Notes under the pieces: model-generated
Seen by the model: only the letters and a program-made list of their open reading frames with translations
Databases searched by the model: none
Told to the model about the DNA's origin: nothing
Made by a program: the position numbers and the translations under genes
Part shown: positions 1 to 64,000 of the stretch, piece after piece
How the letters are laid out: the number at the start of each line of letters is the position of its first letter
Numbering within the stretch: the first letter of the stretch is position 1
Assembly (NCBI GenBank): GCA_000320605.2
Contig: KB445798.1
Span: forward strand, 40,156-104,155
Source of the DNA: Gelatoporia subvermispora B
Lineage: Eukaryota > Basidiomycota > Agaricomycetes > Polyporales > Gelatoporiaceae
Direction of reading: 5' to 3'
DNA: 64,000 nt

Positions 1-215
1 AGCGCCACACGAAGTGCCTGGAGAAGCTGAAGAAGCTTATGGCACAAGTGTCAGGCTCAGAAGTCAGCGGAGAGCAAGACGGGCACGACGACTCTGGCAG
101 TGAGGCCGAGTGGGCTGAAGAAGTCAGGCCGTCAAGGAAGCGCCGAAATGTGGACGACAATGCGGGTGGTGCCGTGAAGCGGCGCAAAATTGACATCACT
201 GACATCGTCGACTGA
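1..215 (+). CDS. 3' end of a gene; C-terminal tail of a probable nuclear protein (partial)
   Basis: The frame starting at base 3 is open from the window edge to a TGA at 213-215 and encodes about 70 residues. The peptide begins with a lysine-rich stretch (CLEKLKKLM), continues through an acidic serine/aspartate segment (DGHDDSGSEAEWAEE) and ends with two basic clusters, RKRR and KRRK, spaced like a bipartite nuclear localisation signal. The other two frames on this strand hit stops within the first 110 bases. No domain is visible in this fragment, so the family cannot be named. The alternation of acidic and basic residues is typical of disordered tails of chromatin or nucleolar proteins; that reading is inference. 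The gene's body lies outside the window. Confidence 0.6.
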   Translation, partial: RHTKCLEKLKKLMAQVSGSEVSGEQDGHDDSGSEAEWAEEVRPSRKRRNVDDNAGGAVKRRKIDITDIVD

Positions 216-1137
216 GTGCCACGGACCGGGCTAGTTGGGTATGTGTCTTCTCCTCATTCTTCTTTCTCGCCGATGCGGACAAAAGCCGACGCTGAACGGC
301 ACTCCATATATATTCTTCTACCTTTGTACACGTAGAAATGACTCGATATATGCGATCGGCATCCGAGGGTCACTCATCTTCCAAATTACTCGACTCATGA
401 AACAAAGTAAAGATCTCATTGTAGTCAGTAGCACTTTTCGTGTATTACTCTTACACAGCGCTCCCATACCTGATCCTCCTGTAAAAACTCCGGATCCCAC
501 TGAAATATTCTAGCCACTTGGGACAAATGTTTGGGCTGGAGATACTTCTACGGGCTCTCTCATTGACGTGCTGTCTAAGTGCTCGGTCCATGGGTATATT
601 GTTATTAGGGTCGCATCATCTCCGCGGCCCAGCGGGTCTGCCCGCGAATAATTATTAATGCGATGTGCACCGAGTTTGAGACAGTCATATCACTCAATTT
701 GGCTCATCTCACCATACCTCAAGCTTATTACTGCATCTATCACTGAGCAATTCAGCTCCAGTTTTTTGAGCTAGTGTTGTAAACATTTGAAGGGAGAAAC
801 AGAATATGTTGAGATGCCTGGTCCTCGACCCCTCCCAATCTCGGGCGGTTCGGTCTCTAACAATCTGCCAGCCTGGTCAATTTTTGGATATTTAGTCATC
901 TTTTCGAGCCCACATACTAGTCTAACGAGTTTAAATGCAACCAAAGGTGAACTAAGAACTGCTGGTATGAATTCGTGAACACTTTCGACGGCTAACACTG
1001 GTCACGAACAATGTTCCGTAGAGCCACTCAAACTCTATACCTCAAAATGGTCTACAGTCCAGTGAATTTACAATACAAAAATCCATTTCACGTTCCGGTG
1101 CTCCTCAATGCACCACTTGCAACACTGAACGCCCGAT

Positions 1138-1366
1138 TACTGTAGCTTGGCGTATGGTAGCAACGGGCGGCCAAGCGTGACAGCCAGAATGTTAGCAACA
1201 ACGGCCAAATGTGGGAACTCAACTTCCTAAACAGGTATTTAGGCGCCCTGATATCCCAATTTCCACTCCCCGACTCTCACCGTGATGCGTGACATGTGCA
1301 GGTCTCAGCAACACAACGGGCCCACCGTGATGCGTGACCGTTGCTACCATACGCCAAGCTACAGTA
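1138..1366. mobile_element. MITE-like element, 27-bp perfect terminal inverted repeats and TA target duplication
   Basis: Positions 1140-1166 and 1338-1364 are perfect reverse complements (27 bp, outer ends CTGTAG and CTACAG). Each is flanked outside by TA (1138-1139 and 1365-1366), the target-site duplication typical of the Tc1/mariner superfamily. The 171-bp interior has no open frame of note. It contains a direct repeat, CACCGTGATGCGTGAC, just before and at the right end (about 1280 and 1323). The size and lack of coding capacity fit a non-autonomous miniature element. The family assignment rests only on the TA duplication and is inference. Confidence 0.7.
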
Positions 1367-1608
1367 TTACGAATTGTAGTTCTGTGAGCCTATGATGGCC
1401 AAAGGCACCGGAGAACCAGTCATAATCCCACTTTGTACGAGTACGTAGACATCTTCACTGACACGGGCCGCACGGGTCTTTTCATTCGTGTCAGTTAAGT
1501 CGCTGTGCGTACCGTGTATCAATGTCTGTCAGTCTGCTGGCACAAGTTGCTCGCCACAGTAAATGACCGAACTCCGCATTTGGATAGTTTTTGTGATATC
1601 TTCCTGGA

Positions 1609-1682
1609 GAGCTTAAGAGCACGTGAGATGTTAGCAGGTTTTGACCACAAAGTATCGCGCGTGTCCTGAGAACGGCGACGGT
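1609..1682 (+). promoter_or_regulatory. Conserved promoter blocks shared by ABC1 and ABC2, including a CACGTG E-box
   Basis: The 19-bp block GAGCTTAAGAGCACGTGAG (1609-1627) recurs unchanged at 21522-21540 upstream of ABC2. The 15-bp block GAGAACGGCGACGGT (1668-1682) recurs at 21591-21605. The first contains the palindrome CACGTG (1620-1625), a bHLH-type site. A third shared string, GGTTCGAACCTC, follows at about 1685. The flanking DNA is more diverged, so these blocks are candidate binding sites; function is inferred. Confidence 0.45.
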
Positions 1683-2086
1683 TAGGTTCGAACCTCGCTC
1701 AAGCCATATCCCTCAAAGACTGACTCAGTTCCTGAATCTTCTTACCAAGGATTCAGCTTGCCCACGTTGGCTTTTGCTCTCATCACACGAAGTCGTCAGG
1801 GTATTCGACGCGTTCATAATGCAACTTGGGGAAAGACTGGTATTTCCATCGCTTCGCTGGGCTGTGCAGTTCCCACGTTTATGCCAGCAGTGCTCTTACT
1901 AGAAGTGGCACATGGCAAGTCCAATCACGATGTTGGATGACAACGTCCTGATATCACCTGGCACCTGCGCGCTCAATTACCGCGTCTCGAGCAGCTGTCA
2001 ATGACCGTGGAACGCTCTCAAGGTCATAAAAGGCTAGCTCGTCGCGTTGCTGCGGTTTGCGCGTTTCTTGACTCCCATCCTCTGCG

Positions 2087-5000
2087 ATGGCTACTGTGGT
2101 TCAACTAGCAGATGGCTTCTCCCCGCAAATCACCCTAAATCGAGGTGGATTAGGCGGCCAGCGCTTTCAGATACACTTGTTCCCAAATGAACGAGAGTGA
2201 ATGAACTATTGCATCACGCATCGAACATGCAACTGACATTGTTCGTGCGAAAGGATCTGGCAAAAGTCGCTGATAATACCTGCAGGCATTGCTGGCGTCT
2301 CGGCAATGGTCCTATTACTGCAGCTTGCGCTTCGACTAAGGGAGACTTTGCGCCTCAAGGCAGCCCCTACCGAAGAGACCACAACCAATGTTATGTCGGG
2401 TGTCGTGGGCGCTGCGCAATCGCGCGTCAAAAAGCACATAGACAATTTAGGTGGCCCTGTTATCTTCGCTTTCCGCTTCGCCCGACTTCTCTGCTGCCTG
2501 GCATTACTTGGACTATCGGGTATGACTGTCGTTGAACTCGGGACCCAGCACGGTCTGCGCAGTAGCGATCGCTGGACTGTTTTAAGCCTGTGCGGCGTAT
2601 ACGTGAGTGAAGCAAATTCGAATAATTAAATTGTGTATGCTGAACGTTTCACAGGGATATACGGTCCTTCTATCCCTCGTATCCATCCTTGCTGGACAAT
2701 CTCTCAGTCGACTAGCTTGCCGGCATCTCGCCACCGTGTTGGTCTTCACCTGGATTGTATACGGTTACCGTGATATCTGGCCTTTAGCCACGTTTACTCT
2801 ATCACCGTTGGATGCAGCAGAAGGATGGCGATTTTGGGTCAAGTTCGGCATTCTCTCGACAGCGGGCACTGTCATTCCGCTGACGTCTCCGAGACAATAC
2901 ATACCCGTGGATCCTAAGGTTGTAATCATCGGAATATGTTACCACGCTCACTAATGTTACTCATTTTAGAATGCAAAAGTGCCAGCACCAGAGCAAACCG
3001 CCTCACTGTTGTCTTTGATACTCTACTTTCACCTTGACCCGCTTATCATGAAGGCAAATCGTACTTCGCACCTCAAACTAGAAGAATTACCACCAGTCGC
3101 CGACTACGACATGACAAAACACTTGGTTCAGCATAGTGTTTCGGTGAGCACCAACCTGTAACGACTGCTCAGGCGCTTGATCGATGTCGTGCAGCATCTA
3201 GACCCTTTCCGTATGAGGAAACAGCGACACATGTTCTGGGGGATCTTGATCGTTTTCTGTGAGATCATTGGAGTTCTTCTCTTACATTATGGTGTCTGAT
3301 TGCGAATTACAGGGAAAGAATGGCTTACCTTGATTGTCATGCTGCTCATCCAGGTAGGTATCACGGCGACAGTGTAATATCGTATCCATTCATAGTCCTA
3401 GGTCCTGACCCTGCTCGCAAGTCCTGTTGGGATAAACAACCTCCTGAGGTGAGTCATCCTCTCGCTGTGTAGTATGTACTACCTGAGTTCAACATTTGCC
3501 TAGGTACATCGAGACCGGAGGGAAGGACGCCATCATTCGTCCGTGGGTGTGGATATCCTGGCTGTTCCTCGGTCCTGTCGTGGGCTCCGTCGTGCTACAG
3601 TGGTATTGCTTCATCGGAGTAAGTTTCATACTTCTCCGCGTTCTGCTGCTCCTTGACTGCAGATGTAATATCTATTCAGATGAAATTGTCGCGACGCCTG
3701 CAAGCTGTCTTGATATCACTTATTTTCGATCACTCTCTTCGCATCCGTGTCAAGGCTGGAGAAGATAGCTCTACTAGTGGATCATCTCGTCCCAGTGCCT
3801 CTGTCACCCCAGATAGCGCCTCTGTTGTGGAGTCTACCGAGGGCGGCTCAGCTAGTGAGAGTGTCAGCGATGAAACGACGGTGGGCACAAGCGCAGAGAG
3901 CATTGACTCATCCGCGAAGAACAAGCAGAAAGCCAAGACCAAGGCCGATTCTTCGCAGAAAGAGGCGTCGCCATCGTTTCTACCTGCAGGCGAAAAGTCA
4001 AAGAACTTTGCGGGCAACCTGAACAACTTAGTTACTATCGATATGGACAGGATCTTGAATGCGCGAGAATGGATCAACTTAGGCAAGCGTCTAATGAACA
4101 CCGTTTCTACCATCTCACGCCGAGGATGTTTCAGTTGTTATGACACCTGTGCAGGTGGCTATTTCTGTCTGGTTTCTTTACTCGGTGCTTGGCTGGAGGT
4201 ATGACCCATTTCCAGATCTCACACACATCCTCACCGAATCATCCGTTATTTAGCTCATTCGTTGGGCTTGCCTCCATGATAGCACTGCTCCCGGTACCAG
4301 GATACTTTGCAAGTCTTACACAATCACTGCAGAAAGAGAAAATGAAGAAGGCAAGTGCATGTTACCATCGGAACACTGGAGCACGCTCACCTATGATCAG
4401 ACGGACATGCGCGTTCAAGCCGTCACAGACAGTACGTCACGGCATCTGACGATCGTGTCGACATCGCTGATGCAAGGCAGCTGTGGGTGTGATCCGGATG
4501 ATCAAACTTTTTGGTTGGGAGCCTCGCATGATGGACCAAATCGCGCAAAAACGTCAAGAAGAGCTGAAGATCCAGAGGAGGTACCAAATCCTGAACTTGT
4601 CCGTTACCGTCGGAAAGTGAGTTCTTAGTAACAATCACACCATACTTGCCTCGATCTTATTGTTCAGCTTCACTATACCCTTGTTCACGTTACTCGCAAC
4701 ATTATTCACCTATGTGAGTGATCAACATACGATGGTCGTGATGGCACTGACGTGTTTCTGCAGTCTGTGATCATGAAGAAGGAGCTAACGGGTGAGTGAT
4801 GCGCTTGGGACATCAATACAATATGTGTAACATCTATCCTAGCTGCAAAGCTCTTCTCGTCCATAGCTGGTACGCAAACGTTATATATCAACAAGTGCCA
4901 TGAGCTCATGGTTCGATAGTATTCGACTTATTGCGCATGAGCTTCAGCAGTGTCACGATGTTCATTCCAATGTGCATCAAAGGTATTGTTTGCTCGCTCT

Positions 5001-8000
5001 CCCTGTACGAGTTTCTCTGAGGACGGTCCTCAGGCAAAGTTTCCCTTGATCGTGTGCAAGATTTCTTGCGAAATGTTCGTCTCACCCTTCATCGCAAACT
5101 TGTACATACTTAGAATTTCCCAATTTATACAGACCGAGCTGCTCGACCAATTTTCCGCCGTGAAGAAAACCGGCTGCGAGGTAGCGCAGTCTGAAGCTTC
5201 GCGTGAGGTTATTGGTATTCGAGAGGCGTCCTTCACATGGACAAACGAGACCGACGGAAGTGGGACCCTAGGTTCCTCGCGGCGAAGATTCACTTTGCGC
5301 ATCGAAGACGAGCTGACTTTCAAACGGGGTGGGATTAATCTAATCGTTGGGCCTACAGGTTCTGGGAAAACATCACTCCTCATGGCACTACTCGGTATGT
5401 CGCATTTTCTTTTGCATCTTACTTTGAACATCACGTGATGGCTTGATGGTTTCTTGCGAACGCGTAGGCGAGATGCACTACATTCCATCTGGATCCAACT
5501 CCTATATTAGTCTTCCCCGTGATAGCGGCGTAGCATACGCCGCACAGGAGTCTTGGGTTCAAAATGAAACCATCAAGGTAAGCGCATTCTTACCTTTCTA
5601 CCGCGTGACTCCTCATGCCCTCGTCCTAGGACAACATCATTTTTGGCAGTCCGTATGACGAGGAACGCTACAGAAAAGGTAGGCGTATTCAAAATACCAG
5701 ACACTCACCTCGAACTCACAAGCGTACAGTGATCAGGCAATGTGTCCTTGAACGTGATCTGAGTCTGTTCGACGCTGGCGACCTGACGGAGGTTGGCGAA
5801 AAGGGAATAACCCTCAGGTACGCCCTGACACTGGCTACCCAAATAGGTTGTTCATAAAACGTGTACATTACAGTGGTGGTCAGAAGGTGAAGGAACATGA
5901 TGAGAATGGGATTTTATATGGGTTCTAAGCTGTCTTCTTTACCAGGCACGTATAACCCTTGCTCGAGCAGTCTACTCGTCCGCAGAGGTCTTGTTGCTCG
6001 ACGATGTGAGAATCATCGCATTCGCATCTAAATATGAACTCACACACCGTCACACACCGTAGATCCTTGCGGCTTTGGACGTCCATACCTCCAAGTGGAT
6101 TGTAGAAAAATGCCTGAGCGGCCACCTAGTCCGAGGCCGCACAGTAATCCTTGTCGTATGTATTCCCCAGTGAATCTCAATCCTAATTACTGATTTGATT
6201 CGAAGACGCATAACGTCGCCATAGCGAGACCCGTGGCTGACTTTGTGATCTCACTGGGCTCAGATGGTCGCATCGCAAGCCAGGGTACTCTTGACATGGC
6301 ATTGGCAAAGAACGCGAAGCTCTTGAAGCAGCTCAATACAGAGACAGAGGTGACTGAGAGAGCGGAGCATGAAGTCGACCCTGTAGAGCCGGACATCCAG
6401 GCTACATCCAATGACAGGAGCGGCAAACTAGTCGTCGAGGAGGAGATCGCTGTCGGTCGCGTTGGATGGCCTGCATGTGAGTGTCGATAGTATTACCTCA
6501 CAGTACTTTGCCTTATTGGTCGACAGTCAAGATGTACCTCCAAAGTTTAGGGGGCTCATATCCTGTCCTCTTCTGGACTGGATGCATTGGCGGTCTCTCT
6601 GTCGTCAATGTGGTGTTCGCTGTCCAAGTATGGTTCCTTGGACTATGGGCTTCGCAATATGAATACCGCGATCCGCAAGATGTGCATGTCGAGTTGTGAG
6701 TTGCACCCACCGTCTCAGAGGTCTACCTTTGACGGGAATTCTTGCCACAGCTATCTTGGGGGATATGCTGCTATGCTCCTTGTTCTCACGTTCTCATTCA
6801 GTGCCGCATGGATTGCTTGGGTTTTCGGCGGCATCCGAGCATCTCGAAAACTCCACGAAGAACTCATTGAGTCCGTACTGAGGTCAACTCTGAGGTATGT
6901 CCAAGAGTATAGTCCATGTTAAGCGAGTGCACATATGTCTCCCTAGATGGCTTGACAAGACGCCTGTTTCGCGTATCATTGCTCGATGCACACAGGATAT
7001 AGATGCGGGTGAGTGCTACTATCAGGAAAGTCAGACATGGTGCTGAGTAAACGTATTGCACAGTTGACGGTGGAGTCACAGGGAACGCGTTCGCGTTAAT
7101 TGATGGCACCTTGGATATCCTAAGCCGTCTCCTTGCTATCATCGCATACTCGCCGATATTCTCCATACCTGGCGCCGTACTTGCCGTTTTCGGTGGTTGG
7201 TGTGGCCAGCTGTACCTAAAGGCGCAGTTGTGTGTCAAGCGTGAGATGAGCAACGCCAAGGCGCCTGTGCTAGCACATCTTGGAGCCGCACTTGCTGGAC
7301 TCAGTGAGTCAATTCATGTCTGTAATCACCTTGTTTATTCTCATGCGGCTTAGCCTCCATACGTGCCTACGGTGCAGAGGAGGTTTTCAAGGAGGAGTCT
7401 ATCCGACGCCTTGATAGACTGACGCAGGCAACCATGACTTTCTTCAACTTGAATAGGTATGGCAACGCTTTTGGTGGAATTCTGTAAGACTGAGTCATTG
7501 GACAGGTGGATCTCACTACGCCTTGACGTTCTTGGAGGTATTTTCGCGTCAGGTCTTGCAGCATACTTAGTATATGTCGCGAACCCCCAAGCATCAAATA
7601 TCGGGTTTTCCTTGAACATGGCTGGTGCGTGTTCATGGTTGAAACACGTATTATGTATTTTCGTTGACAGCTGTCTCAGTTGGTTTCGCCAATCTGATCT
7701 TGTACTGGGTCCGGAACGTGAATAGTTTGGAAGTCAATGGCAAGTTACATGCACCGATTCCTCTCGTGCACAATAAGTTGACATTGATTGTTTGACAGCA
7801 AACAGGTAAATTGCTCCCCTTTCTGCACCACAAAGACAAAGAATGCTGATGAGCCACGGCCAGCCTGGAGCGTGTCCAACAATACCTTGAAATCGAGCAC
7901 GAGCCAAAAGCAACATCGGAGGGTGTTCCTCCAGCTTATTGGCCTGCAAGTGGCCATCTTAAGGTTGTTAAACTTTCGGCACGCTATTCCGAGGTATGTT

Positions 8001-9169
8001 ATCTAGAGTACACACTGCCATCTCGCCGTTAATCAAACCAAGGATGGTCCAAACGTACTCCACAACATCTCCTTCGAGGTGAAGTCGGGTGAGCGAGTGG
8101 GCATTGGTGAGCCTCCAGTCGCCATGCCTATGGCACCATACTGAAGTGATGAGGCAGTCGGACGTACTGGGAGCGGGAAGGTCAGTCACCGTGGATCCGG
8201 GCGTGTGGAATTTGGTAGTGCATACTAATTGCCCAAGTGACAGACTTCGCTGACGCTTGCACTGCTTCGGGCTATCATCACCGATGGTAATGTTTACTAC
8301 GATGGGATCCCAACTGATACCATCAATCTCGACGCCTTACGTTCCAACATCACGATTATTCCACAGATAGTAGGTATCTCCGTCCGTGCTCGGCAAGCGC
8401 GATGCATTTACGATCTTACTCTGGCAGCCTGAGCTCCTCAGCGGTACACTCCGACAGAACCTAGACCCATTTGGCCAATATGACGACGCAGTACTCAACG
8501 ATGCCCTACGGGCTGCAGGCCTCTTCTCACTGCAGAGCCAGAAAGATGAGGGACGCATCACGTTGGACAGCGAGATTGCAAGTGGCGGCAGCAATTTGTC
8601 TGTTGGCCAGCGACAGATTCTCGCTTTGGCACGGACAATTGTCCGGCAGAGCAAGATTTTGATCCTTGATGAAGGTATGGTTCTGAGTGTGCTTGTGGTT
8701 TTGCCAGCTGACTGGCAGTGGCACAGCGACGTCCGCGATTGGTAAGTGCAAAATTGGGCTGTGACAATGAGCTTGCGCTGCACAATTGGGACAGATTATG
8801 CAACGGATTCGGTTATTCAGCGATCTCTACGGAATGAATTGGGGAGGGATGTAACCCTGCTGATTGTCGCACACCGTCTGCAAACTATCATGGATGCAGA
8901 CAAGATCGTGAGTGATCTAGCTTGCTACCCTCCCTCTGACTGCTAAGGAATCCGATATCATTACATAGCTCGTTCTCGATGCTGGGCGAATTGTGCGTTT
9001 CCATTGATGTTTCAACGGGTCTCTGATAATGTTGTTGTCTTCAAAGGTCGAATTCGACACTCCAAGGGCATTGCTACAGAACCCTCAAGGGTCGCTGCAC
9101 GCGCTAGTTGAAGAGAGCGGAGAGAAGGATGTTCTGTATGATATGGCAGAAGGGATCCCATCTTCATGA
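2087..9169 (+). CDS. ABCC/MRP-type ABC transporter, paralogue 1 (about 40 introns)
   Basis: A full-length ABC exporter of the ABCC (multidrug-resistance-associated) class, expected in the vacuolar or plasma membrane and exporting organic anions or conjugates; the substrate is unknown. The start is the ATG at 2087 (MATVVQL), in the same place as in the two paralogues, and the stop is TGA 9167-9169. Order: hydrophobic N-terminal segment, TMD1 with a Ser/Glu-rich loop (about 3750-4050), NBD1, TMD2, NBD2. NBD1 has Walker A GPTGSGKTS (5349-5375), a signature LSGGQK split across a 13-nt exon (5874-5886) and a Walker B ending LLLDD. Asp in place of the catalytic Glu is usual for ABCC NBD1. NBD2 has VGRTGSGK on a 23-nt exon (8158-8180), signature LSVGQRQ (8596-8616) and LDEATSAID across a 15-nt exon (8727-8741). 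Donors at 4351 and 7740 are GC instead of GT. All frames join without stops. It is closer to paralogue 2 than to paralogue 3. Confidence 0.93.
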
Positions 9170-11711
9170 TAGATCCCAATGTCAACATTATCAGGACGAT
9201 AGTTGTGTACAGCAGTTGTTTGAGAGACATCATTTTCATTCATACAAGATGGACGTCGCGCATATTCGCGAATCGCGCATGGGTTGCCCACCACAATCTG
9301 CGTTGAGACACATGCTATTCAACATATTCGGATGAAATGCATAGCGAGGAAAAGACCGAGACTGACGGAACTACCGGCGTACGGATTCGACTGCTTATCG
9401 GCAAGCCGAGACTACTGCATAGCGATGGATATTTGGTCTTGTTAGAATCTAAAGCCAATGGCTTTGACGCCCACGGCCGTGACGCCTCCGAGCCTCCAAC
9501 ACTTCGACTAGAATCGCAGCGTTGCTTCATTTTGCGTGTTAAATAATTTGGTGGGTTTGTTTCCGGGTGTGTTTCAAGCTGTAATGTTTGATCTGCATAT
9601 ATGGATGCAATCGTAACTCCCATCGTTGGACTCGCTACGCAAGAATTACAGACAAATCCTCATCTATCCGCACAGAGTCTGGAATATCTTGGCTGGTGAT
9701 ATGCCCCTGAAGCTACCGGACCTAATTGTCGATGCCAGCGCTTTGAGTCCGGAGTGGGAAACCTGCTCAGCAGCTCTGGAGTCTCCGGATACATCCAGAG
9801 GCATGAAATCTGCGGGGTACAGTACATTCGTAATCTCTGCTCTATGATGTATTGATACGGTGTTTCACCGCGCGTTGATCTTTCTTGATGCCCGAGTCCG
9901 AAGTGATATGTGATCGGCGTGTTATTTGCCATCTCCGGTCATTTCCATTCTGTGCACGATCTTTTGCATATCTCCGGCGATGAAGCGTGCGATGAGCGCA
10001 ACTTCCATGATACTTCAGCTATACGGCTGCCATATCCTCAAAATCACATTCTCGGAACATTTCAGATCAGCACCCTACGCATCATCCTTTTCGCTGCTCT
10101 GCCAAAACGAGCTCTATCCATACTTATGTTGTAAGTTGCCTCGTATTCTGGATTCTTGAAGTTTGGGGCGGAGGACCCAAATAGCACCCCCATGCTTCAC
10201 CACATGTATCGCGTCTTCTCCATCTTTGTCACCTTCTCTACCTTGCGATAGTCCAGAGATGTCCAAGATCGTGATGCCCAGCTGATTCTACAGTTCAGTT
10301 ATACTCTGAGACCTGATGCCTTTCTGAGCTTGCTTGGCATCACCTTGTCTCCGCCAATTACACCTATCCTCAGACCTCATCGACATCCCTGGGATGCTTC
10401 GCAGAGCGCGCCGCGGACCGCGGGCTGGGGTTAGCCTGCCAGCCATTTTTCTTGGCTCAATCAGCGATCAACTCCGAAAAGACCGTAATGGTGCTGGTCC
10501 AGGAACTTGGATATGACACGCCTGCTGGCATTGGCCGGCGAATCAACAAGTATGTCAAGCAAGGGAGTTGTACAGGGTATCTCGGGGCTTGATATGCTCC
10601 TGTCGGATTGGATATTAGCCGCTTCCTCATCTCCGCATCTTCGCCGCCGCGAGGTCCAAGGTTCAGAAGCTTGTATGGCGGATGCACGTTCAGCCAATGG
10701 GGCGCGCGCTGCGTGGTACCCATGGCTGCTGCGTCATGTATTCTCATTCGCTGGCATGACAAAGACCGTGCGCGGCCATGATGCAGCTGGTCGCGTCATT
10801 GATATAGTTCGGTCGCAATCGTCGAGGGTTCACGTTCATGTCCTGCGATCTTTCATCTCTAGTATCTAGAGCGACGGTAGGGCGGGAGGGGATTGCGCCA
10901 TCGCGCGGGCCCCACGGCGCCGCGCGCAGGACTCGAGGCTCGGGATGTGCATTCACACCGTGTCCGCGCGCAGTGACCCTGCACGTCACACTTCCACCCT
11001 CATACGCAGGGAGCGTGCGAGGAGGATGCAAGCGATCACATAGTCGGCACCGGATATTTCCCTCCATGGTGTCGGCAGCGGCACTGTCAATGTATATCTT
11101 GTTCATGCAGGAACCAGGATATCTTGCGGCGATCGAGGTCATGTATCTAATATGAATGCGAGATGGTGTGAGTGTTCCCCTTATGTAGACATCTAGCGCG
11201 GGAAGGTGAAAAAGTGACAAGTGTAGTTAGCCGACCCTTGTGGCGTCGCAGGGCCCAAGGATCCCTGAAAAGGCACTCGGGCGGGAATAGGGTCCCGACG
11301 AATTGCCGATTTCCGTCTCACGTTCCAGGAGATTCTGTGCTTGTACAATGGCAGCCACGGTTCGTCGTCCCTCGCCGCAGTAGATAGGCACATGCATGGA
11401 AGACTGGAAGCCGAGGCATAGATCGTTGATCACGAGGCACGAGGCGCTGATATTAAATGAGGTCTCTTCGTGCGCGAGGGGCGGGTATCTTGAATGCTGC
11501 GTATGCTACAATCCGTGTATGTGTGGAGTGATAATGAGGAGCCGCCGGTGAAGAGTGAAGTACATGTAAACCCATGAAGTCGCGCCTATGTACGGTAGTC
11601 TATTCACGAGCCCAGCTCGTGCCGCTCCAGGCTCGTGGCAGGTGAATGAGATCGGGAAAGAATATCGTACATGTCTGTAGCCTCGCGTGCATGGCAAGTG
11701 AGCACCAAGCT
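9170..11711. other. Gene-poor stretch, 2.5 kb
   Basis: I find no supportable gene between ABC transporter 1 and the methyltransferase. A frame around 10460-10800 (+) reads like decayed coding sequence (for example LVQELGYDTPAGIGRR followed by an in-frame TGA), but I cannot match it to a family. The 10840-11060 segment is GC-rich with overlapping open frames on both strands, which is a composition effect. Confidence 0.4.
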
Positions 11712-12697
11712 CTAGAATACGCCCGGGAGGAGCCTCCACTGTACCCTCGCGGCATATGCGTCCCACGTGCTCCCAAAGACGCGCTGCAGCTCCGCATCTT
11801 CTATGACAGTCCGCCGGTTTGTCCCCTTTAGTGCCATTGCGACCTTCATCGTCCAGAACGCGACACATGTCCATGCGACGGCCGTCCCGAGGCCCATTCC
11901 CCCTACGCAGTGCATACTGGTCCTCGTCGCGCCGAGCATCGACGCCCCAGCGGTCGAATCAATACCGGAACATGGCGCGATGCGCAGCCAGCACTCCCGT
12001 AGCCATGCGCCGGGGGCGAGCCCGACGGCCGATGCGCCGAGAAGCGTGAGGTATACGCCGAGGTAACTCGGGTGCCGCACGAAGGCGTAGGGCCCCGTAG
12101 TTACCAGGCGGTGCTGCGGGGAGATGGAAACTTCGAACGTGAACAGTTTCCCGAGTGACTGGAAGCATGTCAGACGGATGGCAGCACCAGCCAATGTTGC
12201 GAGGGAGCCGAGCGCGAGGAGCGGGTGCACATATGTGAGTTTATGGAGGAGCGCGGGGGACTGGAATGAGGGGAAGAGTGGGGATGATTGAAGGATGGAC
12301 GACAGTGGCGAGGAGGGAAACGCAAGCGAGAATGTCACGAGTGCATCGCAAAATGTGACGAACATCGTCATCGCCTGCAGGTCATTTATCGAAATTAATG
12401 AGCGTCCATACTACTGGTGACGGGCACACGGGCGAAATGCCCGAATTTGGCAGGTGCGCCACATCCGTGGGCGAGTCGCCGTGGCATACAACGTACCTTG
12501 CTGCAGAATGTGAACCAGAGGATCGCGCACTCGAAGAATGTCCGTCTCCCCATCAGCTCCTTAGGTGGCGCGGGCGGGTTAGGCGGCGATAGCGAGAGAT
12601 ACGCTGACGCGCCGGTCGTCAGAAGTAATGCGATCTTGCACAGTGGTTCAGTGTGGGGGAACATTGACGGTGGCGCGGATGCGAGAGATGCGAGCAT
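11712..12697 (-). CDS. Isoprenylcysteine carboxyl methyltransferase (ICMT) family membrane protein
   Basis: Two exons on the minus strand: 12497-12697 (67 codons, ATG at 12697) and 11712-12374, joined in phase 0 by a GTACGT...CTGCAG intron to give 287 residues. ICMT-family enzymes are ER-membrane methyltransferases that use S-adenosylmethionine to methylate prenylated C-terminal cysteines, though fungal genomes also hold divergent members of unknown substrate. The family signature is visible: GPYAFVRHPSYLGVYL in the second exon (canonical GPY..RHPSY.G), then hydrophobic segments and a C-terminal EDAELQRVFGSTWDAYAARV block matching the E..EL...FG..Y..Y cofactor-binding region. The N-terminal exon encodes one or two membrane segments. 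An upstream in-frame start at 12907 adds a Pro/Arg-rich stretch unlike the family, so 12697 is preferred. Whether it is the true STE14 orthologue is uncertain. Confidence 0.85.
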
Positions 12698-15600
12698 GGC
12701 TACGGCAGGAGGGATAGTCGGAGTCGTTGGGCGGGTGTCGGGGTTGGACTCTGGGTTATGTATGCTGCGCCGAAGTGCCAATGCGACGAGTCTGGGAAAA
12801 CCTGGGGAGAACTGGTCCAACACGCGTCTGGCTGGCAGGTTAAAATATGCCGTTCGTGTCGACAGAAGCGACGCGGGAGAAGGCACACAATGCACTTGCG
12901 TGAGCAACGCTATCGCAGGGTGCGCCAGCGAGAATCTGGAGGTGCCTCACACAGCGGGGGTACATTTGATGCCACGCAGCGTGCTATTTGAGTTAAACTT
13001 ATCGAAACGCCTGCGTGGATCGAGGGGCGGAAGCGCGGCGATTCGGGCGGGGTACATCCAGAGCGACTTTCCGCAACCATCGACATCAGACCCCATCGCT
13101 CCCGGCGTGTCGCTAATCGGTATCTCGTTGACAGTGAAGACGTGCACAGCGCCCACGCTCCTGCTTCGCCTTCTTGCTGCGAGCTTGGGAAGATTTGAAA
13201 ACACCGGTCAGGGTGGGAGAAAGTCGACAGCGCGGTGATGCTAGTGATGGATGCATCGCTTGGCAGACATAAATCTCCGGCCTGCGCTCGTGTAATGCTT
13301 TCCGGTGACTCTTTGCTGTGGCCTTCCGCTGTGATTTCTATGCTGTGGTGGATTAATTAGTGCAGAGTGAGATTCGCCTCCCAACGACACTTGTATCGGC
13401 GACGGCCGAGCGCTCTCGGCTCGCACTGTGCGCTTATACGCCTGGATCACGAGCCTGCCGAGTCCGGCGGTGCGACTCTAAAAGGCTAATTGCCGCCGAG
13501 GGCTCACCGGCGAACAAGGCTTTTGACCGGCCACAATCCTGTTCAGTGCCAGCCGCCGTCAGTCCACCGTCTATCATCTATCATGTCCATCAGGCTCTCT
13601 CGAACATTGCATGCCCTGCCTCACGCTCGTTAAATTGCGACGAATTAACCTGAGTGATATATCTCGGAGGCGCCTGATTGCATGAGGATGCGCACACGCA
13701 CGCCGGGATGCGCGACGCGCCATGTGCGGCTGTCAATGCGAGGGACGCGATAATCCCGACAATTTCCTAGCGGCGCGGACCACGGCCACATGTCTGCAGT
13801 GAATCCTGGGCTACTCTTGTCTCAGAATGTCGGTAGGTGTCTTCGGATTGTTGCTGTACGCTCCTCGCCGCGACAGATGCCAGAATTCGTTCCCTCGTCA
13901 AGCACGCCATTCAGGGTTGCGTACTAGGCGTTATGAAATGCTCGTGCATTTTCAACAGAACGCTCGGATGTCAAATTACAAGTAGGGTCGGCAAGATCTT
14001 CTCGTTACCGATCAGCCTGCCTGGAACACTGTGCCTTCTGTCCTGCCGCAACCCAGGGCCATCCGGACTCGTAGGGATCGGCAGCATGGCCGAGGGTTGC
14101 TTTTCTCCATTCTAGCGGCCTCTTCTGCGTAATCATTTCCACGTAAGAAATCTACCGGGAGAACCTGATCTGACATGGAAGAGCATCATAACATTCACCG
14201 CAGGCATTCGCGCCCTAGCACGCCAGCACATCGCTGAAATTGGCGCGCCGCGCCTTTCCCATTCCATCTCAATTACATGAAGTTCAGCTTTCTGCGTCGT
14301 GCCGCAACCTTCAGACGCCAAGATGGCGCGAGGCACGGCTATACGTTTCAGGAGCGACAGCTCATTTGCTTCGAAACCCGCCGCCCCGAGGTCAGGCTGT
14401 TCACGTCAGTTCAACGACACCACGGCAGACATATCGTGTGCGCCGGGAGCTATAAATGTGATAGCCATGGTTCGCTCAGCGCGGAGTCCGGCGAATTCTC
14501 ATGATTGAGATTGAAGACCGGACCCAGAAGCGCTGTGTTTGATGTGGGGGTATAGTGGAGCGCCTCTCCGCAGCTGCAAATGGGCGCTGGGAGGTCGCAC
14601 AGTGTCCACGAGATCGTTCATTCAAGGCTCATTAAAGCATTGCGATGTATTCGCTTCTTCATAAGCTTGCGTCGTACCGATCAGAATCGGCTTAATCTCA
14701 TAGATCGAATCGGTAGCGCACCATGAGGCGAGCGACCATATGCGCGCTTGAGAATCTGAGAGCACATTGCACTCGTGAGCATGTCGCCATTTATCGAACA
14801 TCGAAACTTCATCGCCAGCTTTGGCTCTGCTTCATGATGTCGAGATGATTCCACGGGGGTGCCAGCTACATCCTCCCGCCCCGACAGTCTCGGATTGAAG
14901 CCTAACTGCGCTTTAACGCCCTACGCTAATTCGGCTGCCAACTTGTAATACTTCCAGAATGGCATAGATCGTTTTAATAAGCATCATCTAACAAATACAG
15001 ATGTTTGGTGGCTCATGTGCCCCATAAAAAGCGGTATTATTGGGGCTTTTGCCAGTCGAGAAGCTAGCAAGACAGATATTGAGGGCCTGAGGCGTATCGT
15101 TTGCAAACGTGAATTTGATGCAAGTACTTCCATACATCTCTGACCCGCCTTCAATTAAATGGAAAAGATTTAACGTATCAAGCCTTCAACTCAGTATGTA
15201 TGGATCAAGGCTTGAGACAGGCCGTCAGAGAGCCAAGGGCCCAAGGCTGGGATGCTAAGCGCCGGGTAAGGCAATGGCGTTGATGGGCGTCAAAGCTATT
15301 ACCTTTAGATTCTAACAAGACCAAATAATCAGTTTGTCGAACGAGGACTTCTACGGTCTGAACAATGTCGCTGAGATGACCACACTTTTGTCTGCCTAGG
15401 GAGGCTACCTCCTCCGTACCCCCATCGACTTAACTTGCGGCTTCTATACTCTCCTGAATTCCGCCTTGATATCGTCCAATACCCTTCTTTACGCCTGTGC
15501 CAGAGGATTGTGCTATCGATTTCTGAATGGCTCTGCTAAGCTCTGGCACCATTTGAAGATTCACCTCACACTCACCGCTGCCAGTGCACCTCCGCATTAC

Positions 15601-16512
15601 CAGGACCTATTCAGTGGAATCATCGACTTTAATAGTACGAACAACGGTGAAATTTCCATGATCTCGAGTGCGTGAAGGAGCACACAATGCATGCGATACT
15701 GCTAGCTTCCTCCTGCTCTTGACTCGTATGAGGTTATACGAGCTGCGTGGTAGGAATGCGAAGTGATTCAATATCAAGAGTTATAGGGATGAGATGTAAT
15801 CTTTCGGTTAATCTCGCGGTGCATCTTCATCCAAATATTGTCGCTCTTGGCTCTCAAATCACGTGTCATTCCTATTTCAGCGCGTCTAGAGAGCTGTCAC
15901 CCCAAACCACCGTGCTGTTTACGAAGACAGTGTCTCCTGTCTCGATTGGCCAATGGTCGCTGGCGTGAGACACACCCTTCACAGCTGACCTAAATATTCC
16001 GAAAGTTCTGGTGTCTAGACTCGAGAAGTCGGTTGAACCGACCAACCGATGCTCAGAAGGCAGGTTTGTACCTGACTGTTCTGTTCAGGCCGCAACCCGG
16101 ATGTGGTATGCAACGCACAACTGGTTATTCCGTGCTTATAGCCAATGTTCCTAGAGATCTACTGGTTACTTGATGTGTGCTTGCAAGATGGTTGGTCCGA
16201 CATTTCTGTTCAAGTTTCATCAGACACTTCAAGCACTGGACATACGCTATATCTTGAGCGTCTACCCACACAATTATCGCAGAGCAGATATCCTTAGACC
16301 TTCTTGACCATATACGGGTTGACAGTATGCACTGTGGCAGTGGTTTCAAGCTCGCCGGCCGAAATGCCCCCGCACTCAACATATAATAGCGTGCGATATA
16401 ACATCTTGCCCGCCGCACTCCCATCATCCGGTGATATCAGTGGTATTTTCTGGAGAGTCTCGTCCTCAAGACCCGGTCGTACTTCACCGCTTCTCACGTC
16501 ATAGTTGTCATC
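12698..16512. other. Gene-poor stretch, 3.8 kb
   Basis: Overlapping open frames at 12700-13240 are shadows of the methyltransferase's upstream region. From 13240 to 16512 I see no gene with splice-consistent exons or recognisable motifs, and no clear terminal repeats. The left part is GC-rich and the right part (14600-16400) is closer to balanced composition. Confidence 0.4.
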
Positions 16513-19143
16513 ATGTCCTGGCACGCTCGGGTGGAAGATGAGGATGAGCCAACGGACGTGAAAGCCCTGGTTGCGTCGATAGATCGCCTCGTTTCATCAC
16601 TGGAAAGCCGAGAAGCGACACTGTCCCAGTCTAAGGTATGCTCTATAACCTGTACGAACGTCAAGATTGATCTCCTTTGCGTCAGAACTACTCAAAACGG
16701 CTAAGGGCTACCACTTCGACAGACGGCAAAGCTGCTCGAGGTATTCCTACTGTGAATTCCATCGTAGGTGTTTGACAATTTGAATCGATGCGATTTTTTA
16801 TTGACTGAGCACAGGGCAAGATGAATTCCCTTACATCAACGATCAGCGCTGCCGACACCGGATACTCGTCTGAGTCCTGCGCTTGTGCTGTGATGATAGA
16901 AGTGGACGATGCAGGAGATACTGAAAGCAACTACGACCTGAGGAAGAGGGCTGATGCTGGTTGGACGTTGTGCTCACGAAGATTGCGTGAGCACAATGAG
17001 AAAGTTGTCAAAGCTTGGAAGGAAGAAATCGATGCGCTTCTCACCTTTGTAAGTGAGGTAATTGCTGACATGGCGTGCATGCATGTTGAAGTCGTGCGTT
17101 TTAGGCCGGTTTGTTCTCTGCCGTGGTGACAGCATTCAACGTCGCGTTCGTTTCGTCTATCATCGGCCTGGACGACGCAGCTACCACCGTGGCAGTTTCG
17201 CCACCGTCAGCAACCTCTATCTGGATCAACACGCTTTGGCTATCTAGTCTTGTTTTGAGTCTATCAGGTGCCTCTATTGGCATCGTTGTACGTCAATGGC
17301 TGAAGCACTTCATCACGCCGACTCCGTACGACCCGAAACATAGCGCCTATATCCATTACCTACGCTGGGATCTTGGAGTTATACGCTGGCATGTCCCAGA
17401 GATCCTCGATCTTCTGCCTGTATGCCTTCAACTGGCAGTTATTCTCTTCCTCATAGGTCTCGTTGGATTACTATGGGGATCGAATCGCGTCGTGTTCTCT
17501 ATCATTGCCGGCCAGGTCGGCCTCCTGTTCCTGCTCGCGATCTACACTACGACATTCCCAGCGTGGAAACCAAATTGTCCATACAAGTCCCCCCAGGCGC
17601 GGGTGTTCTCGTGGATCGTACAATGGCTAAATCTCCGGTGGAAATCACTTTCGGTTTTGATCTCCACAATCTTCCGTCAACTCTGGATCTATATCACGGT
17701 CCAATTGTTGCAGATACGAAGTATCGGGTGGATCGTGCGCGGATTAGATATTCGGTGGCGCAAGGCGCATGAATATACGTTGACCATTATCTACGCATTA
17801 CTGGAGTTGGTCCATCATCGGGTGAGAGTTTTCTGTGACTTTAGTCCGACTCGCGTATTTACCAGCGAACACCATCAGGATAGTGAAGAAACCGAGAGGT
17901 ACAAGCAAAATGGTGTTCCAGAAAAGAACCCTGCGGATTGGCTCGAACTGGAGAAAGTCATGGTCACCGCAGAGAACCGCCATCATCAGTATTGGGAACT
18001 CACAAGCGAAGTGACGGAGAAAGTACTATCACGGGCCCACCAAGTGCTCATGGACAGTTCGTTCGTGCACGATGTCATCCATCCTTGCATGATGGAGCCG
18101 GGTTTCCCTGTTCAGCATACACTGGGAGACCTCCTGCAGAATATCATGAACCAAGGAAAACTCACATCAGCACTTGTTAAGGAGAGTGTAGGCGACATCG
18201 CGGTGGATCTTGCCTCCCGACTACCCCACGACCTCCTGAAGAACGCGTTAGATACCTGTGGAGATTACGTTGTATCGAATCTGGATCCACCAGGCAGATT
18301 GCATGCCCTCCAACGCTTCCTGCAAGCAGACAGCCGACGCGTCGAAGACGAGAAAAAGCGAGACAACAGCCCGACTCAACTTCGCGTGGCTGGCATTCGC
18401 TCTTTCCCTCGTACGGCGACCTCTGCTGTGGTGGATTTCTTCGGGTCAGTGGTGACAGCGAACGGAAACCTTCTTGATACGGAAGATAACATCTTAACGG
18501 GGCAGCTGGCTATGCGACATCTCTGTAAGTGCCTATACATAATATCCGGGAAATGTCAGTCTTGCTAACACGACCATCCACGTAAGACATTCAGCATGTC
18601 ACTACCTATACCGAAGATGCAGCTTGCAATGCGGCAATGGATGACGCTGTGGAGGCTCTCATCTCCTACAAAGTACACGATCTATCCCCCGAGGTGGCAA
18701 CTTCTGGCCTCTCAGCCGAACCATCTGAAGAGTGGCTGCATGCCTTCCGTGCCTGGTATCTTGCCCTCATCATGTCTAGCTGTATGCCCACTGGATGTCT
18801 ACACCAACATTTATGGCCACAACTGTCGAAGATACCACCACAATTCCAAGTGATCATCGCGTATATCAATACTAGCCGCGAGACGATGGCTACACCGGGC
18901 CCTATCCTGGCGGAGGTCAGCCAACTAGAGAGCGCATGCACGGCTTTGCATAGTGCACTAAGAAGGCTAAGAAAGGCTTATGACCTGGTGTTGAAAGCGC
19001 CACTACCTGGCGAAGGAGACGAAATTCTGCAGCGCCGAGCCAAGGTAGCAGAGAAGGTAGAACTGATTGATGGGGAAACCTTTACTGTTGATGTCAGATC
19101 TGCACGCATCGAAGCCCTTCTTCAGGACATGGCTCGTCTTTGA
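16513..19143 (+). CDS. DUF6535-domain transmembrane protein
   Basis: Five exons join without stops: 16513-16635, 16686-16763, 16815-17048, 17105-18524 and 18587-19143 (2412 nt, 803 residues). The DUF6535 core is unmistakable for basidiomycetes: a charged helix ending VKAWKEEIDALLTF, spliced in phase 0 to AGLFSAVVTAFNVAF, then a long extracellular or lumenal loop, a second hydrophobic segment (WLSSLVLSLSGASIGIVV), the WL.HF....P.DP....Y.H.LR.....W.V.....LPVCLQLAVILFLIGLV motif and further membrane helices. The C-terminal half (from about residue 330) is soluble and helical, without a family I can name. DUF6535 proteins are membrane proteins of unknown function, expanded in Agaricomycetes and often combined with helical-repeat C-termini. 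The last intron uses acceptor AAG at 18586 to keep frame (T|AC ATT CAG). The second exon (78 nt) has the weakest support. Confidence 0.85.
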
Positions 19144-19368
19144 TATGCAAGTCCTTGTGCTGACTCACTGAATTGTAGTACCATTTGTCCGGATGTCTGA
19201 GCGCTCTGCCATGCTCAGTACAATATAAATATTTCCAGACTCACAAATACCACTCTGCTACCGTGCTCTCACCAAGTCCAGAATCAAGGATAAGTACAAA
19301 TATCCCTTCCATAAATGCAGCGGATGCGACAGGACGTGACAACACATTGTTTCTCAGAAAGACAGGCC

Positions 19369-21432
19369 TCACGGCGTACCGACAATGCCCGTCGTGGAGT
19401 CTATGAGGTCCACGACGCAGTAGCCATTCACCGGCACGTATTGCTTCGTGATCATCTTGATCGCCTCCTGCGCGACCATACCGCCGAGGAACGCAGCGGT
19501 GTTGGGCAGCTCGGCCGTTGGCGCCCGGGCACTGTAAAGAGAAGACATGCATCGTCAGCGCGCGGCTCATCGCACAGATAGCAGAGACTTACAGCTCCCC
19601 GATGGCCGTGTCAACCTCTTCGGGTAGCTCGACGCCTTCTCCGACGAGGGTTTGCACTTCCGCGCGAAGTGCGTCTGCTGTCACTGCGGAACCATCTACA
19701 ATGAGGTCAGTACTTCATTATCATCGAGCGCCCGGACTGCTAGGCGCGTACCCGGAGCCTGCGAGAGAAGGGTCGACAACGCAGTGAGTGCAACGTGCGT
19801 GCCTGCGTCGCGGGGGAAGATCTGGAGCGCCTCAGCTAGGTTGACTTAGTGAATATCGTGGTAAACAATGACATCCTTGGGCGTTTACCTATTGCCGACT
19901 TGTCTTTGGCCCATTCTCCCCATCTCCGTCCCCGAAGCAGACGAAGCTGATGCGCATTCTTGAGAAACGCGTCGAGCTCGTCTTCGTTGACCTCCGCGGC
20001 AATATCCGGGAAGATCTCGCTAAGGATCCCCTTGAAGTGCTCCTGTGACAAGCAGCGCAGTTACAGCCTTCGTTTGCGCGAGGATGGTTTAGAGTATACC
20101 TTCTCGTGAAGTGATCGATCGCGGTACAAGTTCTGCAGCTTGACATAGCTCTCCGTGTCTGTGCGCATATCCGGCAGCGCCGCACTCAGTGGCAGACACC
20201 CGGGGCCACCCGGTGAGCCGACGAACGCGTTCAGCGTCCTTAGCAGCGCGTGGAATGACTGGTTCGGGGTTGGGCCGGATGCAGATAGGGGAGGGAGGGT
20301 GAAGAGTGACGTAATCTCCCCTGGGACAGTCGGCTCGGACCAGACACGCCACGCCTGCGCCTCGGCCTCGTCAAAGTTCTCCTCGTCGGGCTTGTGCTTC
20401 ATCGCGCGGAGCTGAGCCTTGAACTCATTCTTCTCGGCGGAGGTGCTGGGTAGCTTGTCGTCGTGCTGCGCGGCGGTTGCTCCTTTAGCTGTGACGGGGC
20501 ACGCCTGGACTGGAAGCTTACCTTGGCGCGCCAGTCGTCGACCGCGCGGACCAGAATAACGACGAATGGGATGTGTGCATGCGTGGTCGGGTCGACGCTG
20601 TCAAAGTCGAGCTCGCGAGCCCATCGTAGGAGTTCAGGGAAGGGACGTGTGATGCGGAGGGAAGGTGTGCCGTCAGTATGTGGTTGTGACACTATCAAGT
20701 ACAATCGTCGTCAGTACAATACGTCAGAAGGAGAGCATGAATGCGAAGGACGCACCGCAATGCTCATGGAACTGGATGAAGAAGTCTGCCAGGAAGCCCG
20801 CGGAACGCACGACGATCAGTGGCGGGTTCGTGAGATCTGCCCACAGCAGCTCAGCCAGCTCATCCAGCACATCCTTGTTGAGGTTGTGCGCGATGATCAA
20901 GGAGAATGACCTGATGGTCTCCCTCCCGTCTTCCGTCCCCAGCAGCTCCTTCACATCCTTCAGCACGGCCTCCCCATCCACGCTATCGTTCAGTTCGCGC
21001 AACAACGGAAGCGCTTCCGCCGCTCGTGGCTTCCCGATGCTCTCCTGCGCGTTGATGAAGAAGTTGTTGCCTGCGTCGGCAGTGGTGGTGATGGCAGGGT
21101 CGAGGAGAGTGAAATGGCCGATCCCAGGGAGTACGAGGTTCTTCAGGATCGAGGTTGCAGTTGCCGACGAGGACAGAACAAGGGTGCGCGACGATTCTAA
21201 TGCAGATTGCCCTGATGCCGCCCACAGTCTAACCAGGTCCAGGTCAATGTTGTGGCAAACGTCCTTGCTGGACGCACTGTACTCACCGAAGTTGGCGGTC
21301 GTACCGGCGAGTCTTATTGTCTGGGGCATCGCTGTATGTCATGAGTATCGATGTCTGGCCAGGCTCAATGTAAACGCACGTAATTGCACTAGTAGCCTGT
21401 TCGATGTTCTGTGATTCGCCGGTCGTGCTCAT
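19369..21432 (-). CDS. ULA1: NEDD8-activating enzyme E1 regulatory subunit (ULA1/APPBP1/NAE1)
   Basis: Nine exons on the minus strand: 21380-21432, 21287-21331, 20756-21228, 20522-20691, 20100-20465, 19889-20042, 19752-19835, 19593-19695 and 19369-19531. They total 1611 nt, 536 residues, close to the roughly 530 of the animal orthologue. The product pairs with UBA3 to adenylate NEDD8/RUB1 and so drives cullin neddylation. Seen directly: RRYDRQLRLWAASGQSALE at the N-terminus, SATATSILKNLVLPGIGHF and DAGNNFFI of the Rossmann-like half-domain, LADVLW-type ELLWADLTNPPLIVVRSAGF, the KPDEENFDEA block, YVKLQNLYRD, and the C-terminal ELPNTAAFLGGMVAQEAIKMITKQYVP, which are family hallmarks. As expected for the regulatory subunit, no catalytic cysteine domain is present. 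Every junction preserves frame. The start ATG (21432) lies only about 30 bp from the left edge of the duplicated ABC2 promoter. Confidence 0.95.
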
Positions 21433-22195
21433 CGTAGCGTCCAAACCTCCGCTTGCGTTGTCCGCCACAGTTAGTGATCGAAATACTACATTTGGATAGT
21501 TTCGTCACAATCAGTTCCGAGGAGCTTAAGAGCACGTGAGGAGTAGTAATATTTAGCCACAAATTATCACGCGTAACCACTAAGACATATGAGAACGGCG
21601 ACGGTCTGGTCTGCACTGCAGAGCTCGGCGCTATGCTTCTCCTCAATCTCAATCTCAATCTTTATTGCGTTTTGATAGCCTCTGCGCAAAATTCGAGGGA
21701 ATTCTAGCGGGTGTCAACTAATTTGTGAGCCGCATACGGTCCAGGATTCCTCACGCACGGTGAAGCCCGACCCGCGGGCGCCGGACAAATTTGGCCAGCC
21801 TGTTACGGGGTTCGAACCTCACTCGAGCCACATCACTCGTTTCTCCTTATCAAGTATCCACACCTGCCGTCTGGGCCTTTTCTCTCAGTTCACGTCAGTT
21901 GATTGCAAAGTCATCAGGTCCGAAGTTCCATGCGCTCAGGTCGTGATGTGGAGAAGTACTGATATTTTGATCACTTCGCTGGGCGGTGCCATTCCCACGC
22001 GTACACCAGCCGAGCTCCTACTGGACATTGAGGTCACTCATCATTACTGTACGATATGACTCCTCTGGCATCTGAGCGCTTTGCTATCGCACCTCGAACG
22101 ATCGTTAAGGACTGCGGGACACTCTCGGGGGTTCATAAAAGGCTAGTTGATTGCGTCGTTGCACCCTGCGCATTTCCCGACTCCCATCCTCTGCG
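21433..22195. other. Divergent promoter region ULA1 / ABC transporter 2
   Basis: 763 bp between two divergently transcribed genes. From about 21463 it resembles the upstream region of ABC transporter 1 (from about 1550), with identical blocks at 21522-21540 (contains CACGTG 21533-21538) and 21591-21605 and a GGTTCGAACCTC string at about 21809. No gene is seen. Confidence 0.6.
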
Positions 22196-25100
22196 ATGGC
22201 TGCTGTGAGTCAACTAGCAGGCGGGTCCTCCCCGCAACTCCTCCTGGATCCAGGTGGAATACGTGGCCAGCCCTATCAGGTGTATCTGGCTCCAAACGAC
22301 CGCGCGTGAGTGAATTGTTGCACCACGCGTCGAACTTGCAATTGACATTATGAGAGTGAAGGATCTGGCACCAGTCATTGATGATACCTGCAGGCATAGC
22401 TGGCGTCTCGGCAATAATTTTGTTACTGCAGCTGGCAATTCGACTGAGGGAGACTTTGCGCTTCAAGGCAGCCACGACCGAACAGACTACGTCCAATATT
22501 ATGTCGAGCATCGTGGACATCGAGCAGCCGCGCGTCAAAAAGCACATAGACAGCTTAGGTGGCTTTGTGATCTTTTCTTTTCGCTTCGCCCGACTTCTCT
22601 GCTGCCTGGCATTACTCGGACTATCGAGTATGACTGTCATTAAGGCCAACGCTCAGCTTGTCCTACGTAGTAGTGATCATTGGACTGTTTTGAGCTTGTG
22701 TGGCGTATACGTGAGTAGAGTAGATTCGAATGATGTAAATTGTGCATGCTGAAGGTTTGACTGCCATGCCCAGGGGTATACGGTCCTTCTCTCTTTGGCA
22801 TCCATCCTTGCTGGACAATACCTCAGTCGACTAGCTTGCCGGCATCTTGCCACCGTGTTGGCCTTGACCTGGATTGTATACGTTTACCGTGATATCTGGC
22901 CTCTGGCAACGTTTACGCTCTCACCGTTGGATGCAGCAGAAGGATGGCGCTTTTGGGTCAAGTTCGGCATTCTCTCTGCAGCAGGCACTGTCATTCCGTT
23001 GACGTCTCCGAGACAATACATACCTGTGGATCCTAAGGTCACGATCGTCGGGATGCGTATATACGCCTACTGATGTTGCTCACTTTAGGACCCAAAAGAG
23101 CCGACTCCAGAACAGACCGCTTCATTACTGTCTTTGATGCTCTACTTCCACCTTGACCCGCTCATCATGAAAGCGTATCGTACTTCGCACCTCAAATTGG
23201 AAGAATTACCGCCAGTCGCCGACTATGACATGGCAGAATATTGGATTCACAATAGTTTTTCCGTGAGAGCCCATATACAATGGCTACTCTAGCGCTTAGT
23301 TAACGTTACACAGCATCTGGACCCGTTCCAAATGAAAAAGCAACGAAACCTATTCTGGGGAATCTTGATCGTCTTCTGTGAGAGCATTTTGTCTTCTCTT
23401 CCTGCATGACGATATTTAATTGCGAGAACAAAGGGAAAGAATGGCTCTTCTTGAGTGCGATGCTCCTTATCAGTGTAAGTGACGGGGCAATTGTTTGATC
23501 TGTTTCTTGCTCATACAGACAGGTTTTCACTATGCTCGCAAGCCCTGTTAGTATGAACAGACTCCTGAGGTAAATTCTCCTGTCGTTGTATACCACCTCA
23601 GCTTCAATTATGCCCAGATACGTCGAAACTGGAGGGCAAGACGCCGTTGTTCGCCCGTGGGTCTGGATATTCTGGCTGTTCTTCGGCCCTGCCTTCGGGT
23701 CTGTCGTATTTCAAGGGTATTTCTTCATCGGAGTATGTCCTTCAATTCACTTCCTGTTGCTTTTCTGATTGCACCTACGGCCTCGGTTCAGATGAAAGTG
23801 ACGCGACGTGTGCAAGCCATTCTGATATCGCTCATCTTCAATCACTCGCTTCGTATCCGCGTCAAATCTGAAGAGGATATTGCTCCCGGTGAATCCTCTC
23901 GACCCAGTACCTCCATCACACCCGATACTGCTTCTGTTGCCGAGTCCACCGAAGGTGGCCTAGCGAGCAGTGAGAGCGTCAGCGACGAGCATACGGTGGA
24001 TGCGAGAGTAGGGCACGTGGATTCAGATGCGAAGGACAAGCAGAAAGCCAAGATCAAGACGGATGCTTTGCAGAAAGACACACCCCCTCCGACGCCATCG
24101 GCAGGCGCGAAGTCTAACAATCTCGCAGGCAGGCTGAACAACCTAATGACTGTCGACATGGACAGGATCGCGAATGCGCGAGAGTGGCTCTCGCTGGGTA
24201 AGTGTCATACTACCAGTTCGCAATTACCAACTGACGCGGGAGCGATTTCAGTTCTTTTACCACCTGTGCAGGTGACGTTTTCTGTCTGGTTCCTTTATGA
24301 ATTGCTCGGCTGGAGGTACGTCCCGTTCAGTACTGTCTCACATACTCTCAGTGACTCACCCGTCATAAAGCTCGCTCGTTGGGCTTGCTTCCATGATAGC
24401 TCTATTCCCGGTGCCAGGATACTTTGCGAGTCTTACTCAGTCCCTTCAGAAAGAAAAGATGAAGAAGGCGAGTTCAAACAAGTATCGGAATGCTGAGTGA
24501 TGCTCATATATGATTAGACGGACACCCGCGTTCAGGCTGTGACAGATAGTATGTCACCGTGTCCTCACAATCGTAGCGACACTACTGATGCAAGGCAGCT
24601 GTGAATGTGATCCGCATGATCAAGCTCTTTGGTTGGGAACCTCGCATGATGGAACAGATCGCGCAGAAACGTAAGGAAGAGCTGGAGATCCAGAGGAGGT
24701 TCCAGATCCTGAATTTCTCCATTACTATTGGAAAGTGAGTTCTTAGTCACGATCCTACGATACTCCTATTGACAGCTGTCTAGCTTCATTATACCCCTGT
24801 TCACGTTACTCGTAACATTATTTACCTACGTGAGTGAACATCGCACAGTAATTGCCATTGCACTGATGTGATTCCACAGTCTGTGGTCATGAAACAAGAG
24901 TTGACAGGTGAGCGATAGCCTTGAGACATCAGTATGATGCGGCTAACATCCATACCAGCTTCGAAACTCTTTTCATCCATAGCTGGTGCGCCACCTTCAG
25001 CGGAGACATGATATGATCTCATATTTCGACAGTATTCGACTTGTTGCGCATGAGTTTGAGTGGCGTCACGACGTTCCTCCCAATATGCATCCAAGGTAGT

Positions 25101-28100
25101 CTTCGCCTCATCCTCCCTGTACAAAATTTGTCTGAGGCATATCTTCAGGCAAAGTTTCCCTTGATCGTGTGCAAGATTACTTGCGAAATGTTCGTCTCGC
25201 TCTCCATCACCAACGCACGCATGCCAAATATTCACTGCTTGTACAGACTGAGCTACTCGATCAATTTTCCGCCATGCAGAAAACGGGCTCCGGGATGACG
25301 TTGTCCGAGGCTCCACATGAGGGCATTGGCATCCGAGAGGCGTCCTTTACATGGACGAATGAGACCGACAATAGTGGAGCCCCAGGTTCCTTGCGGCGAA
25401 GGTTCACTTTGCGCATTGAAGACGAGCTTACTTTCAAGCGTGGTCAAATCAATCTAATTGTTGGTCCCACGGGTTCTGGCAAAACATCGCTCCTCATGGC
25501 ACTACTCGGTATGTCGTAATCGGTCCGGCATTCTGCTTAGAATATCATGTGACGGCTTCTGGCTGTCTGCAATTGTACAGGAGAGATGCACTACATCCCA
25601 TCTGGACCCAATTCCTATGTCAGCCTTCCCCGTGATGGTGGTGTAGCATATGCCGCACAGGAGTCTTGGGTTCAGAATGAAACTATTAAGGTAAGCTCAT
25701 TTTTTATTTTAGTTTACGTGGGTCCTCATGGATCCATTCATAGGATAACATTGTATTCAGCAGTCCGTATGACGAAGAACGCTACAAGAAAGGTCGGCCT
25801 GCTCACCGTACAGATATTTAGCTAGGACTGACAAGCGTACAGTTATCAGCCAGTGCGCCCTTGAGCGCGATTTGAAATTGTTTGACGCTGGCGATCTGAC
25901 GGAGGTTGGCGAAAAGGGAATAACCCTCAGGTACGCCATAACATTGCCTATCCGAATAGTTTATTCATGAAACGTATACTCCATAGTGGTGGTCAAAAGG
26001 TGAGAAGAATAGGATGAGAATTGGATATGTATGATTTGTGAGCTATCTTGTTTGACAGGCACGCATTACCCTTGCTCGAGCAATCTACTCGCCGGCAGAG
26101 GTCTTATTACTCGACGATGTGAGAATTATCGTATTCGCGTCTGACCCTGAACTCACACACTCTAGATCCTCGCGGCGTTGGACGTCCATACTAGTAAATG
26201 GATTGTGGAGAAATGCTTAACTGGAGACCTAGTCCGAGGTCGCACAGTAATCCTTGTCGTACGTGTTGCCCGGTCGACTTCGACAGCAGTAGCTGATCTG
26301 AGCCGAAGACGCACAACGTTGCCCTAGCGGGACCCATCGCTGACATCGTGATCTCATTTGGCTCAGACGGTCGTATCGCAAGTCAGGGCACTCTCGACAT
26401 GGCATTAACAAAGAGCGCGAGACTGTTGAAGCAGCTCAAAACAGAGGCGGAGGAGGTTGATAAAGCGGAGCATGAAGTCGAGCTCACAGAACCTGCCATT
26501 CGTGCTGCACCGAAAGACAAGAGCGGCAAACTAGTCGTCGAGGAGGAGATCGCTGTCGGCCGCGTTGGATGGCCTGCATGTGAGTGTTGACTGTCTCGTC
26601 TTACAGTACTTTGTCTGATTGGTCGACAGTCAAGATGTACCTCCAAGGTTTAGGTGGTTCGCATCCTGTCCTCTTCTGGGCTGCATCTGTTGGCGGTCTC
26701 TTTGTCATCAATATGATGTTTGCTGTTCAAGTATGGTTCCTTGGATTCTGGGCATCGCAATACGAAGATCATGATCCGAAAGATGTGCATGTCGGGTTGT
26801 GAGTTGCGCATACTGTTTCCGACGTCTGCCTTTGACGACGTTCCTTGCACAGCTACCTTGGAGGATACTCTGTTATGCTGCTCGTTCTCACGTTATCTTT
26901 CAGTCTCACGTGGATTGTTTGGGTTTTTGGTGGCATCAGAGCGTCTCGGAAACTCCACCACGAACTCATTGCGTCCGTACTGAGGACAACTCTGAGGTAT
27001 GTCCGAGAGCATAGCCCGTGTGTAGCGAGCACATATAGTCTTCCCTAGGTGGCTTGACAAAACTCCAGTTTCGCGAATCATTGCTCGATGCACACAGGAT
27101 ATAGATGAGGGTCAGTTCTCCCATTAGCTGTCAGCACAGGCAGATTAGATGCTGAAAAAAATTGCACAGTCGATGGTGGAGTCACCAGGAGCGCGTTCTG
27201 GCTCATCGACGGGACCCTGGACATCCTGATACGTCTCTTTGCTATAATTGCATACTCACCGATCTTCTCTATACCTGGCGCCGTACTTGCTGTTGTCGGT
27301 GGCTGGTGTGGCCAGATGTATTTGAAGGCACAATTGTGCGTCAAGCGCGAGATGAGCAATGCCAAGGCGCCTGTGTTGACTCATCTTGGAGCTGCAGTTG
27401 TTGGACTCAGTGGGTCAATTCATGCCTGCTTTTACTTTGTCCGATCTCACAATTCCTAGTCTCTATACGTGCCTACGGAGTACAGGATATCCTCAAGGAG
27501 GAGTCCATCAGACGCGTCAATAGACTGACACAGGCAACAACGAATTTCTATGATTTAACGAGGTATGACAGTGTTCCTGATAAGATTCATTGAGACTGAG
27601 TCATTACGCAGATGGATCTCACTACGTCTTGATGTTCTAGGAGGCCTTTTTACGTCTGGCCTTGCAGCATATTTGGTCTACGTCGCAAACGTCCAAGCAT
27701 CAAATATCGGATTTTCCTTAAACATGGCAGGTATGTGCCTATGATTAGAAACATAATTTATGCCCTCTCACTGACTAGTGCTGCAGTCGGTTTCGCTAAT
27801 CTGATCTTATTTTGGGTTCGGAATGCGAATAATCTGGAAGTGAGCGGTAAGTTGCATGCACCGACTCCTCTCGTGCGCAGTAACTCGACATTGACAACAC
27901 GACAGCCAATAGGTAAGATTCTCCCTCCATTCAGTGGCGTAAGTATGAGAACGCTGATGAGCTATGGTAAGCCTGGAGCGCGTTCAGCAATATTTGGAAA
28001 TCGAGCACGAGCCGAAACCAACGCCAGAGGGTGTCCCTCCAGCCTACTGGCCTGCGAGTGGCGACCTCAAGGTCGATAGACTTTCTGCCCGCTATTCCGA

Positions 28101-29272
28101 GGTATGCTGTTCAAACAACACGCTCAGATGTCACTGCTAATTAGATATAAGGATGGTCCACGCGTTCTTCACGACATTTCTTTTGAAGTGAAGTCGGGTG
28201 AGCGAGTGGGCATTGGTGGGTCTTCCCAGTTCCCATGTGTGCTATACTGACTGACATGATGGGGTAGTCGGACGTACCGGGAGTGGAAAGGTCAGTCCCA
28301 TTACAGTTGGGATTGTGGTAATTAGTACATGATACTAATCTTTTTACAGAGTTCACTAATGCTTGCACTCCTTCGAGCTATCATCACCGAGGGCAATGTT
28401 TACTACGACGGCATCCAAACTGACACCGTCAACCTAGACGCATTGCGATCTAATATCACGATTATTCCACAAGTGGTAGGTATCTCCGCCCGCGTTCGGC
28501 AAGCGCAACGCATTGTTGATCTTATTCTGCCAGCCTGAGCTCCTGAGTGGAACACTCCGACAGAATCTTGACCCGTTTGGCCAATATGACGATGCCGTCC
28601 TCAACGATGCCTTACGAGCTGCAGGCCTCTCCTCACTGCAGAGCCAGGACGATGAAGGACGCATTACGTTGGACAGCGAAATTGCAAGTGGAGGAAGCAA
28701 TCTGTCTGTTGGTCAGCGGCAGATCCTCGCCCTGGCACGGACAATGGTCCGCCAGAGCAAGATTCTGATTCTTGACGAAGGTATGAACTACTTCAGCTTT
28801 TACTTTCACTGGCTGACCGGTCGTGTAATAGCAACATCGGCGATTGGTGAGTCCCGGGTTGGGATATAGTTATGACCATGCACTGGACTCTCGGGGTAGA
28901 TTATGCAACGGATACGGTTATTCAGCGTTCACTGCGGAACGAGCTGGGGAGGGACGTAACGCTACTGATCGTCGCGCACCGTCTCCAAACTATCATGGAT
29001 GCAGACAAGATTGTAAGTCGTCTACCTACCTGTCCTCCCTCCGACGGCTAATCAACCTGATATCATACATAGCTCGTTCTCGACGCAGGACGAATCGTGC
29101 GTTGTCCTTGGTTCTCAACGGGTCTGATGTCACTAACATGGCTTCGAAGGTTGAGTTTGGCACCCCAAGGACATTACTGCAGAACCCACAAGGATCGCTG
29201 CACGCGCTAGTTGAAGAGAGTGGAGAGAAGGACCTTCTGTACCAAATGGCGGAAGGCGCTTCCTCTTTGTAA
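22196..29272 (+). CDS. ABCC/MRP-type ABC transporter, paralogue 2 (about 42 introns)
   Basis: Start ATG 22196 (MAAVSQL), stop TAA 29270-29272. By hand I count about 42 introns of 45-75 bp, leaving roughly 1,500 residues. The architecture matches paralogue 1: N-terminal helices (IILLLQLAIRL; LLCCLALLGL), TMD1 with the Ser/Glu/Lys-rich cytoplasmic insert (23870-24150), NBD1 with Walker A GPTGSGKTS (25463-25489), signature on a 13-nt exon (25987-25999), LLLDD Walker B and THN H-loop, then TMD2 and NBD2 with VGRTGSGK on a 23-nt exon (28268-28290), LSVGQRQ, LDEATSAID through a 15-nt exon (28832-28846) and AHR H-loop. The linker exon 27906-27912 is only 7 nt and supplies the AN of ANSLERVQQY. The donor at 24468 is GC. 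No premature stop is seen. Transport substrate unknown; xenobiotic or metabolite efflux is inferred from the family. Confidence 0.93.
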
Positions 29273-29916
29273 TAAGCTGTAAGCAGATTCCAAATGCACC
29301 TTGTGATGGCCAATTCATACGGCGTATTGCTCAGATGATCTTAGATACATGAGATTAGAACGCTTAGTATGTGCACTTAGAGAGCTGACCCAGGGTGAAT
29401 TTGAGTCCTTCCCGGACCTTCCGTCGGACGAGAGCTGGTTGTACGTCTGCACGTGATGTGTGGGAAGTTCACGCAACGTGCCACGCGTACCAACTGCGGC
29501 GCAGGAGAATCCAGAGAGGATACGAGGTTCGAGCCTCACGGGCTGCAAGCCATAGCTGTGCATTGTTGTAGTTCCCTTGTCCCGGCTTCAGCTTGCCTGC
29601 GTGGGTCTCTTTCGCTTCCGTTGACCGTAAAGGCATCAGAGGCATCCGCATGCACACGTCGCTATGTATCTGATGCTCAGTCACGATTGGCTTTGCCATC
29701 ATGTCTCTGAACTGTGCAATTCTGATGCGATAACCGGAAGCCTTCCCATTGGCCTGTGGCCTGGGTATTATCGGATAGTCTCCGTCTCGACATTTGCGCG
29801 CTCGCGAGCACGTGTAGAGCGCGGCAAAGGGTGACTGGCGGAACGCTCTGAAGAACCATACAAAACCGGTCGAGTCGCGTCGCTGCGAGCTGCGCGTGGT
29901 TGTTCTCTCATCCACG
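29273..29916 (+). promoter_or_regulatory. Intergenic region between ABC transporters 2 and 3
   Basis: 644 bp separating two genes in the same orientation. It carries two CACGTG hexamers (about 29451 and 29809-29814) and a GGTTCGAGCCTC string near 29526, resembling motifs upstream of ABC1 and ABC2, but the rest has diverged. No gene is seen. Confidence 0.45.
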
Positions 29917-32900
29917 ATGGCTGGCGCAGTTTCGCCAGCAGAGGTATCCTTCTTCATGCAAGCCGTCTTCAGTGCGGATATACACCATACACAGCTCTCT
30001 ATGACGCATACACTTTCAGATGAACGGGAGTGAGTAGATCATTACATCTCGCGTCGAAGCCTCTGACGTAGTTGGGCGAAGTCTTTGGCAGGAGTCATTG
30101 GTTATACCCGCTGGCGTTGCCTCCATCTCTGCCCTCATCCTATTGCTACAAGTCGCGGTTCGGATCAAAACTTTGCGATCTGAAAGAGGCTCCGATGCTG
30201 ACCTCAATGCTGAGACAACAGTAATTCTCGGGGATCCAGAGCATTCACGGATCAGAAAACATGTGAAGAGCCTGGGAGGTTCCATAATCTTCGCTTATCG
30301 TTGTGCCAGACTGCTTTGCTGTCTCGTGTTACTTGCATTGTCAGTCGTCAACATCTTCGCTTCTACATCCCGGGGAGCTCGCACTGGTCACAGCCGCTGG
30401 GCCGATTTGAGCATCTGTGGCGCATACGTGAGTGGAACACACAGGGTACACCATGCATGCTAAGATAGAATCTTGCTTGAAGGTATACACTGTCCTTCTC
30501 GCCTTCGCCTCAGTAGTCGCGAGTCCGCGTTCTAGCAGAACGGCTTGTCGGCATCTTGCCATTGTCCTGGTCCTGACTTGGACTGTATATGTGTATCGCG
30601 ACGTTTGGCCACTAGCAACATTTACTCTATCGCCCTTGGATGCTAGAGAAGGATGGCTACTTTGGCTCAAGTTCACGTTACTGTCCCTCGCAGGCGTGGC
30701 GATCCCTTTGGTTTCTCCAAGGCAATATATACCCTTGGACCCCAATGTCAGTATACGTCGTGATGTGTTGTTGTACACATTCATATCGTGTCAATAGCAC
30801 CCGATGGAGCCTTCTCCGGAACAAACCGCTTCGCTCTTGTCGATGGTTCTTTACTTCCACGTCGACCCGCTTATTATGAAGGCATATCGAACGCCTCACC
30901 TTGACTTCGAAGAGTTACCACCTGTCGCGGACTACGACATGGCAAAACATCTGATCGAGCACAGCTTTCCGGTATGTGACATCTTCCGTCGACTACTAGG
31001 CGCTAAAAACAGCGCGGCGCAGCACTTGGACCCGTTCCAGATGAAGAAGGATCGACACCTTTTTTGGGGTATCCTCATCGTGTTCTGTGAGATAGTTTCG
31101 GTTGTGCCGTTCGGCGCTCTGTTTCCTGACAGAAAGCACAGGGAAGGAATGGCTCATATTATGTGCGATGCTCGTCATCAGGGTGAGTTGCGTGAGTCGG
31201 GCACAGCCTTCTACTGACGCAGTCTAGGTTGTAACAACCGTTGCGAGTCCAATCGGCATGAACAGACTTCTGAAGTGGGTGATCAGTTCTGCTGATTCGC
31301 TGTCGCTGAAGTATTCTTAGATACCTTGAGACTGGAGGAGAAGGAGCCGTCGTCCGCCCGTGGGTCTGGGTATCCTGGCTGTTCTTTGGCCCTGTTATTG
31401 GCACCGTGGCGTTTCAGTGGTATGTTTTTGTAGGAGTAAGTTGGTTGTGTATTCAATAATCCCCGCTGTTTGCTTACCAACTCTGATGACAATAGAGCAG
31501 AATGACTCGGCGCGCCCAAGCCATCCTTGTATCGCTAATCTTCGATCACTCTCTGCGCATACGTGTCAAGTCCGAGGAAGACAAGTCCACAGGCAGTTCT
31601 TCGCAGCCCAGCGCTGCTGCCACACCCGATAACGTCTCCGTTGTTGAGTCCACCGAGAATGGCTTGGGGGATAGCGAGAGTGGCAACGACGACGCCACAG
31701 TAGGTGCTAGCACCGCCAGCCTAGATTCGTCTGCGAAGGACACGCAAAAGGCGAAGGCGAAGGCTGATGATAAATCGAAATCCACATCGCCACCGCCACC
31801 AGCGGGTCAGAAGACAAAAAATCTTGTAGGCAGGCTGAACAACCTTGTCACAGTCGACATCGACAAGATCACCAATGCTCGAGAATTCATTTTTCTCAGT
31901 GAGTGGCAGTAGACTAGACTCGGCCAAATATCTAAAACAGACCTCATTGTAGTTGTGATGGTGCCCTTGCAGACATCAGTTTGTGTTTGGTTCCTCTATG
32001 AGGTGCTTGGTTGGAGGTAGGCCAAAATCTGCCTTCCGATGTACACATTAGTTGACTCATTTACACTATAGTTCGTTCGTTGGACTCGCTTCGATGCTAG
32101 CATTGTTCCCAATTCCAGGATACATCACAAGTCTCACTCAGAAAGTCCAGAGAGAAAGGATGAAAAAAGTGAGCTTATCCGAGGGTCGGAAAACCAAGGC
32201 ATTCTCACCCGTCCTGGTTCAGACAGATGCTCGTATGCAGGCTGTGACAGATAGTATGTTACTCAAATCTGACGAGAGAATCACGGCTGACACGAGCTAG
32301 CTATGAGCGTAATTCGTATGATCAAACTGTTCGGCTGGGAGCCTCGTATGGCAGACCAGATAGCACAGAGACGTAAAGAGGAGCTCGCACTACAAAGAAA
32401 ATACCAAATCCTCCAGTTTTCGGTGGTCGTGTCAAAGTAAGCTAAGCCTCGTGGATTTTATATCTTGTTGACCTGTCGCTCTTAGTTATGTCATCCCCTT
32501 GATCACAATGCTCGTAACTTTGTTCACCTACGTAAGGAGTGATTACACGATTTATACGAATGCACTGACATTGGGTCTCAGACTGTTGTCATGAAGGAGG
32601 AGCTGTCGGGTAAGCAGCCGTCTCTGCATTAAAGGAGCGCAACTTACCGTTCTTCAGCTTCGAAACTGTTTTCGTCCATAGCGGGTACGCTATACTTGGA
32701 CTAACACATGCACTTCATCTCATTTCTTTAGTTTTCGATTTGCTACGCAGGGCATTGAATATGACTACTAATTTCATTCCTATAAGCATTCAAGGTACTC
32801 GCTTCTGGTCGCTTATATCACAATATTCTGCTGACAATTGAATGCAGGCAAAGTTTCCCTTGAACGCGTGCAGGATTACTTGCGAAACGTATGTGCCGTT

Positions 32901-35900
32901 TCTCCTACGCATATGTTCGTTCTCAAATTTTCGCGCATATAGACAGAACTACTCGACGAATACACGACAATGGCTGGAGGAAATCATGACGTACCGGCAT
33001 CTGCGGCTCCGCTCGTGGAGATCGGCATACGGGAAGCGTCTTTCACGTGGTCGAACGAGAGTGACGGCAGTGTTACTCTTGGATCTTCGCGGAGAAGGTT
33101 CACCTTACGGGTGGACGACGAGCTTATCTTCAAGCGAGGTCAAGTTAATCTGGTCATCGGCCCTACCGGTTCAGGGAAGACGTCTCTACTCATGGCACTG
33201 CTTGGTATGTCACGCAAGATGACCATCTAATTATTCTGATGACGAATGACGTACTACTGGCATGTAGGTGAAATGCACTATATCCCGTCTGGTCCCGATT
33301 CGTATGTTAGCCTTCCTCGAGACGGTGGTGTAGCGTACGCTGCGCAGGAGTCCTGGGTACAGAATGAGACTATCAGGGTGAGCTATCCTATTACTTGCTG
33401 CTATATGGAGCGCTCATAGGCCCATATCAAGGACAACATCGTCTTCGGTAGCACATATGATGAAGAGCGCTACAAAAAAGGTCAGCTCGTTCCATGGAAA
33501 CACGGTCAACATAGACTCACGATCATGCAGTGATTATGCAATGTGCCCTTGAACGCGACCTAGCTTTGTTCGACGCCGGAGACCTAACAGAAGTTGGTGA
33601 AAAGGGTCTCACTCTGAGGTGGGTTATTCAATATACGTGTTTGGAATTCCTAACGAGGTACATGTACTGTAGTGGCGGCCAGAAAGTAAAGCAACATCTC
33701 AGTGGCTGCGAAATTGGCTGTGCTCATCCATTTACTCAGGCACGCGTCACCCTCGCTCGGGCAATCTATTCTTCTGCAGAAACTCTCCTACTCGATGATG
33801 TAAGGACTCATTTACGTTATCTGCGCCTTGGACTGACGAGTCGCAGATTCTCGCCGCGCTGGACGTTCATACGTCCAAGTGGATTGTAGATAAATGTCTG
33901 AAAGGTGACCTAGTCTGCGGTCGCACAGTACTCCTCGTGGTACGTACCATTAACTATAGGTTGTATCTCACATGCACATCTAAGTTCTAGACACACAATA
34001 TTGCTGTGGCGGGCCCTATTGCTGATTTTGTTGTCTCACTGAGCTCGAATGGCCGTATCGCCAGCCGAGGTGCCCTTGACTTGGCGTTGGCACAGAACTT
34101 AAAGCTCCAGAGCGAGCTCAAGAAAGAGAAGGAAGAACTCGCGAAAGCGGAGCATGAAGTTGATCCTGTAGAACCGGATGCTCCGGCACCTTCCAGTGCT
34201 AAGAGTGGTAAGCTTGTTGTCCAAGAAGAGATCGCCGTTGGTCATGTCGAATGGACGGCTTGTGAGACATGCGCTTTGTTTGCCTTTGCGCCCATGATCT
34301 AACGAATAAAAGTCAAAATGTATTCGAAAGCTATTGGGGGCTCGTACCCTGTCCTCTTCTGGGCTTGGTGTGTTGGTGGTCTCTTCACAACCAACGCCGT
34401 CGTTGCCATTCAAGTCTGGTTTCTTGGATTCTGGGCGTCGCAATATGAAGATCATGATCCGAAGGAAATACACGCCGGGTTGTGAGTTGTGCCTCATGTC
34501 TTTCGATGTTTAATCATTACTCAATACCATCAATCAGTTACCTAGGCGTATATTCCGCCCTGCTGCTGCTTCTCACGTTCTCATTCGGCACGTCATGGAT
34601 TGTTTGGGTCTTTGGCGGTATCAGAGCCTCGCAGAAACTGCACCAAGATCTCATTACATCCGTGCTGGGAACAACCCTGAGGTATTACTTATTGCGTTCC
34701 ATCCAACGAGAGCTCTAAATCTCTGGCAGATGGCTTGATAAGACTCCAGTTTCACGCATAACTGCTCGATGCACGCAAGACATAGACGCTAGTATGGTCT
34801 TTCGCGGTCCCTGCGAAATGTATACTGAGCCCCCGACACAGTTGACGCAGCGATCACAAGACACACGTTCTGGATGATCGATGCCACATTGGATATCCTC
34901 ATCCGCTTCGTCTCTGTCGTAGCTTTCTCTCCTATCTTTTCAATACCCGGCGGGATAATCGCAGTTATCGGTGGTTGGTGTGGTCAGATATACCTGAAGG
35001 CACAGCTATGCGTCAAGCGCGAAATGAGCAATACCAAGGCACCTGTGTTAGCACACTTTGGGGCCGCAATCGCTGGACTCAGTAAGCCACGCCAATTGCG
35101 CACTAGACAGATCCAATCTGATAGACGACAGCCTCTATCCGTGCCTATGGAGCTCAGGAGGCGTTCAAGCAGGAATCTATGAAACGTATCAACCGCCTAA
35201 CTCGAGCGGCAGTGCCATTTTATGATCTGAACAGGTTCGTGCAGTCTCGCTTCGTATGATCATTCGACCCTGAACATAGTGGAGATGGGTCACGGTTCGC
35301 CTTGATGCACTCGGAGGGATATTCGCATCTAGCCTTGCAGCATACCTAATCTACAAGGCGAATATACGAGCTTCGAACATTGGGTTCCTTCTCAATATGG
35401 CGGGTATGTACTAGTAATCATCCGCATCCCAGCCCTCACCCATCGAGCCTCCAGTCGGCTTTGCTAACTTGATTCTGGGGTGGGTGAGAAATGTGAACGA
35501 ATTGGAAGTCAACGGTAGGTTTCCTGCGCCAGGATCATTTATAGCTTGACACTGACACACCCTGGGATACAGCGAATAGGTGATTTTTTGCACTCTTGTG
35601 CAGTATGATCACGTATAATTACGAGACATTGACCCACCATTTCTAGCCTTGAACGTGTTCAGCAATATCTCGAGATAGAGCATGAGCCCGAGTCAACGCT
35701 GGAAGGCATTCCTCCAGCTTATTGGCCTGCAAGTGGCGATCTCAAGGTGGAGAAGCTTTCCGCCCGCTACTCTGCGGTACGTACACACAATAGTACAGCT
35801 CGGGCGTACTGTCTCATCAAATGTAAGGATGGCCCGCGTGTCCTTCACGAGGTTTCTTTCGAAGTCAAGTCAGGAGAGCGAGTGGGCATCGGTGAGTCTT

Positions 35901-36948
35901 TCATAGTGATCCTGCACTGGAAAGCGCCAGACTGAATTTATTGGATAGTCGGACGTACTGGAAGTGGCAAGGTCAGTCGCGCGTTCAACATCCACTTTGA
36001 GTGCTGCGTAATAAATGTTTACGCAGAGTTCTCTCACACTGGCGCTGCTGCGAGCCATCATCACGGAAGGTGATGTGTACTACGACGGTATTCCAACTGA
36101 TACAATCAACCTGGACGCACTGCGGTCAAACATCACGATCATTCCGCAAGTGGTATGTGCCCCGCTGGAAATCCTTCGTGACAATCTACCAACGTCTATT
36201 CTGACACCCCAGCCCGAGCTATTGAGTGGCACACTTCGACAGAATCTCGATCCTTTTGGTCACCACGATGACGCGGTCCTCAATGATGCATTGCGAGCCG
36301 CCGGCCTCTTTTCTCTCCAGAGCGAGGAGGATGAGGGCCGCATCACTCTAGATAGCGAAATCGCGAGTGGTGGGGGCAACCTATCCGTTGGACAGCGGCA
36401 GATTCTTGCTTTGGCGCGGACGATTGTGAGGCAAAGTAAGATCCTCGTTCTCGATGAAGGTATGCATGCGCTCTTACGGTCGAGTACTAGCGGCTTACTC
36501 GTTGCGCTGCAGCGACGTCGGCAATAGGCGAGTGAGAGATACAGATGAGTGAGAGCTTGCGCTGAGATGGTTGGTCCAGACTATGCGACGGATGCCGTTA
36601 TCCAGCGCTCACTGCGCAATGAGCTGGGCAAAGACGTGACACTACTGATTGTTGCACACCGACTCCAAACGATCATGGACGCGGACAAGATTGTGAGTCA
36701 GCCTATCCATTTCCCGACCGCTGCTGACATGACCGACAATCGTCAGATGGTGCTTGACGCTGGACGTATCGTACGTTAGCTTTTACGTTCTTAGGCCAGG
36801 CCCTGTTGTTCATATCCTTCTGCAGGTCGAGTTTGATTCTCCGCGGGAATTGCTAAAGAATCCGCAAGGCTTGCTGCGAGCGCTCGTCGAAGACAGCGGG
36901 GAGAAAGATGCTCTCTTTGAAATGGCGCAAGGAACATCCTCTTCGTGA
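29917..36948 (+). CDS. ABCC/MRP-type ABC transporter, paralogue 3 (about 40 introns)
   Basis: Start ATG 29917 (MAGAVSPAE), stop TGA 36946-36948. It has the same exon design and domain order as the other two. NBD1 has Walker A GPTGSGKTS (33159-33185), the signature on a 13-nt exon (33673-33685), LLLDD and THN. NBD2 has VGRTGSGK on a 23-nt exon (35949-35971), LSVGQRQ, the D-loop segment on a 15-nt exon (36513-36527) and AHR. The 7-nt linker exon is 35573-35579. The donor after 36527 reads GCGAGT where the paralogues have GTAAGT or GTGAGT; only this GC-AG junction keeps the frame into DYATD. It is the most diverged of the three, with its own N-terminus and insert sequence, which suggests it split from the ABC1/ABC2 ancestor earlier. 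ABCC exporter function is inferred from family; substrate unknown. Confidence 0.92.
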
Positions 36949-39280
36949 GCGGTGGCAGGTTTGTGATAGGATATACGTTCAGGCCATATCCTGCGGAGTG
37001 TCGCAGCATTTCAGGAGCGTATAACGGTCAAATGCTCTGTAGCAAAAAGAAACTCATATGCTGCAGGGGAGTCGTGAATAGATTCGACGGCATTTACTGC
37101 AGCAGTTGTCACAAGCAATTGAGATTGAGTGAGCTGCAGTGTAGGTTTGTGCTCTTTTTAGGACATCGTTCATGATTATGCGCACAATTTGCGAGGCGAG
37201 CCAGCTGCACAAGTAATTTTCCTGGGAACGAAGTGAGCAGGTCTTGGGAAGAGAAATGGCGTTGTAACCTCCGTAGCACCTGTTAATGGATGATGTAATC
37301 AAATACGAGCAGAAATCTGGTCTTTGTGAAAGTGTGGAACTAAATATGCTCCGTTAGCGTCCGCAGTCGGTTGTATGCGGAAAGATCCTCCATGCTTATC
37401 GTGGCGCTCGAAGTTTTGGCAGATATTGAGTCTTTTCCACATCGATATTCGATTGACACTCTGCTGCCTGTATGTGTGCTAACCTCCGCCCTTGTCGCAG
37501 AAGAGCTCTGAACGCAGGTCTATACGCTGCCCACTGTAGTGACTATACCCTTCTGGATGTTTTAAGAGCTCACTGATCTCTAACGGTTCGTGCTACTTAC
37601 GCCACGATGGCCGGGTTCTTCAGCGGGACGAAATACGCTGGAGCGTGAATCGCAATGCAAATATCCACGAGCTGACTATCAAAGATAGGCAGCGAGTGGC
37701 CCTGAGGGGATTGCGACACTTCGAAGCGTCAGCCTTTGGATCTCAATACTGGCCGTCGCCATGAGACCTTTCGTGCTGGGGGCCACGGAAGGCAGGTAAT
37801 TTCGGGGCGAATATATCATTTGTGTTTAGTCCGAGTGTAGTACGTTGTGCGTGCTCCTTCGTTCACAGGTCTGCCCGGACGGGCAATGTTTTTCATTTAA
37901 CGTGCCAAAGCCGTTCATGGCAACAATTTGGAAAATTCCGCTGCCGCACTTGGGGTTTGCGTTGGTCGCCATGCAGATTATGAAACAAATCGAAATATGT
38001 TCATTCATGAGGCCGTTGAGGTAATGAGCATCGCAAATACTGCTTACTGGAAGTAGAGCCTGCGCCATGACCCTTTGATGTACATCTGTTTCAGAGCCTT
38101 TGTCGGATGTCTGCAATGCCGTAGAAACATTAGCCTCGAATATGGGCTGTTATGAATTGTTATATGGCTCCTGGTCTAATTCCGATCCACCAGATCACGC
38201 AGAATCAGCAGCTGGGACGGGTGACATTTTCGTTGTCAAACCAATTTAGTATGAGGTGCTCACGGCGTCGGTATGGTCAATGTCACTCGAACTTCAACAT
38301 CTGCTCACTTGGCCACCGGGGAACCTGCATTCTCTTTAGCCAATCCTCCCTTGTTTCGAGGTCATTTCGTCATCAATGCCCTCTGGCGTCTCTACACCTG
38401 CACACCCCCGTGATCGAGACCCGCGTGCCCGTCGAACCACCAGATTGTGCACTTTGCGCAACGCAGCTCTCAGCTGGCTCCAGGCTTCGCGCGGGCCGCT
38501 CGGCTTTCATGGTGTGCCCATCAAACGTCGTGGGTCCTGCGCGTGCAGTGCAGGGGTGTCGAGTTGTCATTGTTGGGATCTGGTTCCATCAACCTGGGCG
38601 ACCGTGTGTGCCGGCAATCTACAAAACTAGCGTGAAGGCGTGAGTCTGAAAGCATTGAGTCTCATGAGGAGTGAGTTTCTATGAGCTCTTGTATCTTGTA
38701 TGGGTAACTATGGTGACAATGAATACCCCGTACTGATAGATTTGTGCGTTGACGCCGTGGGCATAGACTGATGCCCCGACTTGGGACATGCCAGGTGCAG
38801 ACAGCGTACATGTCGTTCGTCCCATGCACTTACCATCAATGTTCAACTACGGAAAGGTGGAGTACATGGTCTATGTTGTCGAAACATTCTTGGGATATCA
38901 TGAATACAGTCTCTAGTTCATTTTGACTGTGTTCGACATATGTCGACAAGGGACACACAGGCCACATCTAGAGGAGATAGACTATTCTCCCGGCATTTAC
39001 TCAACATAACCCAAGTCGGAACATCGGGCTATGTGCACGGTGTGAGGTCTTCGTTCATAGCGGCCATATGCTGGTCACATGCGTGGCCGACTTGCCTCTT
39101 TGAATATTTACTGATAGCTGGCTGGTCTTGGATATGGACGCTAGCATATTTCTCAGAGTCGTTTCTCGTCAATTGTAGAGGTGCACAGGCGCACAACGCA
39201 GCATTCCATAAAACGAGAAGCCAATACACGAGTCTCTAGAATTATCGAAGGTGTGCAGCACAGTCAGACGGTATAGATCA
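36949..39280. other. Gene-poor stretch, 2.3 kb
   Basis: Between the stop of ABC transporter 3 and the stop of the C2H2 factor (convergent genes). Overlapping open frames at 38150-38640 show no motif, no splice-consistent continuation and no family resemblance. I see no terminal repeats and no RNA gene. Confidence 0.4.
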
Positions 39281-40960
39281 CTAGAGAAGGGCTTCATTAA
39301 GGGAGAAGTCGATCTCCTCAGGCAGCCACAAGCCAGCCTGATGCTCATCGTCCGTAGACCAGAACGGATTCGCGGAAAACAGATTCTTGTCATCCACGGG
39401 TCCGACACCATTCCAGTCGGCCGTTGCTAAGTCCAAACCTTCTACTCCCCAGGCCGGCAAGGGAGAAGAAGCTGTAGGTACCGATGGTTCGACCGCGGTC
39501 GGGGTCGGCAATAGGAAATTTCCGAAGTCAGTCCCAATTAGCATCGCCTCAAGCTGGTATGGAGACGGTGCCCAAGAAACAGCGTCGAAGAAGCCATGTT
39601 GCGGGACCGCGATGTGATCAAGGTTAAAGGAAGAGTCGGAAACTGGGCTAGATGGCCGGACGTTGTATTCCGAATCATTCTGAGCTGAAGAGCTGCCAAC
39701 CAAAGGAAGGATTTGAGGAACTTTGATGTAAGACGAGCCATACGACGAGAAAGGCAGCAAGTCTGTTGGCTGGAAAGTCGAAGTCGATGCGTCAGGCATT
39801 GGCCAGCCAGCGTTTTGAAGACCTCCGGACTCAGAAGCGAGGCCAGACGTCTGTAAGGCGGAGGTTGATGATCCGTGCATTGACAAATCATGATATGCAG
39901 GACCTTCCCATGATGCAGTCTGAGCAAAATCAAACTCGACAGTGGACTGGAGCTGGGCGAAGTCGTAGCCGAAGTCGTTGTCGCTGCCGGGGAAGCTGTC
40001 GGTAAAAGTACCATACGTCTCGGAGTGGTCCTCGAAGAAGAGAGCGCCTTCGGCAGTGTGGCCTTGTGGGCACGTGGTAGTGGCCACAGAAGCATCTCGA
40101 TGACCGTTGCGTGTTGTCTCGCAGACGAGTTGGGCGAATTCGTCCGTCTCGTTGGGCGACGTGAAGAATGAGGGACTAGGTGCTGGATGGTCGAGGAAGA
40201 GAGCTTCTGTGTCCTCAGCGAGTTCGTTCTCGGTCGTCAATCGAGGGTCGGAGAAACAGTGAGGTGAGACGAGCTTGGCCTCGAGAGTGGGGCTGGGGGA
40301 TGGCTTGGGGGTGGACACTGTGCGCTGCTCATCGGACGACTCAGGAGATGGGGCCGGGGACGGATCGCCGACCTCAAGCTCCGGGTCGATGAGCCCCAGA
40401 TCACGAGCGAGCTGGAGGTGGTCCGACACACGAAGCACAGGCTCATCCATATGAGGAGCCTGTGGAATCGTCCACATCTCACCGTGGAATTTGCGCATAT
40501 GTAGCTTGTAACTTCCAGGTTTGTGCGTCCTCAAGGTGCAACCTCTCTCTTGTCCACTACGCGTTATGTATGTTCTGTGGCAGACAAAGAGGGCATCGGT
40601 GCTGGAACGGCGTTAGTGAAGGAACCTTGGCACAGATAATTGGATCGACTTACTGCTCCCAGCGGTGTACTCGCACATTATTTTGTTGAAGGGCTAGGTA
40701 AAGACACCCAGGGTGCCCACAGAAATAGGAGCTGTAAGATAGTGCGCCAGGTCAGAGATGCATCACGAGTTACAGGTCGCACTGGCGGGGCGTACCTCTT
40801 GACTCTATCCAGCCCTTTCTGATGAGTCTTGACATGTCGAGACATGCCTCGTTTCTCTACATGCATGCCACAGCCTGCGATCGGACAAAGTGCTGTCTGC
40901 GAATGATGTTAGTCTGGATATGCTACAGAGCGAGACATGACCCACCGGGTGTTTTGGCAT
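39281..40960 (-). CDS. C2H2 zinc-finger transcription factor-like protein 1
   Basis: Four exons: 40946-40960 (only 15 nt, MPKHP), 40796-40896, 40654-40731 and 39281-40601, giving 504 residues. The N-terminal 110 residues hold zinc-finger-like modules. The first, CPIAGCGMHVEKRGMSRHVKTH, fits C-x4-C-x11-H-x3-H; the second, CGHPGCLYLALQQNNVRVH, is looser; the third region (CHRTYITRSG...HMRKFH) is degenerate. The remaining 390 residues are Ser/Pro/Asp-rich and low complexity, typical of an activation or regulatory region. The exon structure parallels the second C2H2 gene at 43749-45141 (a charged first exon, then small finger exons with phase-2 junctions and a long last exon), suggesting old paralogy. 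DNA targets are unknown. The splice joins rest on frame and finger continuity. Confidence 0.78.
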
Positions 40961-42286
40961 CCTGGTGGTTCGAATTGGGACGAAGATGAGGACGAGGAGA
41001 TTCAGTGGGGATGGCGTTGAATGAGCGTTGAATGGGTGATGAACAAATCCAGAATTTACTGGGGGCATTTATACCGGTGGACATGCTGAAATATCATGTC
41101 TCGAGAAGATTGTATTGCTCTGTTGAGAGTAATCCCGGGTGGCATCAGTGGTCGCCGAGATCACATCAAGCGTTCATTTAACTTACAGGGCGTGCAGCCT
41201 ATGGGTCTCGGCTGCGCGAGAACCATCCAACGGTTGTCACCTGTACTCGTGGATAGCCAAGTTTGTAGCTGCCAGGAAACCAGAACGTGGACGGAGAGAG
41301 CCGAACACCCTACACCTTCCGGCCCCTCAGACCAGGTTGCTAAATCCGCATCCTGGCGGCCACCGATGCTATCAGGAAATGAACAGCGCCACTTCAGGAT
41401 CGTGATAGAATAGAGATAAAGATGATCTAGGGGTGACACTGGGGGCCGGTTGCTGGCTCTTCGGCTGGTTCTGAGCACGGGAAAATCCTCCTTGAGTGAT
41501 CATTTCCGCCCAAGCAGAGTCAAAGTACGACACGTGTAGAGAACAATGTATTTGTGGCGAGGGTGGCCACAGCTTGACGCGTGCTGAAGGACGGAGCTTA
41601 CTCAGGATGTCCAACGGCGGATCCCAACAGTCCGAGGAGTTTGCCCTAAGTCCGCTGCTGACCTTGCCTCAACCTTGCCTCCCTAAAAAACGGCGCCCCA
41701 TTTAGCTGGTATCAGGGTTATGATCACGAAAAACCTCTGGTAGAGCTACGGGGACGGCGGCGATACCTGGGGGGACTTCTGGATCCGGGGGTGAAGAAAC
41801 CTCGCAGTAGAATTCTTTGAAGCTCCGAGAGAGTATCACTGCTTCGTCGTCGAGTAATAGTCCTTACAGCATTCACGGATACGTGCTTCCCAATAGCACG
41901 GTGAGTTCCAACGGCAAGGTCAGAAAGCAGCTGACAGATTTTTTAACAGCATTGATATGATCCTGCAAGACTTCCGCTAGCAACAAATGGCGGCTGCGGG
42001 TCAAGATATTCTCGGCAGACATTTTCAAATGACTAAACCAGGATTTTTCATCGAACAGTGACCGATGAACACCGAGCGTGAGTGACCGTGGACACTGGAC
42101 ATGGTCCGCAATGGAGGGTACACTGTTGAACATGTGGCTGTGCGGCGGAAGCTGGGACAGGTGTATCTAATCTGATCAAGAGATTAGATCAACAGCTCCT
42201 TGGTCCCCATCAAGGCCGCCTCGAACGGACTGGGGGTCTGACGACCACCATCCTAAGTTTGCATCTCTTTGGAACGTACTCACAGA
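40961..42286. promoter_or_regulatory. Divergent intergenic region, C2H2 factor 1 / kinase-like gene
   Basis: 1.3 kb between divergently transcribed genes. No gene-like frame is supported. It presumably holds both promoters; I see no standout repeat or motif. Confidence 0.4.
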
Positions 42287-43366
42287 ATGACGTCCTTACA
42301 TTCACCAACCGTCGATGAAGTCCAGCGCATCATCGAATATCACCGCGACGAGTCGACTGCAGTCATCTCCTTAGAAGAGGCCAGGTCGCAAGGATACAGG
42401 TGCAAATAGCTGCTACACGACGATATAGTCGGTCTCACTCGGCACTGTAGCGCATTCACCCCGACGAGGTCGTTTATCGCAACATTGGATGATGGCACGA
42501 CCTATACACTCAGGATCTCGTCTCCTGCACCGCCAGCTCAAACCTACGCGCCGAACAGCCTCCAGACAGAGCAGGCATTGCTCCAGCTCCTCTCGCAACA
42601 CACATCCATACCCATTCCTGCTATCAATGCATTCGACACATCACTCTCACTCGTGCCGTACCACTATCTTCTCCTTGCCCGCCCGCGCGGAATCTCCCTC
42701 TCGTCCGCGCTCGCCAGCGGCAAGTTGAACGAGCGGCAAGTCGCACTCCTAGACCTCCGCATCGGTGCATTCTTGAAGCAGTTGCACGAGCAGGTGCAGA
42801 ATGATTGGTTCGGGCTTCCTACGCAAGAGGCAGACGGGCTGTATAGCTGGCAGGAGGCGTTCACACTGTTGTTAGAGGAGCTGCTCGAAGAGGCCAAGAC
42901 GTGCGACGTGCCACTCCCGTACGAGGATGTGCGACGCGCTCTGTCGCGTGCGATTGGCTCATTCTTGTTCGACGACTGCGAGGTGCCCTCCCTAATCTCG
43001 TTCACAGGAGACGCGGAAACGACGCTTGTAGACTTCGACTTGGAGAAGCCGGACGAGAGCGATGAGGTGGACATCACGTCGTTCTTGTCGGTGTCGCACG
43101 CGCTGTGGGGCGATCCGCTCCTGGAGACAATGATGATGAACCCGAGCGAGGCGCTATTAGAGGGTTACGGGGGTTCGTTGATCGTGTTTCCGCGGCAGAA
43201 GACGAAGCGATTATGGTACACACTGTTCCTTGCTCTCATGGTGACGGTGCAGTATAAGCGGGATGAAGAGACACAGACCGTCAACAACGAGAGCGATAAG
43301 GTGAAGTGGGCTGCGGAGACGATCCAGAGATGTGCGGAGGAGCTGAAGGATGCCCCGTACTACTAA
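42287..43366 (+). CDS. Aminoglycoside-phosphotransferase/kinase-like family protein
   Basis: Two exons: 42287-42399 and 42451-43366, joined as GGA TAC AG|C GCA, 342 residues from MTSLHSPTVDEVQ. The fold assignment comes from the N-lobe (FIATLDDGTTYTLRISSP, then E.ALLQLLSQHTSIPIPAI, a glycine-poor loop followed by the usual helix), the hinge-like YHYLLLARPRGISLSSAL and the C-terminal LWGDPLLETMMMNPSEALLEGYGG, which match fungal APH-family proteins. The catalytic loop (H-G-D-x4-N) cannot be recognised: at the expected place the sequence reads SLISFTGDAETTLVDFDLE, with a possible D-F-D-L-E equivalent of the metal-binding Asp. It may therefore be an inactive or highly diverged kinase. It converges with C2H2 factor 2. 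Confidence 0.75.
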
Positions 43367-43748
43367 CGAGCTGAGATCCTACAAGATCTATGCGTATCAC
43401 GATAGTCACCGGCACTTTTCTCGTGCAGTTGGGAATATACAGCGTATTGCTGGCACACGAATATTTACCGTCATTGGCCCCGGCATTGGGGTCGTAATGC
43501 GGAGTGCAAGTCTATTGAGCGATTGACTCGTCAGGCGTTGGACGGCACATCTCTCGCAAATTCCTGAAGCATTGCGGTAGGTCAGATATAGTCGTGTCTT
43601 CGAAGGTATAAAATAAGGGTATGGCCAAACATGGTATGCGAAACAGCGAGCCCACAGGTGATATTCTACGACAATCCACCGGTCAGAAAGTATCCGCTCC
43701 GGAAGCCTCCCAGCGCCCCATACAATCTCTGTTGCTGTCGTCAATAAA
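43367..43748. other. Convergent intergenic region
   Basis: 382 bp between two stops facing each other; it presumably contains both 3' untranslated regions. Nothing else is seen. Confidence 0.4.
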
Positions 43749-45141
43749 TTAATAGGTGCTCCCAAACTGGTAAGGGGACGACCACGATCCCCCGTCATTA
43801 GGGCTGGGCACCGAAGTAGCCGGCGAATTGTCCACGCCCGAGCTCGACTCAGGCGACGGCGGTAGCATCCAACTGCGCGTTAGAAGAGCGCCAAATTCCT
43901 CCACCTCCCACGGTTCTTTCGCGGACGGTATGGGCGCAAAGCACGTGTCGTAATCGACGCCGTCACCGGGTCCCGTGGAGGCTGACATCGGGGTTGCACC
44001 GACGTTGGAGACGTACCCGTAGTTTGCGGGAGGGGTGACGTAGGATTGGCCGATCGGGTTGGTGGGAGGCGCGAAGGACGCAGGCGCAAGCGAAGAGCTG
44101 GCCGTAGGGTAGTCAGTGTACGGCATCCCCATACCGCTCCGAGCCATGTTGACGGTGTTGTACGAAGGCGGAGCCATTGTTGGAATGGGGCCAGCGCACG
44201 GGGGTGGCTGCGAGATCTGAACAAAAGACCGATAGCCAGAGAACGAAGCAGGAGCGGGCTCGACGTGCGCCTGTTGAGGTAACGGCGGTGGAAGGGCGTA
44301 CGGTGCAGACGGAGGTGGTTGGAGGTGAAACCGTGCAGGACCATCGCCAAGCGAAGAGAAGGACGGCCCCGCGACGGGGGCCACGTTCAACGGTGCATCG
44401 ATGTAAGGGGCGGCAAAGTCTTCCGTCGTCGTAGGGAAGGTCCAGAGACCCTCTAGGTCGTCGATGGGTTCGAGGACGCCACGAGTATTGGCGGCGGCGG
44501 TCAATGCTCTCTGCCAGCTACCATTCTTTGGTAGATTCCTCGTATGTGCCGACCTCCTGTGCTGAGCGAGCTGGTCCCAATCCGGGTGGATAGAACCACA
44601 TTCCTGCCCATCGTGCATCCTGAACCTGCATGTGAGCGGTTGACCCGCGCTTGAGGGGCGTTAGACTCGTCTAGAGTGCGAGAGCACGTTCGACATACTG
44701 CTTCCTTTCTACGTGATTTTTAACATTGTTGTTGAGTAGAGTGATTCTACCACACCCCTCGGATGGGCAGGCAGTTCGGCTGTACGAAACCGAGGCAGAA
44801 CCTTAGCCTGCGGCCCCAGAGTGTAGGGTCAAAGCACTTACTACGGCTCCTGCTGGGTCTCCGTGAAGTGGCGCGACACCACGTGTCGAGGGAGCTCATG
44901 GACCCGCCCCAGCCATTCCGCGCAGATGCCACATTCCGCGGCCTAATCGAAGCAGTCAGCAGATGCATACTGAATATGAATGGCGACCTACTTTGCTTAA
45001 GTCTCGGATCTGTGACTTTTTGGCCTTCAGCTTCTCCCTTCGTGCCGCGGGTATGCGGTCTCGCATATTCTCCGGGAAGGGCTGCCTCGCTAGCGCGAGT
45101 ATCGCCTCTGGAGTCCAATCCGGAAACAAGATGTTTCGCAT
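43749..45141 (-). CDS. C2H2 zinc-finger transcription factor-like protein 2
   Basis: Four exons: 44992-45141, 44842-44942, 44699-44779 and 43749-44625 (1209 nt, 402 residues). Exon 1 encodes a basic helix (RREKLKAKKSQIRDLSK). Exon 2 gives a canonical C-x2-C-x12-H-x4-H finger (CGIC...HVVSRH). Exon 3 carries CPSEGCGRITLLNNNVKNH, and exon 4 begins with ECGSIHPDWDQLAQHRRSAH, each a partial finger missing one ligand. The rest is Pro/Ser/Ala-rich (PPPSAPYALPPPLPQQ), consistent with a disordered regulatory domain. The open reading frame alone hides the first 110 residues; joining through 44.6-45.1 kb recovers the fingers. The gene is convergent with the kinase-like gene and shares finger-exon layout with C2H2 factor 1. 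Role in transcription is inferred from domains. Confidence 0.78.
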
Positions 45142-46248
45142 GTTAAGGGGAGAAAGTGAAAGGGCAAGTGGGAGGAAGAGTGCGGATGTACAGAGAAAAG
45201 AACGCCATTATATACCGCGAAAGCATCCCGCTAAATCGCGTGAATCTCGATGCAGGCCACACACTCTCCCTCCCGTGCCTAGGATCGCAACGCCGCGGGA
45301 ACTGGCCACAGTCCACTTGTTGTCTTCCAGATTAGCCCTAGTATGACAGGGTGCTGTAACGCCAAGTGGTTGGTGCACCGGGGGCCGCGCGGGGCAGTCG
45401 CGACGCGTCGCCAGGATTCACCGCGCCGCGACTAGCTCGTGGGCTGCTCACAGACAAAGTTCAGGGCAGTCCTGGCGGTCCAATAGTGCAGTAGCCCGTG
45501 GCTGAGAACCCAGAATCGAAACCCAGTGGACAGGTCAAATCCCTGGTGCTGTCCAATTTCTGATACTTTGACCGTGTCCCGACCATCGGACGCGTCCTCC
45601 AAATGATGGAGCGGTTGATTTCTTCCGTGGGCCACTTGGGAGGCACAAGTCGTGTTGAAGTACGTTTCCGGGATGTGCGGTGACATATGGATTGGGTATC
45701 TTTCGAGGGGAACGGCTCCACAGCCAGCCCACCAGTGGAAGATGTCTAAGCTGACTCACCTATCAAGGTAACTCGGGGACACCGGGCGCTAGGAGAGAAT
45801 GGAAAGCAAAAGCAGGGAGTTCGTTAACGAGCGTTCACTACAGCGGACAAGCAGCATGACGGGTATATGGGGGGTTTGCTGATACGAGGACGCGCAAGGA
45901 GGGCAATTATCTAGAAGGGGTTTAAACGGCCAATGCTGGCGGCTGTTGCAGTTATTGTGGACCACACGCAAGACCATGTGGCGCAGAGGTTGCGAACCCA
46001 GCAGGCCTATTGTCAAGGCGGCGTATAAAAACGGAGAAAATGACCCGAATAGTAGCGAGCCCCTTCATGTCTCGGCAGCCACGACGTCGAAATGCCGACT
46101 CGTGTTGGCATGAAATAGCGCATATAGTCGGGCAAGCGATGAGATAAGGAGATCAATTGTCATTCAGAGTATTGTACACCACTTGGACCATGCTATACAA
46201 TGCCGAAGCCAGAGGGTTGTTAGAGGCAACGAGAGCGCGCAGGGGCCC
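45142..46248. other. Intergenic region, 1.1 kb
   Basis: Between the start of C2H2 factor 2 and the stop of TFB5 (both minus strand). Short overlapping frames only; nothing supportable. Confidence 0.4.
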
Positions 46249-46634
46249 TTATTCGAGGCTGTACGTATTCTTCTCCAGCTGATGGAGGTTCCACGTCAGA
46301 ACTATCGGTAAGGCCATGATGGCATGGAACTTACCTCTGCCTCCAACTCCCTCCTGACCTTCCACTCCTCGTCCGCCTTAATTACAACGTGGTGGTCGTC
46401 CAGGTCCTCGATGATGAAGCTGTCCTTCTCGTTCATCGTGAGGAGGATCTGTTTCACCGCGGAATCACTACAGCCCACAGCAGGGCTTTCAGCACCACAT
46501 CGGAGCACGGAACGATGATACATGTTCTCGGAGCAGTGCTCACCAGGTGAGGAGCACCCCTGGGTCAATTGAGGTCAGCGAACCACTCGACGGCGCCCCG
46601 ACGCGGTACAGGACGCACCACGGATTGCCTTCAT
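46249..46634 (-). CDS. TFB5: TFIIH subunit TFB5 / TTDA (GTF2H5), four tiny exons
   Basis: The smallest core subunit of general transcription and repair factor TFIIH, which stabilises the p52/XPB module in transcription initiation and nucleotide excision repair. Exons: 46619-46634 (16 nt, MKAIR-G), 46544-46559 (16 nt), 46335-46467 (133 nt) and 46249-46278 (30 nt); 195 nt, 64 residues. The product runs MKAIRGVLLTCDSAVKQILL, then MNEKDSFIIEDLDDHHVVIK, ADEEWKVRRELEAELEKNTY and SLE. This matches the family hallmarks K..R GVL..CD.A.KQ.L...-...FII.DLDD.HV....... Each junction keeps the frame: CGT G|GG GTG; ACC TG|T GAT; GAG|CTG GAG. The internal 16-nt exon is a genuine microexon that automated callers could miss. 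It is divergent from ribose-5-phosphate isomerase with about 410 bp between start codons. Confidence 0.92.
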
Positions 46635-47042
46635 GCTGTCCCGATGTCGCCTTCCTCCGAGATTCCGGAGCTCGTGGTCGTTCTCGCCAGTGCCACCGGT
46701 GAACGAGGCACGGTCGTCGGTTGTCGGATGCGATGGGAGACGGTGAGAGCCAACTACTGAAGAAAGGTCAAAGCGGTCACGTTCGGCTGGAAAGCTGAGT
46801 GAGACGCCGAGCGAGATGACTGGGGTATTCGTCCACCGCGCTCTCCATCCTCCTTATAATCTCCCACTGCGCCCTCGCCATCCCCCACGTCCGTTCTGCC
46901 CCCTTCCGAGTCGCAGGACACTCTCGCGTTCGACGAAGATGCCGATTCCGCCAGCATTGCTCACCCCGGACCTTTCGTGCGTACCGGCTCGCCCTCCGCG
47001 CTTCCGGTGCTGACGGGTCGTCTTGTCTCTTCCGCGACCTCC
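46635..47042. promoter_or_regulatory. Shared divergent promoter, TFB5 / RPI1
   Basis: 408 bp between the two start codons. The right part (46860-47042) is open in the RPI1 frame but contains no in-frame ATG, so it is treated as leader. An upstream exon of RPI1 here cannot be excluded. Confidence 0.5.
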
Positions 47043-48356
47043 ATGCGCTGTCTGGACTCGTTTGGGCTGCATACATCCAGCACTCCCACGGACGGAGTAT
47101 ACCCACAACCCCTGCGGCCGACCCTCGCAGGCCAGACATCACAGTTCATCACCAGCACACCCCCGCCCGTCGCGGCACCGCAGCCGAAAGGTGGGTACTG
47201 CTAGCACATCCAGGGCAAGCATCGGCTAACGACTTAGCATTCCAGTCCCCTCACCAGTAACTGTCGTAGAGCAGGCTAAAAGACTAGCGGCCTGGACGGC
47301 TGTAGACAGACATGTACACCCAGAGCACAAGGTGTGTGGACTGTTTGAAAAATTGTTTTCAGGTAATTGACCAACCACCGAAAGGTGATTGGGATAGGTT
47401 CTGGATCTACCGTCCCCTACGTCGTCGAGCGCATTGTTGCGCAAGGCAAGGCGGTCAACAAGGACCGTGTCTTCATACCCACCGGCTTCCAGTCCAAGGA
47501 GCTCATTGTCAACGCGAAACTGCTCCTGGGTGATGTCGACCAATACCCCATGCTAGATGTCACTATTGATGGTGCCGATGAGTGAGCCGCTTCATCAAGC
47601 ATATGGGCAAGATGCTGACTACCGCCGGCAGAGTCGATCGCGACCTGAATGCCATCAAGGGCGGTGGGGCATGCCATCTGCGCGAGAAGGTACTCGCAGA
47701 GGCGGCCGACACGTACGTCCGCTGTCCGTTCTGCACCGGTTCCCTTATATGTACGCGCCGTAGTTTTGTCATTGTCGCGGACTACCGCAAGAACTCGGAG
47801 GTGCTAGGAACCAACGTGGGTACTCGGTGCTCCCCGTCCTGATATTAGCTGATAGAACATGCTCAACAGTGGACAAAAGGAGTGCCCATTGAGGTCGCGC
47901 CCTTCGCCTACGCCAAGGTGCTGCAAAACCTGCACTTGATTGGCTCACCGAAGGCAACGCTGCGCATGGCAACGGCCAAGGCGGGGCCGGTCGTCTCGGA
48001 CAACGGCAACTTCGTCATCGATGCGCCGTTCCCTGAAGATATGATGCGGGACCCCTACACTGTATGTTGACTTTCCGTCCCCTGGAACATATTCTCACTC
48101 CAGACATCCCTCCTTCAGCTCTTGACCCGCATCAAGATGCTCACTGGCGTAGTCGAGGTTGGTCTCTTCTGCCACATGGCCAAGGCGGCATACTTCGGCA
48201 ACCAGGTATGTGTCACTACGCAAGGAGAGGGTCCCCAATCGCTGATGTCGGAGTGCTCTCAAACAGGACGGAAGTGTCCTCATCAAATGGCACGACGGCA
48301 GAACTGAGCACGTCGATAGTGCGAACAGCCCGGCGCTCCCGCTGACCGATGAGTAA
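47043..48356 (+). CDS. RKI1: Ribose-5-phosphate isomerase A (pentose phosphate pathway)
   Basis: Interconverts ribose-5-phosphate and ribulose-5-phosphate in the cytosolic non-oxidative pentose phosphate pathway. Eight exons: 47043-47190, 47246-47331, 47385-47581, 47632-47712, 47764-47815, 47870-48061, 48119-48205 and 48267-48356; 933 nt, 310 residues. The family motifs are all present: GIGSGSTV (substrate phosphate loop), [18 protein letters not shown] (catalytic Asp pair), [13 protein letters not shown] (catalytic Lys and Glu), [31 protein letters not shown] and GVVEVGLF, with [11 protein letters not shown] near the end. The N-terminal 60 residues before [13 protein letters not shown] are an unusual Thr/Pro-rich extension. 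The start at 47043 is the first in-frame ATG, but the frame stays open back to 46860, so an upstream exon is possible. The exon 3 acceptor is AAG (47382-47384). Confidence 0.93.
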
Positions 48357-49440
48357 CGGTGCCACGCCGCTGATTCTAGATTCTTTGTACCGGTAATTAA
48401 ACGGAGAGCACAGCGGATTGATGTGAGTCACTTTAATGACTTCCATGATTTTGCTTTGCTGACCTTTGGAAAGTATTAGATTTACGGCTTACAATGTATT
48501 GATTTGTTCCTACTGTATCCTGGGCGACCTGTAATGAGTGTCTGAACTGCTTTCGTGCCACGCTATAGACGTACTACGGAAGGCTCCACCGCGGATAAGG
48601 CGTAAAATACAAGGTCACAGTTAGTTGCCCAGCTCACGGCGTGTTGCCGGACAGGTCTATTCTCGAATTCCTCAGCACACTCTGAACGAACACCACCACG
48701 CCCTCGTCACCAAAGCTGCAAGGCTGTCTTCTCCGGGTTCAGCGCAAGTATTCGGTGAGCTCTGCTCCCCACATAGAAGATAATGATGCAAGATGCGTAT
48801 CATGCCTTCGGCTTGGACCGGCGGACCTCGTGCACGCTGAATCCACTGGACCCCCGGTGCCTATGCTCCTGTGAGAACCATCAAGCTGTTCAAGTGACCG
48901 GCGCACTCTCGTGGCTCAAGTGCTGTATAGAAGTGTGGCTACGTACTGCTGCGGGCAGTAATGGCCTTTCCCTCACTAGAAACGGATACTCTTCACAAAA
49001 GCGTGCTACCTGCGAAGTGGCCAATCTGGACCCTGTCACGTCCAAGCCATCGGCTTGTGTAATTGTGCCGGTGCACGGAGTGGCACTGCGCCTTGCCTTG
49101 CCTCGGTGGCCGCCAGGGCCTCCATCCCAGTTCCGAAAATGTTATACGACTACGAGACGGGTGGCCGCTACAGTTGTCTTTCACGCTGCAGGAATCTCAT
49201 ATGTCACGAGGGTCAAGTGGCGGTCATGGCCACAGGGACAGTCTGACGACAGCAGTGCCCCCTCGAATTGATATTGCAACATGTCCCTCTACCATGAACA
49301 TTCGATGACAGTCGCTGTCCTTCCTTAACGTGGCCCGTCGACTCTCCACCGTCTTTGGGGCACGTGTCCATGAAGACCTTCGGAAATACGGCGACTCCCA
49401 GGCATTACAAGCTCCCTGAAGTCGGGGATTAGATCAGGAT
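48357..49440. other. Intergenic region, 1.1 kb
   Basis: A 162-codon frame at 48783-49271 (+) is Cys/Arg-rich and has no recognisable motif or splice partner; I do not call it. Otherwise nothing is seen. Confidence 0.35.
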
Positions 49441-50435
49441 ACACAGATAGTGCAGGAGCTTCACTTCCCTACAGCGGCCGACATACTGGACGTGGAAACC
49501 CTCTCCTCCTTACATCTCTCGACAATAGATATCAAGTACTCCATTTCTGGCGACTTGGCTCTGTAGCCTTGGCGCTCCAAGGGGAGCAAGTTGAACCAGG
49601 GGAATAACGAGACGAGACGAGACGCTATGGTCTCTGCGTCCCACTCGTAGTGCTGGACAAACAATCGTTGCAGACGATGCAGTCTATTCTGCTCCTAGCC
49701 GGTACTCGACTGAGAGGAGGGTTTAATCTTCGCGAGATGAAGATCAATCAGATCCGGGCAGTGTCTGGCCAAATTTGCGATCACGTTAATAGAGAACGCT
49801 TTAGCAGTCCACACAACACTGTCAATATAAAGGAAGGAGAGTCGAGCCAGGCGGTCGCAATATTGGCGAGGATGCGATCCGAGAACCCGTTCTAACACGC
49901 ATAATCGACATAGGGTCGGTAGTTCATCGTCTCGATGAACGTGAATGCCTCCATGTCGCGCACATCAAATAGTGGATAGATGTATTCGCCCATGCCACCC
50001 TCGCGTACACGCTGATCGAGATTGTACGTGAGCAAGGTCGTGTTGCGTAGTCGCGCAGATGTAGCCATCCGTCAAGCGGTAAACCAAGTTCTCGGCACTA
50101 TCAGAGTTATCAGCGGGGAGGTGTAGGTCATCACGGTGGGGACAGACATTATGTTGTGTCAGACCCGCCATATACTCTGCCCGTAGGACTATGAACACAT
50201 GTAACAGTGGCTTTAGGCTGTCAAGCTGAGCCCAGAGAATGTCCAACGCCGGTGAAGTCCAGGTCTTGCACACGCGCGACGCACAGGAGATGGAGAGCCT
50301 ACGATGCGCAAGGTCAAGTTCACTTTCCCCAAGGATCGAAGTCGCGCGATGGGCTGGATATATCTCGTCGAACATCTGTGCAAGTATCTCATATATCTGG
50401 AGTGCTCGGTGAGGAGTTCCGACAGTTTGTGTCAT
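49441..50435 (-). pseudogene. F-box/LRR-like pseudogene with internal deletion
   Basis: The N-terminal part (50435 downwards) reads MTQTVGTPHRALQIYEILAQ, then MFDEIYPAHR, ASRVCKTWTSPALDILWAQL. This is the F-box-like region and closely parallels the intact gene at 51542-53173 (MALVVGTPHRALYIFDILEQ...). Instead of the long LRR-like body, the frame soon reaches YIYPLFDVRDMEAFTFIETM and then a stop, matching the late segment CINPLFRLRGIERFRVIESI of the intact copy. About half the protein is missing. Further C-terminal pieces (DRILANIATAWLDSP; NVIANLARHCPDLIDLHL; HYEWDAETIASRLVSLFPWF) follow in shifted frames with stops. I see an internal deletion plus frameshifts, so a functional product is unlikely. 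Confidence 0.75.
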
Positions 50436-51189
50436 GATTCTCCAAGATGCACGATGTCACCGTTCGTGAGCAAAACTGACTATGAGAAGTCCGCTTGGGC
50501 CCTAGCTCTATGGTCGACGACGGAAGTTGAAGTCTTGAAGCCAGGAAGAGAGCAAATGGGAAAGATCATGGACCATCGAGCGATGTTCACGTGGTTGAAT
50601 TCCTCCATCGGCAGTTGCCGTCGCAGCAATTGGCATTCTCTCCGGAATCGGAATCTCTAACTCCTTACAGAAAACGTTCGAAATGTCTCATTGAGGAGAA
50701 TATAACCCTCCTGCCGGGATCGCCTTAATGTATCAGGTGCAACAGTAAGTTTAGCGCTACCTGTGACTGAAACGGTGCAGCCACGGCCCACACAAAAGCG
50801 AGCACAAGAAGATCGAATCATTTCGCTGCATCAAGAGAATGCTGCTTGATTGCTATCTCTACTGAGGCATTAATCTCGTCACCACCTTCACAGCCTCTGA
50901 TTGTCAAATATGTAGATTGACAACGACGTGCCACAACAGAACGTCACTCGGCTCAACCTGCGATATCTCACGTAAAAGTCGCTAAAGGCTGAGGCAGCTT
51001 AATATATCGTATCATAAACTCCGTTATTCCCAGCTCATTTCAGGCCGTATCAGCGGGTTCACCAAAAAAATAGGTTTAACCTACACTGTCACTTGTCACA
51101 CACTGCTCGCCTACAACAGCTCATATACTACACGTAGATGATCTAACCGCGTTCAATGCTCGACATGCCGTATCAAACAGTCGATCTTC
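50436..51189. other. AT-richer spacer between F-box copies
   Basis: Nothing recognisable, though it may contain further unrecognisable remnants of the decayed F-box copy at 51190-51310. Confidence 0.3.
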
Positions 51190-51310
51190 GGCGACTTGAC
51201 TTCCTGTCCCCGACCGTCTAAATAGGCTAAGTTTGCCCAAGAAAATATTGAAACAAGCCGACAGCCATGGTTTCTGCATCACCTTCATAGTCTCAGACTA
51301 CGACACCATT
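51190..51310 (-). pseudogene. Relic of the C-terminus of a third F-box/LRR copy
   Basis: On the minus strand one frame reads DYEGDAETMAVGLFQYFLGQ followed by stops. It aligns with HYEWDAETIASRLVSLFPWF of the neighbouring pseudogene and, more loosely, with DAGDMASRLLAIFPS of the intact gene. Several in-frame stops break it. Too short to place precisely; the call rests on this local similarity and tandem context. Confidence 0.5.
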
Positions 51311-51541
51311 CCCTCAACCTGCTTCTCTAACGGAAGGTGAGAAATTCACAGAAATTTCTCGTCATCATGAACCTCAAATGGGAGTCATAAATGGTATACA
51401 TTCAGTGCAAAGGTAATGAGTGTCTGCGACGGACGTCATTGTCTGTCAGACGTTGTACTACCACAAACTTTCTGATGATAGGACAAGTGAGCGACCTGAA
51501 CGGAGTACGTGAGACTGCCACTCGCCTGCAGCATCTGAAGT

Positions 51542-53173
51542 CTACCTCGACAACCGTCTGGTTCTCTTGTACTCTTCCACAAGCGATAGCAGGCGTTCGA
51601 TATAGGCAGGTTTTACTGCGGGGTTCTCCTCATCACGGGTAAGGGAGTTGACTGTGGCTGATGGGAATATCGCAAGGAGCCGAGAAGCCATGTCCCCGGC
51701 GTCGCCCGTGTAGTGCCCAATGAAGAGATTTCGTAGATGATGTATGGTGGATCCTTCGCAGCGAGGGGTCGGCAGTGTCGAGAGCTTGATGTTCCCCAAC
51801 CCTAGTATTTCGAGTTCGGGACAACGTTGAGCCAACTTTGCGAGCGCGTCAGTGGAGTAGTATTCACGACCAGGACATTGAGCTTCAAGACGAAGACCAC
51901 GAGGTTTAGGCCAGGCAGTTGACAGTTCACCGAGTATCCTGTCTGTAAGGCTGTCCTGAATGTCATATTTGGGGTCCGAGGACTTAATGGATTCTATTAC
52001 TCGGAACCTTTCTATACCACGCAGTCTGAAGAGCGGATTAATGCATTCAAGCATGCGGAGGAAGTCAAAGGGGGATTCTCTGTCGATCGGGAAGCTGGTG
52101 ACCAGAGAGATGTCGCGTAATGTGTCCCCAAAACGTGCGCACATGGTCTCGAGTGCACCAGTGACATGTATTCGAAGATGGCCATGAACTGGGCCTTGGC
52201 TGGCATAACGAACGAGGAGTGTCTTTAAACACCGCGACGAGATTGTGTTGACCCACGAAACATCTTCCCAATCGTCCATTATGCACACAAAGGCTTCGAC
52301 GTTCGGGAAACCTCGGATCTCTGGAGACAGTTGTCGAAGGCCGAAAACCAGGGCAGTGACTTGTCGAAGACTTTGCAGAGATGACAACACATACCACTGC
52401 TCAGGAGTGAGCCTTACGTACAACTCGATGCTGCGCAATGTCCCGAACTGAGTAAATGGTACAAGGTCAGGTAATGGACGACGCCATCCCGCCAGGATAC
52501 TCATCGATTCCAGATCAGGAAACATCTGCTTCAGATGTAAGACCAGCCCCGGGTAGTGGACGAGAATGGGACCGCTCCTTCTAGTTATGATGATGTGTTT
52601 GAGCGTGGTCGGGGCGATCATGGTAAGGTAATGCAGTTCGTCTATCGTGGGCGTTGCCTCCCATTTGAGAGTTTCCAGCCTAGGCGCCATAGGTGCAATT
52701 GGAATGCCATTGGTATAGGCAATCCGCCCGAAGTGACGTAGCTTGACCTCGTCCCCGAAGTCCCGGTTATTGATGTACAGTGTCCGCACGCGTCGCATGT
52801 ATTCGCGGAATCGCAGCCAGCCCTCCGCCGGTAGTCCTTGACGGAGCTAATTGCATTATCAGCATATCAGCATGCATACATAGTCATCAACACGAACCTT
52901 TGCTCGCGTCCGGTCTACCCGATACCTCTCATACAGAGCCGAGAAGACGCAGAACAATGGTTCCATGCCGATGAGGTTCATCCAGAGGATATTCAGTGCC
53001 GGTACCGTCCAAGCCGTGCATACACGAGATGCTCTGCCTAATGCTTGCACACAAGCACCGTCCATATCGATCTCGAAAATCCCCCTATGCACTGGATCCA
53101 GTTCCTTGAAGATCTGTTCGAGGATGTCGAAGATATACAATGCACGATGGGGGGTACCCACAACGAGCGCCAT
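51542..53173 (-). CDS. F-box-like/LRR-like protein
   Basis: Two exons, 52898-53173 (92 codons) and 51542-52846 (435 codons with stop), joined in phase 0 by a GTTCGT...TTAG intron; 526 residues. The N-terminus contains the basidiomycete F-box-like motif HRALYIFDILEQIFKELDPV followed by ASRVCTAWTVPALNILWMNL. F-box proteins of this type link SKP1 to substrates in SCF ubiquitin ligases; the substrate is unknown. The long C-terminal region has spaced leucine-rich segments (LRSIELYVRLTPEQWYVLSS; LAKLAQRCPELEILGLGNIK) resembling irregular LRRs. Start 53173 (MALVVGTPHRA) is chosen because the pseudogene copy begins at the same place (MTQTVGTPHRA). An in-frame extension to 53329 exists but is not conserved. 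The stop TAG is 51542-51544. Confidence 0.82.
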
Positions 53174-53885
53174 CGTTCGACGAGAGACTGAGGAGAACCG
53201 GTATCGGTAGAAATGATGAAGCAAGAGTGTTGAGCAAGCTTCGAGCTTGGACAAGAACTCAGCAGTGTGGCACTGGTGATTCAGAAGCGATTGTGGTCGA
53301 TCACAAGGTAGCTTGACCCGCTTAGCCAATCAGTCTCGACACATCACGTGCCATCTCACCTGTGGTCCACAGGCTGGAGACGTGCAACTCGCTTCGCGCC
53401 TCTTCAAGGACACAGAACAATGTGAGTAGTCCACGGCTCGTTGTGACCAGCTGAACTAGGAAAATTTCTGCACACAGGGAAACATCGTAGTTCGAATAGC
53501 AGGAACCCGATGCTCCTATCTGGAGAAGACGGCCCGGTGACGTGATCGTTGCAACTCGCGTTCATGCACAGTAATGACACGTGTACAATTCTCAGTGAGT
53601 TCGTCGTGGGCGGACTTGTAACTCGTGCGTCTCTGATATCGACGTCGTACGTCCACTTGCTAATTACATCTGAATCATCTAGGAACCGGGTTTAGACAAC
53701 AAAGCCAAGAGGATGCATAGAACACGGTATATTCGGGCACCACAATGCGAGCACAAGCACGGGAGATGTACACACGAACAAGGCAGGACGGAGACTAACA
53801 GGCGAGACAATGGTACAAGACAATACGATCTCAACATAGAATAGCAGGAAGCGCGGACCAGTACATGAGGTGAGCTCACAATCTC
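53174..53885. other. Intergenic region, 0.7 kb
   Basis: Between the start of the F-box gene and the stop of the Zn2Cys6-like gene. No gene or repeat is seen. Confidence 0.4.
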
Positions 53886-55153
53886 CTATGCTTTCTGCTT
53901 ACCCTTCCCCGGCCGATTCGTTGCCTCCTGACCAGACCCCATCTCCGTCTGCTTGGGCCGGTTTAGTAAAGCGAGAGTTCGCCTGGCTTTCCTCGCTGCA
54001 TATTGCGCTGAGGTCCTCCCCTGACCGTTCTTGACCCCTCTCGGGCGTCCACGAGTATCGACCTTTGGAGTCTTTGTGCATTGATGGCCGGGATGTTTCA
54101 TAGCGTAAGTGACGCACGAACTATAGAAGTAACCGGTGTTATGTCAGCCATGCAAGATGTACCCTAGGGCCTGGACCACGAAGACAACAAGATACTAACA
54201 CGCACGGCTCGTTGTCACCGACACACCGAATCTTCCTCCGCCTGCAATGATCGCACGATGTGTTGAAGGGACGACGCCCTGCAACATTGTCGTATCCTTC
54301 CTGCACATCCGCCCCATTGTCTTGTTCTGCGCCGGATTGATGATCTGTTGAAGAGCCAGATGATGGACTGACAGCATGTGATGGCAATAGGGTAGAGAAC
54401 GGAGGCAAGATGGTGGTTGGTGAGTGCATGGCGGGAAGACCTGGGGCGATTGATTTACAGTCATCAACAGGTTCCCTGACAAGGTGTATTTTCGTACCTT
54501 CATTTGCTCGCGGAATCCCGGGGCTGGTACGCCTCATGATGTCTTGCAACCGTACTCCCCGCACGTCTTGAGGCGTGATGTTGCATAGTGCGGGATCGAT
54601 ATACAACGGACGATCTGAGGTTCCTATCAAATTAGCCTTAGCGGACGTCACTTGACAACATATGCATGCCCTGCGTACCGAGGTTGAGGTCCCGTCCCGT
54701 GTTCAGACCGGCGTACGCAGTTGCGCTGGAGATCTGGTGGTGCTCTGCGGCATTGTTCGAAGTACCGACTCTTGTGGGCTGAGGAAAGCGAACGTTGGAA
54801 CAAGCTACCGGACAAATTAGGAACGCAACTGACCTGAATCGTCGCTTCGGGGATGCGTCCTCGTGCTTCGAACGGTGCATCTGCGGTTTTTATTTGTTTG
54901 GTACCTGTTGGCCATTGGAATGGTGTGGCGGCGCTCGGCTGCGAGCCACCTGTTATCACTCTGACATCTCAGATTCGTTACATACAGAACTTACGCTAAT
55001 CCAGACGGGGAGCTGATCGCCAGTCGGATGGTGTATACTCGGGGGCGGGATACCCCAGCCCATCGGCCTCCCAACGGCGTGGTGAGGGGCCTGCGGTACT
55101 CCGGGGCCATGATGGTTGAGGGATGGGGGATACTGCGGTTGGTACGTGCGCAT
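53886..55153 (-). CDS. Zn(2)Cys(6)-like transcription factor with an altered cysteine cluster
   Basis: Six exons: 54995-55153, 54834-54938, 54679-54778, 54498-54623, 54206-54440 and 53886-54120; 960 nt, 319 residues, all junctions in frame. The N-terminal 200 residues are Pro/His/Ser-rich and likely disordered. The cluster sits in the C-terminal third, FNTSCDHCRRRKIRCVGDNE then PSCVTYAMKHPGHQC, which is C-x2-C-x6-C-x7-C-x11-C. The family pattern has a fifth Cys three residues after the fourth; here that position is Tyr. The tail is basic and contains RGRPRGVKNG, an AT-hook-like motif. The junction inside the cluster uses donor GTGCGT at 54205 and is the least certain join; a GTGTTA donor would leave the next exon in the wrong frame. 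DNA binding is inferred. Confidence 0.72.
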
Positions 55154-57322
55154 AATCGATAGCTTCTGTTCTCAAGTGAGATAATGAGGTGTGTAGAGAT
55201 GCGGCCAGAAGACGGTAGCTCTGCAGCGAGTTTCTATAAATGAAGCCACCACGAACCCTTTTATGTGTGGCAGCCAGGTGGCCAGCGTGTAATTGCTGAC
55301 GCATCTACGCCAGTCAGCGGGGGCGATGCTTGCTTGCTTCTTCGTGGCGTTCCCCCTGCTCCATCATGATCTGTGCCGATGCAAATGCAACAAGTAGAGT
55401 CATCAGTCCCATTAGGGAAGCATCAATGCCATGTTGCCGCTACTAATATCGCCACCCATTGTTCTCTCCTGCGAGAGTCATGTCATCTGATAGGTCGAGA
55501 GTTTCGGAACCCCGCCCATATATCCGTGATTCAAGCCTGGCCATGATGCCCTCCGTATTCAGGGTTTCTGTGGCGGCCAGAAAACGGTGCGACGAATCGC
55601 AACTCGTTGAAGGGTCCACCCTCGTATCGAAAATTGGGCTGACGAAGCAGGCCACGTTTGATCGGCATGCAAGAGAATTGAGCGGACTGATTTTCAGCCG
55701 CGGGATGTTGTGGCAAGCGGCCAGGGCAACGCCTCGTGGGCAGCGTTCAGGTACTATAACGGGAACTCGCCAGAGAAGAAGCAGGAGACGCGCGTATCCA
55801 TGGGCAGAGAACAATGCAAGCTCTGGATATGGCAACTGTTTCGCCGATGCCAGGCCATTTGCGACACGGACTGACCTGACACGGCGTAATCTAGAAGAAC
55901 CTGGTTGCACACCAAGCACTGTTGTTATAATCTCACGAGGCGGACTCCAAGATGGTGGCAGACGAGGGTTCTACGTTCCAGACTCACATGTTTTATTCTG
56001 CTCATCTATTCAATAAAGACGACATACTCTGGAGGAATCACGCGCCAGATCCTGAGCCCGTATCGATGTTGGAACTAATATAAATTTGTCGCAAAGAGAT
56101 CCAAGTAATCTGTCTTCAGCGGTTATCGTCTACTGGGAGTTTGGGGGCTACCAGTGTAGCCGCAGCACTTCTGCCATGTGCGATCCGCGCAAAATTATCA
56201 GTCCTGATATTTGAAGCTCTCCGTGAAGCTCTTCGTATCACCAGAACAAAAATTTTCTAAAAGCGGCGACTGCAACGAACCATCCGCAACCAGGCGTGCA
56301 GATAGCAGGTCCTGGCCGACTGAACTCTGCTCAGGTTTCCCCGGACACTATATGGTGCGTTTTCTGAGACGTCAGATCCAAAGTCCACACCGTCGAGCAA
56401 TGGATGCTGGTTGCATGATCGAAATTCCGAATAGCCCTGAGATAAGCGCCTAAAAGAGCGTCGAAGCCAATAGCTTTGGATCCTAACAAAGGCAAACAAC
56501 GCACTTGCGAAATTCGGGCATGAACCGTCGCCTCAAAATCATCCAGTCTCAGTGAAACGATACACACCCGTGCAACGCCCTCATGAAACAGTCTTGGAAT
56601 CACGGCGGTACCATCAACAGCCCAACGACACTCTACTCGGTCTTTGATCACCTTGCGGCATCGTTTGTCCGTGTCAGGATTCAAAGGCAATCTTTGACGT
56701 CCATTCTGGGTTACCACGCCCATCTGGCAACGTGGCTCTAACGCAGCTTGGACTTCGTCAAACCCTCAAAATTTCACTATCTGCTTACATTTTGTTAACT
56801 CGTATGCTGCCCGCTGGATGTTAGTTTAATGTTCCCCATTCGCCGGCGCCGGCTCCGGACTAACATGATCTTCTGGTTCTGCTCGGCGCTTCCTATTTTC
56901 TGGGTCGCCCTACGCTCTAAGGTCCGACACGAAGACGGACTGCCGTTCATGTGGACGTGGGATGTGTGAACGTACCTCGTCACACGTCGTAAGCTCCTAT
57001 TGTCGAGTCCCGACCATATCCTTGTTCAACTCGAATATCGCTGTATTTTAGTTGTGTCTGAATTAGAAGAAACCCTTTTTGTCATGTTTTCATAACGTAA
57101 TTCTTAATGCGTGTCTACTAAGCATCAGGCTGTCCGGATCTCCAATCCCAAATCGTGTTACAGAGCTTCCAGACCACACACGAACTCGAACAAGGACTCT
57201 TCTGGTGCAGGCTATCGCAACGCTGATTGTACGCATTCACAGAACGGTTACGCGAGGCACTAAGATAATGTTTCCAGCGGTGAGCGACGTTTCCACAAAT
57301 CACAATGACACACGCACCCACC
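55154..57322. other. Gene-poor stretch, 2.2 kb
   Basis: Open frames of 130-185 codons exist at 55443-56016 (both strands) and 56331-56723 (-). None shows a family motif, consistent splice sites or a paralogue in the window, so I do not call them. The 56331-56723 frame has the most protein-like composition and is the best candidate for a missed exon. Confidence 0.35.
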
Positions 57323-57640
57323 TTAGGATTGTTGCCAGATGCCAGTCCCGTTGACAGAGGCGTTGACACGGATCGCGGTGTCGAGACTACCGCTGACGGT
57401 GACGGCGTCATCCAACGTGACCTTGATCTGGTTGCGTCCGATGAGGCCCTGGAAGGTGCAGGTGCCGGTCAGGTCATCCGTGGTGTCGTACGTGAGGGTG
57501 GCGGCGCCGGATTTGAACATAGGCATACTGTTGGAGAGGTTGAAGGTGAAAGTATTGGTGCGCCCATCGATCTCCCAGGTGCCGATGACACGAGAGTTGG
57601 CGTCGATCTCGCGGACAACGGTGCCTTCAACAGAGGGCAT
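57323..57640 (-). CDS. Small conserved protein A (105 aa), paralogue of the microexon-array gene
   Basis: A single coding exon, ATG 57640 to TAA 57323-57325, 105 residues. I do not recognise the family. The sequence is soluble, without signal peptide or membrane segment, with short alternating hydrophobic strands (GTWEIDGRTNTFTFNLSNS; SGAATLTYDTTDDLTGTCTF; VTLDDAVTVSGSL), suggesting a small beta-sandwich or barrel. It aligns over its last 101 residues with the C-terminal domain of the gene at 59389-61032 (69 of 101 identical by hand count, no gaps). A probable 5' UTR intron lies at 57649-57718, eight bases upstream of the ATG. The TATA box is at about 57790-57797. The divergent partner has a matching promoter, so the two may be co-regulated. 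Confidence 0.8.
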   Translation of the reverse strand: MPSVEGTVVREIDANSRVIGTWEIDGRTNTFTFNLSNSMPMFKSGAATLTYDTTDDLTGTCTFQGLIGRNQIKVTLDDAVTVSGSLDTAIRVNASVNGTGIWQQS

Positions 57641-59388
57641 TGCGGAAGCTGGGAGGGCCCGGTGAGTGGATTCCTCGGGGGTGGAGTGGAGTGGAAAGTG
57701 GCACCTACAAGTATATACCTGGGTTGAAAAGTGCTAGACAAGCGCAATGGTAAGTGCGAAACTGGTGATAATTCCAGATACGCATCCAGCTTATATACCT
57801 GTCGTTTACTTTCCAGGGAGCTTGATCCCGACATGTATCGGGATGAGCTTCTGCCCGGCGTGACGAGGTCGGGATCGCTTTGCTCCCAGAGTGGCGAAGT
57901 CGGGATGAGTAGTTTCCCGGCGATCGAAGTGGTGCAAGATCTTCTGCGAGGCATCGAAGGTCTCGAGCTCCGCGATCTCCGGAGGGCGGGAATCGTCAAC
58001 ACCAGGATGAATAGGATGCGGAAGGCTAGGGCTAGGTTCGACGACGTCTTTGACATCTTCCGAGAAGCACTCACGGGATGGCATTATTGCCGCGGTCAGG
58101 AGACTCTGATACCGCCGGTAGGATTGACTCGCTCACGGCCAATGTCTAGCACGGGGGATCTATATGCACACTCAAGTCTCGTGGACGATTAGCCAAGCAT
58201 GGCTTCATTAATGCTCTCGCAGCCCAACGCCGCTTCACCTTCTCAATCGCCAAAATATGTAAGATGTCGCATGCGAATGTTGTATGTTCGTGCTTTATAA
58301 GCTGAGTTCTACCTTGTAGCTGCAACTCGTGACACTTTATCATGGAAAGTCAGATCTTTCAACCCGCACTGGCATTCTCTACCTGAACACATTCGTTGAA
58401 GGTGTAACCCAAGTCTGGACAGTGAACGATGGTGTTGCAGCACGCAGAGATCACCGTGGCGAATGCTCCTGATTACGTGAGCGTTGGTTCACACTGGACG
58501 CCCATCTAACCTCACGGGATGTCTGGGGGTGTGTTCCCGAGGTGGACACTAGATCTCCCCGGACCTCGGCAGCTGATCAGCCCGATGACGGGTGATAAGC
58601 TTTGCAAGAAAGATGATGTCCACAGAAGCCCACGATGGACTACAGATACCAAATACAACAACAGCCCTCCGGTAAACGACATTCGGAATTAAGGCGGTCC
58701 GAGATGACGTGGAAGCCTGAGCTACGCCAGGCTCAGCCTACTATATGAGTCAAGTTATTTCAAACAGGCTACAGCTTCTATGAATGTCTGAACATGCTCG
58801 TACGACATCGAGGATCTTGTGTCGCCACAGCCACTCACCGTCAAGTTTAATTCGAGTTGTACTACTCCTCGCATTTCATCACCCATCCAAATTGTGAGAA
58901 TCACGTACACTCGTAGACATAGGTAAATCATACTACATTAGCCCCAGAGCACGGACAATACTACTCAGTGCAAGAACGGGCACCATCAACACGAGTGCAG
59001 ATCTATGCCTTGTTTGACACGGCTCGAACGACACCTGATCTCGATCGCGAAGGTCAAGCAGCTTCTATAATCGACGGAAGATCTTACGTTGGCACTCCGG
59101 ACTCGGTACCCGGAACACAACTCATTCCGACTTCTCCACCCCGGCAACACAGCAATCCCGACCTCGTCACACAACGGACATCAACTCATCCCGACACGGA
59201 TGAGGATCGACCTCCATGGAAAGCAGACGGCCTACAGGTATATAATTTGGATGAATCTTTGCAGTGCTCCCCGGTTTAGCGCTTCCTTCGCACTCTTACA
59301 ACTCCCAACTCAAACTTCACGACAGGTGAGGATCGTCATGCTGGTCTCCATGACAAACGCCCCCCTGACAGCACTCCGAGCTCTCGAC
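57641..59388. promoter_or_regulatory. Divergent regulatory region between the two paralogous small genes
   Basis: The two ends are inverted copies. Both carry a CAGGTATATAA TATA segment (gene A about 57790-57801 on the minus strand; gene B 59236-59245 on the plus strand). Both carry upstream TCCCGAC sites and an identical 16-bp block ATCCCGACCTCGTCAC (59155-59170; reverse complement at 57860-57875). Gene A's side also has the interrupted palindrome ATCCCGA-N6-TCGGGAT (57825-57844) and GTCGGGA at 57899-57905; gene B's side has TCCCGAC at 59189-59195 and a TTCCGAC variant near 59125. The middle (about 58200-58900) is featureless. The repeated motif looks like an operator for a shared regulator; that is inference. 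Confidence 0.6.
59239..59245 (+). promoter_or_regulatory. TATA box of the microexon-array gene
   Basis: TATATAA, within a segment shared with the promoter of the divergent paralogue (CAGGTATATAA). A leader exon ending at 59325 is followed by a 55-bp intron (59326-59380, GTGAGG...CCGAG) before the exon holding the start codon. Confidence 0.55.
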
Positions 59389-60657
59389 ATGATCCCTTGC
59401 ATGATCAGTAAGTACTACTGCCGTGTCCGCTCTCCACTGCAAAAGCAGCTCACTCACGACTTTCTCAGCTCCCGCAGCGCCGCCTTGCAAAGCTCGTGAG
59501 TATCACCCTCCATTCCCTCTCTGCCACACTGGTGACTGAAGCAGTTCACTCACGACACTCTCAACTCCCACAGCGCCGCCTTGCATGGCTCGTGAGTAAC
59601 ACCCCTTCTCTGCTCTCTCCCATGCTAAGGCAGCCCTTTCACGACGCTCTCAACTCCCGCAGCGCCGCCGTGCAAGGCCCGTGAGTACCACCCCCCATTC
59701 CCTCTCTGCCACATTGAAGCAGTCCACTCACGACACTCTCAACTCCCACAGCGCCGCCTTGCATGACTCGTGAGTATTACCCCTCCTCTGCTCTCTACCA
59801 CACTAAGACAGCCCGCTCATGACACTCTTAATCCCTGCAGCGCGGCCTTGCCCGGCCCGTGAGTATCATCACCTCATTCTATATCTCGCAAAGGCAGCCC
59901 ACTCAAAGCGCCATGACTCTCAGCACCCCCGATACCGGTATCTTGCCCGCCCCGTGAGTATGGCCGTGTCATAACCTTCCCTACAACGGCAGCCGATTAA
60001 TAGCACTCTGAGACAGCTCCCCCAAATATTTGCCCGCCCCGTGAGTATGATTCATTAGAACGTCTTCTACAACAGCAGCTTACTCATAGCACCGCAACTC
60101 TCAGCACCCACGGTACTCCCGTCTTGCCCGCCCCGTGCGTACAATCGTGCCCCAATTTTCCCTACAACGGCAGCCGACTAATAGCAATCTCAGCACCCCC
60201 GGTGCTTCCGTCTTGCCCGCCTCGTGCGTATAATCGTGCCATAACCTCTCCTACCATCGCAGCCGACTGATAGCACTCTCAGCTTCTCCAAAGCCTTGCC
60301 CACCCCGTGAGTTTGATCGCGTCATGATGTCTTCGACACCAGCAGCTTATACATAGCACCGCAACTCTCAGCACCCCCGGTACTGACGCCTTGCCCGCCC
60401 CGTGAGTATAATTGTGTTATAACCCCTCCTACAACCGCAGCCGACTGATAGCAATCGCAGCTGGCAACGTTAAGCCGTGCCCGCCCCGTGAGTGCAACCG
60501 TATCATTATTCTTCTTAAAACCGCAGGTCACTCATGGCATTCTCAGCTCCCACAAAGCCTGGCGATGACTGTGAGTATCAGTACCTCACTCTTTCGCCCT
60601 ACAATAGCAGCCCGCTCATAGCAATCTCAGCTGGCAAAGATAAGCCTTGTACGAACC
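59381..60657 (+). repeat. Tandem exon-intron repeat, period about 80-95 bp, about 15 units
   Basis: Each unit holds a branch-site-like CTCAC, CTGAT or CTAAT, a CTCTCAG or CNCAG acceptor, a C-rich core containing CTTGC (usually CTTGCCCGCCCC or CGCCGCCTTGCA) and the donor GTGAGTA or GTGCGTA. Two sub-families are visible: the first five internal units share CGCCGCCTTGCA cores and 71-78 bp spacers, while later units share CTTGCCCGCCCC cores and 58-65 bp spacers. The duplicated unit is exon plus intron, so the array grew by unequal exchange of whole exon-intron modules. Confidence 0.85.
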
Positions 60658-61032
60658 GTAGGTATCATATTGTATCATCTGTCCACTACGAAAAGCGCGC
60701 TCACAGCACTCACAGCGTGCTCTAAGACAGGCACGATCGTTCGCGACAAGAATTCAAACTCCCGCGCCATCGGCACCTGGGAGATCGACGGGCGCACTTA
60801 CACGTTTACCTTCAACCTCTCCAACAGTGTGCCCAAGTTCACAGCCAGCTCCGCCACTCTCACCTACTGTGACACGGACGACTTGACCGGAACCCGTAGC
60901 TTCCGCGGCCTCATTGGACGCAAGCAGACCAACTTCAAGTTGGATGACAACGTCACCATAAGCGGTGATCTCGACTTACCGATCAGTGTCAACGCCTCGG
61001 TCAACGGGACTGGTGTCTGGCAGTCGTCTTAG
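59389..61032 (+). CDS. Microexon-array gene: Pro/Cys repeat encoded by 14 tandem microexons plus a conserved C-terminal domain
   Basis: Sixteen coding exons: 59389-59407 (ATG), 59469-59495, 59574-59591, 59663-59680, 59752-59769, 59841-59858, 59924-59953, 60017-60040, 60105-60134, 60194-60223, 60283-60306, 60372-60401, 60461-60487, 60547-60570, 60631-60657 and 60716-61032. Total 681 nt, 226 residues. The 14 internal exons measure 27,18,18,18,18,30,24,30,30,24,30,27,24,27 nt, all multiples of three. All 15 introns (58-78 bp) are phase 1, mostly GTGAGTA...CTCAG. The resulting peptide is a repeat with one Cys per unit, for example PPPCMA, PPPNICPP, PPPVLPSCPP, PSPKPCPP, PGNVKPCPP. The last exon encodes the domain shared with the 105-residue paralogue. 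Only this phase is open throughout: the other two meet stops in the exons at 59752 and 60461. There is no signal peptide. I do not recognise the family. The Pro/Cys tract could be a disulfide-capable or metal-binding flexible arm (inference). Confidence 0.8.
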
Positions 61033-61447
61033 GGTGAGCTCCTGTCACTTGCGAAAGTTGGTGAGCACTCTACTCACAGTTGGACATCTCAGCACTTCAC
61101 TAAGCAGCTCAAGAAATTTGGACATGTGTACGATTAGTATGTTGATGGACTGAACAAGAATGGGACTGGTCGGAGTCTGTTTTTTCGAAACCATGTATTC
61201 TGTCAGCCTTGTGAATCGATTTGGCAATGTGAGATCTTAAGCTAGTGTCTGTCTGCCATCCTGAGATCTGCGGACATGGACGGCACACTCCACAACTGAG
61301 CATTATTACGCGCGCCTCGCTCAGTATCACGTGGGCATGCCACTCCAACTCGAGACCTTTGGCGGCCCGGGGGCGAGGGCAGGAAGACGCGCAACTGGCT
61401 TTCCTCTCGTCAGCAGCCGTCCAGCATCGCGGTCCATGCACTCAACC
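61033..61447. other. Spacer downstream of the microexon-array gene
   Basis: 415 bp of 3' flank; no gene is seen. Confidence 0.4.
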
Positions 61448-62658
61448 GATCAGCCCCAGTCAAAAGCCGCAAAATTTAAATCGAGTTGTAAGTAGTCAAA
61501 TCTAGTACAGACCCATACAACAAGTCAAATCGAGTGAAAACGAGCCAAATCGAATACAGCTGTCAAAAGCTCCCACGGCGTGACCAGACTGATCGCGTCA
61601 TCGGGCGCTTACGTGAGCATAACGCGCAAAGTGCGCACAGTGCAGTGCACAGAGTGCGCAAAGTGTGCATTTTGCACAGTGCACAGTGCACAAAGTGCGC
61701 ACTTTGTGCAGCGCAGAGTTCGCGCTTTGCACACTTTGCACACGTGCGCTGCGCTATATGCACACCTGCAGGTCGCGAGGGATTATGTTAGCACTGCTCT
61801 TCATCTCGTTCTGGCGATGACCTCATAGTCTCATACGCCGATTCCCTCCCTGTCCTGGTCGCCACTTAAAAGCAGGGTCTGTCTCGTCGTCGACTCTATC
61901 GTTCTTTCCCTCTTGCCTTTGACCCACTCAACTCATCCACAATAGCACTGATGCTTCTTCATTCTAGCCAGTCCCCGGATGCTTCTCTGTATACAGTAGA
62001 GCGTGAGTGATCCTCACCACCTTTGCTTGCTGTTCTCACGCAAAGTGACTAGGCCTTACGCAGCGTACGCAAATTTTCCCCGGTATAACTAGAGCTCGTA
62101 CTCAAGTGCTGCAGATGCTGGGTATGCATATACACCTCATGTTACAGACTGCTAACTGATCAATGACGTACTAGGAAGGCGAGTGGTCGGAAGCTAAGCA
62201 AGGGTACGAGAGGGAGATACAAGGGCGGTGGACTGAAGCCTAGGGCAGATGAGCGGTGGGTGGGCTTGCCATGGGCGGCAGATGGGCTCGCGACGGGCGG
62301 TGGGCACTACTATGTAGCGAGCAGCGGGGGCGGGCTCGAGGACGGGATAATCACGTGTAAAGTCGGATGAGAACGAATAGAACGAGTTAATTCTAGCCAA
62401 ATCGAGTCAGATCGAGTGCAGCGAGCACTACATGAGTATCATGAGCAGAGCATTGGACAATTGGAATTTACTCGACTGGAGTTAGATAGTACTCGATTCA
62501 TTAGATGGTACTCGAAAGTACTAGATTTGACTAGGTAACTATCTATTTAAATTGAGTATAGTCCCGCGAGAGACGAATTAAATCTATTATGTCAAATAAC
62601 TAGATCTGACTAGGTCTAACTCGATTTAAATTTTGCGGCTTTTGACTGGGGATCAGCA
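61448..62658. mobile_element. Non-autonomous DNA transposon, 33-bp perfect TIRs, 7-bp target duplication
   Basis: 61455-61487 and 62619-62651 are perfect 33-bp inverted repeats (outer ends CCCAGTCAAAAGCCGC and GCGGCTTTTGACTGGG). They are bounded by the direct repeat GATCAGC at 61448-61454 and 62652-62658, a clean target-site duplication. The subterminal regions carry many TCAAATCGAG/CTCGATT-type motifs in both orientations, as in transposase-binding subterminal repeats. The 1.2-kb interior has no transposase frame; instead it contains a GTGCACA/AAAGTGCGCA-rich block (61620-61750). The intact ends and target duplication suggest fairly recent insertion. The superfamily is not certain: 7 bp is unusual, near the 8 bp of hAT. 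Confidence 0.85.
61620..61755. repeat. Dense palindromic GTGCGCA/TGCACA repeat inside the transposon
   Basis: Short units of the type AAAGTGCGCA, GTGCACA and TTTGCACA recur in both orientations. A perfect 24-bp palindrome sits at 61687-61710 (centre GTGCGCAC, arms TGCACAAA). The alternating purine-pyrimidine TGCACA runs could extrude hairpins or cruciforms. Confidence 0.7.
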
Positions 62659-64000
62659 CTCAGTGGTTGTTCAATGATACTCGCTTCTAGAACATCGAAA
62701 GTCAGAAGGCGAAACACGGCGGTCATGTGGGATAGGGGACACACGGACTTGGAGGGCGCCGGATCACGAACCATTTCCTCGCCCATGTACCTCATATGCC
62801 GTGAGCGTACATCTCGCTACGTCTCAGGGTCTGCGTTTGGGTTTCGTTACGCTCACGCTGAGTACATGCCCAGATTTGTAACATCCAGCAGCACTCGTGT
62901 ACAGCATGTTGTACGGACGAGCAACACACCTTCAAGCCTTCCCCGTGATCTCCACCCCCCGTATCATTATCTGCCCCTCTAGGACTCCTTATGTTAGACA
63001 ATGGACTGTGATACAACAGTCCTGGCATCTTTGACTCTTACGCGCAAATCACAGATTGGTTCCCAATTGAGAAATTGCTGCATCGCAGGTTGGATGCGTC
63101 CAAGAGACTTCTACATCCCCCTAGACCTCCATCATGACCAAGTATACTGCCCTTGGGAGTATATCGGTAAAACAATCAGATACATTGGAGCATGCATAGA
63201 TATGGACACATCTGCTGGAGTAGGGAGGGCACGGAGATGCTGGGGCGAGGCAGGAGAGGATTAGTCAGCATCGGGAGGCGAGAGGAGAGGCTTAGTCAGC
63301 ATCGAGAAGTGCGGGCAGATAGATGAGCTAGTTAGGCAGTATGTACGGGACACGATATCACCACGAGGACTCATTGCTGGCAAGACTCAGTGTACAACTG
63401 CTCCATTGTGGTGACAAGAGTGGCTTGCGAGACCAACATGTCGTACAGCAGCACCTCCAGCCAAACTGTCTAGGCTCCCAGTCATCCCACCTGGCCCTTA
63501 CCACGTCATGGAGGGCGACCGACGAGCGATCAGAGACAACCACCAAACTACAACACGCCTATGGGACGAACGCGGACGATACGTCAAGTCGGGGAGTTCT
63601 ATACCGTTGACGACTGATAACACACAACCCCCGTCGCCCTTAGACTCTGATACCCAGACAACCGACACTGTCACAGTTTTTCGAAGCTAAGCGCTTAACC
63701 AGCGCTAGAGCAGTGGCAGGCAGTGTGTGTTCCATTCTCAGAACAGTGACGAGTTAGCTGGTAGTGGCTGCCTGCGTGGCTCCAGGCTAGTCACGTGACA
63801 TAGCAGGCACGTGATGCGCACATGTGCAGGTGTCCCAGAGTCACATGTCCCAGTCCAGGTCTGGCTAGGCATGGCTAGGTCTAGAAGGAGTCTAGAAGCG
63901 ACAGGAAGGTGCTGGAAGGTGCTAGAACCATCTGGAAGGCGAAGGGATCATCTGGAAGGTAGTGGAACCTTCTGGAAAGGTCACAGGATCAGCTCTGGAG
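62659..64000. other. Right-end region without a clear gene
   Basis: A frame at 63440-63690 (+) reads protein-like (LSRLPVIPPGPYHVMEGDRR then AIRDNHQTTTRLWDERGRYV) and ends at a TAA after position 63680, but it has no recognisable family and no secure start. 63240-63310 contains a short direct repeat around TTAGTCAGCATCG. From 63780 onward the DNA is a cluster of CACGTG-type and CTGGAAGGT/CTAGAAG motifs (separate finding). Confidence 0.3.
63876..63985. repeat. Cluster of TCTAGAAG / TCTGGAAGG motifs including a heat-shock-element-like site
   Basis: CTAGAAGG, CTAGAAGC, CTGGAAGGTG, CTAGAACC, CTGGAAGGC, CTGGAAGGT, GTGGAACC and CTGGAAAGG follow each other at 10-20 bp spacing. GAACCTTCTGGAA (63965-63977) is a perfect three-pentamer heat-shock element (nGAAnnTTCnnGAAn). 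Function is unknown; such arrays also occur in retroelement terminal repeats. Confidence 0.55.

Follow-up and report, generated by a model that had tools for sequence, protein, structure and literature searches.

What kind of gene places fourteen exons of only 18-30 nt each ahead of a single conserved domain? This question is raised by a locus within a 64,000-nt stretch of DNA (the window), on contig C8, from the white-rot polypore Gelatoporia (Ceriporiopsis) subvermispora B. An earlier note on this DNA had proposed a symmetric, phase-1, skippable array of microexons encoding a Pro/Cys repeat, and this reading survives, although its chance estimate, the uniformity of its donors, its gene start and the nature of its domain have all been corrected. 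The best explanation, to which we give a probability of roughly three in four on the evidence of the sequence, is that this is a protein-coding gene, the N-terminal coding part of which arose as a single exon-intron module was duplicated in tandem. The features on which this explanation draws are as follows.

59239..59245, + strand: TATA box (TATATAA), promoter of the array gene, in TATA columns common to five aligned family members
59262..59325, + strand: non-coding first exon, containing no ATG, with a predicted 5' end
59326..59371, + strand: leader intron, 46 nt, with a GT donor column common to four paralogs
59372..59407, + strand: ATG exon E0, 36 nt, ATG at 59389, MIPCMI; no ATG precedes it in the predicted mRNA
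59478..59495, + strand: microexon 1, TPPCKA, 18 nt
59574..59591, + strand: microexon 2, PPPCMA, 18 nt
59663..59680, + strand: microexon 3, PPPCKA, 18 nt
59752..59769, + strand: microexon 4, PPPCMT, 18 nt
59841..59858, + strand: microexon 5, PRPCPA, 18 nt
59924..59953, + strand: microexon 6, PPPIPVSCPP, 30 nt
60017..60040, + strand: microexon 7, PPPNICPP, 24 nt
60105..60134, + strand: microexon 8, PPTVLPSCPP, 30 nt
60194..60223, + strand: microexon 9, PPPVLPSCPP, 30 nt
60283..60306, + strand: microexon 10, PSPKPCPP, 24 nt
60372..60401, + strand: microexon 11, PPPVLTPCPP, 30 nt
60461..60487, + strand: microexon 12, PGNVKPCPP, 27 nt
60534..60536, + strand: start codon implied by the deposited model CERSUDRAFT_95523 (126 aa, P0002); falls in predicted intron 60488-60546
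60547..60570, + strand: microexon 13, PPTKPGDD (without Cys), 24 nt
60631..60657, + strand: microexon 14, SGKDKPCTN, 27 nt; its residues are present in the deposited protein P0002
60716..61032, + strand: terminal exon, with the predicted Vap-like beta-barrel domain and a TAG stop

Rebuilding the gene from its sequence gives successive microexons of 18, 18, 18, 18, 18, 30, 24, 30, 30, 24, 30, 27, 24 and 27 nt, with lengths divisible by three, and phase 1, in all 14. The internal exons share a single phase, beginning at codon position 2, and since all 14 microexons are symmetric and in frame, any of them could be skipped without loss of frame, with 16384 subsets preserving it. When joined, they are open in one of the three frames, the remaining two containing 2 and 3 stops, and a single Cys is found, as had been claimed, in 13 of the 14; microexon 13 has none. 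The acceptors also match their original description (CAG in 14/14), whereas the donors are less uniform than was stated, being GTGAGT in 11 of 14, GTGCGT in two and GTAGGT in one. Every one of the 15 introns between coding exons is 58-78 nt long and has, at 13-26 nt from its acceptor, a YTNAH resembling a branch point; in 12 of them this is CTNAY. Microexon 1 additionally has a second in-frame acceptor (CTCAG) 9 nt upstream, at 59469-59478, at which position copies 2-5 have CTCAA or CTTAA. Directly 3' of the gene, positions 61624-61702 consist of a tandem repeat of a 32-nt unit (GCGCAAAGTGCGCACAGTG...) in 2.5 copies.

Chance was rejected as the origin of this chain of splice sites, both on 500 dinucleotide shuffles and on 307 tiles covering the window. 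Chains of donors, linked with 50-85 nt allowed per intron and 12-36 nt per exon, reached a length of 15 at the array, as against no more than three in the shuffles and no more than two in the tiles, which overlapped and came from both strands, the + strand tiles covering the array being left out. The probability of (1/3)^14 previously attached to the exon lengths is nevertheless not a valid one, and makes the argument too strong, because the units are tandem duplicates with inherited exon lengths, and are not independent. The array has tandem periods of 89, 178 and 267 nt, its successive donors are spaced 83-96 nt apart, and neighbouring exons are recognisably homologous along with their introns, as in tandem exon duplication. 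Length classes offer a fairer comparison: the exons have four, each a multiple of three, and the 15 introns have nine, in which every residue is represented. A dispersed repeat was considered and rejected, as a two-unit piece matched this locus only (5/5 among the best candidates scored). The whole array region had one array-type match elsewhere among the best candidates scored, at a gene on contig C21. The donor-end pattern TTGCCCGCCCCGTGAGT, with up to two mismatches, gave 14 matches (eight in the array, one in the C21 gene and five elsewhere), compared with six in the reversed control. A GTGAGT microexon-chain pattern gave 140 matches, compared with 74 in its reversed control, and by eye no other chain among the matches listed, which run into contig C14, linked more than two GTGAGT donors, compared with nine linked at the array.

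The TATA promoter at 59239 would start a transcript whose first exon is non-coding; splicing would then remove sixteen short introns (the leader intron and fifteen others), and translation from the first AUG in the resulting message, at 59389, would produce a protein of 223 aa. That first AUG opens the frame of the domain. The proposal that an ATG exon joins the conserved C-terminal domain in the same phase holds, although the start of the gene is corrected to ATG 59389. Were the leader intron retained, ATG 59338 would open the same frame as ATG 59389, while ATG 59251 lies 6 nt past the TATA box, ahead of the predicted transcription start.

The origin of the array can be approached through relatives in the same genome, where the C-terminal domain is found in at least 20 places, 18 of them at E<=0.001. 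The family of Vap-like barrel genes comprises about 20 such places (L006-L025), several of them on contigs C8, C11 and C21, and further relatives are P0016-P0019, from ena/jgi sources. One paralog is a neighbour, in the opposite orientation, starting ~1.6 kb from the TATA box of the array gene.

57323..57640, - strand: neighbouring paralog, coding region free of microexons, 105 aa, with a domain identity of 69%

The 5' layout was aligned for five of the 20 places (the array gene, L007, L008, L014 and L017), and judged by eye for the remaining 15. All five agree in the position of their TATA box, first exon and first donor, therefore placing the array between promoter and domain, inside the transcription unit. 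Translation of L007 and L017 begins, by this layout, in the domain exon. In L008 and L014, both on contig C21, the domain exon is preceded by an ATG exon of 36 nt and a single phase-1 exon, of 87 and 30 nt respectively, which join it in frame. The ATG exons of L008 and L014 both find their best match, out of the array gene's 15 short exons, in microexon 13 (scores of 66 and 52, with the next best at 51 and 35), which has AAG where those exons have ATG. The second coding exons of these paralogs have no clear counterpart in the array, one aligning best to microexon 11 (38) and the other almost equally to microexon 13 (45) and microexon 1 (44). We infer from these alignments that the ancestral gene may have begun with an ATG exon of the L008 and L014 type; duplication would have added exon modules on its upstream side, and the start would have shifted to 59389. 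In L008 (L005 2770-3260, on the minus strand of C21), the second coding exon contains an internal tandem repeat of APAM-type units, a different route to lengthening the same N-terminal part.

No array was seen by eye in the other family loci. On a tree of 22 rows, with long rows and weak support, no single branch sets apart the three genes that have coding microexons (3 changes); hence their microexons may have arisen once and been lost elsewhere, or may have arisen repeatedly. No tail was seen in five records from other species (Obba rivulosa P0012, P0013, P0015 and P0020, and Chaetomium P0014), the search having reached only proteins of limited length, and a single-sequence search for longer homologues with an N-terminal extension returned the deposited record alone.

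The joined message is predicted to encode a 123-residue tail and a 100-residue domain, and the fusion of a Pro/Cys repeat to a conserved C-terminal domain is borne out by the sequence. The tail is 46% Pro, with 15 Cys, 12 of the 14 intervals between which span 6-10 residues, and is probably disordered. The domain is conserved, as the earlier note had it, but its nature is corrected to a predicted Vap-like barrel: the model (pLDDT 96.7) has eight antiparallel strands with a short helix in the middle, as in the Vap proteins of Rhodococcus equi. Alignment A1 covered 16 of the 20 places, leaving out the partial matches L015, L017, L018 and L025, and both G95 and W97 are invariant across its 16 members, matching the Gly-rich stretch followed by Trp at the C-terminus of Vap. 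The Vap profile PF05526 (R_equi_Vir) was absent among the Pfam matches of these 16 members at E<=1; its whole-genome search (0/1) carries little weight, as its 14 controls gave no signal either. There was no convincing Pfam or NCBIfam family for the domain, one member touching PF09046 (E 0.0027), and no sequence relatives among solved structures. In the 223-aa form, from ATG 59389, the best 12-residue hydropathy mean near the start is 0.85, and the protein is predicted to be intracellular. As a guess, the tail might act as a flexible multivalent arm on the barrel, in which polyproline with regularly spaced thiols could serve protein binding, metal binding or disulfide linking.

Other readings of the locus differ in how much of this they accept. 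The deposited annotation, CERSUDRAFT_95523, implies the last two introns, in agreement with the best explanation, but begins downstream of most of the array, such that translation would start at 60534 and the array would be non-coding leader or upstream DNA. That start is in frame, and array exons and introns diverge at similar rates; however, position 60534 is intronic in the array reading and in L008 and L014, falling within the intron 3' end common to these two paralogs, the promoter shared with the paralogs sits ~1.3 kb upstream, and the domain frame is already opened by the earliest AUG in the spliced message. Hence this short model is the least likely reading. A spliced and coding, yet functionally neutral, array has a better claim, and is a real possibility, if one short of an even chance: a minisatellite-like expansion of a unit that happens to hold an exon, tolerated since it stays in frame. 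This overlaps the best explanation in structure, and differs from it in function only. It would account for the tandem periods, for the lack of an array seen by eye at other family loci, and for the alike divergence of exons and introns, as exon conservation above that of introns was not found between copies (mean identities of 0.74 and 0.77), meaning that the tail sequence shows no sign of purifying selection. Nor is stop-freeness more than weak proof of coding, given that all exons remained stop-free in 47-67% of neutral simulations. Against neutrality, divisibility by three has been kept in exon lengths and not in intron lengths, and Cys has been kept in 13/14 units. The latter is a weak objection, as the neutral model stayed free of stops and kept 13 or more Cys in 2-20% of its runs at divergences of 0.08-0.15, and in 2-6% at 0.12-0.15, the observed mean being 0.13.

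The array might instead generate isoforms in the manner of the micro-exon genes (MEGs) of Schistosoma, with microexons skipped in varied combinations to produce many proteins differing in the number of Pro/Cys units, and the symmetry of all 14 microexons would permit this. Exons of 18-30 nt are difficult to define across the exon, which favours skipping, whereas in fungi short introns with good signals favour intron definition and constitutive splicing. As all the introns are 58-78 nt with good signals, splicing of the array is probably constitutive, and extensive skipping seems unlikely. A broader version of the idea is also doubtful, if marginally less so: a fungal single-gene diversity generator, MEG-like through independent origin and with 14 interchangeable microexons, could vary the number of Cys-Pro units on its Vap-like barrel by skipping within the cell and by unequal recombination within the population. 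Under the best explanation, tandem duplication of a coding module, unit number could change without breaking the frame, because each repeat is a whole symmetric exon; from one generation to the next such changes would come about through unequal recombination, and within a generation possibly through skipping of exons.

The closest architectures, in the available portions of the published descriptions, are those of MEGs and of the bicycle genes of aphids. MEGs have many short exons, mostly multiples of three, with introns of 100 to almost 5000 bp and secreted products (PMC10526429). Hence the likeness to MEGs previously drawn covers the length of the exons and their divisibility, and fails for the introns, which are 58-78 nt in the array gene, and the latter also differs in its recognisable tandem exon copies and in having no evident signal peptide in its 223-aa form. 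Bicycle genes, a family of insect gall effectors, have many small internal exons, almost all beginning at codon position 2 (PMC9168663), the same phase as in the array gene, although they encode a different protein, for which the portions available do not mention a Pro/Cys repeat. Tandem exon duplication, as far as the source describes it, is linked to the mutually exclusive choice of one copy (PMC9013439), whereas the 14 copies here appear to be includable together. Microexons are reported from white-rot P450 genes (PMC1184071), and a functional one from Trichoderma Xlr2 (PMC11121469), but an array of symmetric copies is not mentioned in the available text on either. The SP7-like effectors of Rhizophagus are a small fungal gene family of secreted proteins with imperfect repeats, and one conserved intron ahead of the first (PMC11333574); they share repeats with the array gene, and exons per repeat are not stated in the text available. 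Among proteins, the descriptions available for Rhodococcus equi Vap, an eight-stranded barrel with a short mid helix and variable N-terminal part (PMC10903876), ending in a Gly-rich stretch and then Trp (PMC4118825), correspond to the predicted barrel, helix and terminus of the array protein, which is unlike Vap in lacking a Vap profile match, in being fungal and in its microexon-encoded tail. No fungal microexon array was found among the matches listed from the open-access literature on microexons, exon duplication and fungi. The same literature yielded no transcriptome paper covering the array gene, and the deposited locus names appear in no open-access paper.

If spliced as read, this gene encodes a repeat protein with a separate exon for each repeat. 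A plausible earlier stage is represented by paralogs elsewhere in the genome, with an ATG exon and one phase-1 exon, making the birth of a microexon array traceable. With numerous 18-nt exons set among 60-nt introns, the array puts the fungal spliceosome to the test, and with it the question of whether fungi gain isoform diversity by skipping exons. It also illustrates how automatic annotation can lose such a gene, the deposited protein having 126 aa against a predicted 223. Finally, it adds to fungal biology a gene family with a predicted Vap-like fold.
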